Source of the DNA: Lachnospiraceae bacterium
GTDB taxonomy: Bacteria; Bacillota; Clostridia; Lachnospirales; Lachnospiraceae
NCBI GenBank assembly: GCA_024698715.1
Contig: JAILRA010000075.1
Coordinates: 1-64,000 of the forward strand
Length of the DNA stretch: 64,000 nucleotides
Direction: 5' to 3'
In this document: one piece after another, positions 1-64,000 of the stretch
How the letters are laid out: each line of letters starts with the position of its first letter
Numbering within the stretch: the stretch's first letter is position 1
Notes under the pieces: model-generated
Seen by the model: only the letters and a program-made list of their open reading frames with translations
Told to the model about the DNA's origin: nothing
Database searches by the model: none
Program-made: the position numbers and the translations under genes

Positions 1-19
1 ATTGAGGAGGTTCAAAAAT

Positions 20-1183
20 ATGTCAGAACTTACTTTTGAACAAATGCTTGATGAATCATTCAAAACAATTCGAACAGGAGAGATAGTTAGCGGTGAAGTT
101 ATCGATGTTAAACCCGATTACATTATTTTAAATATCGGCTACAAATCAGACGGCATCCTGACTAAAGCTGAGTATTCAAATGATTTAAGCATTGATCTGA
201 CAGAAAAAGTAAAAATCGGTGATAACATTGATGTAAAGGTTATCAAAGTTAATGACGGAGAAGGACAGGTTTCCCTTACTCACAAGAGAATAATCGCAGA
301 TAAGGGATCCAAGGCTCTTGAAGATGCATTCAACAACAAGACCGTTGTTAAGGGTGTTGTTTCACAGATCCCCAACAACAAGGGTGTTATCGTTGTTGTA
401 GATGAAGTAAGAGTATTCATTCCTGCAGGCCTTCTTTCAGATGCATATGAAAAAGATCTTTCCAAGTATATGGATAAAGAGATCGAATTCTATATGCAGG
501 AATATGAACCCAAGCAGAGAAGATATATCGGAAACCGTAAAGAACTCGTTCTTGAGCAGAAGAACAAAGCCATGGAAGAAGTTCTTTCCAAGATCAATGT
601 CGGAGATACAGTAGAAGGTACCGTAAAGAATGTAACAGATTTCGGTGCATTCATCGATCTCGGCGGAATTGACGGTCTCCTTCATATCAAGGAAATGAGC
701 TGGGGCAGAATTGAAAGTGCCAAGAAGCTTTACAAGGCCGGAGATAAGATCAAAGTCCTTATTAAAGATATAAACGGAACAAGAATTTCACTTTCCACAA
801 AATTCGAAGACGAGAATCCCTGGAAAGATTTAAGCACAAGATTTCCTGTTGGAAGCGTTGTAACAGGTAAAGTTGCAAGAATGACAGATTTCGGTGCTTT
901 TGTACAGCTTGAGGGTGGCGTAGATGCACTTCTTCATGTTTCACAGATCTCCAAGAATCATGTTGAGAAGCCTTCGGATGTTCTTAAGATCGGCGATGAA
1001 GTAACAGCAGAAGTTACCGAAGTCAATGAAGAGAACAACAGGATCAGCCTTTCGGTAAGAGCAATGCTCACACCCAAGAAAGACAAAGAAGAGAGCGATG
1101 ACAGCGAAGAGTATTCAACCGTTAACGTTGAAGAAGTTGTTGCCAACGAAGAAGAGGCTGCAAAAGCTGAGAGCGAAGAATAA
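20..1183 (+). CDS. S1 RNA-binding domain protein (ribosomal protein S1-like)
   Basis: About 387 residues with four S1 (OB-fold) domains at roughly residues 19-90, 103-176, 193-260 and 274-347. The last two carry the classic 'TDFGAFI/VxL' core followed by 'GLLH/ALLH'. The tail is acidic (Glu/Ser-rich). Such proteins bind mRNA and help translation initiation on the 30S subunit. The start is the ATG at 20, because a strong GAGGAGG sits at 4-10; an in-frame TTG at 2 lies on top of that site. In many Lachnospiraceae an S1 protein is encoded next to or fused with ispH; whatever precedes this gene is outside the window. Four domains instead of the six of E. coli S1 is normal for Firmicutes. Family assignment is sure; equivalence to true S1 is less so. 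Confidence 0.9.
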   Translation: MSELTFEQMLDESFKTIRTGEIVSGEVIDVKPDYIILNIGYKSDGILTKAEYSNDLSIDLTEKVKIGDNIDVKVIKVNDGEGQVSLTHKRIIADKGSKALEDAFNNKTVVKGVVSQIPNNKGVIVVVDEVRVFIPAGLLSDAYEKDLSKYMDKEIEFYMQEYEPKQRRYIGNRKELVLEQKNKAMEEVLSKINVGDTVEGTVKNVTDFGAFIDLGGIDGLLHIKEMSWGRIESAKKLYKAGDKIKVLIKDINGTRISLSTKFEDENPWKDLSTRFPVGSVVTGKVARMTDFGAFVQLEGGVDALLHVSQISKNHVEKPSDVLKIGDEVTAEVTEVNEENNRISLSVRAMLTPKKDKEESDDSEEYSTVNVEEVVANEEEAAKAESEE

Positions 1184-1202
1184 TCAGATTGATTTTATGC
1201 AT

Positions 1203-1233
1203 AAAAAAGAGTACAGAAATGTACTCTTTTTTT
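1203..1233 (+). terminator. Intrinsic terminator after the S1 gene
   Basis: Perfect stem (AGAGTACA / TGTACTCT, extended by flanking A/T pairs) with a GAAA loop and a T-run, 20 bases after the stop codon. Confidence 0.9.
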
Positions 1234-1266
1234 CATTCATTGCGTCTGTTATATAATCAACTAAAG

Positions 1267-1275
1267 TGATATAAT
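1267..1275 (+). promoter_or_regulatory. Extended -10 promoter for cheR
   Basis: TG-A-TATAAT at 1267-1275, with a poor -35 (TGTTAT) 17 bases upstream. It lies between the S1 terminator and cheR, about 30 bases before the start codon. Confidence 0.5.
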
Positions 1276-1307
1276 AATATACAGATTTTGTATATTCGGA
1301 GATATTA

Positions 1308-2090
1308 ATGGAATTAGATTACGAATACTTCAAACGAGAAGTGTATAAGATCACACAGATCGATTTGAACGCATATAAAGAAAAACAGATGAAAAGAAGG
1401 ATCGATACGCTCATACTTCGTCATCATCTGACGGGATATGAGAGTTTTGTATCCTGCTTAAAAAACGATAAAGAAGTTCTCGAAGAATTTGTCAATTATC
1501 TGACGATCAATGTTTCCGAGTTTTACAGAAACCCGGATCAGTGGAGGATTCTTGAAAAGGATATAATTCCTCTGTTATCTGAGAGATTCGGTTCCGGTAT
1601 TAAGATATGGAGCGCAGCATGTTCGACCGGAGACGAACCGTATACACTGGCCATGGTATTCAGTGATAAGCCCGGCAGATCTGATTTTTCGATCTATGCT
1701 ACGGATATAGACAAACAGGTCCTGGATCAGGCTAAAAGCGGGATTTATCCGAAAAAGGCTCTTTCAGATCTTCCCAAAGAATATAAGGATAAATATTTTT
1801 CTACCGAGAATGATGCAACATTTAAGGTTGATCCTTCCTTAAGGAAATACATCAGATTTGAAAAGCATAATCTGCTCCTTGATCCTTTTCCGAAGAATCA
1901 GCATCTGATCGTTTGCAGGAACGTTCTTATATATTTTACGGAAGAAGCGAAAGAAGCGATCTTCGAAAAATTTTATGATTCACTTGCACCGGGCGGAGTG
2001 CTGTTCCTGGGTTCTACGGAACAGATGATCAATTACAAAAAGATAGGGTACGAGAGAAAAGCTTCGTTTTTCTTTGAAAAACCATTATAA
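1308..2090 (+). CDS. cheR: CheR-type protein-glutamate O-methyltransferase
   Basis: 260 residues, the usual CheR length. The enzyme transfers methyl groups from S-adenosylmethionine to glutamates of chemoreceptors. An all-alpha CheR N-domain (about 1-75) is followed by the methyltransferase domain. Visible motifs are 'NVSEFYRNPDQW', the SAM loop 'ACSTGDEPYTLAM' at about residues 103-115, the acidic 'ATDIDKQVL', and 'CRNVLIYF' followed by 'GGVLFLGSTE'. It stands alone: flanked by a terminator on each side, with no receptor, cheB or other chemotaxis gene in the window. A CGGAGA ribosome binding site precedes the ATG. The family is certain; whether it serves chemotaxis or another CheR-type signalling route cannot be read from context. 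Confidence 0.93.
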   Translation: MELDYEYFKREVYKITQIDLNAYKEKQMKRRIDTLILRHHLTGYESFVSCLKNDKEVLEEFVNYLTINVSEFYRNPDQWRILEKDIIPLLSERFGSGIKIWSAACSTGDEPYTLAMVFSDKPGRSDFSIYATDIDKQVLDQAKSGIYPKKALSDLPKEYKDKYFSTENDATFKVDPSLRKYIRFEKHNLLLDPFPKNQHLIVCRNVLIYFTEEAKEAIFEKFYDSLAPGGVLFLGSTEQMINYKKIGYERKASFFFEKPL

Positions 2091-2099
2091 AGACATATT

Positions 2100-2130
2100 A
2101 AAAAAGCAGGAAACAAATTCCTGCTTTTTT
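2100..2130. terminator. Bidirectional terminator between cheR and the yprB-like gene
   Basis: Stem AAAAAGCAGGAA / TTCCTGCTTTTT with an A-run on one side and a T-run on the other, placed between the convergent stops of cheR (2090) and the minus-strand nuclease (2153). It can serve both genes. Confidence 0.88.
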
Positions 2131-2152
2131 CATTTTAGAATTCTTAAGTTCT

Positions 2153-3253
2153 TTATACCGTGAACATGTTCTGTAAGATATGCTCGGCATATTTGTTGAA
2201 GCTTTCTCTTGAGGTTTTAAACTCGGGAGTAAGCTCGAAGAACAACTGGTTGTCTCTGTAGTCCCTCTTGTAGAACGGCTCGAACAGAACGCCCCACTGG
2301 GGAAGATATGTGGATTTTTTACGTGTGTAGCATGTGAGAGCACTTGCCGGCTCTTTATGGTCTTTTTCGATAAACTGTGCTACCGATTTGTGAACGGCCA
2401 TATCTTCGTTCTTCAGATAATAATAATCTCTGTAGTTTGAATAGAAGTATTTGAGTTCTTCTTCAAAGAGAGGCACTTTTAATAATCCGTCGATACCGCT
2501 GCAGGTAAAATAGCATCCGTTCGCCGTATAGGAGAGGGGAACGGGGATCGAATTTCTGAAACGAAGGGAAAGGATGAGTTCCTGACGTTTTTTGTTCTCG
2601 TAATCGTTGTAGTAGTTAGCTTTAACCTTCATTACCCTAAGGGATTTGTTGAAGATATCCGGGATAGCAAGAAGATTTACCATATGAAGCATTCCTTCGA
2701 CGTCTTCCTTATTATGAAGGAGAATGGCTTCCATGACCGATTCATCTTTTGTAACAACATATTCATGGAAGTAATTGATGAGTTCACCACCGTCAAGTCT
2801 GTCTCTTCTTATCATTCCGAGAAAGGTCTGAAGGGTTTTCTGTCTGCAGTCCTCGAGTTTCATGAATGTTTTGTAAGGTTTGATCCTTTTGTAAATATCA
2901 AGTCCGTTGAAATTGTTGAAGTCGAAATTGAATTCGAACTGCTGACATTTCTGCTCCAAAAACGGGATATCGAACTGATTTCCGTTGAAATGGATGAGGA
3001 ATGAATAATTTACGCTGAACTGAAGGAAAGCTCTTAAAACTTCGTTTTCTTCTTCATAATTCTCGGCAAGCCACTGAATAAGCTGCCATTCGTCATTTTC
3101 ATAAAATGAACAGCCGATCATGTATAGAGTTGAACTTCTGGCCGAAAAGCCGGTAGTTTCTATATCCAGAAAAAGGATATCCTTAAGCGGTGCCAACGTC
3201 TCGATAGGGTAATTTATTTCTTTGATCTTAGTCGAACACTGAATTGTTTTCAT
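2153..3253 (-). CDS. YprB-like RNase H-fold 3'-5' exonuclease domain protein
   Basis: About 366 residues. The N-terminal half carries a DEDD exonuclease signature: motif I 'FLDIETTGF', motif II around 'IHFNGNQFDIPFLE', motif III 'HNKEDVEGM'. This matches the YprB ribonuclease H-like family, whose exact substrate is not established. The C-terminal half is not a domain I recognise. The start is the ATG with first base at 3253, preceded on its strand by AAAGGA; an upstream in-frame ATG at 3292 has no ribosome binding site. It is transcribed away from rnfC across a shared AT-rich region and ends at a bidirectional terminator. It is one of two minus-strand genes in the window. Confidence 0.82.
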   Translation of the reverse strand: MKTIQCSTKIKEINYPIETLAPLKDILFLDIETTGFSARSSTLYMIGCSFYENDEWQLIQWLAENYEEENEVLRAFLQFSVNYSFLIHFNGNQFDIPFLEQKCQQFEFNFDFNNFNGLDIYKRIKPYKTFMKLEDCRQKTLQTFLGMIRRDRLDGGELINYFHEYVVTKDESVMEAILLHNKEDVEGMLHMVNLLAIPDIFNKSLRVMKVKANYYNDYENKKRQELILSLRFRNSIPVPLSYTANGCYFTCSGIDGLLKVPLFEEELKYFYSNYRDYYYLKNEDMAVHKSVAQFIEKDHKEPASALTCYTRKKSTYLPQWGVLFEPFYKRDYRDNQLFFELTPEFKTSRESFNKYAEHILQNMFTV

Positions 3254-3329
3254 CGGATTTCCTTTCAAATTATATATTTTTGCATACATCAATAGTTTAC
3301 TACATTTTAAAAATTTAATATAGTATTTT

Positions 3330-3357
3330 TTGAAAATTAGTAGTAATATATTATAGG
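3330..3357 (+). promoter_or_regulatory. Possible promoter of the rnf operon
   Basis: TTGAAA at 3330-3335 and TATAGG at 3352-3357 with a 16-base spacer, in the AT-rich divergent region 3254-3390. The -10 box is imperfect. No riboswitch-like structure was seen here. Confidence 0.35.
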
Positions 3358-3390
3358 CTATTTTTGAAAAAATATAAGGGAGGCAAGGTT

Positions 3391-4713
3391 TTGTTTACAT
3401 TTCACGGTGGTATTCACCCCTATGACGGTAAAGACATTTCAAAGGATAAACCTATTGTGGATTACAAACCCAAGGGTTTGCTTGTTTATCCTTTGTCACA
3501 ACATATAGGCGCACCCTGTGAGCCTGTTGTTGAAATTGGGGAACATGTATTGGTTGGACAGCTTATTGCCAAGGACACGGGGTTTGTTTCATCTCCGATT
3601 TATTCGTCTGTTTCGGGTACCGTAAAAGCGATCGAGCCCAGAAGAGTAATAACCGGCGATCATGTAAAGGCTATTGTTATCGAAAATGACGGTCTTTACG
3701 AGGAAGTTGAGTTTACTCCCAATCCGGATTACACAAAGCTTTCAAGAGAAGAAATAGTTTCTCTTATTCAGAAAGCGGGTATTGTCGGTATGGGCGGCGC
3801 AGGTTTTCCCACACATGTTAAGGTTTCACCCAAGGAACCGGATAAGATTGAATATATAATCGCAAACTGTGCGGAATGCGAACCTTATCTTACGAGTGAC
3901 TACAGGATCATGATCGAAACACCCGAAAAACTCGTTGAAGGTTTGAGAATAGAACTTTCCTTATTTAATAATGCGAGAGGTATTCTTGCGATTGAGGATA
4001 ATAAACCCGACTGTATCAAGATTCTTAAGGAACTTACCAAGAATGATGACAAGATTACGGTCATTCCTCTTAAAACAAAGTATCCGCAGGGTTCGGAAAG
4101 ACATCTGATCTTCGCTACCACAAAAAGAGCGATCAATTCTTCGATGCTTCCTTCAGATGCGGGTTGTATCGTAAATAACGTTGATACGATATGTTCCATT
4201 TATTCTGCTGTTGTCGAAGGCAGACCCCTTCTTCACAGAATTGTAACGGTTACCGGAGACTGTATTAAGAATCCTCAGAACTTCAGAGTACATATCGGTA
4301 CCAATTATCATGAACTTATAGATGAAGCCGGCGGTTTCACAAAGACACCCGAAAAGATCATTTCAGGCGGTCCCATGATGGGATTTGCGATCTTTGATCT
4401 GGATGTTCCCGCCACAAAGACTTCGTCTGCTTTGTTATGCCTTTCCAAGGATCAGATCTCCGCTGCAACGGAAACCGCATGTATCAACTGCGGAAGATGC
4501 GTGGAAGTATGTCCCGGAAGAGTTATCCCTTCCAAACTGGCTGACTTTGCTCAGAACGGAGACAGAGAGCAGTTTGAGAAATTTAACGGAATGGAATGCT
4601 GCGAATGCGGATGCTGCAGCTATATTTGCCCTGCAAAGCGTTTTCTGACACAATCGATCAAGTCGATGAGAAGAATGATTCTTGCAGACAGAAAGAAAGG
4701 GGGTAAGAAATAA
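3391..4713 (+). CDS. rnfC: Electron transport complex subunit RnfC
   Basis: Peripheral subunit of the Rnf complex, which couples reduced ferredoxin:NAD+ oxidoreduction to ion pumping. It holds the NADH/FMN site and two [4Fe-4S] clusters. Seen here: the N-terminal 'TFHGGIHP' motif, the glycine-rich 'GMGGAGFPTHVK' near residue 133, and cluster motifs 'CINCGRCVEVCP' (about 363-375) and 'CCECGCCSYICP' (about 402-414). The start is taken as TTG at 3391, because AAGGGAGG lies 8-15 bases upstream and the protein then begins at the conserved region; an in-frame TTG at 3364 has no ribosome binding site. 440 residues is typical. The stop overlaps the rnfD start (TAATG), the first of several coupled junctions. 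Confidence 0.97.
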   Translation: MFTFHGGIHPYDGKDISKDKPIVDYKPKGLLVYPLSQHIGAPCEPVVEIGEHVLVGQLIAKDTGFVSSPIYSSVSGTVKAIEPRRVITGDHVKAIVIENDGLYEEVEFTPNPDYTKLSREEIVSLIQKAGIVGMGGAGFPTHVKVSPKEPDKIEYIIANCAECEPYLTSDYRIMIETPEKLVEGLRIELSLFNNARGILAIEDNKPDCIKILKELTKNDDKITVIPLKTKYPQGSERHLIFATTKRAINSSMLPSDAGCIVNNVDTICSIYSAVVEGRPLLHRIVTVTGDCIKNPQNFRVHIGTNYHELIDEAGGFTKTPEKIISGGPMMGFAIFDLDVPATKTSSALLCLSKDQISAATETACINCGRCVEVCPGRVIPSKLADFAQNGDREQFEKFNGMECCECGCCSYICPAKRFLTQSIKSMRRMILADRKKGGKK

Positions 4714-5648
4714 TGGATAAGAAATTAAAAGTATCATCCAACCCTCATGTAAGAGACGGAATGTCTACAAGAAGCATAATGCTTGCGGTTGTGATAGCTT
4801 TGCTTCCGACCACGATATTCGGAATCATCAATTTCGGTTATCATGCGCTTCTTGTTGTTCTTGTTTCGGTAGGAGTTTCGGTTTTAGCCGAATTTATCAT
4901 GTGCAAGATCCTTAAAAAACCGGTTTCTGTCGGCGACTGTTCGGCGATAGTCACAGGCCTTTTGCTTGCGCTTAACCTTCCGGCCGGATTTCCTTTATGG
5001 ATGACCGCACTCGGTGCATGTTTTGCTATCGTAGTAGTAAAAATGCTTTTCGGCGGTCTCGGCCAGAATTTCATGAACCCCGCACTGGGAGCAAGATGTT
5101 TTCTTGTTATTTCCTTTGCAAAGTACATGACCAATTTTGAATGCGATGCATATACGGGAGCTACTCCTCTTGCGATAGTTAAAGCTGGCGGAGAAGTAAA
5201 CATTTTTGATATGGTAATAGGTCGTACGGCCGGTACAATAGGTGAAACAAGCATGATCGCCATTGTACTCGGTGCATGCTTCCTCATTGCTCTGGGAATC
5301 ATAGATCTGAAAATCCCCGGAAGTTATCTTATTTCCTTTACAATCTTCATCCTTATATTCTCAGGCAGAGGATTTGATCTTAATTATCTTTGCGCACAGC
5401 TTGCCGGCGGCGGACTTATGCTGGGTGCATTCTTCATGGCAACGGATTACGTTACCAGACCGATAACCAAGAAAGGACAGTTCCTGTTCGGTATACTTCT
5501 GGGTATTCTTACAGGTCTTTTCCGTGTGTTCGGTCCTTCGGCGGAAGGTGTTTCCTTTGCGATCATCTTCGGAAACCTTCTTGTTCCGCTCATTGAGAAG
5601 ATTACTCTTCCTAAAGCTTTCGGTAAAGGAGGAGAGAATTCGTTATGA
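4713..5648 (+). CDS. rnfD: Electron transport complex subunit RnfD
   Basis: Integral membrane subunit, 311 residues, with about eight to ten hydrophobic segments. The 'DAYTGATPL' motif near residue 150 contains the threonine to which FMN is attached by a phosphoester bond in the RnfD/NqrB family. It should form the membrane ion channel with RnfE and RnfA and pass electrons through flavin. The start overlaps the rnfC stop (TAATG) and the stop overlaps the rnfG start (ATGA), so translation is likely coupled. The covalent flavin needs an ApbE-type transferase; one is encoded just downstream of this operon. Confidence 0.96.
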   Translation: MDKKLKVSSNPHVRDGMSTRSIMLAVVIALLPTTIFGIINFGYHALLVVLVSVGVSVLAEFIMCKILKKPVSVGDCSAIVTGLLLALNLPAGFPLWMTALGACFAIVVVKMLFGGLGQNFMNPALGARCFLVISFAKYMTNFECDAYTGATPLAIVKAGGEVNIFDMVIGRTAGTIGETSMIAIVLGACFLIALGIIDLKIPGSYLISFTIFILIFSGRGFDLNYLCAQLAGGGLMLGAFFMATDYVTRPITKKGQFLFGILLGILTGLFRVFGPSAEGVSFAIIFGNLLVPLIEKITLPKAFGKGGENSL

Positions 5649-6301
5649 AAATTACCAATGATGAAATAATCAAAATTATTAAAGATACTGCCGTAATTTT
5701 CGGTATTACTCTGGTAGCCGGTCTCGGTCTCGGATTCGTATATGAACTCACAAAAGAACCGATCGCACTCCAGGAAGCACAGGCTCAGGCGGATGCCTGC
5801 AACGAAGTATTTAAAGAGGTAAATGCCGCAGGTGAGCTTGAAAGCGTTGAAACACTTACATTCGAACCGATAGAGGTTGATGCTGCTATTTCGGAAGCTC
5901 TTAAGAATGAAAATTACAATACCGCTTATATTGACAGCGTTTATGAAGCAAAAAAGGCCGACGGCTCTTTATACGGCTATGTTATTGGCGTAACATCGAC
6001 TTCGGGTTACGGCGGAAACATTTCATTTTATATGGGTGTTACTACCGACAATATGCTCAAGGGTATTTCGATCCTTTCCATATCGGAAACTCCCGGACTC
6101 GGAATGAATGCGGAAAATGTACTGGTACCTCGGTTCAGAAACAAAAAACTTGAAGAGTATACCGTTGTTAAGACAGGTGCACTTTCTTCAAATGAGATTG
6201 ATGCCATTACCTCTGCGACGATCACATCCAATGCCGTTACCAACGGTGTAAATACGGGTGTCAGATATTATACTATACTCAGCGAAGGGGGGAATGAATA
6301 A
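5645..6301 (+). CDS. rnfG: Electron transport complex subunit RnfG
   Basis: 218 residues: one N-terminal transmembrane helix (about 15-35) and an extracytoplasmic FMN-binding domain. The flavinylation motif is 'ITSATITS' near residue 187, where the Thr of the S/T-x-A-T pattern carries covalent FMN. 'SGYGGNI' and 'ETPGLGMNAE' are family signatures. It relays electrons on the outer face of the membrane between RnfD and the other subunits. It overlaps rnfD (ATGA) and rnfE (TAATG). Confidence 0.96.
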   Translation: MKITNDEIIKIIKDTAVIFGITLVAGLGLGFVYELTKEPIALQEAQAQADACNEVFKEVNAAGELESVETLTFEPIEVDAAISEALKNENYNTAYIDSVYEAKKADGSLYGYVIGVTSTSGYGGNISFYMGVTTDNMLKGISILSISETPGLGMNAENVLVPRFRNKKLEEYTVVKTGALSSNEIDAITSATITSNAVTNGVNTGVRYYTILSEGGNE

Positions 6302-7233
6302 TGAAAAGATGTCTGGAACGTCTCTATAACGGACTCATTAAAGAAAATCCCACTTTTGTACTCATGCTCGGTATGTGTCCGACACTTGCAGTAACCACAT
6401 CAGCTATCAACGGTCTCGGTATGGGTCTTTCGACGATGGTGGTACTTGCACTCAGTAATATGATCATTTCGGCTTTAAGAAAGATCATTCCCGATAAAGT
6501 GCGCATCCCCGCATATATCGTCATAATAGCTACATTCGTTACTATCGTAGAACTGCTTATGCATGCTTTTGTGCCCGGATTGTATTCGGCACTCGGCATT
6601 TACATTTCACTTATAGTTGTTAACTGTATCATTCTCGGACGTGCCGAAAGTTACGCATCCAAGAATCCCGTATTCCCTTCATTGTTTGACGGTATCGGAA
6701 TGGGACTCGGATTTACGATGGCACTTACGATCATCGGTCTCGTCAGAGAGTTCTTCGGTGCAGGAACTGTATTTGGAATAGCTACAGCAACCATGTTTGG
6801 TGATACATTCGGAAATATCCTTCTCGGTGTATTTGACAAGATTGTTGCTCCGGGTTCAAAGGGATTTTTGAAGATATTAAGAGATATCTTTACGATCGAG
6901 TTCTCTTCATTTTCACCTGTCGGCATTCTTGTAATGGCTCCCGGTGCATTCTTTGTACTTGCAACTCTTACCATGATACAGAATGTTATCAAGGATAAGG
7001 GTGCCAAAGCCGGAAAAGATACATCCAAGATCGGTTCGGGATGCAATTCCGATTGTATGAACTGTAAGGATACCGGCTGTTCAAGAAGACTTATCGATGA
7101 AACAGTCGAAGCAAAATCGGACAGCTCTGAAAAGGTTTCCGACAAAAAAGTTAAAGAAGAAGATGCTCCGGATACCGATGCAGAAAATCTGAAAGAAATA
7201 CTTGAGAAGGAGGGCGAAGAAGATGAACAGTAG
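6301..7233 (+). CDS. rnfE: Electron transport complex subunit RnfE with a cysteine-bearing C-terminal extension
   Basis: The first ~225 residues are the usual six-helix RnfE/NqrD membrane protein of the ion-pumping core. The protein runs on to 310 residues, some 80-90 more than the family needs. The extra tail has four cysteines, C248, C252, C255 and C260 (C-x3-C-x2-C-x4-C), then an acidic Lys/Glu/Asp-rich segment. The tail could bind a metal or iron-sulfur cluster; this is inference. It is intact and in frame, and its last 11 bases overlap the rnfA start. The start overlaps the rnfG stop. Confidence 0.93.
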   Translation: MKRCLERLYNGLIKENPTFVLMLGMCPTLAVTTSAINGLGMGLSTMVVLALSNMIISALRKIIPDKVRIPAYIVIIATFVTIVELLMHAFVPGLYSALGIYISLIVVNCIILGRAESYASKNPVFPSLFDGIGMGLGFTMALTIIGLVREFFGAGTVFGIATATMFGDTFGNILLGVFDKIVAPGSKGFLKILRDIFTIEFSSFSPVGILVMAPGAFFVLATLTMIQNVIKDKGAKAGKDTSKIGSGCNSDCMNCKDTGCSRRLIDETVEAKSDSSEKVSDKKVKEEDAPDTDAENLKEILEKEGEEDEQ

Positions 7234-7813
7234 TTATTGGGCAAATATCATTGTTATTGCCATCAGTTCCTCGATCATCAGCAATGTTGTATTAAGCCAG
7301 TTCTTGGGTCTTTGTCCTTTCCTCGGTGTATCGAAGAAAGTTAAGACTGCCGCAGGTATGGGTGGTGCGCTTATATTTGTAATCACGCTTTCATCACTTG
7401 TTGCAGGTCTTATTTACAAATTTATTTTAAGACCGCTTAATATTGAATATTTAAAGACCATTGTATTCATTTTGATAATCGCTGCACTTGTACAGTTTGT
7501 TGAATTCTTCCTTAAGAAATACATTAAGTCTCTTTATCAGGCGCTTGGTGTATATCTTCCTTTGATCACGACCAACTGTGCGGTTCTCGGTGTTGCGATC
7601 AATAATGTTAATTTGGAATATGATATTTTTACCGGTGTGGTTAACGGATTTGCTACCAGTGCGGGTTTTGCGATTTCCATTATCATCCTTGCCGGAATCA
7701 GAGAAAAAATGGAGTACAGCAATGTTCCCAAGTATATGAAGGGAATGCCTATTGTACTTGTAACCGCAGGTTTGATGGCGATTGCGTTCTGCGGATTTTC
7801 AGGATTGATTTAG
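7223..7813 (+). CDS. rnfA: Electron transport complex subunit RnfA
   Basis: 196-residue integral membrane protein with about six helices, homologous to RnfE and inverted relative to it in the core. The motif 'LSQFLGLCPFLGVS' near residue 25 and 'ITTNCAVLGVAI' near residue 115 each carry the conserved cysteine; in related complexes these two cysteines coordinate an intramembrane iron-sulfur cluster. The start is ATG 7223 with AAGGAGGG at 7207-7214; a TTG at 7202 lies upstream of that site. It overlaps the end of rnfE by 11 bases. Confidence 0.95.
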   Translation: MNSSYWANIIVIAISSSIISNVVLSQFLGLCPFLGVSKKVKTAAGMGGALIFVITLSSLVAGLIYKFILRPLNIEYLKTIVFILIIAALVQFVEFFLKKYIKSLYQALGVYLPLITTNCAVLGVAINNVNLEYDIFTGVVNGFATSAGFAISIIILAGIREKMEYSNVPKYMKGMPIVLVTAGLMAIAFCGFSGLI

Positions 7814-7824
7814 ATTAGGTCAGA

Positions 7825-7842
7825 TATAAACTTGCGTTTATA
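7825..7842 (+). promoter_or_regulatory. Small hairpin in the rnfA-rnfB gap
   Basis: Perfect 7-bp stem TATAAAC / GTTTATA with a TTGC loop, ending one base before the GAGGAG ribosome binding site of rnfB. It lacks a T-run, so it is not a terminator. It may protect or expose the rnfB initiation region. Confidence 0.35.
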
Positions 7843-7855
7843 GAGGAGAACAGAT

Positions 7856-8653
7856 ATGAGTGTTACCGGAATTTTACTGGCTGTCGGAATTGTGGCTGCC
7901 GTAGGATTGTTTATAGGTATATTTTTGGGAATAGCTTCGGTTATTTTTAAGGTTGCGGTTGATGAGAGAGAAGAAAAGATTGTAGAAGTTCTTCCCGGAA
8001 ACAACTGCGGCGGATGCGGATATCCCGGATGCTCGGGACTTGCTGCAGCGATAGTTAAAGGCGAAGCACCCGTTAACGGATGTCCCGTGGGCGGAGACGC
8101 GGTAGGCAAGAAAGTAGCTGCCATAATGGGAGTTGAAGCTGTTGACAGCGAGAAAATGGTTGCTTTTGTTAAGTGTAACGGCAACTGTGATGCATCCAAG
8201 ACCAATTACGAATATGTAGGACAGGATGACTGCCAGATGCTTATGTTCGTTCCCAATCAGGGACCGAAGGCATGTAAGCACGGCTGTCAGGGATTCGGAA
8301 GCTGCGTTAAGGTTTGTCCTTTCGATGCGATCCATGTGGAAAACGGTGTTGCCGTTGTAGATAAGGAAAAATGTAAGGCCTGCGGAAAATGTATTGCGGT
8401 TTGTCCTCAGCATCTTATCGAACTTATCCCTTACAGTGCAACTTATACCGTTGCCTGCTCTTCAACGGAAAAGGGTCCCGTTACAATGAAAGAATGTGAT
8501 AACGGATGTATCGGATGCGGACTTTGCAAGAAGAACTGTCCTGAAGGTGCTGTTGAAGTAACTGACTTCCATGCCAAGATAGATTACACAAAATGTGTCG
8601 GCTGCGGAACATGTGCTGAAAAATGTAAGAAGGGCTGTATCATAGCTCACTGA
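7856..8653 (+). CDS. rnfB: Electron transport complex subunit RnfB (multi-cluster ferredoxin)
   Basis: 265 residues. An N-terminal membrane helix (about 5-30) is followed by the Fe-S domain 'CGGCGYPGC...C' and then four ferredoxin-like motifs: 'GSCVKVCP', 'CKACGKCIAVCP', 'CIGCGLCKKNCP' and 'CVGCGTCAEKC'. Together these predict about five [4Fe-4S] clusters. RnfB is the entry point for electrons from reduced ferredoxin. It is the last gene of the operon, 42 bases after rnfA with its own strong GAGGAG site, and is followed by a terminator. Confidence 0.96.
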   Translation: MSVTGILLAVGIVAAVGLFIGIFLGIASVIFKVAVDEREEKIVEVLPGNNCGGCGYPGCSGLAAAIVKGEAPVNGCPVGGDAVGKKVAAIMGVEAVDSEKMVAFVKCNGNCDASKTNYEYVGQDDCQMLMFVPNQGPKACKHGCQGFGSCVKVCPFDAIHVENGVAVVDKEKCKACGKCIAVCPQHLIELIPYSATYTVACSSTEKGPVTMKECDNGCIGCGLCKKNCPEGAVEVTDFHAKIDYTKCVGCGTCAEKCKKGCIIAH

Positions 8654-8662
8654 TGATCAAAG

Positions 8663-8703
8663 AAAATAATCAAACCTTCCTCGGAAACGGGGAAGGTTAT
8701 TTT
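8663..8703. terminator. Bidirectional terminator between rnfB and apbE
   Basis: Stem AACCTTCC / GGAAGGTT flanked by matching AAATAA and TTATTT tracts, lying between the convergent ends of rnfB and the minus-strand apbE. Confidence 0.82.
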
Positions 8704-8704
8704 A

Positions 8705-9673
8705 TTAATAAAAGATTGCTTCGGCATTATATTTTTTAAGGATATCTTTTGATCTTTCCTCGCCCAAGATAAGACATACGGTGGAAAGAGCGTCGCCTTC
8801 GAGAGATGAATCAGAAAGGATCGTAACGCTTTTGATACCGTTATTGACGGGATAACCGGTTTTGGTATCGAGAATATGATGATATCTGACTCCGTCGTAT
8901 TCCACGAAACGTTCATAGGTTCCGCTCGTTACTACGGATCTGTTACTTACTTTAATACTGTTGATTATATCACCTGTATTGTCCGGATCCTTTATTCCGA
9001 TGTTGTAGTCCGTCTTATCCGGCTTGGAACCGATGACAACTATGTTACCGCCGAGAGAAATGATTGCACTTTCTACGCCGTTAGATACAAGATATTCTTT
9101 TAATTTATCGGCAATATAACCTTTAGCGATAAAGCCGAGGTCGATCCTGGCTTCAGGATCTTCGAGTTTTACTGTATCCGGTTCTTTTAAGATCACTTTT
9201 TTGTAATCGACAACTCTTAATGCATCGGAAATCTCATTGTCTTCAGGCTTTTTCGTAACCGAGATTTCATTTCCCTTATGATTGAATCCCCAGATGTCTG
9301 TTAAAGGAGCTACGGTAATATCGACGGCACCGTCTGTTTCTTCACAGAATTCAAGAGATCTCTTTAAAAGATAAAAGGTTTCATCATCTACAGTGACTTC
9401 TTCTCCGTTAGACGAATTGATATTGTAAATATCGCTTCCTTCATTATTTTTGCCAAACAGTTTGTCGTATTTCTCACAAAGCCTGATGCAGTCGTCGAGA
9501 TATTTTTCGTCTTTGTTCTTATAAACGGTTATCGAAACATAGGTATCGAAACAGTAGCAGTCCTTGGTATATATTTTATCTTTTTTGGAAATAAAAAATA
9601 TGCAGATTAAGAATGAAACAAAAACTGCGAGTATTATCAATATTTGAATTATTGTTTTATTTTTCTTATTCAT
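8705..9673 (-). CDS. apbE: FAD:protein FMN transferase (ApbE)
   Basis: 322 residues. It moves FMN from FAD onto a threonine of target flavoproteins such as RnfG and RnfD. The N-terminus has a single transmembrane anchor (about 8-29) without a clear lipobox, placing the enzyme outside the membrane. Conserved parts seen are 'DIGF..KGY'-type 'LGFIAKGYIADKL', 'SLGGNI', 'HHILDTKTGYPV' and 'EGDALSTV' (metal and FAD binding). It converges on the rnf operon, which encodes its likely substrates. The ribosome binding site is weak (AACGAGC), so the start is slightly uncertain. Confidence 0.94.
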   Translation of the reverse strand: MNKKNKTIIQILIILAVFVSFLICIFFISKKDKIYTKDCYCFDTYVSITVYKNKDEKYLDDCIRLCEKYDKLFGKNNEGSDIYNINSSNGEEVTVDDETFYLLKRSLEFCEETDGAVDITVAPLTDIWGFNHKGNEISVTKKPEDNEISDALRVVDYKKVILKEPDTVKLEDPEARIDLGFIAKGYIADKLKEYLVSNGVESAIISLGGNIVVIGSKPDKTDYNIGIKDPDNTGDIINSIKVSNRSVVTSGTYERFVEYDGVRYHHILDTKTGYPVNNGIKSVTILSDSSLEGDALSTVCLILGEERSKDILKKYNAEAIFY

Positions 9674-9702
9674 TCGCTCGTTCGGTTGAAAAGTTAAAAA
9701 TA

Positions 9703-9731
9703 TTGATTTTTGATTTCTTCAAATCTATAAT
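9703..9731 (+). promoter_or_regulatory. Promoter of the surface-protein operon
   Basis: TTGATT at 9703-9708, a 17-base spacer and TATAAT at 9726-9731. It faces the wall-repeat gene and leaves an AT-rich leader of about 125 bases with several TTTTGATT copies, whose role I cannot state. Confidence 0.6.
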
Positions 9732-9864
9732 GGTATTACTCAAAAAATATTGAAATCTTTTATCATTCTAATGAAGAATTTAATTCAAATCAAGGGCCGT
9801 ATACAGTTTTTGATTTTTTAAAGATTTGATTTTTCGAATATATTGATATAACGGATTGCTAAAT

Positions 9865-11559
9865 ATGACTGCCCCAAAAAAGACCGGATTTTTTTATCTG
9901 ATTCTATTTCTTTTTGATATAGATATCATCGTTCTGGCTCTGATGCTTCAGCTGCTGAACGGATGGAAAACAATAAATAACGAAAATGAATGGAAATACT
10001 ATTCTTTAGGTAAAGCCTACACCGGATTAAGAACCGTCGATGATAAAGAATATTACTTTGACGATGACGGCATAATGCGAGAAGGCTTTTTTTCAGTTAA
10101 CGAAAAGACGTATTATCAGGATTACGAAAACGGGATTTATACCGGTGAATCATATATTGACGGTCATGAATATAATCTTTGTGATGACGGTCATCTGAAT
10201 AAAGGTATAGTCGGTGTTGACGGATATTATTATATTTTTGATGAATACGGTTATCCTTTGTCGGGTATAAATGAGTTTGAAGAAAACAGATATTACTCGG
10301 ACGATACCGGAAGACTGTTTTCGGGATTCAGGACCATAGATGATGAAAAATACTATTTCAGCAGGAATGACGGTCATATGTATACCGGATTGCATGAAAT
10401 AGAAGGTTACAAGTATTATTTTGACGATGAAGACGGACATATGCTTTCCGGATTTATTCCGATCGACGGCGATACTTATTTTTTCAGCGCCAACACCGGA
10501 AAAATGATCAAAGACAGGATGCAGTATCTCGGCAAGTGGTATATGTTCGACGGATCGGGCAAAATGATCACGGGCTTTTTCGTTGACGGCGACGATCTGT
10601 ATTATTACAAAGAAGATACCGGCGAGATGTTTGTCGGCTGGATGTCGCTTGACGATGAATACTGTTATTTTAAGGAAGACGGTAAACTGGCCAAGGGCTG
10701 GACTGTCATAGATGATAAAAAATATTATTTCGAATCGGAATTCGGTTATTCCGTTGAAGGATGGCAGGAGATCGATTTTAAGAAATATTATTTTACCCCC
10801 GAAAGATATGCTGCAAGCGGATTTTATCAGATTGACGGGAAAACCTATTATTTTAATCCCGACTGTACTTGGGTTGAAAGAAACGGATTCAATTCTCTGC
10901 TTGGAAAGACGTATTATTTTAACAATGACAGTACGCTGACATTCGGATGGAAGGAGATAGGAGATAACAGATATTATTTCGATTCCGAAGGCGCGATGAG
11001 TGTCGGTTTCAAGAATATAGACAATAAATACTATTATTTCTATAATGACGGGAAACTTGCGATCAACACCATGGTTGGCAAATACAGGATCGACAAGGAT
11101 GGTGTTGCGACCAATCCTTTCGCCGTTATCACCAAAGCCAACCTTAACGAATATGTTAAGTATCTTTTGGATTCGAACGGAAAAGATCTGTATTCTATCT
11201 ACAGTTACTGCAAGAATAATTTCAGCTACAGATATCTCGACAAGGCAGATATTGATACAATGGCATGCAGAATGTTCAATAACGGAAGCGGTGCGTGCTG
11301 GGATTATGCGGCTATCTGTTATAAGATGATGACGGCTGCAGGATATAACTGCAAGATTGTTATCGGTAAAGGTGCAGTTTACAGCGAGCATAACTGGTTG
11401 CTGGTTGAAATATCGCCGGGAGTATGGAGGCATGTGGATCCCGAAAGACAGGGCTATAATATTTTCCTTCTGACTGACGAAGAACTGGAAGCGTATGACG
11501 GAATAAAATCCAATGTAAGGTATCAGTGGAATCATGATGATTATCCGGCTGCGAAATAA
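9865..11559 (+). CDS. Wall-repeat protein with C-terminal transglutaminase-like domain
   Basis: About 564 residues. An N-terminal membrane segment (about 8-32) is followed by some 18 tandem ~20-residue aromatic repeats of the choline/cell-wall-binding type (pattern 'G-x-x-x-I-D-x-K-x-Y-Y-F-x-x-D-G') up to about residue 415. The C-terminus is a transglutaminase-fold domain with an intact triad: C478 in 'GACWDYA', H509 in 'SEHNWLLVE', D525 in 'HVDPE'. It is probably a surface protein that uses the repeats to dock on the wall or teichoic acid and the domain to cross-link or cleave peptide bonds. The start is set at ATG 9865; the ribosome binding site (AACGGA) is weak. It is first in a six-gene run. 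Confidence 0.85.
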   Translation: MTAPKKTGFFYLILFLFDIDIIVLALMLQLLNGWKTINNENEWKYYSLGKAYTGLRTVDDKEYYFDDDGIMREGFFSVNEKTYYQDYENGIYTGESYIDGHEYNLCDDGHLNKGIVGVDGYYYIFDEYGYPLSGINEFEENRYYSDDTGRLFSGFRTIDDEKYYFSRNDGHMYTGLHEIEGYKYYFDDEDGHMLSGFIPIDGDTYFFSANTGKMIKDRMQYLGKWYMFDGSGKMITGFFVDGDDLYYYKEDTGEMFVGWMSLDDEYCYFKEDGKLAKGWTVIDDKKYYFESEFGYSVEGWQEIDFKKYYFTPERYAASGFYQIDGKTYYFNPDCTWVERNGFNSLLGKTYYFNNDSTLTFGWKEIGDNRYYFDSEGAMSVGFKNIDNKYYYFYNDGKLAINTMVGKYRIDKDGVATNPFAVITKANLNEYVKYLLDSNGKDLYSIYSYCKNNFSYRYLDKADIDTMACRMFNNGSGACWDYAAICYKMMTAAGYNCKIVIGKGAVYSEHNWLLVEISPGVWRHVDPERQGYNIFLLTDEELEAYDGIKSNVRYQWNHDDYPAAK

Positions 11560-11561
11560 AA

Positions 11562-13466
11562 ATGAGTAAACAGAACAAACATAAAAAAAGAAATATGTTC
11601 ATTTATGCATTCATATCGTCAATATGCATTTTTATGCTATTGGCGATGTTTGTTTTGCTTTATCCTTATTTAAGCGTTAAGGTAAAAGATACTTATGAGA
11701 ATCTGATCTCCAAAAGAGCGGAAGCAGGTATTATTGGAGATGAAAACAATGATTTAAATAACGTGAACGCTAATGATGATACATTAAACGAAAACAACAA
11801 TGATTCCGGTACCGGTGATGATGTTAATAACACAGGAGACAATAATAGTAATAACGGTACTAATGAAAGTAACAATTCAGGTAATGGAACCGGAACCGGC
11901 GAAAACAGTGATTCGGGAAATGATAATTCGGATAATAACTCGGGAAATGATACAGGCAATGCTAACAATGATCCCGGTAACGGTACAGGCAAAGATATTA
12001 CCATAAATCCCGTATATGATATTAAGGTTAATGCAACAAGCGTCGATATTACATTTGATTTTTCTCCCGAAAAAGGATTTACGGTTAAATACAGATCAAA
12101 AGAAAATTACGATAACCACGGGAAGGATAAGAGAGAAGACAAAACCTTATCGATGGATGAAATATGTACGCATATAAAACATGATGAAGGAAATTCCGTG
12201 GAAAGTCGTGAGAACGGATGGCATGTTATTGAAGCCAAAGGCAGTTCTCTGTCGATAAGCGGACTTGAACCTGATAAAGAATATGAACTTCATGTCTTAT
12301 GCAATAACACTTCCGAAAGCAAACCGGTCGAGACTATAAAAACTCCGGCATACGGATTCGGAGATCCTTTTAAAGACATAGACTCTTTCTTTTGCGTGAG
12401 CGAAAGGGAAGAAACGGGAAAGGTCATAAAAAGAGGGAAAATTAAGGAAGTAAAAATGTCTTCGCCCAACGGATGTCTTAATGCCAAGGTGAAGCCTGTA
12501 ATGGATTCGGATCTTTATGATGACATTCTTCTGGTTTCAAAGTCCTCTAGTATCGAAAAAGGTGCTGAAGCAAAGATAATCATGGATCAGAACGGGCATT
12601 ACTGTTATCTGACAGATGAAGGCGACTGGCTTGTATTTATTGAAGATGTATCAGGAAACAAAGGATGGATAGATGCAAGAAAGCTTATGATAGATTCCAT
12701 GAGGCTTTTCAGTCCTGAAGACAGTAAATATGCAGTAAGGATCTCAAGAAGCAATGCATATTCTTCATTGTTTACGGCGGGCGGAAATGCTAAAGAGGTT
12801 AACGGTTCATCCGACAGCGAATCCCGATTCGATATTATTAAAAACGATGATTTTAATATCAATGACGATTTCGATGGTTATAATCTGATTGAAAATATTA
12901 CGGGAACTGCGCTTCCGAATTACGGAAGCAGGGATGAACTTCCAGTTATCTGGGATCTGGCACACGAACTTATCCAATGTCAGAAAGGAGCGCTTGAAAA
13001 CGGATATACACTTATCTTGTACGACGGATACAGACCTCAGTCGGCATCAAAAGCCGTCAGTGATAATCTTTCCTCGGAAGGATATCTGTCAAAAAGCATA
13101 AATAACAGGAATCTTGCCAAGGGATTTCTTCAAAACGGAAGTTATGATCATACATATTATATTTCAAAGTATTCAAGACATAATAAGGGGATAGCCGTGG
13201 ATCTTTCTCTGGTCAGATTAACTGCTGACGGTGAAGATGACGGAGAAGCCGTAATGCAGACCAAAATGCATACATTGGATTTTAGATGCAATATGTATTA
13301 TAATACTTGGGAAGCTGATCTGCTTTCGGATATTATGATGGGACACGGTTCGAATCTGGAGTGTCTCAAGGTGAGATCGGAATGGTGGCATTTTCAGATG
13401 AAAAATGACCGCACGGATATTTATCCGTTATTTGACAAATACGAATACAACGATTTTGTATTCTAG
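11562..13466 (+). CDS. Membrane-anchored VanX-like D-Ala-D-Ala dipeptidase domain protein
   Basis: 634 residues. One N-terminal helix (about 12-34) is followed by an Asn/Gly/Asp/Ser-rich linker (about 60-145), a fibronectin III-like segment (about 150-260, ending 'SISGLEPDKEYELHV'), an SH3-like segment (about 330-380) and a C-terminal M15 peptidase. The zinc site is complete: H540 and D547 in 'SRHNKGIAVDLSL', E607 and H610 in 'EWWHF', and an Arg in 'YDGYRPQSA'. This pattern is that of VanX/DdpX dipeptidases, which hydrolyse D-Ala-D-Ala. VanX itself is a short cytoplasmic enzyme; this one is predicted outside the cell. It starts 2 bases after the preceding stop. Confidence 0.85.
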   Translation: MSKQNKHKKRNMFIYAFISSICIFMLLAMFVLLYPYLSVKVKDTYENLISKRAEAGIIGDENNDLNNVNANDDTLNENNNDSGTGDDVNNTGDNNSNNGTNESNNSGNGTGTGENSDSGNDNSDNNSGNDTGNANNDPGNGTGKDITINPVYDIKVNATSVDITFDFSPEKGFTVKYRSKENYDNHGKDKREDKTLSMDEICTHIKHDEGNSVESRENGWHVIEAKGSSLSISGLEPDKEYELHVLCNNTSESKPVETIKTPAYGFGDPFKDIDSFFCVSEREETGKVIKRGKIKEVKMSSPNGCLNAKVKPVMDSDLYDDILLVSKSSSIEKGAEAKIIMDQNGHYCYLTDEGDWLVFIEDVSGNKGWIDARKLMIDSMRLFSPEDSKYAVRISRSNAYSSLFTAGGNAKEVNGSSDSESRFDIIKNDDFNINDDFDGYNLIENITGTALPNYGSRDELPVIWDLAHELIQCQKGALENGYTLILYDGYRPQSASKAVSDNLSSEGYLSKSINNRNLAKGFLQNGSYDHTYYISKYSRHNKGIAVDLSLVRLTADGEDDGEAVMQTKMHTLDFRCNMYYNTWEADLLSDIMMGHGSNLECLKVRSEWWHFQMKNDRTDIYPLFDKYEYNDFVF

Positions 13467-13488
13467 AATATATTTGACCGGAGTAAAA

Positions 13489-14127
13489 ATGAAAAGAAGA
13501 TTTATTACAATATTTGCAGTCGTATCGTTCTCGTTTTTGTTTGCATGCTCAAACGGAAATGAGGTTAAACAGGAAAGAAATACTTCCGTTTCGGTTAATG
13601 AGACCGTTCCGGAAGCGGAAGAGGAAATTGCCGAAACCGATACCGATAAACCCATACTTGATGCGGTACCTACAGAATCAAAGCTCGGTTCGGGAGATTC
13701 ATATCTTGATGCATTCAAGGCAGGAATAGTTCTTGATAACATGATGACCATCAATATCGGTGATGATTTCACAAGTACGGCAGAAAAGATCGGTGAATAC
13801 GAAGCTGAAGAAGGTCAGGCCTGCCTGGATGACGGCTATGACACCAATTATTATTACGGTGATGAGGATCTGATAGTATATACATATGCGGGCAACGGCA
13901 AGCAGATAGTTTACGGAATATATGCTTCGAAACCCGGTTATAAAACGTCCGATAAGATCGAGATCGGAACGACTGTCAAAGACGATATATATGAGCTTTA
14001 CGGTGATGCCAATGAGTCTTTCGGCACTACCTGGGTTTATTATGTTACAGACAAGGATACGAAATTAAGTATCGAATTCGATAAGAATGATACTGTTAAA
14101 AGTATCTATGTAAATAAAGACAACTAA
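13489..14127 (+). CDS. Lipoprotein of unknown function
   Basis: About 212 residues. A lipoprotein signal peptide ends in the lipobox 'LFAC', followed by an acidic linker and a globular domain rich in Tyr and Asp. I recognise no family. The start is ATG 13489, preceded by CCGGAG; a longer in-frame reading from 13405 would overlap the preceding gene and destroy the signal peptide. It sits 22 bases after the VanX-like gene and 20 before the MBOAT gene, so it belongs to the surface operon. Confidence 0.8.
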   Translation: MKRRFITIFAVVSFSFLFACSNGNEVKQERNTSVSVNETVPEAEEEIAETDTDKPILDAVPTESKLGSGDSYLDAFKAGIVLDNMMTINIGDDFTSTAEKIGEYEAEEGQACLDDGYDTNYYYGDEDLIVYTYAGNGKQIVYGIYASKPGYKTSDKIEIGTTVKDDIYELYGDANESFGTTWVYYVTDKDTKLSIEFDKNDTVKSIYVNKDN

Positions 14128-14147
14128 TACATTTCGGGTGCAGATTA

Positions 14148-15551
14148 ATGGTTTTCAGCAGTTTTGCTTTTTTATGTTTTTTTCTGCCCATAATTTTTAT
14201 ACTTTACTATATAATTCCTTCGGCTAAAGTCAGGAATTATATTTTGATGTTTGCAAGTCTCGTTTTCTATGCTTACGGTGAACCTGTATACATCCTTCTT
14301 CTTTTGATTTCAGTTTTTATCAATTATATATTCGGGATCATTCTCGATAAGAAAAAAAGCAGGGCAGTACTTGCTGTTGCTGTTATTCTAAATGTTTCGT
14401 TTCTTTTTGTATTCAAATATCTTGCATTTTTCATTGCGTCTTTTAATATGCTTCCGACCGGACTGCATATACCGGATGTATCGATCTCGCTTCCCATAGG
14501 AATCTCATTTTATACTTTCCAGGCGATATCCTATATTGTCGATGATTACAGGGGCGATGTAAAAGGGCAGAAGAATTTCTTTAAACTGCTTCTTTATATT
14601 TCTTTTTTTCCGCAGCTTATAGCAGGTCCTATCGTAAAATATCATGATTTTGAACATCAGATCGATAACAGGATCGCGGATCCTTCAAAGATCAAAGACG
14701 GTATCATCAGATTTTCCATTGGTTTATCAAAAAAAATACTGATCGCAAACAGAGTCGGCTTTGTGGCAGATAAGATCTTTCAAACGGATATGTCCAATAT
14801 GAGCGCGCTCGGAGCATGGCTTGGAGCATTTGCGTATCTTATGCAGATCTATTACGATTTTTCGGGCTATTCGGATATGGCTATCGGTCTCGGCAAAATC
14901 TTCGGGTTCGAATTTGCAGAGAATTTCAATTATCCCTATATTTCCGTCGGGATCAAAGAATTCTGGAGAAGATGGCATATCTCTTTGTCGACTTGGTTTA
15001 AAGAGTACATCTATATTCCTTTGGGCGGTAACAGGAAGGGTAAGGCAAGGACGCTCGTAAATAAATACATAGTTTTTGCCGCAACGGGAATCTGGCACGG
15101 TGCGAACTGGACATTTCTTTTGTGGGGACTATATCACGGAACTTTACTTGTTATAGAGGATTCGTTAAAAGATATCAGATTTTTTGAGAAGATCGGAAAG
15201 AATAAAGCATTTCGCTTTGTCGCAAGAATATATACCCTGCTTGCAGTCTGTATCGGATTTGTTCTTTTCAGGTCGGACAGTATCGGTCAGGCTTTTATGA
15301 TGTTTAAGAATATGCTTTTTATAAATACAGGCATCATAAAACCCGATGTCGTTACATTAGTATCGCCGATCTATATTTTCGTATATATCATTGCGGTTAT
15401 CGGCTGTACGGGTGTGGTTAAGAAAGTTTTCGAAAAGATAAATGCAAAAACTGATATTGTACTTATGGCATTCAGCATTGTCAATCTGCTGCTTTGCTAT
15501 ATGAGCCTGGCATCAAATGCCTATAATCCTTTTATTTATTTCAGGTTCTGA
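14148..15551 (+). CDS. MBOAT-family O-acyltransferase (AlgI-like)
   Basis: 467 residues with about ten membrane helices. Signatures of the AlgI/PatA branch of MBOAT enzymes are present: 'FWRRWHISLSTWF', 'YIPLGGNRKG', and the catalytic histidine in 'GIWHGANWTFLLWGLYHG'. These proteins pass acyl (usually acetyl) groups across the membrane to a partner that modifies an exopolysaccharide or wall polymer. The partner is probably the next gene, 2 bases downstream. The acceptor polymer cannot be told from sequence. Confidence 0.93.
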   Translation: MVFSSFAFLCFFLPIIFILYYIIPSAKVRNYILMFASLVFYAYGEPVYILLLLISVFINYIFGIILDKKKSRAVLAVAVILNVSFLFVFKYLAFFIASFNMLPTGLHIPDVSISLPIGISFYTFQAISYIVDDYRGDVKGQKNFFKLLLYISFFPQLIAGPIVKYHDFEHQIDNRIADPSKIKDGIIRFSIGLSKKILIANRVGFVADKIFQTDMSNMSALGAWLGAFAYLMQIYYDFSGYSDMAIGLGKIFGFEFAENFNYPYISVGIKEFWRRWHISLSTWFKEYIYIPLGGNRKGKARTLVNKYIVFAATGIWHGANWTFLLWGLYHGTLLVIEDSLKDIRFFEKIGKNKAFRFVARIYTLLAVCIGFVLFRSDSIGQAFMMFKNMLFINTGIIKPDVVTLVSPIYIFVYIIAVIGCTGVVKKVFEKINAKTDIVLMAFSIVNLLLCYMSLASNAYNPFIYFRF

Positions 15552-15553
15552 TA

Positions 15554-16900
15554 ATGAAAGCAAAAAACAATATTTTCATTTGCATATTTGTTATTCTTCT
15601 TACGGTACCTTCGCTGAGCATGCCGTTCTTTTTCAATGCCGTTAATACGGAAAAAAGAGAACTTGCATCTTTTCCGGAGATTATGAACGATGGTAAGATA
15701 AACAGCTCATTTACTTCGGATTTCGATTCATGGATCAACGACAGGATAGGATTCAGAAACGAACTTGTCTATGCAGAAACTTTGACCGAAAAGAATATTT
15801 TCGGTAATTCCGCGGTTTCGGATATAGTTCTCGGAAAAGATGACTGGCTTTTTTATTCGGATACGCTTGATGATTATTTTGCGAACAGGACGATATCCGA
15901 TAAGAATGCGGAAAATATAGCGACTTCTTTAAAAATGGTACAGGATCACTGTGAAGAAGCCGGCGTTGACTTTGTATTTACGATAGTTCCGAACAAGAAC
16001 ACGCTTTATCCGCAGTATATGAAAGACTATTATCTTTCCGGAAGCGACGGAAACATGGAAGCCGTTGTGAAGGCATTGAAAGAAAAAGATGTCAATTATG
16101 CGGATCTTTACTCTGCATTTGCTTCAAGAGACGAAGTTTATTATCAAAGATACGACAGTCACTGGAATTACGAGGGCGCACTCATCGGATACAGAACGGT
16201 TATGAACTGTTCGATAAATGAATATAACGATTTCGATGATATAAGCTTTGAGAAAAAAGAAGACTGGGAACCCGATCTTGCACAGATGTTTTACGGTGTA
16301 CATATGCCCGATGACATTCAGTACTATCCCGTATATGAGTTCGATTACGAGATCGTATCGAAAGAAAAGGAAAGCGATGCGTTAAGACTTAAGACCGAAT
16401 GCGAGAGCGGCAAGGGGAATGCTCTTATATTCAGGGATTCTTTTATGAATACAGCATATATTTATTTTGCGCAGAATTTCGAAAATGCAACGTTTTCAAG
16501 AAGTTATCCGATCAAAATAGATGCCGGAGACGGTGAAACCGATACAGTCATTTATGAGATCGTTGAAAGAAATCTTAAGCTACTTTGCGAGAAAGCGCCG
16601 GTTATAAAGGCAAAAGCCTGTGATGAAATAACCGAAAACCATAAGGAAGTAAATTCAGAGTCTTATAGGATCTTTTCGGAAGAAAAGAACAAAATGACTC
16701 ATATTTACGGATATTTTGACGAAAACTTATCCGTATCGGGAAATGATATCTACGTAAAAGTAAATGACAGATTTTATAAAGCTTTTCCCATATATGAAAA
16801 GGAACTGCTTGACGATAAAACATCCGATAACGGTTTTTCGGTATACATGGATACCGAAAATGATGTACAATTGGATAAAGTAAAAGTATTTGTTGACTGA
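15554..16900 (+). CDS. SGNH/DHHW-type extracellular acyltransferase partner (AlgX/AlgJ-like)
   Basis: 448 residues with an N-terminal signal or anchor helix (about 8-28). Conserved pieces of the AlgX/DHHW family are 'DRIGFRNELV', 'GKDDWLFY', 'TIVPNKNTLYP', 'YDSHWNYEGA' (catalytic Asp/His) and 'LIFRDSFMNT' (catalytic Ser). The C-terminal ~100 residues are not recognised. These proteins accept the acyl group delivered by an MBOAT partner and place it on the outside polymer. It is tightly coupled to the MBOAT gene, which supports a two-component O-acetylation unit. Confidence 0.87.
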   Translation: MKAKNNIFICIFVILLTVPSLSMPFFFNAVNTEKRELASFPEIMNDGKINSSFTSDFDSWINDRIGFRNELVYAETLTEKNIFGNSAVSDIVLGKDDWLFYSDTLDDYFANRTISDKNAENIATSLKMVQDHCEEAGVDFVFTIVPNKNTLYPQYMKDYYLSGSDGNMEAVVKALKEKDVNYADLYSAFASRDEVYYQRYDSHWNYEGALIGYRTVMNCSINEYNDFDDISFEKKEDWEPDLAQMFYGVHMPDDIQYYPVYEFDYEIVSKEKESDALRLKTECESGKGNALIFRDSFMNTAYIYFAQNFENATFSRSYPIKIDAGDGETDTVIYEIVERNLKLLCEKAPVIKAKACDEITENHKEVNSESYRIFSEEKNKMTHIYGYFDENLSVSGNDIYVKVNDRFYKAFPIYEKELLDDKTSDNGFSVYMDTENDVQLDKVKVFVD

Positions 16901-16914
16901 TGAGGAAATCGTAA

Positions 16915-18024
16915 ATGAAAGAAGACGATGATTTTTATAAAGACGAACCCGAAGAAGGCTCCAAATCGTTGATCGGTGCCGGACTTATGATCTCGGGCAT
17001 TGCCATTCTCGGAATAGTGGCGGTTGTTATTGCATTTAACAGGGATTCTTTCAGATTCGGAAAGAACGAAACGACTGAGACTTCACCAAAGGTGGAAGGA
17101 TATGTGAATCTCGATGATTATATTTCGGGAAACGATATAGTTTCCGACGATCTGGATATCTGGGATGAATATCTTGACGAAAACGAAGGCGAAAACGCAG
17201 CTTCTTCTGAAAACGTCGAAACCGAAGAAGAGGAAGAGACGACACCCGTTGAAGAAGATCCTTCGATGGGCGGAACCAAAACACTCGTAAAAAAATCCGA
17301 CGGTAAGGAAGTCTGGGTCAATATAAACAAATATCTTTCTCCCAATCAGCTGGATAATGCTTCTTTTATCCTCAAAAACGGAAGACTGGATTATTATGAC
17401 GAGGGCGAGAAGGTTTCCAAAACCGGTATCATAGTGGATATGAATGACGATTACGTGGATTTCGCCAAAGTCAAAAGAGACAATATCGATTTTGTTCTCA
17501 TAAAACTCGGACAGAGAGGATATTCAACCGGCAATATCACGCTTGATGAAAATTTCTATACGAATTTTAAAAATGCAAAAGATGCGGGACTTCATGTCGG
17601 AGTGCTGTTTTCCTCTCAGGCGATAAGCAAGGAAGAAGCCGAAGAAGAAGCGAGATTCGTAATTGAAACTCTCGGCGAAGAGAAGATTGATTATCCCGTC
17701 TGCTTCTATATGAATTACGTCAAAAACGACAAATCAAGAGTCGAAGACATTACTCCCGAAGAAAAAACACTGGTCGCACGTGCTTTTATGGATACGATCA
17801 AAGAAGCCGGAATGAATTCGATACTTTACGGAAACAAGGAATGGCTCCTTTGCAACATGAATTATACTTCCATATCCTATTATGATATCCTGCTCGATCA
17901 GGAAGAAGACCTTCCGGATTTTCCGTACAGATTTAAGATGTGGAAATACACAACTGCTGATATAGAGGGCGTCAGCGGAAAGTCCGAACTCATAATATCC
18001 TTCATTGACTATTCGCTCAAATAA
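16915..18024 (+). CDS. GH25 lysozyme-fold protein, probably inactive
   Basis: 369 residues: a short acidic cytoplasmic start, a membrane helix (about 20-42), an acidic linker and a C-terminal GH25-like barrel (about 170-369). The first barrel strand 'GIIVDMNDDYVDFAKVK' keeps an Asp (D175), and 'FVLIKLGQRGYSTGN' and 'FKMWKYTT' match the fold. The catalytic D-x-E of GH25 muramidases ('PVxLDVE') reads 'PVCFYMN' here, with Y265 and N267 in place of the acids. It is therefore likely a binding or structural relative rather than a muramidase. It is the last gene of the surface operon. Confidence 0.78.
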   Translation: MKEDDDFYKDEPEEGSKSLIGAGLMISGIAILGIVAVVIAFNRDSFRFGKNETTETSPKVEGYVNLDDYISGNDIVSDDLDIWDEYLDENEGENAASSENVETEEEEETTPVEEDPSMGGTKTLVKKSDGKEVWVNINKYLSPNQLDNASFILKNGRLDYYDEGEKVSKTGIIVDMNDDYVDFAKVKRDNIDFVLIKLGQRGYSTGNITLDENFYTNFKNAKDAGLHVGVLFSSQAISKEEAEEEARFVIETLGEEKIDYPVCFYMNYVKNDKSRVEDITPEEKTLVARAFMDTIKEAGMNSILYGNKEWLLCNMNYTSISYYDILLDQEEDLPDFPYRFKMWKYTTADIEGVSGKSELIISFIDYSLK

Positions 18025-18090
18025 TGATGACCTATTCTTCGTTCAGACGAATTTACGGAAAGTTTTTGGAAATACATTGAAAATTTATTC

Positions 18091-18119
18091 TTGAATTCTG
18101 AGAATTCTTATTATAAAAT
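18091..18119 (+). promoter_or_regulatory. Promoter of efp
   Basis: TTGAAT at 18091-18096, a 17-base spacer and TAAAAT at 18114-18119. The spacer holds an inverted repeat GAATTC-TGA-GAATTC. A short leader of about 37 bases follows. Confidence 0.5.
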
Positions 18120-18162
18120 ATTTTAGTATTTAATTGCTTTACACATATTAGGAGGAAAATTT

Positions 18163-18720
18163 ATGATTTCAGCCGGAGATTTCAGAAACGGTATAACGAT
18201 TGAATTGGAAGGAAATGTTTTTCAGATCATTGAATTCCAGCATGTAAAACCCGGAAAGGGAGCTGCTTTCGTAAGAACTAAACTTAAAAATATAAAGAAC
18301 GGCGGTGTCGTTGAAAAAACTTTCAGACCTACCGAAAAATGTCCTCAGGCACGTATCGACCGTAAGGATATGCAGTACTTATATGCAGACGGTGATATGT
18401 ACAACTTCATGGATGTTGAATCATACGAGCAGATAGCTTTAAGCAAAGATGAGATCGGAGATGCTCTTAAATTCGTTAAAGAGAACGAAATGGTTAAGAT
18501 GCTTTCTCACAACGGACAGGTATTCTCTGTTGAGCCTCCTCTTTTCGTTGAACTTGAGATCACCGAAACAGAACCCGGATTTAAGGGTGATACGGCTACA
18601 GGTGCTTCAAAGCCCGCTATCGTAGAGACAGGTGCTCAGGTTTCCGTTCCTCTCTTTGTTGAAATCGGTGAGAAGATTAAGATCGATACAAGAACCGGCG
18701 AATATTTGTCGAGAGTATAA
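18163..18720 (+). CDS. efp: Translation elongation factor P
   Basis: 185 residues, the standard length, with three beta-barrel domains. EF-P enters the ribosomal E site and rescues stalling at proline runs. The loop 'KPGKGAAF' has K32 at the tip, the position that is modified in many bacteria; no modification gene is in the window. The C-terminus '[14 protein letters not shown]' is typical. A strong AGGAGG precedes the ATG. It has its own promoter and terminator, so it is a single-gene unit. Confidence 0.98.
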
Positions 18721-18745
18721 TCTTAATCCTATAAATTCAGCTTAT

Positions 18746-18786
18746 AAGACAATGAATATATATAAATATGTTCATTGTCTTTTTTG
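18746..18786 (+). terminator. Intrinsic terminator after efp
   Basis: Stem AAGACAATGAA / TTCATTGTCTT with a T-run. It ends 30 bases before the next start codon. Confidence 0.8.
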
Positions 18787-18815
18787 TTTTGTATTTTGTG
18801 TATTGGGAGGATTAT

Positions 18816-19703
18816 ATGGAATACGGTTTATTTAAAGAATGCATTTTAGAAGCCATGAAAGAAAGATTTGGCGAAAACTGCAATATTGAATACAGGGAAG
18901 TTTTAAAGAACAACGGGATAAGACTTGACGGACTGGTTGTCCGTTTTGACGAATCGGGTATTTCACCCACGGTTTACGTCAATGATTATCATCAGATGTA
19001 TGAGGAGGGCGAAAGCCTGGATTCGATCTGCGACAGGATAGAAGGCATTATCAGGGGAAACAGTCTTGAAAAGGATTTTGATGCGAATTCGCTCATTGAT
19101 TTTGACAAGGTTAAGGATAATATTGTTTTCAAACTGATCAATTACGGTAAAAACACGGATCTTTTGAAGGATATACCTCATAAGCAGTTTCTTGATCTTG
19201 CGATCGTTTATTATATATCCATTGATGAAAAAGTACTCGAAAGTGCGACGATCCTCATAAATAATACGCATCTGATGATGTGGGAAAAGGATGCGGAAGA
19301 GATAGATGCACTTGCAAGAAAAAATGCACCTCGTTTGTTAAAGGCCGAATTAAAATCGATGGCTGAAACACTTTCGGAAATGCTCGGATTCGAAGATGAG
19401 TATCAGTTTGATGACGATGAATGCAATATGTATGTATTGTCGAACGAGAAGAAACATTTCGGTGCTTCGGTTATCTTATATGAAAACATGATGAAAGAAA
19501 TCTGCAAAAAACTTGAAGGAAACGTGTATATTTTACCAAGTTCCGTACATGAGACGATCCTTATCCCTTCAAGGATGGTGGATACGGTTTCGAGGCTTGA
19601 CGAAATGGTGTGTGAAGTTAACGAAACTCAGGTTCCTACGGTGGATATTCTTTCAGATCATTCATATCTTTACAACATGGAAAAGGAATGTTTCGAATAT
19701 TAG
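18816..19703 (+). CDS. DUF5688 family protein
   Basis: About 295 residues, soluble and acidic, with no signal peptide or membrane helix. It resembles the DUF5688 proteins common in Lachnospiraceae, whose function is unknown. Starting at ATG 18816 is supported by TTGGGAGG just upstream; a longer reading from 18768 would begin inside the efp terminator. It is placed alone between the efp terminator and the tRNA-Arg promoter, so context gives no hint of a role. Confidence 0.75.
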   Translation: MEYGLFKECILEAMKERFGENCNIEYREVLKNNGIRLDGLVVRFDESGISPTVYVNDYHQMYEEGESLDSICDRIEGIIRGNSLEKDFDANSLIDFDKVKDNIVFKLINYGKNTDLLKDIPHKQFLDLAIVYYISIDEKVLESATILINNTHLMMWEKDAEEIDALARKNAPRLLKAELKSMAETLSEMLGFEDEYQFDDDECNMYVLSNEKKHFGASVILYENMMKEICKKLEGNVYILPSSVHETILIPSRMVDTVSRLDEMVCEVNETQVPTVDILSDHSYLYNMEKECFEY

Positions 19704-19720
19704 GCAAAAAGTACATAATG

Positions 19721-19749
19721 TAGACAAATGATGCCAAAGGTGTTAGAAT
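19721..19749 (+). promoter_or_regulatory. Promoter of tRNA-Arg
   Basis: TAGACA at 19721-19726, a 17-base spacer and TAGAAT at 19744-19749, giving a predicted start of transcription near 19756 and a leader of about 27 bases before the tRNA. Confidence 0.65.
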
Positions 19750-19782
19750 AACTTCGTATGTGTTGGTCCTAAGGATTAATTT

Positions 19783-19854
19783 GCACCCGTAGTCTAATGG
19801 ATAGAATATTGGCCTCCGACGCCAAGGATGCAGGTTCGATTCCTGTCGGGTGCA
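19783..19854 (+). tRNA. tRNA-Arg (anticodon CCG)
   Basis: 72 bases. Acceptor arm GCACCCG pairs with CGGGTGC; the anticodon stem TTGGC/GCCAA encloses loop CTCCGAC with anticodon CCG (reads CGG); the T arm is CAGG-TTCGATT-CCTG. No 3' CCA is encoded (the sequence continues TACGAA), so CCA must be added after transcription. A 10-bp inverted repeat (19751-19760 and 19853-19862) flanks the gene. Confidence 0.96.
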
Positions 19855-19884
19855 TACGAAGTGAACTGTCAGGAGTATACATTT

Positions 19885-21126
19885 ATGAAAGATAATTCCA
19901 AATCTTTAGTTGAAAAAGTTTGGATGGTTGTCAAAAAGAATATATTGGTTTTCGCAACACTTGTTTTTGTGCTTATTTTGCTTTTGGTATCGTTCGGTAT
20001 CGTCGGTATCACCAAATACCGTGAGGAAAAAGCAAAGCAGAAGGCATACGATGCTTTGTCCGAAGAGGAAAAGGCGCTTTTGTCACAGGATTTCACACTG
20101 GCAAAGGATGCATATGATACTGTAAACAAAGCTGTTACCGGATATCTTAATGCACTTGCGGAAAACGATGCGGCATATCTTAAGCAGAATATGTTTAAGA
20201 TCACATCCAATGAACTTGATAATATCGAAGTAAAGAGCAAATATATCGATCATTACGATAATATAGTCTGCTATACGCAGGAAGGATATGAGAAAAATTC
20301 ATACTATGTATATGTTACCTATGATCTTTATATAACAGGATTCGATACCGGTGTTCCCGCTGTAATAGGACTTTACTATGCTCAGGATTCAACCGGCGTT
20401 TACAGGATCTACAAGCGTGACGATATGACATCCGAAGTGCTTGACAATTTTTACATTGCGTTTATGCAGCAGGATGTTCAGGACATTTACAACCAGGTTT
20501 CGCTTTCTTATAACGAAGCACTTGATTCCAACGAAGAATTAAGCGAATTCATGGCAGGTTACGACGAACTCATTAAAAACGATCTCGTAGCCCTTATCGA
20601 AGAAAGAGAAAGACTTGCTGCCGAAAACGGTGACGGTGATTCCAATCAGAATCAGGGACCTAAGAGAGAAAATGTTAAGGCCGTAACAAGCGTAAATGTA
20701 AGAAGTTCGGATTCGGAAACTGCCGAAAGACTCGGTACTGTTTCTGAGGGCTCCGTTCTCGTGAGACTTGAAGCAAAGCTTAACGGCTGGTCCAGAGTCG
20801 AATATCAGGGCAAAGAAGCATATATTAAATCCGAATATCTTCAGGCGGTGGATTCCGAAGGTAATGTGGTTGAAAACGATACTGATACAAATGATACCGA
20901 TACAGGCAATGACCAGAATGATAACGATACTCCGGCCGGCGAGACCAAATATGTAACCGCTATAGATAATGTAAATATAAGAGCGGAAGCCGATATAGAT
21001 TCCGAACGTGTCGGATTTGCATATAACGGAGACAAACTGGAATTCCTTGAGAAATTATCAAACGGATGGACCAAGATAAAATATAACGGCAAAGAGTGTT
21101 ATGTTAAATCCGATTATGTACAGTAA
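19885..21126 (+). CDS. Membrane-anchored protein with two bacterial SH3 domains
   Basis: About 413 residues. A transmembrane helix (about 20-42) follows a short cytoplasmic start. An unrecognised domain (about 60-240) comes next, then two SH3b domains (about 258-315 and 350-413), each with a 'VNVRSS/VNIRAEAD...RVG' start and a '-G-W-x-K/R-V/I-x-Y-x-G-K-E-x-Y-V/I-K' end, joined by an Asp/Asn/Thr-rich linker. SH3b domains usually bind peptidoglycan, so this is probably a surface sensor or wall-bound protein. The start is ATG 19885 (CAGGAG upstream); longer readings run into the tRNA. Only 30 bases separate it from the tRNA with no terminator between, so the two may share a transcript. Confidence 0.82.
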   Translation: MKDNSKSLVEKVWMVVKKNILVFATLVFVLILLLVSFGIVGITKYREEKAKQKAYDALSEEEKALLSQDFTLAKDAYDTVNKAVTGYLNALAENDAAYLKQNMFKITSNELDNIEVKSKYIDHYDNIVCYTQEGYEKNSYYVYVTYDLYITGFDTGVPAVIGLYYAQDSTGVYRIYKRDDMTSEVLDNFYIAFMQQDVQDIYNQVSLSYNEALDSNEELSEFMAGYDELIKNDLVALIEERERLAAENGDGDSNQNQGPKRENVKAVTSVNVRSSDSETAERLGTVSEGSVLVRLEAKLNGWSRVEYQGKEAYIKSEYLQAVDSEGNVVENDTDTNDTDTGNDQNDNDTPAGETKYVTAIDNVNIRAEADIDSERVGFAYNGDKLEFLEKLSNGWTKIKYNGKECYVKSDYVQ

Positions 21127-21209
21127 ATCATGAGTTTTGTGCATTTACCATGCGGACGGTTTTATTTGAAACGGTAATATTTTTAGGCGGGCTTGTGCAT
21201 AAAATTTTC

Positions 21210-21247
21210 AGTGCATAACTCTTACGGGTTATGCACTTATTTTTTTA
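21210..21247 (+). terminator. Intrinsic terminator after the SH3 gene
   Basis: Stem AGTGCATAAC / GTTATGCACT with an 8-base loop and a T-run (TATTTTTTT). Confidence 0.88.
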
Positions 21248-21291
21248 GGATAAATATTTTTGATCAGTTTCAGAACTGACAGGTGATTCGT

Positions 21292-22017
21292 ATGAATGAA
21301 ACCAGAATTAACAAATATATAGCTTTATGCGGAATCTGTTCCAGACGTGAGGCCGACGATCTTATCGCACAGGGAAGGATCCTTATAAACGGCAGTAAAG
21401 CCGAACTGGGAAGCAAGGTATCCGATGGCGACGAAGTCACCCTGGACGGAAAGCCGGTTAAGCCCGAAGAAAAAAAGGTTGTTGCATACTATAAGCCCGT
21501 AGGTGTCACATGTACGCAGGCAGATGTTCATGCCAACATTACCCTTACCGAAGCTTTCAAATATCCGACCAGGCTTACGTATGCGGGAAGACTGGATGAA
21601 GAATCCGAAGGTCTTCTGATAATGACAAACGATGGCGAACTCATACATGTAATGATGTGCGGTTCCAATAATCATGAGAAAGAATATCTTGTAAAAGTAG
21701 ATAAAGACATAGACCCGATGATCTTCGACAGAATGAGAAAAGGTATTTTTCTTTTTGACCTGGATGTTGAAACCAAGCCATGCAAAGTCGAGCCCGTTGA
21801 CAGCAGAACATTTAAGATAACCCTGACACAGGGGCTTAACAGACAGATAAGAAGAATGTGTTTCGAATGCGGACTCGATGTTGTAAGCCTTAAGCGTATA
21901 AGAGTCTGCAACATACTTCTCGGTGATCTTAAACCTTCGGAATACAGGGAGATAACCGGCAACGAACTGGATGAACTGTACAATATGGTATTTAAGAATC
22001 CTTATTCGGAAGAGTAG
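21292..22017 (+). CDS. RsuA/RluF-type pseudouridine synthase
   Basis: About 241 residues: an S4 RNA-binding domain (about 1-60), then the synthase domain. The catalytic aspartate is D102 in 'AGRLDEESEGLLIMTND'; 'KPVGVTCT' and 'GLNRQIRRMC' are family signatures. It converts uridine to pseudouridine in rRNA. The sequence is closest in feel to RluF (23S rRNA U2604), but RluB or RsuA specificity cannot be excluded. ATG 21292 is preferred over GTG 21283, because CAGGTG is placed correctly for the ATG. ligA begins 30 bases downstream. Confidence 0.88.
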   Translation: MNETRINKYIALCGICSRREADDLIAQGRILINGSKAELGSKVSDGDEVTLDGKPVKPEEKKVVAYYKPVGVTCTQADVHANITLTEAFKYPTRLTYAGRLDEESEGLLIMTNDGELIHVMMCGSNNHEKEYLVKVDKDIDPMIFDRMRKGIFLFDLDVETKPCKVEPVDSRTFKITLTQGLNRQIRRMCFECGLDVVSLKRIRVCNILLGDLKPSEYREITGNELDELYNMVFKNPYSEE

Positions 22018-22047
22018 ATCGTTTGGGTTTGTTTTGGGGAATAATAA

Positions 22048-24006
22048 ATGGACAGTAAAGACAGAATAAAAGAATTATGCGTCATTTTGAATAAAGCGAG
22101 CGAAGCATACTATGCAAAAGACGAAGAAATAATGTCGAATTTCGAGTATGATTCGCTTTACGACGAACTCGTAAGACTTGAGGAAGAAACAGGGATAGTT
22201 TTATCGGATTCACCCACAAGAAAAGTCGGTTACGAGCCGGTTTCCTTTCTTCCGAAATATACGCATGCAACACCGATGCTTTCTCTTTCAAAGACCAAAG
22301 AGAGAGAGGAACTTGTTGAGTGGCTTAACGGAAAAGAAGGTCTTCTTTCATGGAAACTCGACGGACTTACCGTTGTACTTACATATGACGGCGGAGAACT
22401 GACAACGGCCGTAACAAGAGGTAACGGTGAAGTCGGTGAAGTGATCACACAGAACGCCATGTGTTTTAAGAACCTGCCCGTTAAGATCGCATATACCGGT
22501 CATCTTGTGATACGTGGCGAGGCAGTTATCTCATATTCCGATTTTGACAAGATCAACGAAAAGATAGAAAATCCTGCCGAGCAGTATAAAAATCCGAGAA
22601 ATCTCTGCTCGGGTTCCGTAAGGCAGCTTGATCCTAAAATGACTGCATCGAGAAATGTTTGTTTCTTTGCATTCGCTCTGGTTGAAGCTGAAGGAGTGGA
22701 TTTTAACAATTCAAGATTCGAGCAGATGAATTATCTTTCGAAACTCGGTTTTGAATGTGTTCACGAGGAAAGAGTAAACAAAGACAATATTTTGGATAAG
22801 ATCGAATGGTATGCCAATGAGATAAAGACCTATGATATTCCGTCTGACGGTCTTGTTCTTATGTTTGACGATATAGCATACGGCAGATCACTGGGTACCA
22901 CTGCGAAAGCTCCGAGAAATGCCATCGCTTTTAAATGGCAGGACGAACAGGCGGAAACCATATTAAGAAGTATCGAATGGAGTCCTTCGCGTACGGGACT
23001 TATCAATCCTGTCGCCATATTTGATACCGTAGATCTTGAAGGAACCAATGTTTCGAGAGCGAGTGTGCATAATATTTCCGTTATGCGAAGCCTTAAACTT
23101 GGAATAGGTGACAGGATCAAAGTATATAAAGCAAATATGATCATTCCGCAGATATCCGAGAATCTTACGATGAGTGACAGTATAGAGATTCCAAAAGAAT
23201 GTCCTTCATGCGGTGAAAAAACCGTAATTGAATCCACGGAAGGTACGGATGTTTTAATGTGCAGGAATCCTTTATGTCCGGTTAAGCAGACAAAAGGACT
23301 TACGCTTTTTGCATCCAGAAATGCGCTTAATATCGATGGGGTATCCGAAGAAACAGTCATAAAATTCATCGAAAAAGGCTTTATTAAGGAATTCGCTGAC
23401 TTTTTCAAACTGGAAAGATATAAATATGATATTGTATCAATGGAAGGTTTCGGTATAAAATCTTACGAGAATATCATGGAATCCTGTAAGAATGCATCGA
23501 AAACCACTTTGCCGAGACTTTTGTACGGACTCGGAATAGATAATGTCGGAGTGGCGAATGCCAAACTTATCGCAGCCTTCTATGATTATGATCTTGATTC
23601 GATCCGGAATGCTTCGGTTGACGAATTATCTACCATCGATCAGATCGGTGATGTAATAGCGACAAGCATATACAATTATTTTCATGATAAAAAGAGAGTA
23701 GCGGAGATCGAGCGTCTTCTCGAAGTGATAGAAATAGAAAAAGTCGTTTCCGATACCGAAAAAGATCTTGCCGGAAAAACATTTGTTATCACCGGTAGTC
23801 TTGAACATTTTGCAAGCAGGGATATACTTAAAGAAATCATAGAAAACCGAGGAGGCAAGGTTGCCGGAAGCGTTTCCAACAAGACGGAAGCGCTGATCAA
23901 CAACGATGTTAACAGTACTTCGGGTAAAAACAAGAAGGCCAAGGAACTTGGTGTACGTATCATTTCCGAGGACGATTTCTTAAGTGAATTCAATATAGAA
24001 TATTAA
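22048..24006 (+). CDS. ligA: NAD-dependent DNA ligase LigA
   Basis: 652 residues. It seals nicks during replication and repair, using NAD+. Domains in order: N-terminal Ia (about 1-65), adenylation domain with K103 in 'SWKLDG', OB fold, a four-Cys zinc finger ('CPSCGEK ... CRNPLCP', about 386-412), helix-hairpin-helix repeats (about 430-560), and a C-terminal BRCT domain (about 570-650). It is slightly shorter than the ~670-residue norm but all domains are present. The ribosome binding site is weak (GGGGAA). It probably shares a transcript with the pseudouridine synthase gene. Confidence 0.96.
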   Translation: MDSKDRIKELCVILNKASEAYYAKDEEIMSNFEYDSLYDELVRLEEETGIVLSDSPTRKVGYEPVSFLPKYTHATPMLSLSKTKEREELVEWLNGKEGLLSWKLDGLTVVLTYDGGELTTAVTRGNGEVGEVITQNAMCFKNLPVKIAYTGHLVIRGEAVISYSDFDKINEKIENPAEQYKNPRNLCSGSVRQLDPKMTASRNVCFFAFALVEAEGVDFNNSRFEQMNYLSKLGFECVHEERVNKDNILDKIEWYANEIKTYDIPSDGLVLMFDDIAYGRSLGTTAKAPRNAIAFKWQDEQAETILRSIEWSPSRTGLINPVAIFDTVDLEGTNVSRASVHNISVMRSLKLGIGDRIKVYKANMIIPQISENLTMSDSIEIPKECPSCGEKTVIESTEGTDVLMCRNPLCPVKQTKGLTLFASRNALNIDGVSEETVIKFIEKGFIKEFADFFKLERYKYDIVSMEGFGIKSYENIMESCKNASKTTLPRLLYGLGIDNVGVANAKLIAAFYDYDLDSIRNASVDELSTIDQIGDVIATSIYNYFHDKKRVAEIERLLEVIEIEKVVSDTEKDLAGKTFVITGSLEHFASRDILKEIIENRGGKVAGSVSNKTEALINNDVNSTSGKNKKAKELGVRIISEDDFLSEFNIEY

Positions 24007-24068
24007 AATACTAAAAGCGACAAAATTAATCTTTAACAAAATCCGTTTTGCCGCGTAAAGGAGAAAAA

Positions 24069-24992
24069 ATGCCAATCAGAATTCAAAGCGAACTCCCCGC
24101 AAAGGAGAAACTTGAAAACGAAAATATATTCGTAATGGATGAGACGAGGGCAATGCACCAGGATATAAGACCCCTAAAGCTAGCCATTCTCAATGTGATG
24201 CCTCTTAAGGAAGAGACGGAATTACAGCTTTTGAGAGTCCTTTCCAATACGCCTTTGCAGGTGGATGTTACATTTTTGAATGTTAAAACTCATATTTCAC
24301 AGAATACTTCGGCTAGTCATCTGAACAAATTTTATACATTTTACGATGAGATCAAGGACGAAAAGTTTGACGGTCTTATCATAACAGGTGCACCTGTCGA
24401 ACAGCTTGAGTTCGAAGATGTCGATTACTGGGAAGAACTCTGCAGCATTTTTGAATGGTCAAAAGAAAACGTTACGAGCACACTTCATATCTGCTGGGGT
24501 GCGCAGGCAGGTCTTTACTATCATTTCGGACTTCAGAAGAAAGAGCTGAAAGAGAAGATCTCCGGTATTTACAGACACAGGGTTATGAACAGAAAAGAGC
24601 CCCTTGTCAGAGGTTTTGACGATGAGTTTTACGCACCTCACTCAAGATATACCGAAGTTGCAAGGGAAGATGTCGTAAACTGCGATAAGCTCAAGATACT
24701 TGCCGATTCAGACGAAGCAGGTGTTTTCATTTGCATAAGTGAGGGCGGAAAGCAGGTATTCGTTACCGGACATCCCGAATATGACAGATATACTCTGGAC
24801 AGTGAATACAAGAGAGATGTGAACAAAGGCCTCAATCCGAAGATCCCATACAATTATTATCCCGACGACGATCCTTCGAACAGACCGCTTTTACAGTGGA
24901 GAAGCCACAGCATCAATCTTTACAGCAACTGGCTTAACTATTATGTATATCAGACCACACCATATGATGTGAAAGAGATCGGAAGAAAATAA
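24069..24992 (+). CDS. metA: Homoserine O-acetyltransferase (MetA family)
   Basis: 307 residues. It acylates homoserine in the first committed step of methionine synthesis. The nucleophile C142 lies in '[15 protein letters not shown]'; H235 and E237 are in 'GHPEYD'. Residue 111 is Glu ('APVEQLEFE'). In this family E111 is associated with acetyl-CoA use, whereas Gly at this position goes with succinyl-CoA, so the name 'succinyltransferase' usually attached to MetA would be misleading here. ATG 24069 follows AAAGGAG. No methionine riboswitch fits in the 62-base gap upstream, and no other methionine gene is near. Confidence 0.93.
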
Positions 24993-25033
24993 AAAATCTT
25001 TTTCGGATAATTGTTTGATTAGAGAGTGTTGTT

Positions 25034-25969
25034 ATGACTTGGTTTAACAAATTGGAAAGAAAATTCGGCAAATTCGCTATTCCCAATCTGCCGTTAATAA
25101 TTGTTATCATATATGGCTTCGGCTTTCTTATGAATGCGGTCAAACCCGAGTGGGTTTATTTTATAACGCTTAATCCGCATGCCATTCTTCAGGGACAGGT
25201 ATGGAGACTTATTTCGTGGATCTTCGTGCCCGAGAGTACGATGAACATATTTTTTGTTCTTATCTTTCTTTTCTTTTATTATTCGATCGGAAAGAATCTT
25301 GAGCTCGCCTGGGGCAAATTTGCGTTCAATTTCTTCTTTTTCTCGGGAGTGTTCCTAACCGTTCTCGGAGCTTTTGTTCTGTACGGATATTTCAGATTTA
25401 TCAATCCCGGATATGCATCGGCTTTCGAACTCGGTATGACATCGCAGTACGGAAACTGCACAAAAGCACTGGGCGGTTCGTGGTTTTATTCCGCTCTGGC
25501 ATCCGAATTCAGTACATATTATCTGAATCTGTCCATTTTCCTTGCGTATGCGATAACCTATCCGAACATGAGAGTTATGCTTTTCTTCATAATTCCAATT
25601 AAGGTGAAGGTTCTTGGATTTATTTATCTGGGTGTTCTTGCTTTCAATATCATCATGGCGTTCATGAGCGGATTTAACATCGGCCTCATCTCATTTGTAT
25701 CGATCGGCAGCTCGCTGCTTAACACCCTGATATTCTATCTAATCCTAAGGAGCGGAAAGAGACGTTTTAAGGAGATCAAGAGGCAGAGAGAGTTTAAGAA
25801 GAAAGTTAAGGAAGCGAGTGAACCCGTTTCAAAGATAAGGCATAAATGTGCAGTCTGCGGTCAGACGGATGTATCCAATCCCAATCTGACATTCAGATAC
25901 TGTTCAAAATGTAACGGTAATTACGAATACTGCAGCGAGCATCTGTTCTCGCATAAACACATAACCTGA
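25034..25969 (+). CDS. Rhomboid-like membrane protein (pseudoprotease) with C-terminal zinc ribbon
   Basis: 311 residues, six to seven membrane helices between about 20 and 240. 'GQVWRLISWIFVP' near residue 54 matches the 'WR' loop typical of rhomboids. The catalytic Gly-x-Ser-Gly and the partner His are not visible in the later helices, so it is likely not a protease. After a basic segment (about 245-270) there is a zinc-ribbon-like end: C-x2-C at 'CAVCG', C-x2-C at 'YCSKC', then 'YCSEH' and 'SHKH'. It is the first gene of a three-gene run with a sigma-like protein and an unknown protein. Function unknown. Confidence 0.72.
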   Translation: MTWFNKLERKFGKFAIPNLPLIIVIIYGFGFLMNAVKPEWVYFITLNPHAILQGQVWRLISWIFVPESTMNIFFVLIFLFFYYSIGKNLELAWGKFAFNFFFFSGVFLTVLGAFVLYGYFRFINPGYASAFELGMTSQYGNCTKALGGSWFYSALASEFSTYYLNLSIFLAYAITYPNMRVMLFFIIPIKVKVLGFIYLGVLAFNIIMAFMSGFNIGLISFVSIGSSLLNTLIFYLILRSGKRRFKEIKRQREFKKKVKEASEPVSKIRHKCAVCGQTDVSNPNLTFRYCSKCNGNYEYCSEHLFSHKHIT

Positions 25970-25979
25970 GGATTTTAAT

Positions 25980-26723
25980 ATGGATGAGAAAAAACTGTTC
26001 ATCGAAAGAATGGATAAACTGATCAAATACGGCAGAGAGAACGGGAATTTCGTGACCAAAGCCGATGTTGATTCCTATTTTGGCGAGATCACGCTTACCG
26101 AAGATCAGAAACAGCTTATCTACAATTTCCTTTACGATTCAAAGATCGGTGTGGACGAGCCTTTTGATTTTGATGAGATCCTCGATGAGGAAGATGTCGA
26201 TTTTCTTCAGATGTATATCGATGAGCTCGAAAATATCAAAAAATACAGCAACAAAGAAAAGTTTTCGATCATTGATGAGTTTGTTTCCGGCAATGACGGA
26301 TTAAAGGATAAACTGATCGAGAGTTATCTCCGGGATGTTGTTGAGTGTGCGAAACTTTATTCAGGCGGCGGGGTTACAATAGAAGATCTTATCGGTGAAG
26401 GAAACGTTGCACTTGCATTTACCGTTGACTCACTTGACAAACGGAGCAGTGCAAAAGAACTCGACGGATTTATCACTGACTGCATAATGTCGGCAATGGA
26501 GGAACTGCTTTATGACGACAACAATGAAGCCAGCAAGATCAACACCTGGGCTGAAAATGCAAACGAGGTTCTGGAAAAGGCCAAAGAACTTGCCCAGACA
26601 CTCGGAAGGAATGTGACGATCCCCGAGCTTTGCCAGTTTGGAGATTTTGACGAGGATTTTCTCAGAGAAGTATTACAGATCACGGGCGGAATAGAGATCA
26701 TAGAAGATAATGGAACAGATTAA
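25980..26723 (+). CDS. Sigma-70-like protein lacking region 4
   Basis: 247 residues. The N-terminus (about 10-55, 'LIKYGRENGNFVTKADVDSYF') resembles sigma region 1.1. 'LIESYLRDVVECAKLYSGGG' and 'IEDLIGEGNVALAFTVD' (about 105-155) align with sigma regions 2.1-2.2 ('LVxSNLRLVVSIAKRY', 'DLIQEGNIGLMRAV'). 'EVLEKAKELAQTLGRNVTIPEL' (about 198-220) matches region 3. The protein ends where region 4, the -35-binding helix-turn-helix, would start. The -10 recognition part of region 2 also looks changed. It may be a core-polymerase binding regulator rather than a working sigma factor; that is inference. It lies 10 bases after the rhomboid-like gene and overlaps the next by 14. Confidence 0.65.
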   Translation: MDEKKLFIERMDKLIKYGRENGNFVTKADVDSYFGEITLTEDQKQLIYNFLYDSKIGVDEPFDFDEILDEEDVDFLQMYIDELENIKKYSNKEKFSIIDEFVSGNDGLKDKLIESYLRDVVECAKLYSGGGVTIEDLIGEGNVALAFTVDSLDKRSSAKELDGFITDCIMSAMEELLYDDNNEASKINTWAENANEVLEKAKELAQTLGRNVTIPELCQFGDFDEDFLREVLQITGGIEIIEDNGTD

Positions 26724-27108
26724 CAGAGAGTTTAAAGCCGTTGTTCAGGATATGACACATGTTTATATCGGTGCTCAGATGAGTGTTTCCGAACTGATAT
26801 CCTATGAAGACGTGCCTTTTAAGGTTAAAGCCGTTTTCAACAAATATTTCGGGAAAGCGGAAGACAAAGAAAGAAAAATAGGCGATCTTGTCGGAAGTGT
26901 TAAAAAAGATAATTTTACCTATCAGGTCATAAAACAGCTGAAGATCAAGTTTAAGGTCGGAACATATACCGTTAAAAACGGATCCGAAACATACAGATCA
27001 AAGACTCTTACCTTTGACGAGTTCCTTGATCTGCATTCTTCGGATGAAAAATATTTTGACGAAGAACTGGTGTTTAACAAACTTGCACTTCTGGCTTTTT
27101 CGACATAA
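26710..27108 (+). CDS. Conserved-looking protein of unknown function
   Basis: 132 residues, no signal peptide or membrane helix, Lys/Phe/Asp-rich with alternating strand-like pattern in the second half ('FKVGTYTVKNGSETYRSKTLTFDEF'). I recognise no domain. Its start lies 14 bases inside the end of the sigma-like gene, so the two are probably translationally coupled and may act together. Confidence 0.65.
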   Translation: MEQINREFKAVVQDMTHVYIGAQMSVSELISYEDVPFKVKAVFNKYFGKAEDKERKIGDLVGSVKKDNFTYQVIKQLKIKFKVGTYTVKNGSETYRSKTLTFDEFLDLHSSDEKYFDEELVFNKLALLAFST

Positions 27109-27152
27109 ACAGGAACGCGGTTTTTGTACAAACCCTGCTTCAGGTGTTTTAC

Positions 27153-27181
27153 TTGTATAAATTATTGATATTTGATATAAT
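27153..27181 (+). promoter_or_regulatory. Promoter of the EAL/beta-helix gene
   Basis: TTGTAT at 27153-27158, a 17-base spacer and TATAAT at 27176-27181, about 22 bases before the AGGGGA ribosome binding site. Confidence 0.7.
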
Positions 27182-27210
27182 AGAGTATCATTTTAGGGGA
27201 ATAGTATCAT

Positions 27211-30009
27211 ATGGAATTGGAGCAGGAAAAAAAGCCTACCGGTTATAAAAAAATCAGATATTTTCTGATAGTTGAAAATATACTCATTGTTCTTGCATTT
27301 CTTCTCTTTGCGGTCGGAGTATATTATATTTTCACATTCTCAAGTTTTACTTGGTTTGCCGTTGCATACTTTATTTTAGGCGGCGCATTCTTTTTGTTCG
27401 GCGTTACCATTGCATTTAAAATGGTCAAGGCCTTTCAACGTGACGATTTACCCGTATTTTCCAATATGACCGAATCCGAAGATGTCGATCCCGAAACAGG
27501 ATTGCCTTATTTTGATTCTTTTACGACCGAAGCCGAATCACAGCTGACTTTGTCCATGTCGGATGTTTACCTTGCGACTTTCGAGATTGAAGGTCTTGAG
27601 CATTTAAGACATTTTGTAGGATATCAGAAAGCTGCCGACACCATGGCCGAGATCGGTTCCATCCTCAAAATGTACAAGAAGAGAATGGGTGATCGTTATG
27701 TCACACTCGGATGCAAGTCGGGTCATGAATTTGTTGTCATGACAAATGAGGTCGATTCAAAAGACATTCAGAGATATCTTCATGAAATTATGAATGAAAT
27801 CAATGAAATTCTGTTAAGACTTCCGACTACGGAAAACTTCAGTGTTTACTGCGGATATTCTTCGTCGACTCAGGGCAAAATGATTGAAGATATGATTCAG
27901 TTCACTAATTTTGCCGTAATGGAAGCGGCAATGTTCAAAAAGAGTGAACCGCATTATTTCTCTCAGGATGCATACAGACGTCAGGAAACAGAATACATCA
28001 AAGACGATAAAATCAGAAAGATCCTCGACGGAAACGAGCTTCAGTACAATTTCCAGCCCATTGTTTCTGCAAAGACCGGAAAGATTTATGCATATGAAGC
28101 TTTGATGCGTACCAATAAAGAAATAGGTTTTTCACCGACCGATGTTCTTGAACTTGCCGAACGTCAGGACAGACTTTACGAAGTCGAGCATTATACATTC
28201 TACAATGTTGTGAAGATTATGCATGAGAATTCATCAATCTTCGAAAACCGCAAGCTTTTTATCAATTCTATTCCGACGGTTATAATCAAAGAAGATGAAT
28301 TTAACGAACTGTATGCCCAGTATAAAGACGTGATGAAGAATCTCGTTATTGAGATTACCGAAAACGGAATGCAATCCGAAGCATCGTGCGAGACTGTACA
28401 TAAATACATGAAAAAATCCGGCTGCGAACTTGCACTCGATGATTACGGTACCGGTTATTCGAATGCTTCGACATTGCTTAACAATTCACCTCATTATCTT
28501 AAGGTCGATCATTCACTTATCATGGGTATTGATACCGACTCCAAGAAACAGCAGCTGGTGAGCAATGTAATCTCATTCGGTAACAATCACGGTATGAAAA
28601 TACTTGCAGAAGGTGTTGAGACCGCCGATGAACTTCAGATGGTCATTCAGCTCGGATGTCATCTTATACAGGGCTTTTATACCGCACGTCCCGCAAAGAT
28701 AATTGCAGATACTATTCCGGCGGAAGTTGAAGAAGAAATCATGGCGATCAATCTTAAACTTGCCAAGCTTGCTCTTGAGAACAAATCTTATACACCGAGC
28801 AATTTCGAAACGATTTCGCTTATCAATCTTGCTCTTGATTTTTATTCTCAGATTATCATCGAGCAGCCTTCGGTTAATCTCGTCGGTATGAAGAGCAAAA
28901 AAGAAGTTAATATGTCAATTAAGATTCCCGACAATATTGAGACGGTTATAAATCTTAAGGATGTCAATATCCGAGGCAGGGATAATCCCGTCATCGAGAT
29001 TGGTGAGAATTCATTTGTAACTCTTGTTCTTGAAGGAAACAATATTTTCTCATATGAGGGTATCAAGGTTCCCACAACATCAAGACTCAATATTCAGGGT
29101 AAAGGAAATCTTACCATACGTGTGGATCACAACAACGGTATCGGTATCGGTTCCGGTTCTGATGAAAAGATACCTTACGGCGATATCTGCTTTGAAGGAA
29201 GCGGAACGCTTCGTATCGAAGCCAACTCCGATCAGGCGTTTGCCATCGGCGGATATCTGGCAGATGAGAATTCGAGGATCAAGATCGATTCCGGTAATCT
29301 TGAGATCATCGTTAACGGTTCCAAGACGGTTGGTCTCGGTTCCATGAAGGGATTCACTCATATTACGGTAAATCAGTCGCATGTGGCTATTTCCTCAATG
29401 GGTGCGGATGCCATCGGTATCGGTTCCATGGAAGGTAAAGTAGATATCAATATCAGTGCGGATGTTGAAATGGATGCTTCGGGAAGCAGGGCAACGGGTA
29501 TCGGTGTTCTCCAGTACGGCAAGGGAAGCATACATGTTCATTCCGGATTCGTATCCTGCAATGTTCATTCGATGAGCGGTATGGGTATCGGTTCGCTTGA
29601 CGGCGATATGGATATCCGAAGCAGTGCCGAACAGATATTTATTTATGTCGAAGGTTCTGAAGTCGGAGGCATCGGAACATATCACGGATACGGTATCACC
29701 AGGATACAGAACGGTGTTCATAAAGTTGTACTGCTTGCGGCCAATCCCGTTTCGATGGGCGGTTCAAAAGGCAGACTTGAGATCTCCGGCGGAAATATAT
29801 ACGCAGATCTTTCCAATTCACCCGATCCAGTCAACCAGTTCGATGTACCCGTATTCAAGAAAGAAGTTACCGGCATTGAACTTTATTCCAAGAAGATCGA
29901 GACCGAAGAAGGTTCGTATCAGTATATGGCATCGGCTTCGAAGCTTTTCGACAATATCTTTGTATACATTCCGAAGTATTGCAACGAGCTTGAGCCCAAT
30001 GTGATCTGA
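27211..30009 (+). CDS. Membrane degenerate-GGDEF/EAL protein with C-terminal glycine-repeat beta-helix
   Basis: 932 residues. Two helices (about 15-40 and 48-72) form a membrane hairpin, leaving both ends in the cytoplasm. A GGDEF-like domain (about 95-260) has S170-G-H-E-F in place of GGDEF, so it should not make c-di-GMP. The EAL domain (about 265-510) keeps the residues needed for hydrolysis: E296 in 'YEALMR', Asn in 'FINS', Glu in 'EITENG', 'LDDYGTGYS', Lys in 'LKVDHS', 'AEGVE' and Gln in 'IQGFYTARP'. The tail (about 560-880) holds some eight ~28-residue repeats ending G-[IL]-G-[SGVT] ('GIGIGSG', 'AFAIGG', 'TVGLGS', 'AIGIGS', 'GMGIGS', 'VGGIGT'), like beta-helices of surface adhesins. It has its own promoter and terminator. 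Confidence 0.85.
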   Translation: MELEQEKKPTGYKKIRYFLIVENILIVLAFLLFAVGVYYIFTFSSFTWFAVAYFILGGAFFLFGVTIAFKMVKAFQRDDLPVFSNMTESEDVDPETGLPYFDSFTTEAESQLTLSMSDVYLATFEIEGLEHLRHFVGYQKAADTMAEIGSILKMYKKRMGDRYVTLGCKSGHEFVVMTNEVDSKDIQRYLHEIMNEINEILLRLPTTENFSVYCGYSSSTQGKMIEDMIQFTNFAVMEAAMFKKSEPHYFSQDAYRRQETEYIKDDKIRKILDGNELQYNFQPIVSAKTGKIYAYEALMRTNKEIGFSPTDVLELAERQDRLYEVEHYTFYNVVKIMHENSSIFENRKLFINSIPTVIIKEDEFNELYAQYKDVMKNLVIEITENGMQSEASCETVHKYMKKSGCELALDDYGTGYSNASTLLNNSPHYLKVDHSLIMGIDTDSKKQQLVSNVISFGNNHGMKILAEGVETADELQMVIQLGCHLIQGFYTARPAKIIADTIPAEVEEEIMAINLKLAKLALENKSYTPSNFETISLINLALDFYSQIIIEQPSVNLVGMKSKKEVNMSIKIPDNIETVINLKDVNIRGRDNPVIEIGENSFVTLVLEGNNIFSYEGIKVPTTSRLNIQGKGNLTIRVDHNNGIGIGSGSDEKIPYGDICFEGSGTLRIEANSDQAFAIGGYLADENSRIKIDSGNLEIIVNGSKTVGLGSMKGFTHITVNQSHVAISSMGADAIGIGSMEGKVDINISADVEMDASGSRATGIGVLQYGKGSIHVHSGFVSCNVHSMSGMGIGSLDGDMDIRSSAEQIFIYVEGSEVGGIGTYHGYGITRIQNGVHKVVLLAANPVSMGGSKGRLEISGGNIYADLSNSPDPVNQFDVPVFKKEVTGIELYSKKIETEEGSYQYMASASKLFDNIFVYIPKYCNELEPNVI

Positions 30010-30039
30010 GATTAATAAGTTTTAAAATATATTTAATAA

Positions 30040-30072
30040 AAGACGGAGAGAGTAATATCTCTCCGCTTTTTG
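30040..30072 (+). terminator. Intrinsic terminator after the EAL/beta-helix gene
   Basis: Stem CGGAGAGA / TCTCTCCG, loop GTAATA, then CTTTTTT. It ends just ahead of the GAAGGAG ribosome binding site of the peptidase gene. Confidence 0.85.
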
Positions 30073-30087
30073 AAGGAGAAAGATTTA

Positions 30088-33000
30088 ATGAAGATAGAAG
30101 ACTTAAAAGCCTACGAAATAGAAGAGCACAGATTCCTTAACGACATCAATACGGATTCTTATCTTTTAAGACATAAGAAAACCGGCGCCAGAGTTGTAAT
30201 TATGCCGAATGATGAAGAAAACAAAGTGTTCTATATCGGATTCAGAACTCCTCCCAAGGACTCTACGGGTGTGGCTCATATAGTAGAACATACCGTGCTC
30301 TGCGGTTCTGACAAATATCCTATTAAGGATCCTTTTGTCGAACTCTGCAAGGGAAGTCTAAATACATTTCTCAATGCTATGACATATCCCGACAAAACTG
30401 TTTATCCCGTAGCGAGCTGCAACGATTTTGATTTTAAGAATCTTATGGATGTTTATCTTGATGCCGTATTCCATCCGAATATCTACAAGGAAGAGAAGAT
30501 ATTCAGACAGGAAGGCTGGAGATACGAGATGCAAAATGCCGATGACGACCTTAATATCAACGGTGTCGTTTATTCGGAAATGAAGGGCGTTTTCTCGGAT
30601 CCCGACGATATAGTCGACAGACAGATAATGAACGCCGTATTCCCGTATACTCCCTATGGCGTTGAATCCGGCGGCGATCCCGATGTCATACCAGAACTGA
30701 CTTATGAGGGATTCCTTGATTTTCACAGAAAATACTATCATCCTTCAAACAGTTATATCTTTCTTTACGGAAACTGTGATATGGCTGAAAGACTGGATTA
30801 TATCGACAGCGAGTATCTTTCGAAATATGAAAAGATCGAAGTTGATTCCGAGATAATCTCTCAGGAAGCATTCGACAGTATGCATGAATGCACCATAGAA
30901 TATCCCATTACAGATAATGAGGATGAAAAAAACAATACTTATCTTAATCTGACATTCTGTCACGGGGATTACAATGATAAGGAAATGCCCATCGTTTTAA
31001 GAGCGTTTGAATATGCGTTCAGCGGAAATCCGGCTGCACCTTTGAGAAAAGCGCTTCTTAATGCAGGAATAGGCGACGAGGTATTTGCGTCAAGCGACTG
31101 TTCGATCAAACAGAATCTTTTCGAATTTTATGCCAAGGGAGCCAATCCTGAAGATAAAGATGATTTTATCAGGATCATCTTTGAGGAATTTGACAGGGTA
31201 TTAAAGGAAGGCTTTGACAAAAATACTCTTCTGGCATTTCTTACAAGAGAAGAATTCAAGTATCGTGAGGCTGATTTCGGAAGATATCCCAAGGGACTAA
31301 CATACGGCCTGGACCTTCTTGATTCATGGCTTTACGATGACACCAAAGCTTTTTATCATGTTGAATGCCTCGATACTTACAAGTTTTTAAAAGAAGCCGT
31401 AAATACGGACTATTATGAAAAAATTCTGAAGGAATTTTTTATCGATAACAAACATTCCGTATTTTGCATGGGTGTTCCCGTAAAAGGTCTGACAGGCAAA
31501 AAGGATAACGAACTGAAGGAAATGCTTGCCAAAAAGAAGGCGGGACTCTCAAAAGAGGAAAAAGATAAAATAGTCAAGGATACCGAAGATCTTAAGATAT
31601 ATCAGGAGTCGGAAGACAAAAAAGAAGACCTTGAAAAGATCAAGCTTCTCTCTGTTTCGGATATCAGAAAGAACATAAGGAAAAATACGAATGAAACAAC
31701 CGTACTTAACGGTATAAAGTTCCTTAGACAGGATATTAAAACATCGGGTATAGCTTACCTTTCAATGTTCTTTAACATAAACAACATTCCGCTTGAACAT
31801 CTGAGATTCATACCCATCTTAACAAACATGCTCGGAAGACTGGATACCAATAAGCGCTCTTACGGTGACATTTCAAATGATATCAAACTGTATTCCGGCG
31901 GAATGAATATGACTATAAGCAACATCAGGCATTTCGAGACACGCGAGATCACTTCGTTTTTTGAGATCAATTCCAAATTTCTTTACGAAAATTCGGATAA
32001 GGTTTTTGAGATCATTACCGAGGTGATAAAAGAGAGTGTTTTCGACGATAAGGAAAAGGTTAAGGAATACTTAAGCGAACTGCGTTCACAGGCTGACAGC
32101 GCGATGGTGGATTCTCCTCATACGGTGGCACTGACAAGAGCGGGATCATATTTTGACGAGCTTATGAGATTAAACGACATAACAGCGGGACTCGAATCCG
32201 TCAGACTTATCCGTGAACTTGATGAGGACGAAAACGGTACAGACAGGATCATCAGTGAATTTAAAATACTGATGCCGATGATATTCAGAAAAGAGAATCT
32301 CACAATCAGCCTAATTTCGCCCAAAGAAAAACAGGATTTGCTTAATGACGAACTTGTGAGATTCAGCGAAGATCTATATACCTGTGATGTGATCAAAGAA
32401 AGATCAAAGATCACGCTCAATGATGGAAATGAAGGATTCATATTCCCGGGACAGGTTCAGTATGTGGCTTTATGCGGCGAATATAATTCGTTTGGATACA
32501 GTATGAAAGGAGCCTTTAATGTACTGAAAACGATCCTGGGTTATGATTATCTCTGGAACAATGTCAGGGTTAAAGGAGGAGCTTACGGATGTTTCTCGTC
32601 ATTTTCGGTTGCCGGTTTATGTTCCATAGTTTCGTTCAGGGATCCGCATATCAAAAATACTCTTGAAGTTTACAGAGGTCTTTCGAAATATCTTCGTGAT
32701 TTCGAATGCAGTGACAGACAGATGAATCAGTATATAATAGGTGCAATTGCGGAAGCCGATGTCCCGAAGACCGCTTCAATAGAGGGACGAATGGACTGCT
32801 ATTATTACATGAGCGGAATAAAAGAAGAGTACCGTCAGAAAATGAGAGACGAAGTTCTCGGCTGCAAATGTGAAGACATCAGGGCGCTTGCGGATTATAT
32901 TGAGGCCGCGTTCAGCAAAGAACATTACTGTGTTGTAGGCTCGGATGAAAAAATAAAAGAAAATGAAGATCTTTTTGATAAAGTTTTATATCTTATTTAA
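30088..33000 (+). CDS. M16C zinc metallopeptidase (presequence protease/insulinase family)
   Basis: About 970 residues, the length of a two-half M16C clamshell protease. The inverted zinc motif is H64-I-V-E67-H68 in 'AHIVEHTVLCGS', and further conserved text is 'YPDKTVYPVAS' and 'GVVYSEMKGVFSDP'. The C-terminal half keeps 'GGAYGCFSSFS' and 'YKE/YRGLSKYLRDF'-type features of the non-catalytic half. No signal peptide, so it is cytoplasmic and probably degrades peptides. The start is ATG 30088 with GAAGGAG upstream; a TTG at 30070 lies in the preceding terminator. It follows a terminator and stands alone. Confidence 0.93.
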   Translation: MKIEDLKAYEIEEHRFLNDINTDSYLLRHKKTGARVVIMPNDEENKVFYIGFRTPPKDSTGVAHIVEHTVLCGSDKYPIKDPFVELCKGSLNTFLNAMTYPDKTVYPVASCNDFDFKNLMDVYLDAVFHPNIYKEEKIFRQEGWRYEMQNADDDLNINGVVYSEMKGVFSDPDDIVDRQIMNAVFPYTPYGVESGGDPDVIPELTYEGFLDFHRKYYHPSNSYIFLYGNCDMAERLDYIDSEYLSKYEKIEVDSEIISQEAFDSMHECTIEYPITDNEDEKNNTYLNLTFCHGDYNDKEMPIVLRAFEYAFSGNPAAPLRKALLNAGIGDEVFASSDCSIKQNLFEFYAKGANPEDKDDFIRIIFEEFDRVLKEGFDKNTLLAFLTREEFKYREADFGRYPKGLTYGLDLLDSWLYDDTKAFYHVECLDTYKFLKEAVNTDYYEKILKEFFIDNKHSVFCMGVPVKGLTGKKDNELKEMLAKKKAGLSKEEKDKIVKDTEDLKIYQESEDKKEDLEKIKLLSVSDIRKNIRKNTNETTVLNGIKFLRQDIKTSGIAYLSMFFNINNIPLEHLRFIPILTNMLGRLDTNKRSYGDISNDIKLYSGGMNMTISNIRHFETREITSFFEINSKFLYENSDKVFEIITEVIKESVFDDKEKVKEYLSELRSQADSAMVDSPHTVALTRAGSYFDELMRLNDITAGLESVRLIRELDEDENGTDRIISEFKILMPMIFRKENLTISLISPKEKQDLLNDELVRFSEDLYTCDVIKERSKITLNDGNEGFIFPGQVQYVALCGEYNSFGYSMKGAFNVLKTILGYDYLWNNVRVKGGAYGCFSSFSVAGLCSIVSFRDPHIKNTLEVYRGLSKYLRDFECSDRQMNQYIIGAIAEADVPKTASIEGRMDCYYYMSGIKEEYRQKMRDEVLGCKCEDIRALADYIEAAFSKEHYCVVGSDEKIKENEDLFDKVLYLI

Positions 33001-33105
33001 AAAACTTCCATAAATTCATTTCACAGATCCGTATATTAATCAAAAGATGAAAAACAGGTTTCGAAAAGAAACATATGTGACATATCATTAAGGAGGAACG
33101 GAAAT

Positions 33106-34191
33106 ATGAAAAAGAAAGAATTATTTAAGAAAATATCATTTGCTATGGCGGTGATCGCATCAACCGGTATGCTCTGTGCATGCGGAAGCAACGGAGCTTC
33201 GATGTCAATGGACAGAAAAAGTGCTGACAGTGAACCTGCAGCATATTACACCGATGATGTAACGTATGCAGGTGCGGGTGATTACTATGATGAAGTCGAA
33301 AATTACGACGGAGATTTCGGAACAACAGCTGATACCGCTCCCATAAACGAAAATCAGGCAAATGCATCCGTAGCGAAAAACAGAAAGCTCATCAGAACCG
33401 TGGATATGGATATCGAAACCACCGGCTTTGATGATACAATAAGAAGTATAAAAGAGAAGATCAATGAAGTCGGCGGTTATATAGAAAGTGAGAATTCTTT
33501 TAACGGAAGCATATATAACGGCACACGCAATAATAAATATGCTACGATAACAGTCAGAGTACCCGATGACAAACTTGATGTTTTCGTAAACAATGTTTCG
33601 GGCGTGGGAAATGTTACTCAGAAGAACACATCAACACGTGACGTGACATTAAGCTATGTTGACACCGAAAGCAAAAAAGAAATGTATCTTGCAGAGCAGG
33701 AAAGTCTTCTCGCACTTCTTGAAAAAGCTGAAACGATCGAAGATATCACCTATCTTACACAGCGCCTTACAGAAGTCAGATACAATATCGAATCAATGGA
33801 ATCAACACTCAGGGTTTATGACGATCTCGTAGATTATGCAACAGTTAATCTTTCGGTTAATGAAGTAAAGGTTCTTACACCTACCGTAGTTGTTGAAAAA
33901 ACACCTGCACAGGAACTTAAAGAAGGTTTTGAGACCAGTGTTAAGGATGTACTTGTAGATACAAGATCATTCTTCATCAACCTTTTGATCAACTCTCCTT
34001 ACATCATTCGCGGTCTTATCTGCCTTGCAATACCTGCAGTTATCATATTCGTGATAATCAGAATAATAATTGCATCAAAAAGAAAGAAAGCAAAAAAGGG
34101 TGCTGAATATCTTGAATCTATAAAAAAGGAAGAAGCCGTTAAAAAAGAAAAGGCTGAACCTGAAAATAAAGAAAACACGGAAAACAAATAA
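33106..34191 (+). CDS. DUF4349 lipoprotein
   Basis: 361 residues. A lipoprotein signal ends 'GMLCAC'. A low-complexity Tyr/Asp segment follows, then the DUF4349 domain (about 90-250, 'KLIRTVDMDIETTGFDDTI', 'IKEKINEVGGYIES', 'VTLSYVDTESKK', 'YLTQRLTEVRYNIESMES') with a coiled-coil stretch, a transmembrane helix (about 300-325) and a basic/acidic tail. Function of the family is unknown. A lipid anchor plus a C-terminal helix would tether it at both ends. AAGGAGG precedes the start. The stop overlaps the era start (TAATG). Confidence 0.85.
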   Translation: MKKKELFKKISFAMAVIASTGMLCACGSNGASMSMDRKSADSEPAAYYTDDVTYAGAGDYYDEVENYDGDFGTTADTAPINENQANASVAKNRKLIRTVDMDIETTGFDDTIRSIKEKINEVGGYIESENSFNGSIYNGTRNNKYATITVRVPDDKLDVFVNNVSGVGNVTQKNTSTRDVTLSYVDTESKKEMYLAEQESLLALLEKAETIEDITYLTQRLTEVRYNIESMESTLRVYDDLVDYATVNLSVNEVKVLTPTVVVEKTPAQELKEGFETSVKDVLVDTRSFFINLLINSPYIIRGLICLAIPAVIIFVIIRIIIASKRKKAKKGAEYLESIKKEEAVKKEKAEPENKENTENK

Positions 34192-35102
34192 TGGATAAAA
34201 AAACAAGATCGGGATTTGTTTCGATAATAGGTCGCCCTAATGTCGGGAAAAGTACTCTGATGAACAAGATCATCGGACAGAAGATAGCCATCACATCGAG
34301 CAAACCTCAGACAACCAGAACAAGAATCTCAACTGTCTATACCAAAGACAATGTACAAATGATATTTGTCGACACACCGGGACTTCATAAAGCGAAGAAC
34401 AAACTCGGCGAGAACATGGTATCGACGGCGAAAAGAACATTTAACGAATCGGATGTCTGCCTCTATCTGGCTGAGGCAGACACCTTTATAGGAGAGCAGG
34501 ATGAAAACATCCTGTCTCTTTTGCGTACTGTGAGCATACCGGTGATCCTTGTCATCAACAAAACCGACAAAGTTGACAAGGCAAAAGTTTTTGAAGTCAT
34601 CGATGTATTTTCAAAAGCTTATGATTTTGACGAGATAGTTCCTTTATCAGCCAAAACCGGAAGGAATATCGATACGCTTCTTGAAGTGCTGGCCAAATAC
34701 ATTCCCGAAGGACCTTTTTATTATGACCCCGAAACGCTTACGGATCAGCCCGAGAGACAGATAGTATCCGAGATCATAAGGGAAAAATGTCTCAGATGCC
34801 TCGGCGACGAAATTCCTCACGGTATCGCGGTTACCATAGAAACAATGAAGTTTTCGAAAGGGATCGTTAATATCGAAGCAAGCATAATCTGCGAACGGGA
34901 TTCCCATAAAGGAATGATCATCGGCAAAGGTGCTTCAAAGATAAAAGAAATAGGTACCAAATCCAGGATCGACATTGAAAAGATGCTGGATAAAAAAGTC
35001 AATCTGAAACTCTTCGTAAAAACTAAGGAAAACTGGAGGGATTCGGATTATCTTTTAAGGAATTTCGGACTTTCAAACGAAGAGTTAAACAAAGATGAGT
35101 AA
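34191..35102 (+). CDS. era: GTPase Era
   Basis: 303 residues. An essential GTPase that binds 16S rRNA and supports 30S maturation. G1 'GRPNVGKST' (about 12-20), G3 'DTPG', G4 'NKTD' and a C-terminal KH domain with 'GMIIGKGASKIKEIG' (about 240-255). It overlaps DUF4349 by one base and recO by eight bases. Confidence 0.97.
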   Translation: MDKKTRSGFVSIIGRPNVGKSTLMNKIIGQKIAITSSKPQTTRTRISTVYTKDNVQMIFVDTPGLHKAKNKLGENMVSTAKRTFNESDVCLYLAEADTFIGEQDENILSLLRTVSIPVILVINKTDKVDKAKVFEVIDVFSKAYDFDEIVPLSAKTGRNIDTLLEVLAKYIPEGPFYYDPETLTDQPERQIVSEIIREKCLRCLGDEIPHGIAVTIETMKFSKGIVNIEASIICERDSHKGMIIGKGASKIKEIGTKSRIDIEKMLDKKVNLKLFVKTKENWRDSDYLLRNFGLSNEELNKDE

Positions 35103-35745
35103 TCCTGTTGAGAACCTTATTTCTGTTACCGGCATGGTTTTAAAACAGGAACCGAGCGGGGAATTTGACAGAAGACTGGTCATACTGACAAAAGAAAAAG
35201 GAAAAATATCGGTATTCGCAAAAGGAGCGAGAAGACAAAATTCCATCCTGGCTGCCTGCACCAATCCTTTTGCTTTCGGAAGATTCACTCTTTTCGTCGG
35301 AAGAAGTGCCTATTCGTTAAGAGAGGCTTTTATAGACAATTATTTCGAGAGTATGAGAAGCGATGTCCGTATGGCTTTTTACGGAATGTACTTTCTTGAA
35401 ATCGCCGATTATTACACAAGGGAAAACAATGACGATGTCGATATGCTGAGACTTTTGTACAAAGGTGTTCAGATACTCGAAAACAGATCTTTTCATCTCG
35501 GATTCATAAGAGCCGTATTCGAACTGAAGGCTATTCAGATAAACGGAGAACTTCATCCGATAGACGAAGAGAAATACTCACCCGGAGTCGTTAAGGCCTA
35601 TAATTTTATAGTTTCTTCGAAACCGGCTAATGTTTTCGGGTTTAAACTTTCAGAAGAAAGTGAGAACGAACTTATCGAACTGGCCAAAAAGATCTCTGAA
35701 TATACTTTTGACAGAAAATTTACTTCGCTGGAATTGATCGACTGA
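35095..35745 (+). CDS. recO: DNA repair protein RecO, short form without zinc finger
   Basis: 216 residues, shorter than the usual ~240-250. The N-terminal OB fold ('TGMVLKQEPSGEFDRRLVILTKEKGKISVFAKGARR') and helical domain are present. The C-terminal C-x2-C zinc finger of many RecO proteins is missing: there is no cysteine pair after 'INGELHP'. RecO helps RecR load RecA on SSB-coated DNA. The start overlaps era by eight bases, the usual era-recO pairing in Firmicutes. Confidence 0.88.
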   Translation: MSNPVENLISVTGMVLKQEPSGEFDRRLVILTKEKGKISVFAKGARRQNSILAACTNPFAFGRFTLFVGRSAYSLREAFIDNYFESMRSDVRMAFYGMYFLEIADYYTRENNDDVDMLRLLYKGVQILENRSFHLGFIRAVFELKAIQINGELHPIDEEKYSPGVVKAYNFIVSSKPANVFGFKLSEESENELIELAKKISEYTFDRKFTSLELID

Positions 35746-35756
35746 TAATATATATT

Positions 35757-35785
35757 TTGACAAAAAAATATCATATATGTATAAT
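35757..35785 (+). promoter_or_regulatory. Consensus promoter of glyQS
   Basis: TTGACA at 35757-35762, a 17-base spacer and TATAAT at 35780-35785: a full sigma-A consensus. The leader to the start codon is about 77 bases, too short for a T-box, and none is seen. Confidence 0.85.
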
Positions 35786-35868
35786 TGTATGAAGTTTTAA
35801 GCGGTATAGAAGATTATTTTTTCGATGATCCCGCATAAGCATTAAATCCGTCATATTGGAGGTTTGAC

Positions 35869-37266
35869 ATGGAAAAATCAATGGATAAAATAGTTGCTCT
35901 TGCAAAGGGAAGAGGATTTATATATCCCGGAAGCGAGATTTACGGTGGTCTAGCAAATACCTGGGATTACGGTAACCTCGGCGTAGAGCTTAAATATAAT
36001 GTTAAAAAGGCCTGGTGGCAGAAATTCGTACAGGAAAATCCTTACAATGTCGGTGTAGACTGTGCGATCCTTATGAACCCTCAGACATGGGTTGCTTCCG
36101 GACATCTCGGTGGTTTTTCCGATCCTCTTATGGATTGTAAGCAGTGCCACGAAAGATTCAGGGCAGACAAACTTATCGAAGATTTTGCAGAAGAAAAAGG
36201 TATCACACTTCCCAAGCCCATCGATGCGTTTTCACAGGATGAGATGATGGCATTCATTAAGGATAATGCGATTTCCTGTCCTACCTGCGGTAAGCATGAT
36301 TTTACAGATATAAGACAGTTTAACCTTATGTTCAAGACATTCCAGGGTGTTACCGAAGATGCAAAGAATACCGTATATTTAAGACCTGAAACTGCACAGG
36401 GTATTTTTGTTAACTTTAAGAATGTTCAGAGAACTTCCAGAAAGAAAGTTCCTTTCGGTATCGGTCAGATAGGTAAGTCATTCAGAAACGAGATCACACC
36501 CGGAAACTTTACCTTCAGAACAAGAGAGTTCGAACAGATGGAACTTGAATTCTTCTGTAAGCCCGGCACCGACCTTGAGTGGTTCCAATACTGGAGAGGC
36601 TTCTGCCGTGACTGGTTATTAAGTCTCGGCATTAAAGAAGACGAGATGAGACTTCGTGACCATGATCCCGAAGAGCTTTGTTTCTATTCTAAAGGAACAA
36701 CAGATATCGAGTTCTTATTCCCCTTCGGTTGGGGTGAACTCTGGGGTATCGCGGACAGAACTGACTACGACCTTACCCAGCATCAGGAAGTATCCAAGCA
36801 GGATATGTCCTACTTTGATGATGAAACAAATGAGAAGTACATTCCTTACGTTGTTGAACCTTCACTCGGTTGTGACAGAGTTGTTCTTGCGTTCCTCTGT
36901 GCCGCATATGATGAAGAAAACCTCGGAACCGAAGATAAGCCCGATATGAGAACCGTTATGAGATTCCATCCGGCACTTGCTCCCGTTAAGATCGGTGTTC
37001 TTCCTTTATCAAAGAAACTAAATGAAGGTGCCGAGAAGATTTTTGCGGAACTTTCGAAGAAATACAACTGCGAATTCGACGACAGGGGAAATATCGGCAA
37101 GAGATACAGAAGACAGGACGAGATCGGTACACCTTTCTGCATCACATACGACTTTGATTCCGAAACAGATAACTGTGTAACAGTAAGATTCAGAGATTCC
37201 ATGGAACAGGAGAGAGTTGCGATAGCAGATCTCGATGCATACTTTGCAGATAAATTTACATTTTGA
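35869..37266 (+). CDS. glyS: Glycyl-tRNA synthetase (single-chain dimeric type)
   Basis: 465 residues, class II synthetase of the alpha2 (GlyQS) type. Visible are '[14 protein letters not shown]' at the N-terminus, a zinc-type insertion with 'CKQCHE' and 'CPTCGK' (about 85-145), motif 2 around '[25 protein letters not shown]', motif 3 '[13 protein letters not shown]', and a C-terminal anticodon-binding domain (about 370-465). GGAGG lies seven bases before the ATG. Driven by its own consensus promoter after recO. Confidence 0.97.
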
Positions 37267-37272
37267 TCAATT

Positions 37273-37300
37273 CCCTCATCCGGCTTCGGATGAGGGTTTG
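37273..37300 (+). terminator. Hairpin after glyS, possible terminator
   Basis: Perfect 10-bp stem CCCTCATCCG / CGGATGAGGG with loop GCTT. Only TTTG follows, so termination may be partial and let transcription continue into the lipoprotein gene. Confidence 0.55.
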
Positions 37301-37336
37301 TACGCTTATTTTACGTATTATAAGGAAAGGTAAAAA

Positions 37337-38140
37337 ATGAAGAAAATTATTTATGCATTATTATCTTTAACGCTTTTGATCTCTCTTTTCGCGTGTGCGG
37401 CTCCCAATAAGGAACCCGAGACTCTTGAAGAATTTTATAATCAGCCTTTGAACAAGTTCATGGTCGACAATATGGTCAAATCAGCCGTAGAATCCGATGA
37501 CACTTTTAAAAGCTGTGATATTACGTTTGAAGGAAATAAAATGATTTACAGTTTCTATTCAAACGAAAAACTTGAAAAAGATAAAAATACCGAAAAATAC
37601 ATGCAAAAGTATCTGGAATCTCAAAAGAGCAAGTTTTTCAAAGAGCTTAGAGATTCCATTGATATAAAAGATGCCGTATATGAAATAGAATATATTTATT
37701 ACAGCAATGATTATTCAAAAGCATTTGATATTTCGGTTACCGAAGATACCGGTGATGATGATTTTCTGATAACCACCGATACTCAGTCTGAAACCACTCA
37801 GGTTGAGGAAAAAGTTGTTACTCTTCAAAGCTATTATGACGAAGTTTACGGCGTTGATTACTGGAAGGATGCGACAAAGCTGCTTTTGGAACAGAATTCA
37901 GATATCGTTTCCGAAATAAATGTTGACTGCGTGGACAATACTGTTACATACAATTTTATGCTTATCAACGATATGGGTGATATTCAGGACAAACTTGAAA
38001 GCGCGATGGATGAATACGAAGTAAATGCCATCATTAATGAGATAAAAGGACCCACCGGTGTGACAGAAGAGATAACCGTTATATATATTTATAACAATCC
38101 TGACGGATCCATAGCCGCACATCTTGAATTTAAGGGTTAA
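37337..38140 (+). CDS. Lipoprotein with two tandem DUF4854-like domains
   Basis: 267 residues. Signal peptide with lipobox 'LFAC'. Two copies of one ~100-residue domain follow: each starts 'TLEEFYNQ' or 'TLQSYYDE', has an 'I-x-x-x-x-N-x-x-x-Y-x-F' strand in the middle, and ends 'EIEYIYYSNDYSKAFDISV' or 'VIYIYNNPDGSIAAHLEF'. They are separated by a Thr/Asp-rich linker (about 138-158). The domain resembles DUF4854, which has no known function. AAGGAAAGG precedes the start. Confidence 0.78.
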   Translation: MKKIIYALLSLTLLISLFACAAPNKEPETLEEFYNQPLNKFMVDNMVKSAVESDDTFKSCDITFEGNKMIYSFYSNEKLEKDKNTEKYMQKYLESQKSKFFKELRDSIDIKDAVYEIEYIYYSNDYSKAFDISVTEDTGDDDFLITTDTQSETTQVEEKVVTLQSYYDEVYGVDYWKDATKLLLEQNSDIVSEINVDCVDNTVTYNFMLINDMGDIQDKLESAMDEYEVNAIINEIKGPTGVTEEITVIYIYNNPDGSIAAHLEFKG

Positions 38141-38190
38141 TCTTCGATCTTTATGTAAGCAAAAATTATATAGCGTATTATTTTTTCTTA

Positions 38191-38199
38191 TGATATAAT
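38191..38199 (+). promoter_or_regulatory. Extended -10 promoter of ppdK
   Basis: TG-A-TATAAT at 38191-38199, no good -35. It leaves a leader of about 150 bases before ppdK. Confidence 0.55.
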
Positions 38200-38205
38200 A
38201 TACAC

Positions 38206-38360
38206 GCGATATAAATAGGGGAAAATATTTTTTCTTTTAAAACTCAGAGGAGAAAATATTTCTTATGAAATGACAAAGGACGTAAAAAGCGTTCTATGTT
38301 GTTTTTTGCCGTTATTGTAAGTTTTACAAAATCTATGTTTCAAAGGAGGAACAAATCGGT
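38206..38360 (+). promoter_or_regulatory. ppdK leader with short overlapping reading frames
   Basis: The leader holds two imperfect copies of a GGRGAAAATATTTYTT element (about 38218 and 38249). The second contains an AGAGGAG site followed by ATG-AAA-TGA (38265-38273), whose stop overlaps the ATG (38270) of a 16-codon frame reading MTKDVKSVLCCFLPLL and ending at 38320. Whether any of this is translated or regulates ppdK is not known. Confidence 0.3.
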
Positions 38361-40994
38361 ATGGCAAAAAAATGGGTTTATTTATTTAAAGAAGGAAGCG
38401 CTGATATGCGTAATCTTCTCGGCGGTAAAGGTGCTAACCTTGCTGAGATGACCAATATCGGATTGCCCGTACCTCAGGGATTTACCATTACTACGGAGGC
38501 TTGTACTCAGTACTATGAGGATGGAAGAGAGATTAATTCTGAGATCAGAGCTCAGATTGATGAGTATATTGTAAAGATGGAAGAGATTACCGGCAAGAAG
38601 TTCGGAGACATGGAGAATCCTTTGCTTGTTTCCGTTCGTTCAGGTGCGAGAGCATCAATGCCCGGTATGATGGATACAATTCTTAACCTTGGTCTTAACG
38701 AGGATGTTGTAGGTGTTATTGCAGAAAAATCCAATAATCCCCGTTGGGCTTGGGACTGCTACAGAAGATTCATTCAGATGTATTCGGATGTAGTTATGGA
38801 AGTCGGTAAGAAATATTTCGAAGAACTTATCGATCAGATGAAAGAGAAGAAGGGTGTTAAGCAGGACGTTGAACTTACTGCTGAAGATCTTAAAGAACTT
38901 GCTAATCAGTTCAAGGCTGAATACAAGAGCAAGATCGGTTCAGATTTCCCTTCGGATCCCAAGGAACAGTTATATGGTGCGATCAAAGCCGTATTCCGTT
39001 CGTGGGACAACCCCAGAGCAAATGTTTACAGACGTGACAACGATATCCCTTATTCATGGGGTACAGCCGTTAACGTTCAGTCCATGGCGTTCGGTAACAT
39101 GGGTGACGACTGCGGTACCGGTGTTGCATTCACAAGAGACCCTGCAACAGGAAACAAAGGACTTTTCGGTGAGTTCCTTACCAATGCACAGGGCGAGGAT
39201 GTTGTTGCCGGCGTAAGAACTCCCATGAAGATAGCTGAAATGGAAGAGAAATTCCCCGAAGCTTTCGCACAGTTTAAAAATGTCTGCAAAACTCTTGAAG
39301 ATCATTACAGAGATATGCAGGATATGGAATTTACAGTTGAGCATGGAAAACTTTACATGCTTCAGACTAGAAACGGTAAGAGAACAGCTCAGGCTGCATT
39401 AAAGATTGCCTGCGATCTCGTTGATGAAGGAATGAGAACCGAAGAAGAAGCTGTTGCTATGATCGATCCCAGAAACCTCGATACACTTCTTCATCCTCAG
39501 TTCGATCAGGCTGCTCTTAAGGCTGCAACACCTGCAGGCAAGGGCTTAGGTGCTTCACCCGGAGCTGCTTGCGGACGTATCGTATTCTCTGCAGAAGATG
39601 CTGAAATCTGGGCTGCCAAGGGAGAGAAAGTTGTTCTTGTAAGACTTGAGACATCACCTGAAGATATCACAGGCATGAAGGTTGCTCAGGGCATCCTTAC
39701 AGTTCGTGGTGGTATGACATCTCACGCAGCAGTAGTTGCCCGCGGTATGGGAACATGCTGTGTATCAGGTTGTGGCGACATCGCCATGGACGAAGCTAAC
39801 AAGAAATTCACTCTTGCAGGCAAGGAATACCATGAAGGCGACTGGTTATCAATCGACGGTACAACAGGTAACATCTATGATGGTAAGATTGCAACAGTTG
39901 ATGCCAAGATTGCCGGCGAATTCGGTCGTGTAATGGCATGGGCTGATAAATACAGAAGACTTAAAGTTCGTACTAATGCAGATACTCCTGCCGATGCCAA
40001 GAAGGCAAGAGAACTTGGTGCAGAAGGTATCGGTCTTTGCCGTACAGAGCATATGTTCTTCGAGGAATCCAGAATTGCTGCATTCCGTGAGATGATCTGC
40101 TCTGACAAAGAAGAAGAAAGAGAAGCAGCTCTTGAGAAGATTCTTCCTTATCAGCAGGGCGATTTCGAACAGTTATACGAAGCTCTTGAAGGTTGTCCCG
40201 TTACCATCAGATTCCTTGATCCTCCTCTTCATGAATTCGTTCCCACCGAAGAAGCTGATATCAAGAAACTCGCTGATTCGCAGGGCAAGAGTGTAGAAAA
40301 GATTAAAGAATACATTGATTCCTTACATGAATTTAACCCTATGATGGGTCACAGAGGATGCCGTCTTGCTGTTACATATCCTGAAATTGCAAGAATGCAG
40401 ACAAAGGCAGTTATCCGTGCTGCAATTAAAGTTTCCAAGTCACATCCTGACTGGACTATGAAGCCTGAAATCATGATTCCTCTTGTATGCGATGTAAAGG
40501 AACTTAAAGTTGTTAAGAAAATTGTAGTTGAGACTGCTGATGCAGAAATTAAAGCTGCGGGCGTTGATCTTAAATATGAAGTAGGTACAATGATCGAAAT
40601 CCCCAGAGCTGCTCTTACAGCTGATGAGATCGCATCAGAAGCTGATTTCTTCTGCTTTGGTACAAACGACCTTACACAGATGACATTCGGTTTCTCAAGA
40701 GATGATGCAGGTAAGTTCCTTGAAGCTTACTATGATACAAAGATCTTTGAGAACGATCCTTTCGCTAAGCTTGATCAGACAGGTGTCGGTAAGCTTATGG
40801 AGATGGCTATCAAACTCGGTAAGCCCGTTAATCCTAACCTTCACATCGGTATCTGCGGCGAGCACGGCGGAGATCCTCAGTCAGTAGAATTCTGCAATAA
40901 GATCGGACTTGATTATGTTTCATGTTCACCTTTCAGAGTTCCCATTGCAAGACTCGCTGCTGCACAGGCTGCTATTGCTGAAAAGAAGAACTAG
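38361..40994 (+). CDS. ppdK: Pyruvate, phosphate dikinase
   Basis: 877 residues, full length. It interconverts pyruvate, ATP and phosphate with PEP, AMP and pyrophosphate; in fermentative anaerobes it can act in glycolysis or gluconeogenesis. The N-terminal nucleotide-binding domain ('LLGGKGANLAEM', 'VSVRSGARASMPGMMDTILN') leads to the swivelling phosphohistidine domain, with the catalytic His in 'GGMTSHAAVVAR'. The C-terminal PEP/pyruvate barrel has 'FGTNDLTQMTFGFSRDD' and the catalytic Cys in 'HIGICGEHGGDP'. AAGGAGG lies 11 bases before the start. The codon choice looks more uniform than in its neighbours, as in highly expressed genes. Confidence 0.98.
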   Translation: MAKKWVYLFKEGSADMRNLLGGKGANLAEMTNIGLPVPQGFTITTEACTQYYEDGREINSEIRAQIDEYIVKMEEITGKKFGDMENPLLVSVRSGARASMPGMMDTILNLGLNEDVVGVIAEKSNNPRWAWDCYRRFIQMYSDVVMEVGKKYFEELIDQMKEKKGVKQDVELTAEDLKELANQFKAEYKSKIGSDFPSDPKEQLYGAIKAVFRSWDNPRANVYRRDNDIPYSWGTAVNVQSMAFGNMGDDCGTGVAFTRDPATGNKGLFGEFLTNAQGEDVVAGVRTPMKIAEMEEKFPEAFAQFKNVCKTLEDHYRDMQDMEFTVEHGKLYMLQTRNGKRTAQAALKIACDLVDEGMRTEEEAVAMIDPRNLDTLLHPQFDQAALKAATPAGKGLGASPGAACGRIVFSAEDAEIWAAKGEKVVLVRLETSPEDITGMKVAQGILTVRGGMTSHAAVVARGMGTCCVSGCGDIAMDEANKKFTLAGKEYHEGDWLSIDGTTGNIYDGKIATVDAKIAGEFGRVMAWADKYRRLKVRTNADTPADAKKARELGAEGIGLCRTEHMFFEESRIAAFREMICSDKEEEREAALEKILPYQQGDFEQLYEALEGCPVTIRFLDPPLHEFVPTEEADIKKLADSQGKSVEKIKEYIDSLHEFNPMMGHRGCRLAVTYPEIARMQTKAVIRAAIKVSKSHPDWTMKPEIMIPLVCDVKELKVVKKIVVETADAEIKAAGVDLKYEVGTMIEIPRAALTADEIASEADFFCFGTNDLTQMTFGFSRDDAGKFLEAYYDTKIFENDPFAKLDQTGVGKLMEMAIKLGKPVNPNLHIGICGEHGGDPQSVEFCNKIGLDYVSCSPFRVPIARLAAAQAAIAEKKN

Positions 40995-41034
40995 TTGATC
41001 CGGATCCGTTAAAATCATAATTATGATATAAATC

Positions 41035-41066
41035 AAAAGGGAAGGCATTAACGCTTTCCCTTTTTA
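41035..41066 (+). terminator. Intrinsic terminator after ppdK
   Basis: Stem AAAAGGGAAGGC / GCTTTCCCTTTT with one unpaired position and a T-run. Confidence 0.85.
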
Positions 41067-41105
41067 ATTCTTTTTCATATGATCAACATATGTTAATATG
41101 ATTAA

Positions 41106-41210
41106 GAAAGTAATGAAGAAATTATTGACGGATCAGAACTTTGGAAAGATCGTCCGAGTGAGTTTTTTGAAGCCGACAACTATAACAATAGAGTATATCC
41201 CAATCCCTAA
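41106..41210 (+). pseudogene. Possible remnant of a coding region
   Basis: A 34-codon open frame with protein-like composition (reads ...IDGSELWKDRPSEFF..., ending YPNP and a stop) but no start codon and no ribosome binding site; it is closed upstream by a stop at 41103-41105. It may be the decayed tail of a lost gene. I cannot name a family. Confidence 0.2.
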
Positions 41211-41230
41211 TTAAAGCCGGTATAGTAAAC

Positions 41231-42370
41231 ATGATTGAAATTCAGGAAGTTAAAACACAAAAACAAAGAAAAGAGTTTGTTGATTTTGTTAATAAACTAT
41301 ACAGAGATGATCCCAATTATATGCCTGCGGTTTTTTCGGATTCACTGTCTTCCCTGAATCCTGAAAAGAACAGATCTTTTAACTACTGCGAAGCTAGATT
41401 CTGGCTGGCAAAGCGTGACGGAAAGACTGTCGGAAGAATTGGTGCCGTTATAAACCACAGTGCAAATATAAAATGGAACAAAAATCTTATGCGATTCTGG
41501 CATGTTGATTTTATTGATGATGCTGAGGTTTCATCTGCGCTTTTTAGTGAAGTCGAAAAATGGGCCAAAGAAAGAGAATGCTCTGAAATAGCCGGTCCTC
41601 TTGGCTTTACGGATCTGGATCTTGAAGGGATGCTCATCGACGGATTTGATGAGCGCGGATTATTTGTCACCTATTACAATCATCCGTATTATATTAAACA
41701 TCTTGAAGACCTCGGATATGTAAAAGATGTTGACTGGGTCGAGTATCGTGGCAATTGTCCCGAGAAAAAAGAAGATTATGCCAAACTCACGCATATATCC
41801 GAACTTTGTCTTAAAAGATATAATCTTCATGTAAAAGAAATAAAAACATCAAAGGACTTTGAATATGCAGCATCTGACATAATGAAAATGATCAATACTG
41901 CTTATACTGATCTGTATTCCACTTCCGAATTAGATGAAGAGCAGCGGGCAGCATATGTAAAAAGTTTTAAACCCATAGTTAACTACAAGACTTTGATTGC
42001 TTTGTACGATGAATCGGAAGAAATGGTTGGATTTGTGGCTGCCATTCCGGATATTTCGAAAGCTCTTAAAAAAAGTGACGGAAAACTGTTTCCTTTAGGA
42101 TGGATTAGAGTACTGAGAGCGATTAAGAAGAATGATGAATATATCTGTATTTTGATAGGGATCAGTCCCGAGTACAGAAATAAGGGTGTGCCTGCGATCC
42201 TTATAAGTCATTTGTTTGACGGATTTGTGGAGGTTGGGGCAAAAACTGCAGTAACATGTCCCATGCTGGAAGATAATGCAAAGGTATTGGGGTTGCTGAA
42301 AGTATTTCCATCATATACCTACAAGCGAAGAAGAAGTTTTGTAAAGCGTCTTTCAAGATTATCCGATTAA
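41231..42370 (+). CDS. GNAT-fold acetyltransferase-like protein
   Basis: 379 residues, soluble. It resembles a conserved family of ~370-residue GNAT-like proteins of unknown substrate. An N-terminal half with 'FWLAKRDGKTVGRIGAVIN' and 'EIAGPLGFTDLDLEGMLIDGFDE' is followed by a C-terminal GNAT-like half with 'ICILIGISPEYRNKGVPAILISHLF' (acetyl-CoA loop region). It begins after the ppdK terminator with a poor ribosome binding site. The next gene starts 158 bases later. Substrate unknown. Confidence 0.72.
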   Translation: MIEIQEVKTQKQRKEFVDFVNKLYRDDPNYMPAVFSDSLSSLNPEKNRSFNYCEARFWLAKRDGKTVGRIGAVINHSANIKWNKNLMRFWHVDFIDDAEVSSALFSEVEKWAKERECSEIAGPLGFTDLDLEGMLIDGFDERGLFVTYYNHPYYIKHLEDLGYVKDVDWVEYRGNCPEKKEDYAKLTHISELCLKRYNLHVKEIKTSKDFEYAASDIMKMINTAYTDLYSTSELDEEQRAAYVKSFKPIVNYKTLIALYDESEEMVGFVAAIPDISKALKKSDGKLFPLGWIRVLRAIKKNDEYICILIGISPEYRNKGVPAILISHLFDGFVEVGAKTAVTCPMLEDNAKVLGLLKVFPSYTYKRRRSFVKRLSRLSD

Positions 42371-42528
42371 AACAGATATTTTTATAAAAAAGAACGTCGA
42401 TGGACGAAATGTGCACAAAACTGTAAAGAATTGTTAAATATTCATTCATAATTTATTCCTTTATTTGTAATATTTGTTTTGTTATTATATGAATTGGGAA
42501 TTCAAATATATTAAAGGAATGGATTGAC

Positions 42529-45500
42529 GTGGATAAAAAATCACAAATTCTTGAACTTGAAAAACGTATTCTTGCGGAAAGAAACGAACTTGACAGCATA
42601 ATCGCCTCTTATCAGGAAAGCGATGACTATATAATTAACAATAAACTCAAATTTATGCAGGCAGAACTTGATTATCTTAATAATCAGTTTATTTACCTGA
42701 CTAATTCCGTAACCAGTAAAGTATCGGTTGAAAACAAAGTTTCACCCGATACTTTTATTGTTTCAGATAAAAAGAACAAGGATAAACTTACGGAAGAAAA
42801 AGATACTGTATCAGAAAAAACGGGAAAAGTATCTGATGAGTTAAATTATGTAGAAGATGTCTACAGACCCAAGACAAAGATCTGGGTACGGGAAGAGCAG
42901 GAAAACAAAGTTAAAAAAGCTGCTCCGGAACCCATCAAAAAGACTGTTGTCGGTGAACCCACAGTCAGAAAAGCCGATATTTCTGATGCTGTTGTAAGAA
43001 AACCTGCGGTTCCTGAACCCATATCGTCAAAATCTGTTACACCTGTTCCTGTATCAGCTAAAATCCTTAAAAATCTTTCCGAACCTGATAATATTCTAGG
43101 TGTTGAGGAAGTAACTGATATCAATATTTCTGATGCAAAAAATGAAGATATCATAACTGAAAAAGAAAATGTCGTACTTGAAAAAGAAGAAATTGTAACT
43201 GAAAAAGAAGAAATTGTACCTGAAAAAAATGAAATCAATCTTGAAAAAGAAGGCTCCGTATCTGAAATAGCAGAGGTTAAATCTGAAACAGAAACAGTAA
43301 AAAAAGAAACAAAAGAGGAAAAATCAAAAACTTTAACGGAAGAAATTCCTCCTATCGAAAACTTTGAAGTTGAAGAAACCATAGAGATAAAGACTCTTCC
43401 TAAAACTTCGGAGCCTGAAAATAAAAAAGAAAAGAATAAAAAAAGTTCGATCGAAAACAAGATCGGTCTTATGGTCATGCCGGTTCTTGCGGCTATCCTT
43501 ATATTCGTCAGTGTTATTCTTTTCGCAAACGCACTTCCCGAAGCGGCCGGCAATGTTATCAAGCAGATTACTATGTATGTTGCCGGTTTTGCATTTATCG
43601 GAACAGGATTGTTTTTGAACAAAAAGAAAAAAGGCGGAGCATTCGGACAGGTACTTATGTCGATCGGAGCCGGTGAATTGTTTATTTCGATTATTATCAG
43701 CAGATTTGTATTTGCTTCGATCAATGACCTTGTTTTATATATTCTGATCATATTATGGTCCGGCCTTCTGACACTGTTGAAGCGGTATTCGAGTATTCTG
43801 TTCCAGGTTATCGGTGAGATAGGAGTTGCAACAGCTGTAATATTCGGTGTTTGCTACCTTCACTCGATCAACTATGCAGACGGATTCTATGTGATCATTG
43901 TATTTAATATTCTTACTGCGCTTATTTTCTATTTCCTGTTCAGATTCAGGGGAAGCCCGGCGAATCTTATCGTTTTCCACGCTTTCAATATGGTTAAGTT
44001 AACAGTACTTACCATAGGATTCCTTATGAGTCTTAAATATGGTTATGCATTGTTTATAATCGGTTCTCTGACCACATGCTTCCTTTCATTTATGTCATTC
44101 GTTGACATTATTGCAACGTATAAGGCAGATCAGGACAAAAAAGGAATATTCTGCGCACTTTCCAATATATGTTATTCGTTGATTTCGGTTATCAATGCAT
44201 TTGCCGGAAGCGTATTGTTCCTGCTTATTTTCAAAGGTCGATCGGTATTGCCTGAAGGAAATAATGTATTTGATCTGTTGTCCATGTTCGATGACCAAAG
44301 ATGGGTATTTCTTGCTTCAGCGGGTCTTACCGCCTTCGTGATGCTTATGATAACCGAATTGTTCTGGAAATCAACGGTTGCATGTTATTTTGTAGAAGGA
44401 AGCCTTTCTTTTGTGACATTCTGTCTTTTGATTAGTTCGCATGAGACTTTTAAATACGGATTTATAGTTGTAATAGCTGTTTTAACGGCTTTCGGATATT
44501 TAAGAAAAAATCATTTACTCAAAATTGCTGCACTTGTATTTTATGTTATATATGCATTTATTCCCGATGAAAACATTGCACGTATTGCAGTAGGAATTTT
44601 GACGGCGATCACTCTGTTGATACTGATATATGCCTGCAAGGAACAGTATTTTGCAGCATATAAGATCTGTGTATATTTCTCACTTCTTATATACTCGATA
44701 ATGGTTTCGTTTGCGATATTCGATCCTTCGAATGTTTTGGGAATAAAACCTGTAGCTGCACTTTCATGCATAACGGTCCTGAACCTTATGTTCATGTTCA
44801 CGCCTCTGTCAAAGAGTAAAGAGCATAAATACGATCTGATAATAATTCCTGAAATATGTAATGCTGTTGTTATTGTTCTTCAGCTTTATATAGCTATGAT
44901 CATTAAGTGTTTTGATGGAACCATCGGTTACCTGCCTCTTTTGGAAGCTTTTGCTCTGACACTGATCGCCCTTGTCAGAGGATTTGCAAAGTCAAGGATC
45001 ATTTGTAAGATAACTGCTTTGATATCACTGTTTTTCGCACTTGGCTCATTATGGGCATTTGATTATTCGGGCTTATGGTTTGCGGGTGTTATCATTGTGA
45101 CCGGCATTGTTCTTCTTTATCTGAAAGAAGAGTGGTATTCGTTAATCTATAAGATCGCGATCTTTATACTTGCGCTTTGTTACTGCATTTTTTGTACGAC
45201 GTATTTCTATACATTTAAAGATCTGGATATGAATATTGCGTTTAATATTGTAAACGTAATGCTAATCACAATGCTTTTTGTAACATATATATTCAGATTC
45301 ACGCCGCTTTCAAAGAGCAGAAAGACCAAAGAAAACGACTTTTACTTTGCATCATTCTCGAGTGAAGCGATAATACTGTTCTTTACACTGCCTGCAATAT
45401 ATTTAATGACCGGTAATGCGATTTTCGTACCTATAGTTCTGCTGGCTGTTATTTCGATCATATGGTTAATTCAGGGATTTGTATGCAACAGGATTCACGA

Positions 45501-46812
45501 AAAGGTTGGGGCACTGTCCGTTATATTCCTTATGATGTTTTTCTGCAGATATTTCCCGGAACCTCTGTATATGGGAATTGCAGTTGTTCTGACGGTTCTG
45601 TTCTTTGCATTTCTTTATGCGAAAGAAGAAAATTACTATCTGATCTTTAAATATGTACTGTATGCAGCTTCGTTCGTTAATCTGATCATTATACCGGTTC
45701 TTTATAATGATACGTTAAAGGATATTACCGGTCTGCATACCGAAGGTGTTGTACTCATTGCGGAAATACTTTTGTCATTCCTCTTTAAATACACGATACT
45801 TTCAAAAAATCCCTTCGAAAAAGAAAAAGATTTCTTTATACCGACAGTTGTGACGGATTGTATGGCTGTTCTGACAGCTTCGGTTCTGATGTTCACATTT
45901 AAGGATGAAGGCAATTTTGTTCCGTGCATTGCGGTTGCGGTCATTGCGATCAACTGGCTGATCCATGGTTTTCTTACAAACGATTTTACGGAAAAAGTTC
46001 TGCTTTTATCTGAAATGGCTTTAATGCTTGTGATAAGCATGTTGATCCCGGCATCTTTCTATACATTATTTGTCATTGCGATATTTGCGACATTTCTGTT
46101 TATGCTTTATAAATGCGAAGATTCCTATTTGTTTGTATTTAAGGTCTTTGCTTATGTTTTCCTGATGATAAACAGCATTGTATGTCCGATGCTTTTCAGA
46201 GCAACACTTGAGACGTTTGATATATTTATTACAGGAAACGTTGTTTTACTTTCACTTGCCGTTGTAAATACCGTGTTCAGATTTACGCCGCTTGTTTCGA
46301 ATCCCGATACGGACGAAGACGATATGAAAGTCCTGACGATTATCGTAGACAATGTACTTGTTCTGTATGGTCTTATGATGACTTTCGTCCACAATTCGCC
46401 GGCAGACATACTTACAGGTGTTATAACGCTTATTCTTATCCCTATCGGAACTGCATGGATCTGGACCGACGAAGAGGACAATACTGTTGAAAAATACCTG
46501 GCAGTTACAGAATATGTATTTGTTCCTTTCCTTCTTTGCTACGGATGGAATACTCCGGCATATATTTCCAGTATTATCGGTCTTGCACTTGCAGTCGGAT
46601 GTATAGTTCTCGGTTTCGGTGTAAAGATGAAGGGTATAAGGATCTACGGTCTGGCTGTAAGTATGATCATGATATTCAAACTTGCTCTCGTAGATTTCGA
46701 AAAGAGTTCGTTTATGGCATATGCACTCAGCTTCTTCATTGCCGGCATCAGCTGTCTTATCATAAGCATGTTATATTACTTCGTTAATGCGGCTATGGCT
46801 GACAAGGAATAG
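42529..46812 (+). CDS. Giant DUF2339-like polytopic membrane protein
   Basis: 1427 residues. A coiled-coil N-terminus (about 1-60) is followed by a long charged low-complexity stretch (about 60-305, with repeats like 'EKEEIVTEKEEIVPEK') and then more than 30 predicted membrane helices to the end. The layout (coiled coil, linker, many helices) matches DUF2339 proteins, which have no known function but are usually near 900 residues. The extra length comes from four copies of a ~164-residue membrane module in the second half. The start is GTG 42529, with AAAGGA 11 bases upstream; no in-frame ATG fits. nnrE and a MocR-like gene follow closely. Confidence 0.75.
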   Translation: MDKKSQILELEKRILAERNELDSIIASYQESDDYIINNKLKFMQAELDYLNNQFIYLTNSVTSKVSVENKVSPDTFIVSDKKNKDKLTEEKDTVSEKTGKVSDELNYVEDVYRPKTKIWVREEQENKVKKAAPEPIKKTVVGEPTVRKADISDAVVRKPAVPEPISSKSVTPVPVSAKILKNLSEPDNILGVEEVTDINISDAKNEDIITEKENVVLEKEEIVTEKEEIVPEKNEINLEKEGSVSEIAEVKSETETVKKETKEEKSKTLTEEIPPIENFEVEETIEIKTLPKTSEPENKKEKNKKSSIENKIGLMVMPVLAAILIFVSVILFANALPEAAGNVIKQITMYVAGFAFIGTGLFLNKKKKGGAFGQVLMSIGAGELFISIIISRFVFASINDLVLYILIILWSGLLTLLKRYSSILFQVIGEIGVATAVIFGVCYLHSINYADGFYVIIVFNILTALIFYFLFRFRGSPANLIVFHAFNMVKLTVLTIGFLMSLKYGYALFIIGSLTTCFLSFMSFVDIIATYKADQDKKGIFCALSNICYSLISVINAFAGSVLFLLIFKGRSVLPEGNNVFDLLSMFDDQRWVFLASAGLTAFVMLMITELFWKSTVACYFVEGSLSFVTFCLLISSHETFKYGFIVVIAVLTAFGYLRKNHLLKIAALVFYVIYAFIPDENIARIAVGILTAITLLILIYACKEQYFAAYKICVYFSLLIYSIMVSFAIFDPSNVLGIKPVAALSCITVLNLMFMFTPLSKSKEHKYDLIIIPEICNAVVIVLQLYIAMIIKCFDGTIGYLPLLEAFALTLIALVRGFAKSRIICKITALISLFFALGSLWAFDYSGLWFAGVIIVTGIVLLYLKEEWYSLIYKIAIFILALCYCIFCTTYFYTFKDLDMNIAFNIVNVMLITMLFVTYIFRFTPLSKSRKTKENDFYFASFSSEAIILFFTLPAIYLMTGNAIFVPIVLLAVISIIWLIQGFVCNRIHEKVGALSVIFLMMFFCRYFPEPLYMGIAVVLTVLFFAFLYAKEENYYLIFKYVLYAASFVNLIIIPVLYNDTLKDITGLHTEGVVLIAEILLSFLFKYTILSKNPFEKEKDFFIPTVVTDCMAVLTASVLMFTFKDEGNFVPCIAVAVIAINWLIHGFLTNDFTEKVLLLSEMALMLVISMLIPASFYTLFVIAIFATFLFMLYKCEDSYLFVFKVFAYVFLMINSIVCPMLFRATLETFDIFITGNVVLLSLAVVNTVFRFTPLVSNPDTDEDDMKVLTIIVDNVLVLYGLMMTFVHNSPADILTGVITLILIPIGTAWIWTDEEDNTVEKYLAVTEYVFVPFLLCYGWNTPAYISSIIGLALAVGCIVLGFGVKMKGIRIYGLAVSMIMIFKLALVDFEKSSFMAYALSFFIAGISCLIISMLYYFVNAAMADKE
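44622..46300 (+). repeat. Four tandem ~495-bp coding modules in the DUF2339-like gene
   Basis: Each module includes a '(I/L)Y-x-C/K-E-x-x-Y' motif at residues ~700 (YACKEQYF), ~863 (YLKEEWYS), ~1029 (YAKEENYY) and ~1192 (YKCEDSYL). About 58 residues later comes 'F-T-P-L-S-K-S' or a variant at ~757, ~924, ~1087 and ~1251. The spacing is 163-167 residues throughout. The copies are diverged at DNA level, so the duplication is old. Confidence 0.8.
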
Positions 46813-46839
46813 AATTTTACGATTTTGGAGTTAAATTCA

Positions 46840-47454
46840 ATGGAAAATACGATCAGTGTCGAACAGATGCGAAAAAGCGATGCATATACGATAGAACATT
46901 TTGTCGAAAGCAAAGAACTCATGTATCGTGCTGCCATGGGTGTTTTCGAATCTTATAAAGAATGGACCGGGAAAAGCATTGCGATAGTTGTCGGCGGAGG
47001 CAATAACGGCGGCGACGGATATGCTCTGGCGGGAATATTAAAAGAAAAGAACATAGGATCAGTCATTATAAAAGTTTCCGAAAAGATGAGTGAAGACGGA
47101 AAATATTACAGTGAAATCGCTTCCGATCTTGGTGTTGTAATTGAAGAGTTCCGCGAAGAAACGGATCTTCGTAAATACGATATCATCGTTGATTGCATTC
47201 TCGGCACCGGATTTGTCGGAGAAGTCAGAGGGAAAGCCAAAGATGCGATTGAAGCAATAAACAAAAGCAGTGCTTATGTTATAAGCGTCGATATCAACAG
47301 CGGTATGAACGGAGATACGGGTGAAGCTTCAACTGCAGTAAAGTCAGATCTTACGGTATCTATAGGATATTTCAAAAAAGGTCTTTTTACTGAAGCGGCT
47401 AAGGAGTATATTAAAGAAAAAGTTAACGTGAATATTGGCATAGTTTTGGTTTAA
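46840..47454 (+). CDS. nnrE: NAD(P)H-hydrate epimerase (standalone YjeF N-domain)
   Basis: 204 residues. It epimerises damaged R-NAD(P)HX to the S form for repair. The YjeF_N/AI-BP fold is shown by 'VVGGGNNGGDGYALA' (about 50-64), 'DCILGTGFVGEV' and 'VDINSGMNGDTGE'. Many bacteria fuse this to the NnrD dehydratase; here the protein ends after the epimerase and no dehydratase gene is in the window. ATG 46840 is chosen because TTGGAG at 46825-46830 is a ribosome binding site rather than a start. It lies 27 bases after the giant membrane protein gene and 8 before the MocR-like gene. Confidence 0.88.
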   Translation: MENTISVEQMRKSDAYTIEHFVESKELMYRAAMGVFESYKEWTGKSIAIVVGGGNNGGDGYALAGILKEKNIGSVIIKVSEKMSEDGKYYSEIASDLGVVIEEFREETDLRKYDIIVDCILGTGFVGEVRGKAKDAIEAINKSSAYVISVDINSGMNGDTGEASTAVKSDLTVSIGYFKKGLFTEAAKEYIKEKVNVNIGIVLV

Positions 47455-47462
47455 ACAGCATA

Positions 47463-48536
47463 ATGAAAAAATATATTTCCATATATGAAAGCCTTAAAAA
47501 AGATATAACGGAAGGAGTTTACAAAAAGGGCAGTAAACTTCCTTCAAAAAGAACTCTCGCGGATCAGTGGGGCGTAAGCCTTATAACCATTGAACATTCA
47601 TATGAACTTTTACTTGACGAAGGATATATTCAAAGTCAAGAAAAAAAGGGATATTTTGTTTTGTATGAAGCGGGGGATTTTTTTTATGGGGATAAAAAGT
47701 CCGATTCGCTATCTTATGAGCTGATAGAATATAATTATGAAAACATTACTCCCGCAAAACAGGGTGAATATTATATCTCATTTGATGTTTATGCAAAATA
47801 TGTAAGGCGTGCGCTTTCGTTCTGTCAGGATGAAGTAATGGTAAAAGCACCTTCTTTCGGAGTTCTGAAACTTAGAAAATCGATCAGTGAATATCTTTTG
47901 AGAAGCCGTCATATAAATGTTTCTCCGAAACAGATAATCATCGGTGCAGGAGCGGAATATCTTTACGGTCTGATCGTAAGGACTTTGGGAACCGACATTG
48001 TATACGGTATCGAATCTCCCGGTTACAGAAGGATAAAAGAAGTATATGAATCATACGGCGTTAAAACAGATACTTTAAATCTTTGCAAGGACGGTATTGA
48101 AAGTTTTGAGCTTAAAAGAACCAATGCAGGTATTTTGCATGTTACACCTTACAGAAGTTATCCGACCGGTGTTACGGCTACGGCGGGAAAGAAGAGTGAA
48201 TATTTAAATTGGGCGCATGAGAAAGACGGGATCCTTATCGAAGATGATTTTGAATCCGAATTCACGCCTTCAAGAAAAGCCGTTGATACCATTTTTTCAA
48301 TGGATAACGAAGGTTCGGTAATATATGTTAATACATTCACCAGAACAATTTCCCCTTCAATAAGAATGGCATATATGCTGATACCCGAAAAACTCCTCGA
48401 TGTTTTCGAAGAAAAGATATCTTATTATTCCTGCCCCGTACCGACTCTCGAACAGATAACAGTTTCTTATCTTTTGGACAGCGGAGAATTTGAAAGGCAT
48501 ATAAACAGAGTCAGGAGAATGTTAAGAAACAAATAA
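47463..48536 (+). CDS. MocR-type GntR regulator with a degenerate, truncated aminotransferase domain
   Basis: 357 residues against ~460-480 for MocR proteins. The N-terminal GntR winged helix (about 1-68, 'GSKLPSKRTLADQWGVSLITIEHSYELLLDEGYI') is normal. The aminotransferase-like part begins near 120 ('VRRALSFCQDEVMVKAPSFGVLKLRKSISEYL') and keeps 'ILIEDDFESEF'. The PLP-binding lysine of 'GTFSKTLAPGLRLGY' is replaced by Arg294 in 'NTFTRTISPSIRMAY', and the protein stops at 'RVRRMLRNK', where about 100 more residues are expected. It may act as a DNA-binding protein with a PLP-independent sensor, or be decaying. Confidence 0.8.
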   Translation: MKKYISIYESLKKDITEGVYKKGSKLPSKRTLADQWGVSLITIEHSYELLLDEGYIQSQEKKGYFVLYEAGDFFYGDKKSDSLSYELIEYNYENITPAKQGEYYISFDVYAKYVRRALSFCQDEVMVKAPSFGVLKLRKSISEYLLRSRHINVSPKQIIIGAGAEYLYGLIVRTLGTDIVYGIESPGYRRIKEVYESYGVKTDTLNLCKDGIESFELKRTNAGILHVTPYRSYPTGVTATAGKKSEYLNWAHEKDGILIEDDFESEFTPSRKAVDTIFSMDNEGSVIYVNTFTRTISPSIRMAYMLIPEKLLDVFEEKISYYSCPVPTLEQITVSYLLDSGEFERHINRVRRMLRNK

Positions 48537-48724
48537 TCGGCGACAAATGAATGACAAATATACAATTTGTATTTTATAATTTATTAATGTATAAAATATT
48601 TACAAAAATCCATTTATTTTCAATCAAATTAAATATATAATAATTTATCAATATTATTTTTTAGACGATCTTGTCGGATATTTAAAAAATTTATCGATTT
48701 TATAGGATTCTGAAGGGAGTTCTT

Positions 48725-50905
48725 ATGGCGAATGAAGTGAAATCTGACGGCTTTTTTAAAAGATATCTTAAACCTATATTGTTTTATTTGCTTTTTGTTC
48801 TGGTAAATATTGCATTAAACAGGCTTGTAAATTATTTTCATCTTCCTCTTTTCCTGGACAGTATCGGCACTATTTTAGCCGCTATTCTGGGAGGTTATCT
48901 TCCCGGTATCATAGTCGGATATACTACAAATATAATCAACTGTACATCGGCTCCCTCAACAGCATATTATGCTATTCTGAGTGTTCTCATAGCCCTTACC
49001 GCAAGATTCTTTTATGACAGAGGCTTTTTTGACAAATTCCATAAGACTATTGTTACAATTCCCGTTTTTGCGTTTATCGGAGGATTTTTAGGGTCTATTT
49101 TAACATATTTTATGTACGGCTTTGGCATGGGAGAAGGCATATCTTCTTCTTTTGCGCAGTCACTGCTTGCCAGCGGTAAAGTAAATGTATTTTTTGCCCA
49201 GCTTATTTCCGACGTAACGATCGACCTTATCGATAAAGCCATTACGGTTATAGTTGTATTTATACTTCTAAAGATAATACCCGAGAAATTTGCTTCTATG
49301 ATAGCTCTGGTTAACTGGAAACAGAGACCTTTAAGAAAAGAAGAGATCATTGAAGTTAACAAAACAACCAGCAGGAAAGCGCCTCTCAGAACCAAGATCA
49401 TCGTTATCATCGGTTCGGTTATGATAATCGTTGCTCTGGTAACAACAACGATCAGTTATATCCTTTATCAGCAGTTTGCGATCAAACAGTATACTTTTAC
49501 CGCAAAAAATGTTGCGAGCCTGGTTGCAAGTACTGTTGATGGCGACAGAGTTGATGCTTATTTCGAAGAGGGTCCCGGTTCCGTCGATTATGCCGATACG
49601 GTAAACAAACTTAAAAAGATTTACGAAAGTTCTCCTTACATAAAATATATTTATGTTTATAAGATACTTCCTGACGGATGTCATGTTGTGTTCGATCTGG
49701 ATACCGAAGACATGGAAGGCGGTGAACTTGGTGATTTCGTGGAATTTGACGAATCATTTATGGATAAAGTTCCTGCGCTTTTATCAGGTCAGCCTATTGA
49801 TCCAATTATTACAAATGATACATTCGGCTGGCTCCTTACAGATTACGAACCCGTATATGATTCCACTCATAAATGTGTATGCTATGCATGTGCGGACATT
49901 AGCATGGAAGAAATTACTTCAAACGGAATAAGTTTTCTTGTGAAGGTATTTTCTCTTTTCCTTGGATTTTTCATATTCATACTGGTATTCAGTATGTGGC
50001 ATATGCAGTATCATCTGACTTTCCCTCTGGATGCCATGACATATGCGGCAAATCATTTTGCACACAGCTCGGATGAAGAACTGAAAAACGGTGTTGAAAG
50101 ATTAAACGATCTGAAGATCTTGACCGGTGACGAAATTGAAAGTCTGTACGAATCATTGTCGAAAACCTTCGGCGAAACGGTCGGATATATTGATGAAGTT
50201 AAAACAAAGGGCAAGGAAATTTCCAAGATGCAGAACGGTCTTATTTATATAATGGCCGATCTTGTGGAAAGCCGTGACAAGAGTACGGGCGATCATATCA
50301 GAAAAACCAGTGCTTACGTTAATCTGATCTTAAATAAGCTTAAAGAAAAAGAAGGATTTAAAGATATACTTACTGATGAATATATTTACGAAGTTTCAAA
50401 TTCATCTCCTTTACATGATGTCGGAAAGATCAAAGTATCCGATCTGATACTTAATAAACCCGGCAGACTTAATGACGAAGAATTCGAAAAGATGAAGATG
50501 CATACTATCGAAGGCGAAAAGATCATAGATAATGCAATGAAACTTTCATCAACTTCGGATTATCTTAAAGAAGCCAAGAATATTTCGACATATCATCATG
50601 AAAAATATGATGGTTCCGGATATCCTTACGGATTAAAGGGCGATGACATTCCTTTATCGGCTAGAATCATGGCTGTGTCAGATGTTTTTGACGCTCTGGT
50701 TTCTCCCAGAGTATACAAACCGGCCATGAAATTCGAAGATGCTATGAATATCATTAAAGACGGATCAGGAAAACATTTCGATCCCATGATCGTTGAAGTA
50801 TTTGTCGAAAATGAGGAAGCTGTTCGTCAAATTGCCGAAGAACATAAGAGAGTGTTCTACGATCAGGATAACGATGACGATAAAAAAGAGGAAAAGAATG
50901 AATAG
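48725..50905 (+). CDS. HD-GYP domain membrane receptor (probable c-di-GMP phosphodiesterase)
   Basis: 726 residues. The N-terminal ~200 residues hold about six helices resembling an ECF-transporter substrate-binding (S) component-like domain. A helix near 225-250 then leads to an extracellular sensor domain (about 250-400), another helix (about 405-425), a HAMP-like linker and a cytoplasmic HD-GYP domain (about 500-710). HD-GYP residues seen are 'ESRDKSTGDHIRKTSAYV', H564-D565 in 'LHDVGKI', 'MHTIEGEKII', 'YHHEKYDGSGYPYGLKGDDIP' and 'ARIMAVSDVFDAL'. Such domains hydrolyse c-di-GMP. GAAGGGAG precedes the ATG. A DUF2225 gene follows 23 bases later. The 188 bases upstream are very AT-rich and show no clear structure. 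Confidence 0.88.
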   Translation: MANEVKSDGFFKRYLKPILFYLLFVLVNIALNRLVNYFHLPLFLDSIGTILAAILGGYLPGIIVGYTTNIINCTSAPSTAYYAILSVLIALTARFFYDRGFFDKFHKTIVTIPVFAFIGGFLGSILTYFMYGFGMGEGISSSFAQSLLASGKVNVFFAQLISDVTIDLIDKAITVIVVFILLKIIPEKFASMIALVNWKQRPLRKEEIIEVNKTTSRKAPLRTKIIVIIGSVMIIVALVTTTISYILYQQFAIKQYTFTAKNVASLVASTVDGDRVDAYFEEGPGSVDYADTVNKLKKIYESSPYIKYIYVYKILPDGCHVVFDLDTEDMEGGELGDFVEFDESFMDKVPALLSGQPIDPIITNDTFGWLLTDYEPVYDSTHKCVCYACADISMEEITSNGISFLVKVFSLFLGFFIFILVFSMWHMQYHLTFPLDAMTYAANHFAHSSDEELKNGVERLNDLKILTGDEIESLYESLSKTFGETVGYIDEVKTKGKEISKMQNGLIYIMADLVESRDKSTGDHIRKTSAYVNLILNKLKEKEGFKDILTDEYIYEVSNSSPLHDVGKIKVSDLILNKPGRLNDEEFEKMKMHTIEGEKIIDNAMKLSSTSDYLKEAKNISTYHHEKYDGSGYPYGLKGDDIPLSARIMAVSDVFDALVSPRVYKPAMKFEDAMNIIKDGSGKHFDPMIVEVFVENEEAVRQIAEEHKRVFYDQDNDDDKKEEKNE

Positions 50906-50928
50906 TTTAAAGTGTTCGGAGGCCCGTA

Positions 50929-51654
50929 ATGGCTGACAGCGAACTTGTATTTAAAAAATCATATAAATGTCCGATCTGCGATTCCAGTTTCAAAAATCTT
51001 ACCGTCAAACAGGGAAGAGCCAGGATGGAAAGCACGGATTTCGATCTTAAGATCAATTACAGAAGTATTGAACCGCTTAAATATGATATCATTCTTTGCC
51101 CGGTATGCGGATATGCGGCTCTTGAAAGATATTTTGAAAGGGTTTCGGTTTTTCAGAGAAAAAATATCATAGACAAGATATGCCAGTCTTTTAATTCGGT
51201 TTTCGAAGACAAGGACGAGTTTGATTTCGAAGATGCCATCATTAGATATAAATTTGCATTTCTGACATGTCAGGTTAAAATGTCCAAGAGCAGCGAACTT
51301 GGATTTCTGTGCCTGAAAATGGGATGGCTGTATCGTTCGTATGCCAAATCACTTGATGAGAACGAAACCAAAAAGATAAAAGAGTTAAACAAGCTCGAGT
51401 TGGATTTTCTTGACAAGGCTTACAACTATTTCGAAGATGCGAGAGCAAATGAACAGAGTCCTATCTGCGGAATGGATGAGATCACGTTCGATACGCTTCT
51501 TGCCGGCTTGTGTGTTAAATTAAAGAAAACCGATGAAGCGAGAAATTATATAGGGATCATTCTCCAAAACCGTGATGCACTCAAAAGAGTAAAGGACAAA
51601 GCGAGAGATCTGAAAGAACTGGTTGATGAGATTGAAAATGAATCCGAAGAATGA
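50929..51654 (+). CDS. DUF2225 zinc-binding protein
   Basis: 241 residues, soluble. Two cysteine pairs, 'CPICDSSF' near residue 15 and 'CPVCGYAALERYFE' near residue 60, probably bind one zinc. The rest is helical and looks TPR-like ('DFLDKAYNYFEDARANEQ', 'LCVKLKKTDEARNYIGIIL'). DUF2225 proteins are widespread in Firmicutes and have no assigned function. TCGGAGG precedes the start. It is likely co-transcribed with the HD-GYP gene. Confidence 0.87.
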   Translation: MADSELVFKKSYKCPICDSSFKNLTVKQGRARMESTDFDLKINYRSIEPLKYDIILCPVCGYAALERYFERVSVFQRKNIIDKICQSFNSVFEDKDEFDFEDAIIRYKFAFLTCQVKMSKSSELGFLCLKMGWLYRSYAKSLDENETKKIKELNKLELDFLDKAYNYFEDARANEQSPICGMDEITFDTLLAGLCVKLKKTDEARNYIGIILQNRDALKRVKDKARDLKELVDEIENESEE

Positions 51655-51674
51655 GGATTAAAAGAAATATCTTA

Positions 51675-51703
51675 TTTACATAATTAAAACAGTGTGATAG
51701 AAT
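51675..51703 (+). promoter_or_regulatory. Promoter of rpsO
   Basis: TTTACA at 51675-51680, a 17-base spacer and TAGAAT at 51698-51703. It gives a leader of about 85 bases. Confidence 0.65.
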
Positions 51704-51719
51704 ATCTTTCGTATGCGAA

Positions 51720-51764
51720 CCGAATCTATGTTGTTTGACACTCCGACTTACAGCTTGGATTTGG
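51720..51764 (+). promoter_or_regulatory. Possible S15-responsive leader structure of rpsO
   Basis: A closing helix CCGAATC (51720-51726) / GATTTGG (51758-51764) encloses about 31 bases that can form a further short stem (GTTG/CGAC). S15 represses its own mRNA through leader structures in several bacteria; that this one does so is inference. Confidence 0.3.
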
Positions 51765-51794
51765 CAGTAAATAATAATTCAGGAGGAAAACAAG

Positions 51795-52061
51795 ATGATT
51801 TCAAAAGAGAAGAAGCAGGCAGTTATTGCTGAATATGCTCGTTCCGAAGGTGATACAGGTTCACCTGAAGTACAGATCGCAGTTCTTACAGCACGTATCA
51901 ACGAACTCACAGAGCATATGAAGAAGAATCCCAAGGATTTCCATTCTAACAGAGGTCTTCTTAAGATGGTTGGTCAGCGTCGTGGCTTGCTTAATTATCT
52001 TAAGAATACAGATATTGAAAGATATCGTGCTCTTATCGAAAAACTCGGACTCAGAAAATAA
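51795..52061 (+). CDS. rpsO: 30S ribosomal protein S15
   Basis: 88 residues, standard length. It binds 16S rRNA in the central domain and starts platform assembly. '[41 protein letters not shown]' region and the C-terminal '[21 protein letters not shown]' part are classic (long text shortened here to landmarks at about residues 24-88). A perfect AGGAGG lies before the ATG. It is followed by pnp, a common bacterial order. Confidence 0.98.
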
Positions 52062-52069
52062 TCATTACA

Positions 52070-52095
52070 GGCGGGCATTTATTTGTCCGCCTTAT
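52070..52095 (+). terminator. Hairpin after rpsO, probable weak terminator
   Basis: Eight-bp stem GGCGGGCA / TGTCCGCC (one G-T pair) with loop TTTATT, then TTATT. The weak T-tract suggests partial read-through into pnp. Confidence 0.6.
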
Positions 52096-52130
52096 TGCGT
52101 TATTATGGAATACGCATTTTATCTGTTAAC

Positions 52131-52240
52131 TTAAGGCAGAAGATCATTCCGAAGCCACTGAAATCAATACAAATTTTCGTTGACGAACTAAATATCCGAT
52201 TTGTGTTGTTCTCAGTAGTTTCGGCCGCTTCTGCCTTGAA
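52131..52240 (+). promoter_or_regulatory. Long nested hairpin leader of pnp
   Basis: Four stacked helices fold the whole 110-base stretch: 52131-52142 with 52228-52239 (AAGGCAGAAG / CTTCTGCCTT plus T-G and T-A); 52149-52161 with 52212-52224 (13 positions, one mismatch, one G-T); 52166-52174 with 52199-52207 (9 pairs, one T-G); 52176-52179 with 52184-52187 (TTCG/CGAA). The base of the stem lies 29 bases before the pnp ATG. In E. coli a double-stranded pnp leader is cut by RNase III and lets PNPase repress its own mRNA; the same logic is inferred here. Confidence 0.7.
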
Positions 52241-52268
52241 AATAAAAATATTTTAAAGGAGAAGAAAA

Positions 52269-54353
52269 ATGGCATTTAAAACATTCAGTCTTGAACTTGC
52301 CGGACGTACGTTATCCGTAGATGTCGGAAGAGTATCCGCTCAGGCAAACGGCGCCGCTTTTATGCATTACGGCGACACAACGGTTCTTTCTACTGCTACA
52401 GCTTCAGAGAAGCCCAGAGACGGAATCGACTTTTTCCCTCTTTCCGTTGAGTACGAAGAGAAATTATACTCTGTAGGAAAGATCCCCGGAGGTTTCAACA
52501 AAAGAGAAGGTAAGGCTTCAGAGAACGCTATTCTTACAAGCCGTGTTATTGACCGTCCCATGAGACCTTTATTCCCCAAGGATTACAGAAACGATGTTAC
52601 TTTGAACAACCTCGTAATGAGTGTTGATCCCGAGTGCCGCCCCGAGCTTGTTGCTATGCTTGGTTCAGCGATCGCTACATCAATTTCGGATATTCCTTTC
52701 TTCGGTCCCTGCGCTACAACACAGGTTGGTCTGATCGACGGAGAGTTCATCATCAACCCTAACCAGGAACAGTGGAAGAACGGTGATATGCAGTTAACGG
52801 TTGCTTCAACAAGCGAAAAGGTTATCATGATCGAAGCGGGTGCTAACGAAGTTCCCGAAGCAAAAATGATCGAAGCCATCTACAAGGCTCATGAGATCAA
52901 CCAGACAATCATTGCATGGATCAATCAGATCGTTGCAGAGGTTGGTAAGCCCAAACATGAATATGAATCATGTGCTATTCCCGAAGAACTCTTTGCAAAG
53001 ATGAAAGAGATCGTAACTCCCGAAGAAATGGAAGTTGCCGTATTTACAGACGAAAAGCAGAAGAGAGAAGAAAATATTCGTGTTATCACAGAGAAACTCG
53101 AAGAAGCTTTTGCTGAGAACGAAGAGTGGCTTGCAATTTTAGGCGAAGCTATTTACCAGTACGAAAAGAAGACAGTAAGAAAGATGATCCTTAAAGATCA
53201 CAAGCGTCCCGACGGTCGTGAGATCACACAGATCCGTCCTCTTGCTGCAGAAGTTGATATCATCCCCAGAGTTCACGGTTCATCCATGTTCACCAGAGGA
53301 CAGACACAGATCTGCGATGTATGTACACTTGCTCCTCTTTCAGAGGTTCAGAAGATTGATGGTCTTGATGACAACGAAACTTCCAAGAGATATATGCATC
53401 ATTACAACTTCCCTGCATACTCTGTAGGTGAGACAAAGGTTTCAAGAGGTCCCGGACGTCGTGAGATCGGTCACGGTGCTTTAGCTGAGAGAGCTCTTAT
53501 CCCCGTACTTCCTTCAGAGGAAGAATTCCCTTACGCGATCCGTTGCGTATCCGAAACATTTGAATCAAACGGTTCAACATCCATGGCTTCAACATGTGCA
53601 TCATGTATGTCACTTATGGCCGCAGGTGTTCCCATTAAGAAGATGGTTGCAGGTATCTCATGTGGTTTGGTTACAGGCGAAACAGATGATGATTTCATCC
53701 TTCTTACAGATATCCAGGGGCTCGAAGACTTCTTCGGAGATATGGACTTCAAGGTAACAGGTACTACAGACGGTATCACAGCTATTCAGATGGATATCAA
53801 GATTCACGGTCTTACAAGACCCATCGTTGAAGGCGCCATAGCAAGATGTCGTGAAGCAAGACTCTTCATCATGGATAACTGCATGAAGAAAGCAATCGCA
53901 GAACCCAGAAAAGAGATCAGCAAATACGCTCCCAAGATCGTTCAGATCTCAATCGATCCCGATAAGATCGGTGATGTTGTCGGACAGAAGGGTAAGACTA
54001 TCAACGAGATTATCGCACGTACAGGCGTTAAGATCGATATTACCGATGACGGCAAGGTTGGTGTATGCGGTACAGATATCGACAAGATCAACGAAGCGAT
54101 CAATATGATCAATACCATCGTAACTGATTACGAGGAAGGTCAGATCCTTAAGGGTGTTGTTGTTTCCATCAAGGAATTCGGCGCATTCGTGGAATTTGCT
54201 CCCGGAAAAGAAGGAATGGTTCATATTTCCAAGATTGCAAAGAACCGTATCGAGCATGTCGAAGATGTTCTTACACTCGGTGACAAAGTTACCGTTAAGT
54301 GCATGGGCAAAGACAAGATGGGCAGAATGAGCTTCTCCATCAAAGATGTGTAA
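52269..54353 (+). CDS. pnp: Polyribonucleotide nucleotidyltransferase (PNPase)
   Basis: 694 residues. A phosphorolytic 3'-5' exoribonuclease and part of mRNA turnover. Two RNase PH-like domains (about 10-215 and 305-545, with 'RPDGREITQIRPLAAEV' opening the second and 'GRREIGHGALAERAL' in its core) are separated by a helical domain. A KH domain has the GxxG loop in 'VVGQKGKTINEI' (near 570), and a C-terminal S1 domain (about 615-690) has 'KEFGAFVEFAPGKEGMVH'. AAAGGAGAAG precedes the ATG. Confidence 0.98.
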   Translation: MAFKTFSLELAGRTLSVDVGRVSAQANGAAFMHYGDTTVLSTATASEKPRDGIDFFPLSVEYEEKLYSVGKIPGGFNKREGKASENAILTSRVIDRPMRPLFPKDYRNDVTLNNLVMSVDPECRPELVAMLGSAIATSISDIPFFGPCATTQVGLIDGEFIINPNQEQWKNGDMQLTVASTSEKVIMIEAGANEVPEAKMIEAIYKAHEINQTIIAWINQIVAEVGKPKHEYESCAIPEELFAKMKEIVTPEEMEVAVFTDEKQKREENIRVITEKLEEAFAENEEWLAILGEAIYQYEKKTVRKMILKDHKRPDGREITQIRPLAAEVDIIPRVHGSSMFTRGQTQICDVCTLAPLSEVQKIDGLDDNETSKRYMHHYNFPAYSVGETKVSRGPGRREIGHGALAERALIPVLPSEEEFPYAIRCVSETFESNGSTSMASTCASCMSLMAAGVPIKKMVAGISCGLVTGETDDDFILLTDIQGLEDFFGDMDFKVTGTTDGITAIQMDIKIHGLTRPIVEGAIARCREARLFIMDNCMKKAIAEPRKEISKYAPKIVQISIDPDKIGDVVGQKGKTINEIIARTGVKIDITDDGKVGVCGTDIDKINEAINMINTIVTDYEEGQILKGVVVSIKEFGAFVEFAPGKEGMVHISKIAKNRIEHVEDVLTLGDKVTVKCMGKDKMGRMSFSIKDV

Positions 54354-54380
54354 AATACTAAAATAAATAAAGAATAAATG

Positions 54381-54411
54381 CGGGTACATTTGAAAGTGTA
54401 CCCGTTTTTTA
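54381..54411 (+). terminator. Intrinsic terminator after pnp
   Basis: Stem CGGGTACA / TGTACCCG with an 8-base loop and TTTTTT. Confidence 0.93.
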
Positions 54412-54456
54412 TTGCCCTGAGAAACTAATTCAAACTGTATTTTATGAGTATAAATA

Positions 54457-54465
54457 TGGTATAAT
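54457..54465 (+). promoter_or_regulatory. Extended -10 promoter for the small membrane protein gene
   Basis: TG-G-TATAAT at 54457-54465. Because it overlaps the first possible ATG (54464), the real start codon is probably further downstream. Confidence 0.5.
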
Positions 54466-54499
54466 GAATAAAAATTCAAAAGGGTATTTCAGTTATACT

Positions 54500-54988
54500 A
54501 TGGTTGTACTGGCAGGTAAGAAATTAATATCGATAATTATCGCAGTGATATTTTTGACGGTTATAGTCGGACTGATAGTTGCAGGCATTCTGACATTTAA
54601 ACCCTTACATTATCAGACCGATTACAGTAATGATGTATCGTGGCTTTGTAAAAATCTGGATGGTGTTGTAAGTGGCGAATACAATACGGGTTATGAATGC
54701 TGGAATATATTCGGAACCACACAGGTTGCTCCGGGTGCCGCAGGAGATAAGGATTATTACGGATATATCAGAATATCCGAGGAAGAAGCAGAGAAACTCT
54801 GCAATGAATACAATTGGTCAGTGAGTAAGAAACCGATGCCGAATACCGGTAATATTAATTTAACATCTTATGATCCGAATGACTGGTATGTCTGTAAGGA
54901 TTTTACAGATGACAAGTTTCCGGGGCTGGGTATTACGGATGTCCGTTTTGATAAAACAGATACGATAGTTTTTTCTACAGAACATTAA
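54500..54988 (+). CDS. Small single-pass membrane protein of unknown function
   Basis: About 162 residues if it starts at ATG 54500. One strong transmembrane helix (about 10-33) is followed by a probable extracellular domain with four cysteines ('WLCKN', 'YECWN', 'KLCNE', 'YVCKD') that could form two disulfides. I recognise no family. The longer reading from 54464 would begin within the promoter's -10 box. The ribosome binding site (AAAAGGG) is distant, so the start is not certain. Confidence 0.6.
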   Translation: MVVLAGKKLISIIIAVIFLTVIVGLIVAGILTFKPLHYQTDYSNDVSWLCKNLDGVVSGEYNTGYECWNIFGTTQVAPGAAGDKDYYGYIRISEEEAEKLCNEYNWSVSKKPMPNTGNINLTSYDPNDWYVCKDFTDDKFPGLGITDVRFDKTDTIVFSTEH

Positions 54989-55000
54989 GATCTTGGATTT

Positions 55001-55029
55001 TTGTCGAGCAATATTTTTTTATATATAAT
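55001..55029 (+). promoter_or_regulatory. Promoter of deoB
   Basis: TTGTCG at 55001-55006, a 17-base spacer and TATAAT at 55024-55029. Confidence 0.65.
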
Positions 55030-55072
55030 AGATTGATTCTTTTTTGATAAGAATATGATTGGAGGGTTACAG

Positions 55073-56293
55073 GTGAAAAGAGTATTTCTTATAGTTTTGG
55101 ACAGTTTCGGGATAGGAGAAGAACCCGATGCAGATCTGTTCGGTGATGCAGGTTCAAATACAATAAGATCCTGTGCATCGAGCACATTTTTTGATATGCC
55201 CAATATGGCCGAAATGGGTCTTTTTAATATAGACGGAGTAGATGTTTCCTTTACATCAAAAGATATTAACGGTCTTGATGATGAAAAGAAGGCATTTTAT
55301 TCGAAGATAAACGATGATATCAAGAATGGCAGTTACAAAGCTCTGATCGCACGTATGAGAGAAAAATCCATGGGTAAGGATACAACCATTGGACACTGGG
55401 AAATCGCGGGAATGGTTTCACCCAAACCCATGCCTACTTATCCGAACGGTTTTCCTAAAGAAGTAATTGATGAGTTTGAGAAGAGAACCGGAAGAAAAGC
55501 GATAGTAAATGCTACATATTCGGGCACCAAGGTTATAAATGATTACGGTGATGAACATGTTAAGACAGGCGCTCTGATTGTATATACATCTGCAGATTCC
55601 GTATTTCAGATCGCTGCTCATGAAGAGGTTGTTCCTCTTGAGCAGTTATATGAATACTGCAGAATAGCGAGAGAAATTCTTCAGGGTGAACACGGTGTGG
55701 GAAGAGTTATAGCAAGACCTTTCTTAGGTGAGAGCGGAAACTATTACAGAACTCCTCACCGTCATGATTTCTCGTTGATTCCGCCTAAGGATACAATGCT
55801 TAATATATTAAAGAATGCCGGAAAAGATGTTTTGTCGGTAGGCAAGATCTACGATATTTTTGCCGGTAACGGAATTACCGAATATGTTTATACCGAATCG
55901 AATGAAGACGGAATTAACAAGACATTAAAATGGATGGACAGAGATTTTAACGGACTCTGCTTTACCAATCTTGTTGATTTTGATATGCTTTACGGTCACA
56001 GAAGAGATGTGGACGGATATTCAAAAGCACTGGCATATTTCGATGAAAGACTTCCTGAGATGTTAGATAAACTCGGAGATGAAGACTGTCTTATGATTAC
56101 TGCCGATCATGGCTGCGATCCGGCTTATACAAAGACCACGGATCATACAAGAGAGTACATTCCTTTTATCTGTTACGGAAAGAATATTAAAGCAGAGAAT
56201 ATGGGTACAAGAGAAACGTTTGCGGATATCGGTGCTACCGTTCTTAATCTGCTTGGAGTTGAAGGAAAACTTGACGGAGTATCCATGGTCTGA
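55073..56293 (+). CDS. deoB: Phosphopentomutase
   Basis: 406 residues. It moves phosphate between C1 and C5 of ribose or deoxyribose, linking nucleoside breakdown to central metabolism. It belongs to the alkaline-phosphatase-like superfamily, with two metal ions bound by residues in 'VLDSFGIGEEPDADLFGD', 'DTTIGHWEIAG' (with the phospho-Thr), 'DFDMLYGHRRD' and 'TADHGCDP..TTDHTREYIP'. The start is GTG 55073, seven bases after GGAGGG; an in-frame ATG at 55055 lies on top of that site. It stands alone with its own promoter. Confidence 0.95.
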   Translation: MKRVFLIVLDSFGIGEEPDADLFGDAGSNTIRSCASSTFFDMPNMAEMGLFNIDGVDVSFTSKDINGLDDEKKAFYSKINDDIKNGSYKALIARMREKSMGKDTTIGHWEIAGMVSPKPMPTYPNGFPKEVIDEFEKRTGRKAIVNATYSGTKVINDYGDEHVKTGALIVYTSADSVFQIAAHEEVVPLEQLYEYCRIAREILQGEHGVGRVIARPFLGESGNYYRTPHRHDFSLIPPKDTMLNILKNAGKDVLSVGKIYDIFAGNGITEYVYTESNEDGINKTLKWMDRDFNGLCFTNLVDFDMLYGHRRDVDGYSKALAYFDERLPEMLDKLGDEDCLMITADHGCDPAYTKTTDHTREYIPFICYGKNIKAENMGTRETFADIGATVLNLLGVEGKLDGVSMV

Positions 56294-56413
56294 AATAACG
56301 CATATTCTTTACTGGCGATTCAACATTAATATGATGAATCTGCTAAAATCAGATTTCTGTGTAAATCACAGACTGAATAAAATATTTAAATACGAATTCG
56401 AGGAATACTGAAA

Positions 56414-56950
56414 ATGCTGCGTTTAAGACCATATAAACCCCAGGATGCAAAATATATAATTTCATGGCTTAAAAATGAAAATGTATTTGAATTTTGGGGC
56501 GGAAAATTATTCGGTAATTATCCGATTAACGAAGAGATAATCAATAACAAGTATTTTAACAATAACGGGGACTGTGCTGAAAGTGATAACTTTTATCCTT
56601 TTACCGCGTTTGACGAAAGCGGAGTTGTCGGACATTTTATTATGCGTTATTTAAACGGCGACAATAAACTTTTACGTTTCGGCTGGGTAATTGTTGACGA
56701 TACGAAACGCGGTAAAAGATACGGTCAGGAAATGCTTAAACTTGGTCTTATATATGCTTTTGATGTTTTAAAAGTCGATAAGGTTAACCTTGGTGTTTAC
56801 GAAAATAATCCTCTTGCTTTAAGCTGTTATCTTAAAACAGGCTTTCATGAATATGAAGGTGCAAGAGAACATTCTGATGAAGTCGGCGGAGAGCAGGTCA
56901 GAATAATCGAACTGGAAATATCAAAATCTGAATTTAAAGCTGAAATGTAA
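56414..56950 (+). CDS. GNAT-family N-acetyltransferase (RimJ/RimL-like)
   Basis: 178 residues. The acetyl-CoA loop is 'VDDTKRGKRYGQEMLKLGL' (about 95-113), and 'NLGVYENNPLALSCYLKTGF' is the usual C-terminal GNAT signature. Substrate unknown. It starts with a CGAGGA site. The 120 bases upstream hold two small hairpins (AATCTG/CAGATT and CTGTG/CACAG) of no clear role. It precedes the GGDEF-EAL-GNAT fusion gene by 92 bases. Confidence 0.85.
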   Translation: MLRLRPYKPQDAKYIISWLKNENVFEFWGGKLFGNYPINEEIINNKYFNNNGDCAESDNFYPFTAFDESGVVGHFIMRYLNGDNKLLRFGWVIVDDTKRGKRYGQEMLKLGLIYAFDVLKVDKVNLGVYENNPLALSCYLKTGFHEYEGAREHSDEVGGEQVRIIELEISKSEFKAEM

Positions 56951-57042
56951 CATGGTTTTACGAGAATAACAATAGTTTTAAGGAATATATATTTTATTAC
57001 TTTTTCAATTATAAGATTAAGTTAAAAGGTTGAGGAAAAGAT

Positions 57043-59319
57043 ATGTTTATAAACAGGCTCAATCAGCTTTATAAACCAAAAAGAATTCTTTATTATATCG
57101 ATGCTGAAAATGTAGATATTGTTTTATTCGGCAAAGGTAAAACGGACGAAAGAATAAGCAAATATTCAAATACTTTCGGAGTATATGATTACCCCGGTTT
57201 ATTTTACGTTGATTCTTTGAATAAGCCTGTTATCGGTATTGAATTCAGGATTGATGACGAAAGGATTGATTACCCGAAGAATCTTTCATCCGTTGTTCTT
57301 GATGAAGCTTTTTATTATTCGATTGAAGTAGACAGCGATACCGATGTGGAAATTAATAAACTGAAAGAACTGTTTGTCTGCATATCCAAAGATGATGATG
57401 CTCACAGACAGTATGACGATCTTTCGATTTGCGATAATCCCCGTGTTATAAGCGTATTTTACCATGACGAAAAATTCAGAATTCTTTATGAGTGGAAACT
57501 TGATGAAGACAGGGCTATCGATGTTATAAATGATAATTTTGAGAAGTTTGATAAGGAAATGCTTTATAAAACTTCGTTTTTCGATCCCATTACGGGACAT
57601 TATAACTGGAATCATCTTGTTCCTTTTCTTGAAATGCCCATGGATGCGGGAATCAGAGATTACGCATTTGCGCATTTTGATATTAAGGAATTCAGAATCT
57701 TTAATGAAGTTTACGGTCATATCGCCGGCAACAATGTTTTATCCAAAGTGGTTAAGGCAATGAATGATTCGGATTTCATTTATACGAGTGCAAGATGTCA
57801 TAATGATAACTTTGCGATGATAATACGTGATATGCCGAATGAGGAACTTATTAAGAAACTTGAGGAGTTCTTTGATAATCTTTCTCATCTTGATGAAGAT
57901 CCCGATTATAAGATTTGTTACCGATGTGGGGTTGTTCCGATGCCGAGGTCCCTGCTTTTCGGAAACAGAGTTGCGGATGCCGGAAAGCTTGCTCAGAAGA
58001 TGGGTACAACAACCAACAGAACGGATATCGTTGTGTATACTGATGAAATGCACGATGACATTCTATGGGGGAATTATATAAAGGCATATGTTGATTCTGC
58101 AGTTAAGAATGATGAATTTCTTGTTTATCTGCAGCCTAAATTCGATATAGAAACCGAGAAGATAAAAGGTGCGGAAGCTCTTATAAGATGGAATTACAAG
58201 CACAGAACTTTGCTTGCTCCATATAAGTTTATCCCGTATTTTGAAAAAGACGGTACCATAGCAAAGATTGACGATATCGTACTTCGTAAAGTCTGTGAAG
58301 CTCTTGCCGAATGGAAAAAAGAAGGAAAGCCTCTTTATCCGATTTCCGTGAACCTTTCCAGAACAAGAATGTATGATGAAGGTCTGGTCGATTATCTTGA
58401 GAGCATAGTGGATTCTTACGGCGTCGATCATTCATATATAGATTTTGAACTTACCGAGAGCGCCACATATGACGATACCGAACAGATGATATATGTTTTG
58501 CTTAAACTCAGAGAGAAACATTTCGAACTTTCCATGGATGATTTCGGTACAGGATACTCATCACTTTCGCTGCTTACTCAGATGCCGATGGATACTTTAA
58601 AAATCGATAAGAGTTTTGTCGATAAGGTTGGTACGGAAAATGACAGGGAAAGCGACTTGGCTGTTATAAGACATATTATTTCGCTTGCAAAAGAACTTGG
58701 ATTCGTATGTCTCGCTGAGGGGGCCGAAGAAAAGAAGCAGGTTGAAAGGCTTAAGGAACTCGGATGCGATATTATTCAGGGATATTATTTCAGCAAGCCT
58801 ATACCGCTCGAAGAATATGAAAGTAATTATCTAAATCCATACGAGGTATCTCCGGCATGCGAAGAAGACAGAAGCGAACTTATATCTCTTTATCGTGCAC
58901 AGGTAGGAGCCGAAGGATGCCCCTGGAGCGAAGAATATCCGTCAAACGAGACGATCGATTTTGATCTTTCCAGAGATTCTCTGTTTGTTCTGAAACATAA
59001 CGGCAAAATAATTGCTGCGGCCTCCATCGAGGAAGATGAGGAAGTCAATAAACTTGTATGCTGGAATAAAGATCTCGAACCCGAAGGCGAATTCGCAAGG
59101 ATATGTGTAAATCCCGAATACAAGAAAAAAGGTATCGGAAGGATGATCCTTCGCTATATTGAAGAAGAGATGAAAAGAAGGGGATATAAAGGCATTCATA
59201 TCATCGTTAACAAGAAAAACCTGAATGCACTTCGCCTTTATGATTCCTTCGGCTACATAAACGTCGGCGAATGCTTTATGTACGAGCAGGATTTCTGGTG
59301 TTATGAGAAAAAATTGTAA
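57043..59319 (+). CDS. Degenerate GGDEF - EAL - GNAT fusion protein
   Basis: 758 residues, soluble. An unrecognised N-terminal region (about 1-170) is followed by a GGDEF-like domain (about 175-335) in which the signature is H253-N-D-N-F, so no cyclase activity is expected. The EAL domain (about 345-595) looks complete: E378 in 'GAEALIRW', Asn in 'SVNLSR', Glu in 'ELTESA', 'MDDFGTGYSS', Lys in 'LKIDKS', 'LAEGAE' and Gln in 'IQGYYFSKP'. The C-terminus (about 605-758) is a GNAT acetyltransferase with 'ARICVNPEYKKKGIGRMIL' and 'VNKKNLNALRLYDSFGY'. Joining c-di-GMP breakdown to acetyl transfer in one chain is unusual. GTTGAGGA precedes the ATG. Confidence 0.9.
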   Translation: MFINRLNQLYKPKRILYYIDAENVDIVLFGKGKTDERISKYSNTFGVYDYPGLFYVDSLNKPVIGIEFRIDDERIDYPKNLSSVVLDEAFYYSIEVDSDTDVEINKLKELFVCISKDDDAHRQYDDLSICDNPRVISVFYHDEKFRILYEWKLDEDRAIDVINDNFEKFDKEMLYKTSFFDPITGHYNWNHLVPFLEMPMDAGIRDYAFAHFDIKEFRIFNEVYGHIAGNNVLSKVVKAMNDSDFIYTSARCHNDNFAMIIRDMPNEELIKKLEEFFDNLSHLDEDPDYKICYRCGVVPMPRSLLFGNRVADAGKLAQKMGTTTNRTDIVVYTDEMHDDILWGNYIKAYVDSAVKNDEFLVYLQPKFDIETEKIKGAEALIRWNYKHRTLLAPYKFIPYFEKDGTIAKIDDIVLRKVCEALAEWKKEGKPLYPISVNLSRTRMYDEGLVDYLESIVDSYGVDHSYIDFELTESATYDDTEQMIYVLLKLREKHFELSMDDFGTGYSSLSLLTQMPMDTLKIDKSFVDKVGTENDRESDLAVIRHIISLAKELGFVCLAEGAEEKKQVERLKELGCDIIQGYYFSKPIPLEEYESNYLNPYEVSPACEEDRSELISLYRAQVGAEGCPWSEEYPSNETIDFDLSRDSLFVLKHNGKIIAAASIEEDEEVNKLVCWNKDLEPEGEFARICVNPEYKKKGIGRMILRYIEEEMKRRGYKGIHIIVNKKNLNALRLYDSFGYINVGECFMYEQDFWCYEKKL

Positions 59320-59332
59320 ACTTGAAAATATT

Positions 59333-59367
59333 ACCGATAAATAGTATCATTTATCGGTACTGTTTTT
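59333..59367 (+). terminator. Intrinsic terminator after the fusion gene
   Basis: Perfect 10-bp stem ACCGATAAAT / ATTTATCGGT with loop AGTATC, followed by ACTGTTTTT. Confidence 0.85.
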
Positions 59368-59437
59368 GTACGGAAATATTTTATTATTGCGATAAATTTG
59401 ATCTTTTCGCGATAATTTGTGAAAGTGAGAACCAAAA

Positions 59438-61033
59438 GTGGGTAATTTTGACAAAGAAATAGAAAGAAGAAGAACATTTGCTATCATATCCCATCCCGAT
59501 GCCGGTAAAACAACGCTGACGGAAAAATTTCTTTTATACGGAGGTGCGATCAATCTTGCCGGAAGTGTTAAAGGAAAGGCCACTGCAAGACATGCCGTTT
59601 CAGACTGGATGGAAATAGAAAAGGAAAGAGGTATTTCCGTAACATCATCCGTTTTACAGTTTGAATATGACGGATATTGCGTTAATATTCTGGATACACC
59701 GGGACATCAGGATTTCTCAGAGGATACATACAGAACTCTTATGGCTGCCGATTCGGCAGTGATGGTGATTGATGCATCAAAGGGTGTTGAGGCTCAGACG
59801 AGAAAGCTTTTCAAAGTCTGCGGTATGAGAGGAATACCTATTTTTACATTTATCAATAAACTCGACAGAGATGCTCTCGATACTTTTGAACTTCTCGATC
59901 AGATCGAAAACGAACTCGGAATAGCAACATGTCCGGTTAACTGGCCCATAGGTTCAGGCAAAGCTTTCAAAGGTGTATATGACAGACATAATGAGAAAGT
60001 TGTAATGTTTTCGGATACGGAAAAAGGAACCAAAGAAGGTAAATCCTGGGAAATAGATATCAAGTATGAAGACACTCTGAAGGAAGCTATAGGTGAAGAT
60101 GCATATTCCACACTTAAGGATGAGATCGAACTTCTTGATGGTGCGGCTGCCGAATTTGATCTGAAAAAAGTCAGGGAAGGCAAGCTCACACCCGTATTTT
60201 TCGGATCTGCTCTGACCAATTTCGGTGTTGAGATCTTTTTGAACAATTTCCTTTCGATGTCTACGACTCCGCTTCCGAGACAGAGTGATATCGGTATCAT
60301 CGATCCAATGGAAAATGAGTTTTCTGCATTTGTATTTAAGATCCAGGCCAACATGAACAAGGCGCACCGTGACAGGATCGCTTTTATGAGGATCTGTTCG
60401 GGTAAATTCGAGGCCAGCAAGGAAGTGTACCATATGCAAGGCGGTAAATCTTTAAGATTATCCCAGCCCCAGCAGATCATGGCTGACGACAGAAAGATAC
60501 TCGATACCGCATATGCCGGGGATATAATCGGTGTATTCGATCCCGGAATCTTTTCGATCGGCGATACTCTGACTACTGCAGGCAGGAAATTCAATTACGA
60601 AGGAATTCCCACATTTGCACCTGAGCATTTTGCGAGAGTCAGACAGATGGATACCATGAAAAGAAAACAGTTCATGAAAGGAATCACACAGATCGCACAG
60701 GAAGGTGCTATCCAGGTATTCCAGGAATTTAATTCCGGTATGGAGGAGATCATTGTCGGAGTAGTAGGCGTCCTCCAGTTTGAAGTACTCAAATACAGAC
60801 TTGAAAATGAATATAATGTTGAGATCAGAATGGATATGCTTCCTTATGAGCATATCAGATGGATCGAGAACAAAGATGAGATAGATGTCGTAAAACTCAC
60901 AGGCACTTCCGATATGAAAAAAGTAAAAGATATGAAGGGGAATCCTTTGCTTTTGTTCATAAACGAATGGAGCATAGGCATGACGAAGGACAGAAACAAG
61001 GATCTTGTACTGTCCGAATTCGGAAGGAATTAA
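59438..61033 (+). CDS. prfC: Peptide chain release factor 3
   Basis: 531 residues, the expected length. A GTPase that removes RF1/RF2 from the ribosome after termination. G1 'SHPDAGKTTLTE' (about 17-28), the switch 'RGISVTSSVLQFE', G3 'DTPGHQDF', G4 'NKLDRD', then domains II and III. The start is GTG 59438; it has a weak upstream site (GTGAGA). It ends exactly where the next gene begins (TAA then ATG with no gap). Confidence 0.96.
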   Translation: MGNFDKEIERRRTFAIISHPDAGKTTLTEKFLLYGGAINLAGSVKGKATARHAVSDWMEIEKERGISVTSSVLQFEYDGYCVNILDTPGHQDFSEDTYRTLMAADSAVMVIDASKGVEAQTRKLFKVCGMRGIPIFTFINKLDRDALDTFELLDQIENELGIATCPVNWPIGSGKAFKGVYDRHNEKVVMFSDTEKGTKEGKSWEIDIKYEDTLKEAIGEDAYSTLKDEIELLDGAAAEFDLKKVREGKLTPVFFGSALTNFGVEIFLNNFLSMSTTPLPRQSDIGIIDPMENEFSAFVFKIQANMNKAHRDRIAFMRICSGKFEASKEVYHMQGGKSLRLSQPQQIMADDRKILDTAYAGDIIGVFDPGIFSIGDTLTTAGRKFNYEGIPTFAPEHFARVRQMDTMKRKQFMKGITQIAQEGAIQVFQEFNSGMEEIIVGVVGVLQFEVLKYRLENEYNVEIRMDMLPYEHIRWIENKDEIDVVKLTGTSDMKKVKDMKGNPLLLFINEWSIGMTKDRNKDLVLSEFGRN

Positions 61034-62386
61034 ATGAAAAAAATATACATAATAACCGCAAGTCTTGCCGTACTTCTCTTTTTGCTTATCGGCGGTTCGA
61101 TACTGGTTGACAGACAATTCGAAAAAGACCCGACATTTATGAGTAGATATATTGATTTTGATTACTCAACAAGTTCGGGAAGTTCATCGAATAAAAACTC
61201 ATATACCGATATGGAAATTACAGGCAAGGAAGCAAAGGCCAAAAATATTTCCAAGATCTCGGATCATGAGACTATTCATACTAATATAGGTGATATAAAA
61301 GTCGATGCCGGTCTTTCGGATGAGGAATGGGAAGCCAGGATCGGTAAAGGCCTTACCGAAAAAAATTTTAATGAGGCCGACGAATACTGCAGCAAAAGAT
61401 TTTATTATTCGAGAATGGATGAATCCTTAAAACAGTTATATCTTGAGATATATATTGTTTTGACCAATCATGTCGAATCGTTTTATATCTGTTCCGTTTC
61501 ACCGTCCGATATTGATTACGCATTTAACTGTGTAATGGGAGATCATCCCGAGATATTCTATGTGAACGGATATCTTTATACCAAATATACGGCTGACGGA
61601 AGTATCATAAAGATAGAATTCAATCCCGGATATACCATGAGCCATTCAAAAGCCGTGGAATGCATGAACTATGTTGATCAGTACAGATTTGCTTTTTTAA
61701 AGGGAATAAACGAAAACGCGAGCGAATACGATAAAGTCAGATATACTTATGAATTTGTGATCTATAATACGGAATATGATATAGAATCCGTGGAAAATCA
61801 GAATATTCTGTCCGTTTTCATGTACGGCAAATCAGTATGTCAGGGTTATGCCAAAGCCTTTCAGTATCTGGCATCTGCTCTTGATATTCAGAGTGCACTC
61901 GTTGTCGGAACCGTTGGCAACGACGAAGGTCATGCATGGAATATCGTAAGATGCAACAGCGAATATTACTATATTGACTGCACATGGGGTGATTCCTCGT
62001 ATCTTCAGAATTCGACCAGCTTGAATCAGTACGGGATCAACTACGATTACCTGAATATAACGACCAAGGAACTTGAAGTCAATCATGTTATAGACAATTT
62101 TGCAATTCTTCCGACATGTGTTTCAACAAGGGATAATTATTATGTGAAGGAAGGTTTGTATTTTAATACCATTGACGAAGACAGGATAGCTCTGGCATTC
62201 GCCAAGGCTCTGGCTTCAGGCAAGGAGTCGGTTGAGATCAAATGTGCGAATACAGGTGTTTTCTACAGAATGGGCGAATATCTGCTCGATGAAAACCATG
62301 TTTTCGACTATCTGCCGAGTGATATCCAGACTCTGACTTATATGAAGAATCAGGATCTGAATATTTATTCGTTCCCTTTATACTGA
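61034..62386 (+). CDS. Membrane-anchored transglutaminase-like protein
   Basis: 450 residues. An N-terminal helix or signal (about 5-25) is followed by a Ser/Asn-rich stretch, a helical region (about 100-235) and a transglutaminase core. The triad is C269 in 'SVCQGYAKAFQYL', H300 in 'EGHAWNIV' and D315 in 'YYIDCTWGD', so the fold should be active as a cysteine protease or amidase on the cell surface. A C-terminal region (about 345-450) follows. It starts immediately after the prfC stop, with no own ribosome binding site beyond GGAAGG inside prfC. It has no wall repeats, unlike the transglutaminase protein near 10 kb. Confidence 0.82.
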   Translation: MKKIYIITASLAVLLFLLIGGSILVDRQFEKDPTFMSRYIDFDYSTSSGSSSNKNSYTDMEITGKEAKAKNISKISDHETIHTNIGDIKVDAGLSDEEWEARIGKGLTEKNFNEADEYCSKRFYYSRMDESLKQLYLEIYIVLTNHVESFYICSVSPSDIDYAFNCVMGDHPEIFYVNGYLYTKYTADGSIIKIEFNPGYTMSHSKAVECMNYVDQYRFAFLKGINENASEYDKVRYTYEFVIYNTEYDIESVENQNILSVFMYGKSVCQGYAKAFQYLASALDIQSALVVGTVGNDEGHAWNIVRCNSEYYYIDCTWGDSSYLQNSTSLNQYGINYDYLNITTKELEVNHVIDNFAILPTCVSTRDNYYVKEGLYFNTIDEDRIALAFAKALASGKESVEIKCANTGVFYRMGEYLLDENHVFDYLPSDIQTLTYMKNQDLNIYSFPLY

Positions 62387-62401
62387 TCAGCAGTCTGTCT
62401 C

Positions 62402-62430
62402 TTGTGAGAGAACGGGTTTTGTGATATTAT
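62402..62430 (+). promoter_or_regulatory. Promoter of the asp23-nusB-xseA operon
   Basis: TTGTGA at 62402-62407, a 17-base spacer and TATTAT at 62425-62430. A second candidate is TTGAAA (62445-62450) with TATAAT (62470-62475), but its spacer is 19. Confidence 0.5.
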
Positions 62431-62488
62431 AAATGATAATGGTGTTGAAAAAGACTTATTTTGAAAATATATAATCGGAGGCGATAAA

Positions 62489-62836
62489 ATGAGTATGACA
62501 AACAATAACGAGAAAATCGGTTCGGTTCGTATAGCTACGGATGTAGTACCTCTTATTGCTGCACTGGCTTCTCAGGAAATTGAAGGAGTTACGCCTCTTC
62601 AGGATAAGAAGATCATTACATTTAAAATAAATTTGAAGAGACTTACCAGAGGGATCAAGGTGGATATTAAAGGCAGAAAAGTAAGCGTTGATATGTCCAT
62701 CGGTATTCTGTACGGCTATCAGGTACCTGAAATATCCGGCAAAGTTCAAAATGCGGTTAAGACTTCCATAGAGAACATGACCGGTCTAGAAGTTACCGAT
62801 GTTAATGTCAGAATTTCCTCAGTAAGCATGGCATAA
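62489..62836 (+). CDS. Asp23/Gls24 family envelope-stress protein (YqhY-like)
   Basis: 115 residues. Small alpha/beta protein of the Asp23 family, shown by '[24 protein letters not shown]' (landmark near residues 8-30) and '[26 protein letters not shown]' toward the end. In Firmicutes the member next to nusB is YqhY, linked to fatty-acid synthesis control in Bacillus. CGGAGG precedes the ATG. It is followed 8 bases later by nusB, the normal neighbour. Confidence 0.9.
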
Positions 62837-62844
62837 GGATTATT

Positions 62845-63300
62845 ATGAACAGAAAAACCGAAAGGGAATTTACATTTAAACTTTTATTTATGACTGATTT
62901 TTACGAGAAGAAGGAGTTGACCGACGAACTTCTTCTCTATTTTGATGCACCTTTTCCTTTCGAAGAAAAAGAAGACGATTCGGCTTCTTATGAAGAAACA
63001 AAAACATTAAAAGAATCCGTGGACGATGAAGACAGAAGAAGAATAGTGGCAAGATTTGTCGAGATCATTGATAAGATCGACGAGATCGATGAGAGGATCT
63101 CCAAAGTTTCCAAAGGCTGGGTGATCGACAGAATCGGTAAAGTTGAACTTGCGATCTTAAGACTGGCTGTTTATGAGATTCTTTTCGATGATTCAATCCC
63201 CACATCGGTGGCCATCAATGAAGCGGTTGAACTTGCCAAAAAATTCGGTCCCGAAGAATCGTATGCTTTTGTTAACGGTATTCTTGCAAGGTTTGCTTAA
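62845..63300 (+). CDS. nusB: Transcription antitermination factor NusB
   Basis: 151 residues. With NusE (S10) it binds boxA RNA and promotes rRNA antitermination. '[16 protein letters not shown]' at the N-terminus and '[29 protein letters not shown]' with 'YAFVNGILA' at the C-terminus are family marks. A charged Glu/Asp-rich stretch (about 35-65) is longer than in the E. coli protein. The stop overlaps the xseA start (TAATG). Confidence 0.96.
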
Positions 63301-64000
63301 TGAAAACTGTTTATTCTGTTTTTCAGATCAATACATATATTCACAATATGTTCAGGGAGGATTATCTTTTATCGAACGTTTCGGTCGAAGGAGAGATAAG
63401 CAATCTGAAATTCCATTCTTCCGGACATATTTATTTTACGTTGAAAGACGCAGAGTCTGCCATTTCGTGCGCTATTTTCCGATCATCCGCCCAAAAACTT
63501 AATGTCGAACTAAAAGAAGGCGACAAGATACTCGCTAACGGAAGTATTTCAAATTATGTTCCGAGCGGTTCGGTTACGTTTAATGTGACTGATGTTGAAC
63601 ATGCCGGAATCGGCAATCTGACTAAAAAATTTGAGGAGCTCAAGAAAAAACTTAAGGAACAGGGGCTTTTTGATCAGGAGTTTAAAAAGCCGATCCCCAA
63701 GTTTCCAAAAAGGATCGGGATCGTTACGGCTCCGACCGGTGCTGCGGTAAGGGATATCATCTCGGTATCAAAGAGAAGGAACCCGTATATTTCGTTAATA
63801 CTTTATCCGTCTCTTGTTCAGGGAAACGATGCTCCGGCTTCGATCGTGAAAGGTATAGAAACACTTGAAAAAAAGGGTGTTGATGTTATCATTGTCGGTA
63901 GGGGCGGAGGAAGTCTCGAAGACCTCTGGGCATTTAATGAAGAGGAAGTTGCATATGCGATCTTCCAATGCAGTGTTCCGATCGTATCCGCCGTCGGACA
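63300..64000 (+). CDS. xseA: Exodeoxyribonuclease VII large subunit, start only
   Basis: The frame opens at ATG 63300 inside the nusB stop (TAATG) and runs 233 codons to the window edge without a stop. The N-terminal OB fold ('VEGEISNLKFHSSGHIYF', about 25-100) is followed by the start of the catalytic domain with 'KFPKRIGIVTAPTGAAVRDI' and the conserved 'GRGGGSLEDLWAFN' near residue 200. The enzyme cuts single-stranded DNA with XseB. The rest of the gene, and probably xseB, lie beyond the window. Confidence 0.95.
   Translation, partial: MKTVYSVFQINTYIHNMFREDYLLSNVSVEGEISNLKFHSSGHIYFTLKDAESAISCAIFRSSAQKLNVELKEGDKILANGSISNYVPSGSVTFNVTDVEHAGIGNLTKKFEELKKKLKEQGLFDQEFKKPIPKFPKRIGIVTAPTGAAVRDIISVSKRRNPYISLILYPSLVQGNDAPASIVKGIETLEKKGVDVIIVGRGGGSLEDLWAFNEEEVAYAIFQCSVPIVSAVG

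Follow-up and report, generated by a model that had tools for sequence, protein, structure and literature searches.

A probable lineage-restricted fusion of a predicted c-di-GMP phosphodiesterase with a GNAT acetyltransferase domain in a Lachnospiraceae bacterium

The 64,000-nucleotide stretch of DNA analysed here as a whole (the window; contig JAILRA010000075.1 of a Lachnospiraceae bacterium, genome G000) holds a gene in which an EAL phosphodiesterase domain runs directly into an acetyltransferase domain of the GNAT family. The original prediction, made from the DNA alone, proposed that the level of c-di-GMP, or the occupancy of the EAL domain, could gate acetylation. The locus raises the question of whether the two halves form a signalling switch, or whether they are two activities that share one polypeptide.

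The fused protein (P0001) is encoded by a single ATG-started open frame of 758 codons and a stop (Table 1), exactly as the unbroken frame had first been read. A Pfam search, suggested at that time as a check, matched all three domain families, GGDEF, EAL and Acetyltransf_1. Active diguanylate cyclases carry the signature GG[D/E]EF. The GGDEF domain of P0001 fails this signature and has HNDNF instead, in agreement with the dead domain originally described; of the 12 aligned homologues from the genus, 10 also have HNDNF and 2 have DNDNF. In the EAL domain, the ten positions that we take to be catalytic, metal-binding or substrate-binding sites (E378, N437, E469, E472, D499, D500, K520, E559, E562 and Q579) all carry the expected residue, which bears out the original reading of this domain, and the same is true throughout all 12 genus homologues. 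The EAL motifs align with those of solved EAL proteins, best with 5m3c, 4rnh ('Motility regulator'), DosP and MucR. Judged by these residues, the EAL half probably hydrolyses c-di-GMP.

Two other genes of the window, both on the forward strand, encode EAL or HD-GYP-type domains. The gene at 27211-30009 encodes a 932-residue protein with an EAL domain by Pfam (176 bits) and with membrane segments and a GGDEF-like region recognised by eye; its long C-terminal GIGS-rich repeats look like a beta-solenoid and have no Pfam match above the cut-off. At 48725-50905, a membrane part resembling the S component of an ECF transporter (75.9 bits with the NCBIfam CD3073 model, below its cut-off of 180) is joined to an HD-GYP-type domain, a possible input of a vitamin-type ligand to c-di-GMP breakdown.

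The GGDEF, EAL and GNAT domains listed originally are all present, but the N-terminal 155 residues were overlooked. An AF2 model of residues 1-190, based on a 12-row alignment and computed separately from that of the GNAT end, reached a mean pLDDT of 80.2 and a pTM of 0.75. When this model was searched with Foldseek, the top 25 PDB matches, judged by their titles, all belonged to the GyrI/BmrR superfamily (the C-terminal part of EcmrR, BmrR, BrlR, SbmC/GyrI, SOUL/HEBP, CtaZ and similar proteins), with E values of 4e-4 to 2e-2 and modest query TM scores of 0.32-0.49. At the level of sequence, the GyrI-like Pfam model gave zero matches at E<=5 in five of five proteins, and none of the solved-structure sequences that match residues 1-155 is of the GyrI-like kind. 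With moderate confidence, we regard residues 1-155 as a GyrI-like small-molecule sensor placed ahead of the phosphodiesterase, and this fold prediction suggests that they may represent an undescribed sensor family preceding GGDEF-EAL.

The GNAT half matches Pfam PF00583 (Acetyltransf_1) at residues 619-738, with 60.5 bits against a cut-off of 20.7. Modelled by itself it reached a mean pLDDT of 96.1, and Foldseek confirmed the GNAT fold, with TM scores of about 0.7-0.8 against solved GNATs; the C-terminal GNAT domain originally proposed is thus plausible. The acetyl-CoA loop of GNATs follows the motif Q/R-x-x-G-x-G/A. The corresponding loop in P0001 is KKKGIG: the loop is present, as originally noted, and both glycines are kept, but the first position is K where Q is found in 90% or more of the 46-row subfamily alignment. 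The relatives of this GNAT by profile and fold are mixed, and include RimI and N-alpha-acetyltransferases as well as small-molecule GNATs.

Table 1. Features of the fused gene and its surroundings (window coordinates), and GNAT fusions at other loci of Lachnospiraceae (locus coordinates).
Feature	Position	Strand	Remarks
deoB-like gene	55055..56293	+	left landmark
Separate GNAT gene	56414..56950	+	Acetyltransf_3 (Pfam); 92 bp upstream of fused CDS
Fused CDS, 758 aa	57043..59319	+	GyrI-like fold, degenerate GGDEF, EAL, GNAT
Predicted GyrI/BmrR-C/SOUL-like ligand-binding fold, residues 1-155	57043..57507	+	AF2 and Foldseek
Degenerate GGDEF, residues 179-281	57577..57885	+	Pfam PF00990, 38 bits
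EAL domain, residues 351-586	58093..58800	+	Pfam PF00563, 211 bits (cut-off 31.3)
EAL-GNAT junction, residue 598 / GNAT residue 599	58834..58839	+	no linker
Complete GNAT domain, residues 599-758	58837..59316	+	kin to stand-alone gene of the genus
Terminator-like inverted repeat, then T run	59333..59358	+	after fused stop; direct reading of sequence
prfC-like gene (release factor 3)	59438..61033	+	right landmark; G009 copy 95% identical
GNAT C-terminal on NadD	L065
GNAT C-terminal on two other GNATs	L070, L071
GNAT C-terminal on GNAT-like domain	L073		partner just below Pfam cut-off
GNAT C-terminal on glyoxalase-type domain	L076
GNAT N-terminal on CDP-alcohol phosphatidyltransferase	L080		more distant subfamily member
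GNAT N-terminal on PP-loop ATPase	L081		more distant subfamily member
TPR-HD(GYP-like)-GNAT, G394	L081 2539-4677	-	further copies L167, L168

The join itself is abrupt. Residue 598 is approximately where relatives end, strand 1 of the GNAT model starts at residue 600, and the entire EAL domain is retained together with the entire GNAT domain minus its start. Since there is no in-frame ATG, GTG or TTG between 58701 and 59142, the GNAT lacks a separate start codon at the join. The separate GNAT gene reported shortly upstream is also present, and the outer neighbours are, judged by their sequence, presumably deoB and prfC.

Among the 31 genomes of the genus sample, including G000, homologues of the GGDEF-EAL part were found at 12 loci in 11 other genomes, with identities of at least 44% (the lowest, 44%, at L053), and the homology covers the whole part except in G019, where it is confined to the last three quarters. 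At 11 of the 12 loci the protein ends 0-9 residues beyond the EAL domain, and in the DNA downstream of these (387-1515 bases) GNAT matches were no better than E 0.16. The twelfth locus, in G009, holds the closest homologue found, 86% identical over the GGDEF-EAL part. G009 and G000 have in common the gene order deoB, upstream GNAT, EAL gene and prfC, the upstream gene being the same Acetyltransf_3 neighbour (L002 907-1440). Behind the EAL domain of G009, the same GNAT begins in frame but soon meets a stop; an internal deletion follows, and then the final codons of the GNAT. This remnant was detected as two tblastn pieces (E 3e-10 and 1e-7); it has its 3' end in common with G000, and in the alignment a stretch matching the terminator-like repeat sits behind it. 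An intact GNAT behind EAL occurs in 1 of the 31 genomes, G000 only.

The join is real and ancestral. The identical junction in G000 and G009 makes an assembly join unlikely and places the fusion before the split of the two genomes. Although the G000 assembly consists of 108 contigs, the probability that it has artificially united two genes is negligible, given that G009 has the same junction, decayed, with matching flanks on both sides. The original prediction had named two findings that would undo it. Instead of a frameshift or an assembly join, the decayed junction of G009 was found; a GNAT missing from all close homologues is nearly the case, as none of the 12 has it intact and only the nearest one carries it, in broken form. 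In several other genus members deoB stands immediately before prfC, and the cassette therefore looks like an insertion in the G000/G009 branch. When an EAL+GNAT query was searched against 391 genomes of the class, including that of the window (best 4 or fewer candidates per genome scored), no other match among those listed spanned the join. A full-length GGDEF-EAL homologue without GNAT was observed in another family (L183, genome G826). At 67% identity, and 74% in the EAL part, it is as close as most of the genus homologues, a hint that the phosphodiesterase gene was transferred horizontally.

The GNAT also exists as a free gene of about 160 residues, 64-72% identical to the fused domain, in 12 of the 30 other genus genomes. 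In all, it is present in 15 of 61 genomes searched, namely these 12, G000 and two outside the genus. Five genomes (G008, G009, G010, G042 and G045) have a GGDEF-EAL homologue plus a stand-alone GNAT elsewhere in the genome, and in the 46-row tree the fused GNAT clusters with the stand-alone copy of G045 (support 98/93). The G009 genome has a whole stand-alone GNAT besides its broken fused one, while in G000 the fused copy is the single match for this GNAT at E<=1e-20. On the simplest reading, the fused copy performs the ancestral GNAT job in G000, although the assembly is 89% complete and a second copy is possibly missing from it. Reciprocal loss at a syntenic site was considered and set aside: the non-GNAT matches of the contig bearing the stand-alone G009 copy are scattered over several G000 contigs and revealed no empty site.

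Over the GGDEF-EAL part, G000 and G009 differ with a dN of 0.08 and a dS of 1.25; dS is near saturation, so that estimates of age and dN/dS are approximate. Neutral evolution of the 160 GNAT codons was simulated simply, with uniform point changes and indels uncounted: at 0.4 substitutions per site the stretch stayed free of stops in 15 of 5000 runs, and at 0.5 in 8 of 5000. Between the fused GNAT and stand-alone copies, dN/dS was 0.06-0.17 in 4 of 13 pairs, the other nine being saturated. The retention of the GNAT in G000 thus seems to exceed the simple neutral expectation, and selection seems to keep the fusion. Of 74 sites at which the eight other representatives are invariant, the fused GNAT differs at 8, as compared to 1-5 changes at 67-71 sites when stand-alone copies were left out in turn (this jackknife covered 9 of the 18 aligned GNATs). 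By these counts it appears to be constrained, yet evolving somewhat faster than the stand-alone copies; as the changed sites include the first loop residue, the GNAT half may be on its way towards a different or reduced activity.

The choice of partner was placed in context by a search of 397 genomes of the family at E<=1e-12, in which the best 9 or fewer candidates per genome were scored: among the matches listed, 8 of the 43 places of this GNAT subfamily lie in frames of at least 300 residues. For a control, the Acetyltransf_3 GNAT encoded next to the fused gene, the figure was 11 of 76 among the matches listed in 299 genomes (best 11 or fewer candidates per genome scored), and two of these 11 long frames have an inner stop. 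Frame lengths run between successive stops, and the actual partners were inspected in the first set. The idea that the subfamily is unusually fusion-prone was dropped, the difference between 8/43 and 11/76 being unconvincing; fusion seems common for GNATs in Lachnospiraceae. Besides that of the window, the seven other long frames were inspected, and they join the GNAT to varied partners (Table 1). In the tree, which comprises 46 hand-picked rows and in which 17 of 43 inner branches are weak, the eight fused rows require 7 changes on the best tree, and well-supported branches force at least 3, implying several separate fusion events; this scatter of the fused label does not exceed that of shuffled labels (mean 7.6). 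With partners so varied, and with long frames about as frequent in the control GNAT family, the presence of an EAL partner says little in favour of gating. The NadD-like fusion (L065 865-1977, + strand) is flanked by genes that we take, from their sequence, to be an ObgE-like gene and an HD (YqeK-like) gene.

A further protein, TPR-HD(GYP-like)-GNAT, is full length in G394, G063 and G068, which represent three genera. Besides G394, it is whole in 2 of the 14 matching genomes among 299 searched, and the GNAT of the G394 protein falls just below the Pfam cut-off. Together with the EAL-GNAT fusion, it indicates that within the family a GNAT tail was added to phosphodiesterase-type domains on two or more occasions. 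In G394 its gene adjoins the GNAT-PP-loop ATPase fusion. The flanks of 69 stand-alone GNAT loci revealed no informative cross-genus neighbour except one, another GNAT near 8 loci of two genera (1 of the 8 scanned), and the largest neighbour clusters around these loci resemble antisense frames.

Taken together, the evidence points to a gene fusion of a rather ordinary kind, and not to a demonstrated new signalling switch. We think it probable that a ligand-sensing phosphodiesterase has been joined end to end with a functional, probably autonomous GNAT, in a fusion restricted to this lineage. The phosphodiesterase gene would have lost its stop codon beside a copy of the formerly free GNAT, which would have lost its start codon as they fused. 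As we infer it, the GyrI-like domain would sense a small ligand, with the degenerate GGDEF as a regulatory or dimerising part; the complete EAL would hydrolyse c-di-GMP; and the GNAT half would independently continue to acetylate its ancestral substrate, now in the quantity and at the location of the phosphodiesterase, and would not particularly require gating by c-di-GMP. Its autonomy is suggested by the free gene in 12 of 30 genus genomes, by the diversity of the fusion partners and by the scatter of fusions on the tree. The linker-free join counts against this explanation, as it could favour coupling. If the EAL or the N-terminal domain switched the GNAT in response to c-di-GMP or another ligand, P0001 would be one receptor with two outputs; the absence of a linker, the full-length TPR-HD(GYP-like)-GNAT of three genera and the two c-di-GMP-binding GNAT proteins in print, PixB (PMC8316039) and HfsK (PMC5362036), all fit such gating. 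We nevertheless consider it unlikely. The fusion is intact in a single genus genome and broken in G009, the partners of this GNAT are diverse, long frames are about equally common in the control family, and no other class-genome match among those listed spans the EAL-GNAT join. An EAL domain normally degrades its ligand, and would need slow turnover to serve well as a receptor. Even in PixB, according to the available text of the paper, the acetyltransferase domain suffices alone in growth (PMC8316039). The more specific version, in which the c-di-GMP-bound state of EAL in a ligand-sensing phosphodiesterase would gate a rigidly attached acetyltransferase, is distinctly unlikely.

The GNAT could instead be a passenger in slow neutral decay, with little function left in G000. 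The breakage in G009 and the excess of changes at conserved sites, the loop residue among them, are what such decay would leave; the rarity of stop-free survival in the neutral simulation, a dN/dS well below 1 in the four computable pairs, the 60.5-bit Pfam match with a model pLDDT of 96, and the fact that the fused GNAT is the only copy found in G000 all run the other way, and we hold this explanation to be fairly unlikely. It is very improbable that the fusion is a fixed scaffold without gating, from which the GNAT acetylates near c-di-GMP signalling, its target being the phosphodiesterase itself or a partner. A join with zero linker on one transcript would suit this arrangement, GNATs often acetylate proteins, and RimI and N-alpha-acetyltransferases are among the profile relatives of solved structure; yet the profile names no substrate, small-molecule GNATs match as well, and apart from the GNAT near 8 loci of two genera the comparison of 69 flanks pointed to no informative neighbour across genera.

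What the fusion means depends on which of these explanations applies. If the GNAT were gated, P0001 would be a c-di-GMP degrader that also acetylates, and the link known from PixB and HfsK would then include catalytic phosphodiesterases as well. If the dual-output receptor were true, then together with TPR-HD-GNAT it would imply that the breakdown of c-di-GMP has been connected to acetylation repeatedly in Lachnospiraceae. If it is ungated, the locus is a natural experiment, a fusion that predates a species split, whole in G000 and broken in G009 beside a free copy. The pair shows the gain and loss of parts in multi-domain signalling proteins, and it is a warning that the choice of partner in GNAT fusions is weak functional evidence.

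A link between c-di-GMP and GNAT proteins, which the original prediction did not know to be described, is already in print, as PixB (PMC8316039) and HfsK (PMC5362036) attest in the parts of these papers available to us; the EAL-GNAT architecture itself was not found in the open-licence literature of PubMed Central. PixB of Myxococcus xanthus, a c-di-GMP-binding protein, combines two PilZ domains with a GNAT; the authors of the study speculate that acetyltransferase activity is raised by c-di-GMP during development, and during growth the acetyltransferase domain is sufficient without c-di-GMP binding, as far as the available text goes (PMC8316039). P0001 resembles PixB in having c-di-GMP-binding domains and a GNAT in one polypeptide, and differs in that these are PilZ receptor domains in PixB and an EAL phosphodiesterase domain in P0001; PilZ is absent from the Pfam families matched by P0001 at E<=0.1. 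HfsK of Caulobacter crescentus is likewise a GNAT-family protein tied to c-di-GMP, which moves it off the membrane. Unlike P0001, it is FemX-like, with tandem GNAT domains, and itself binds c-di-GMP, perhaps via C-terminal arginines, and an EAL domain is not among the features described in the available part of the paper (PMC5362036). The solved GGDEF-EAL phosphodiesterases (for example 4rnh, 'Motility regulator', and the MucR EAL, 5m1t) have the same EAL motifs as P0001, from which they differ by its degenerate HNDNF, GyrI-like N-terminal fold and GNAT tail. The stand-alone GNATs of the genus (for example those of G045, G015 and G009) maintain their 64-72% identity over the whole domain, but are free proteins with their own start, and their loop opens with Q in place of the K of the fused copy. 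The TPR-HD-GNAT proteins (L081, L167 and L168) resemble P0001 in combining a phosphodiesterase-type signalling domain with a C-terminal GNAT; they have HD instead of EAL and an unrelated N-terminus, and are full length in three genera.
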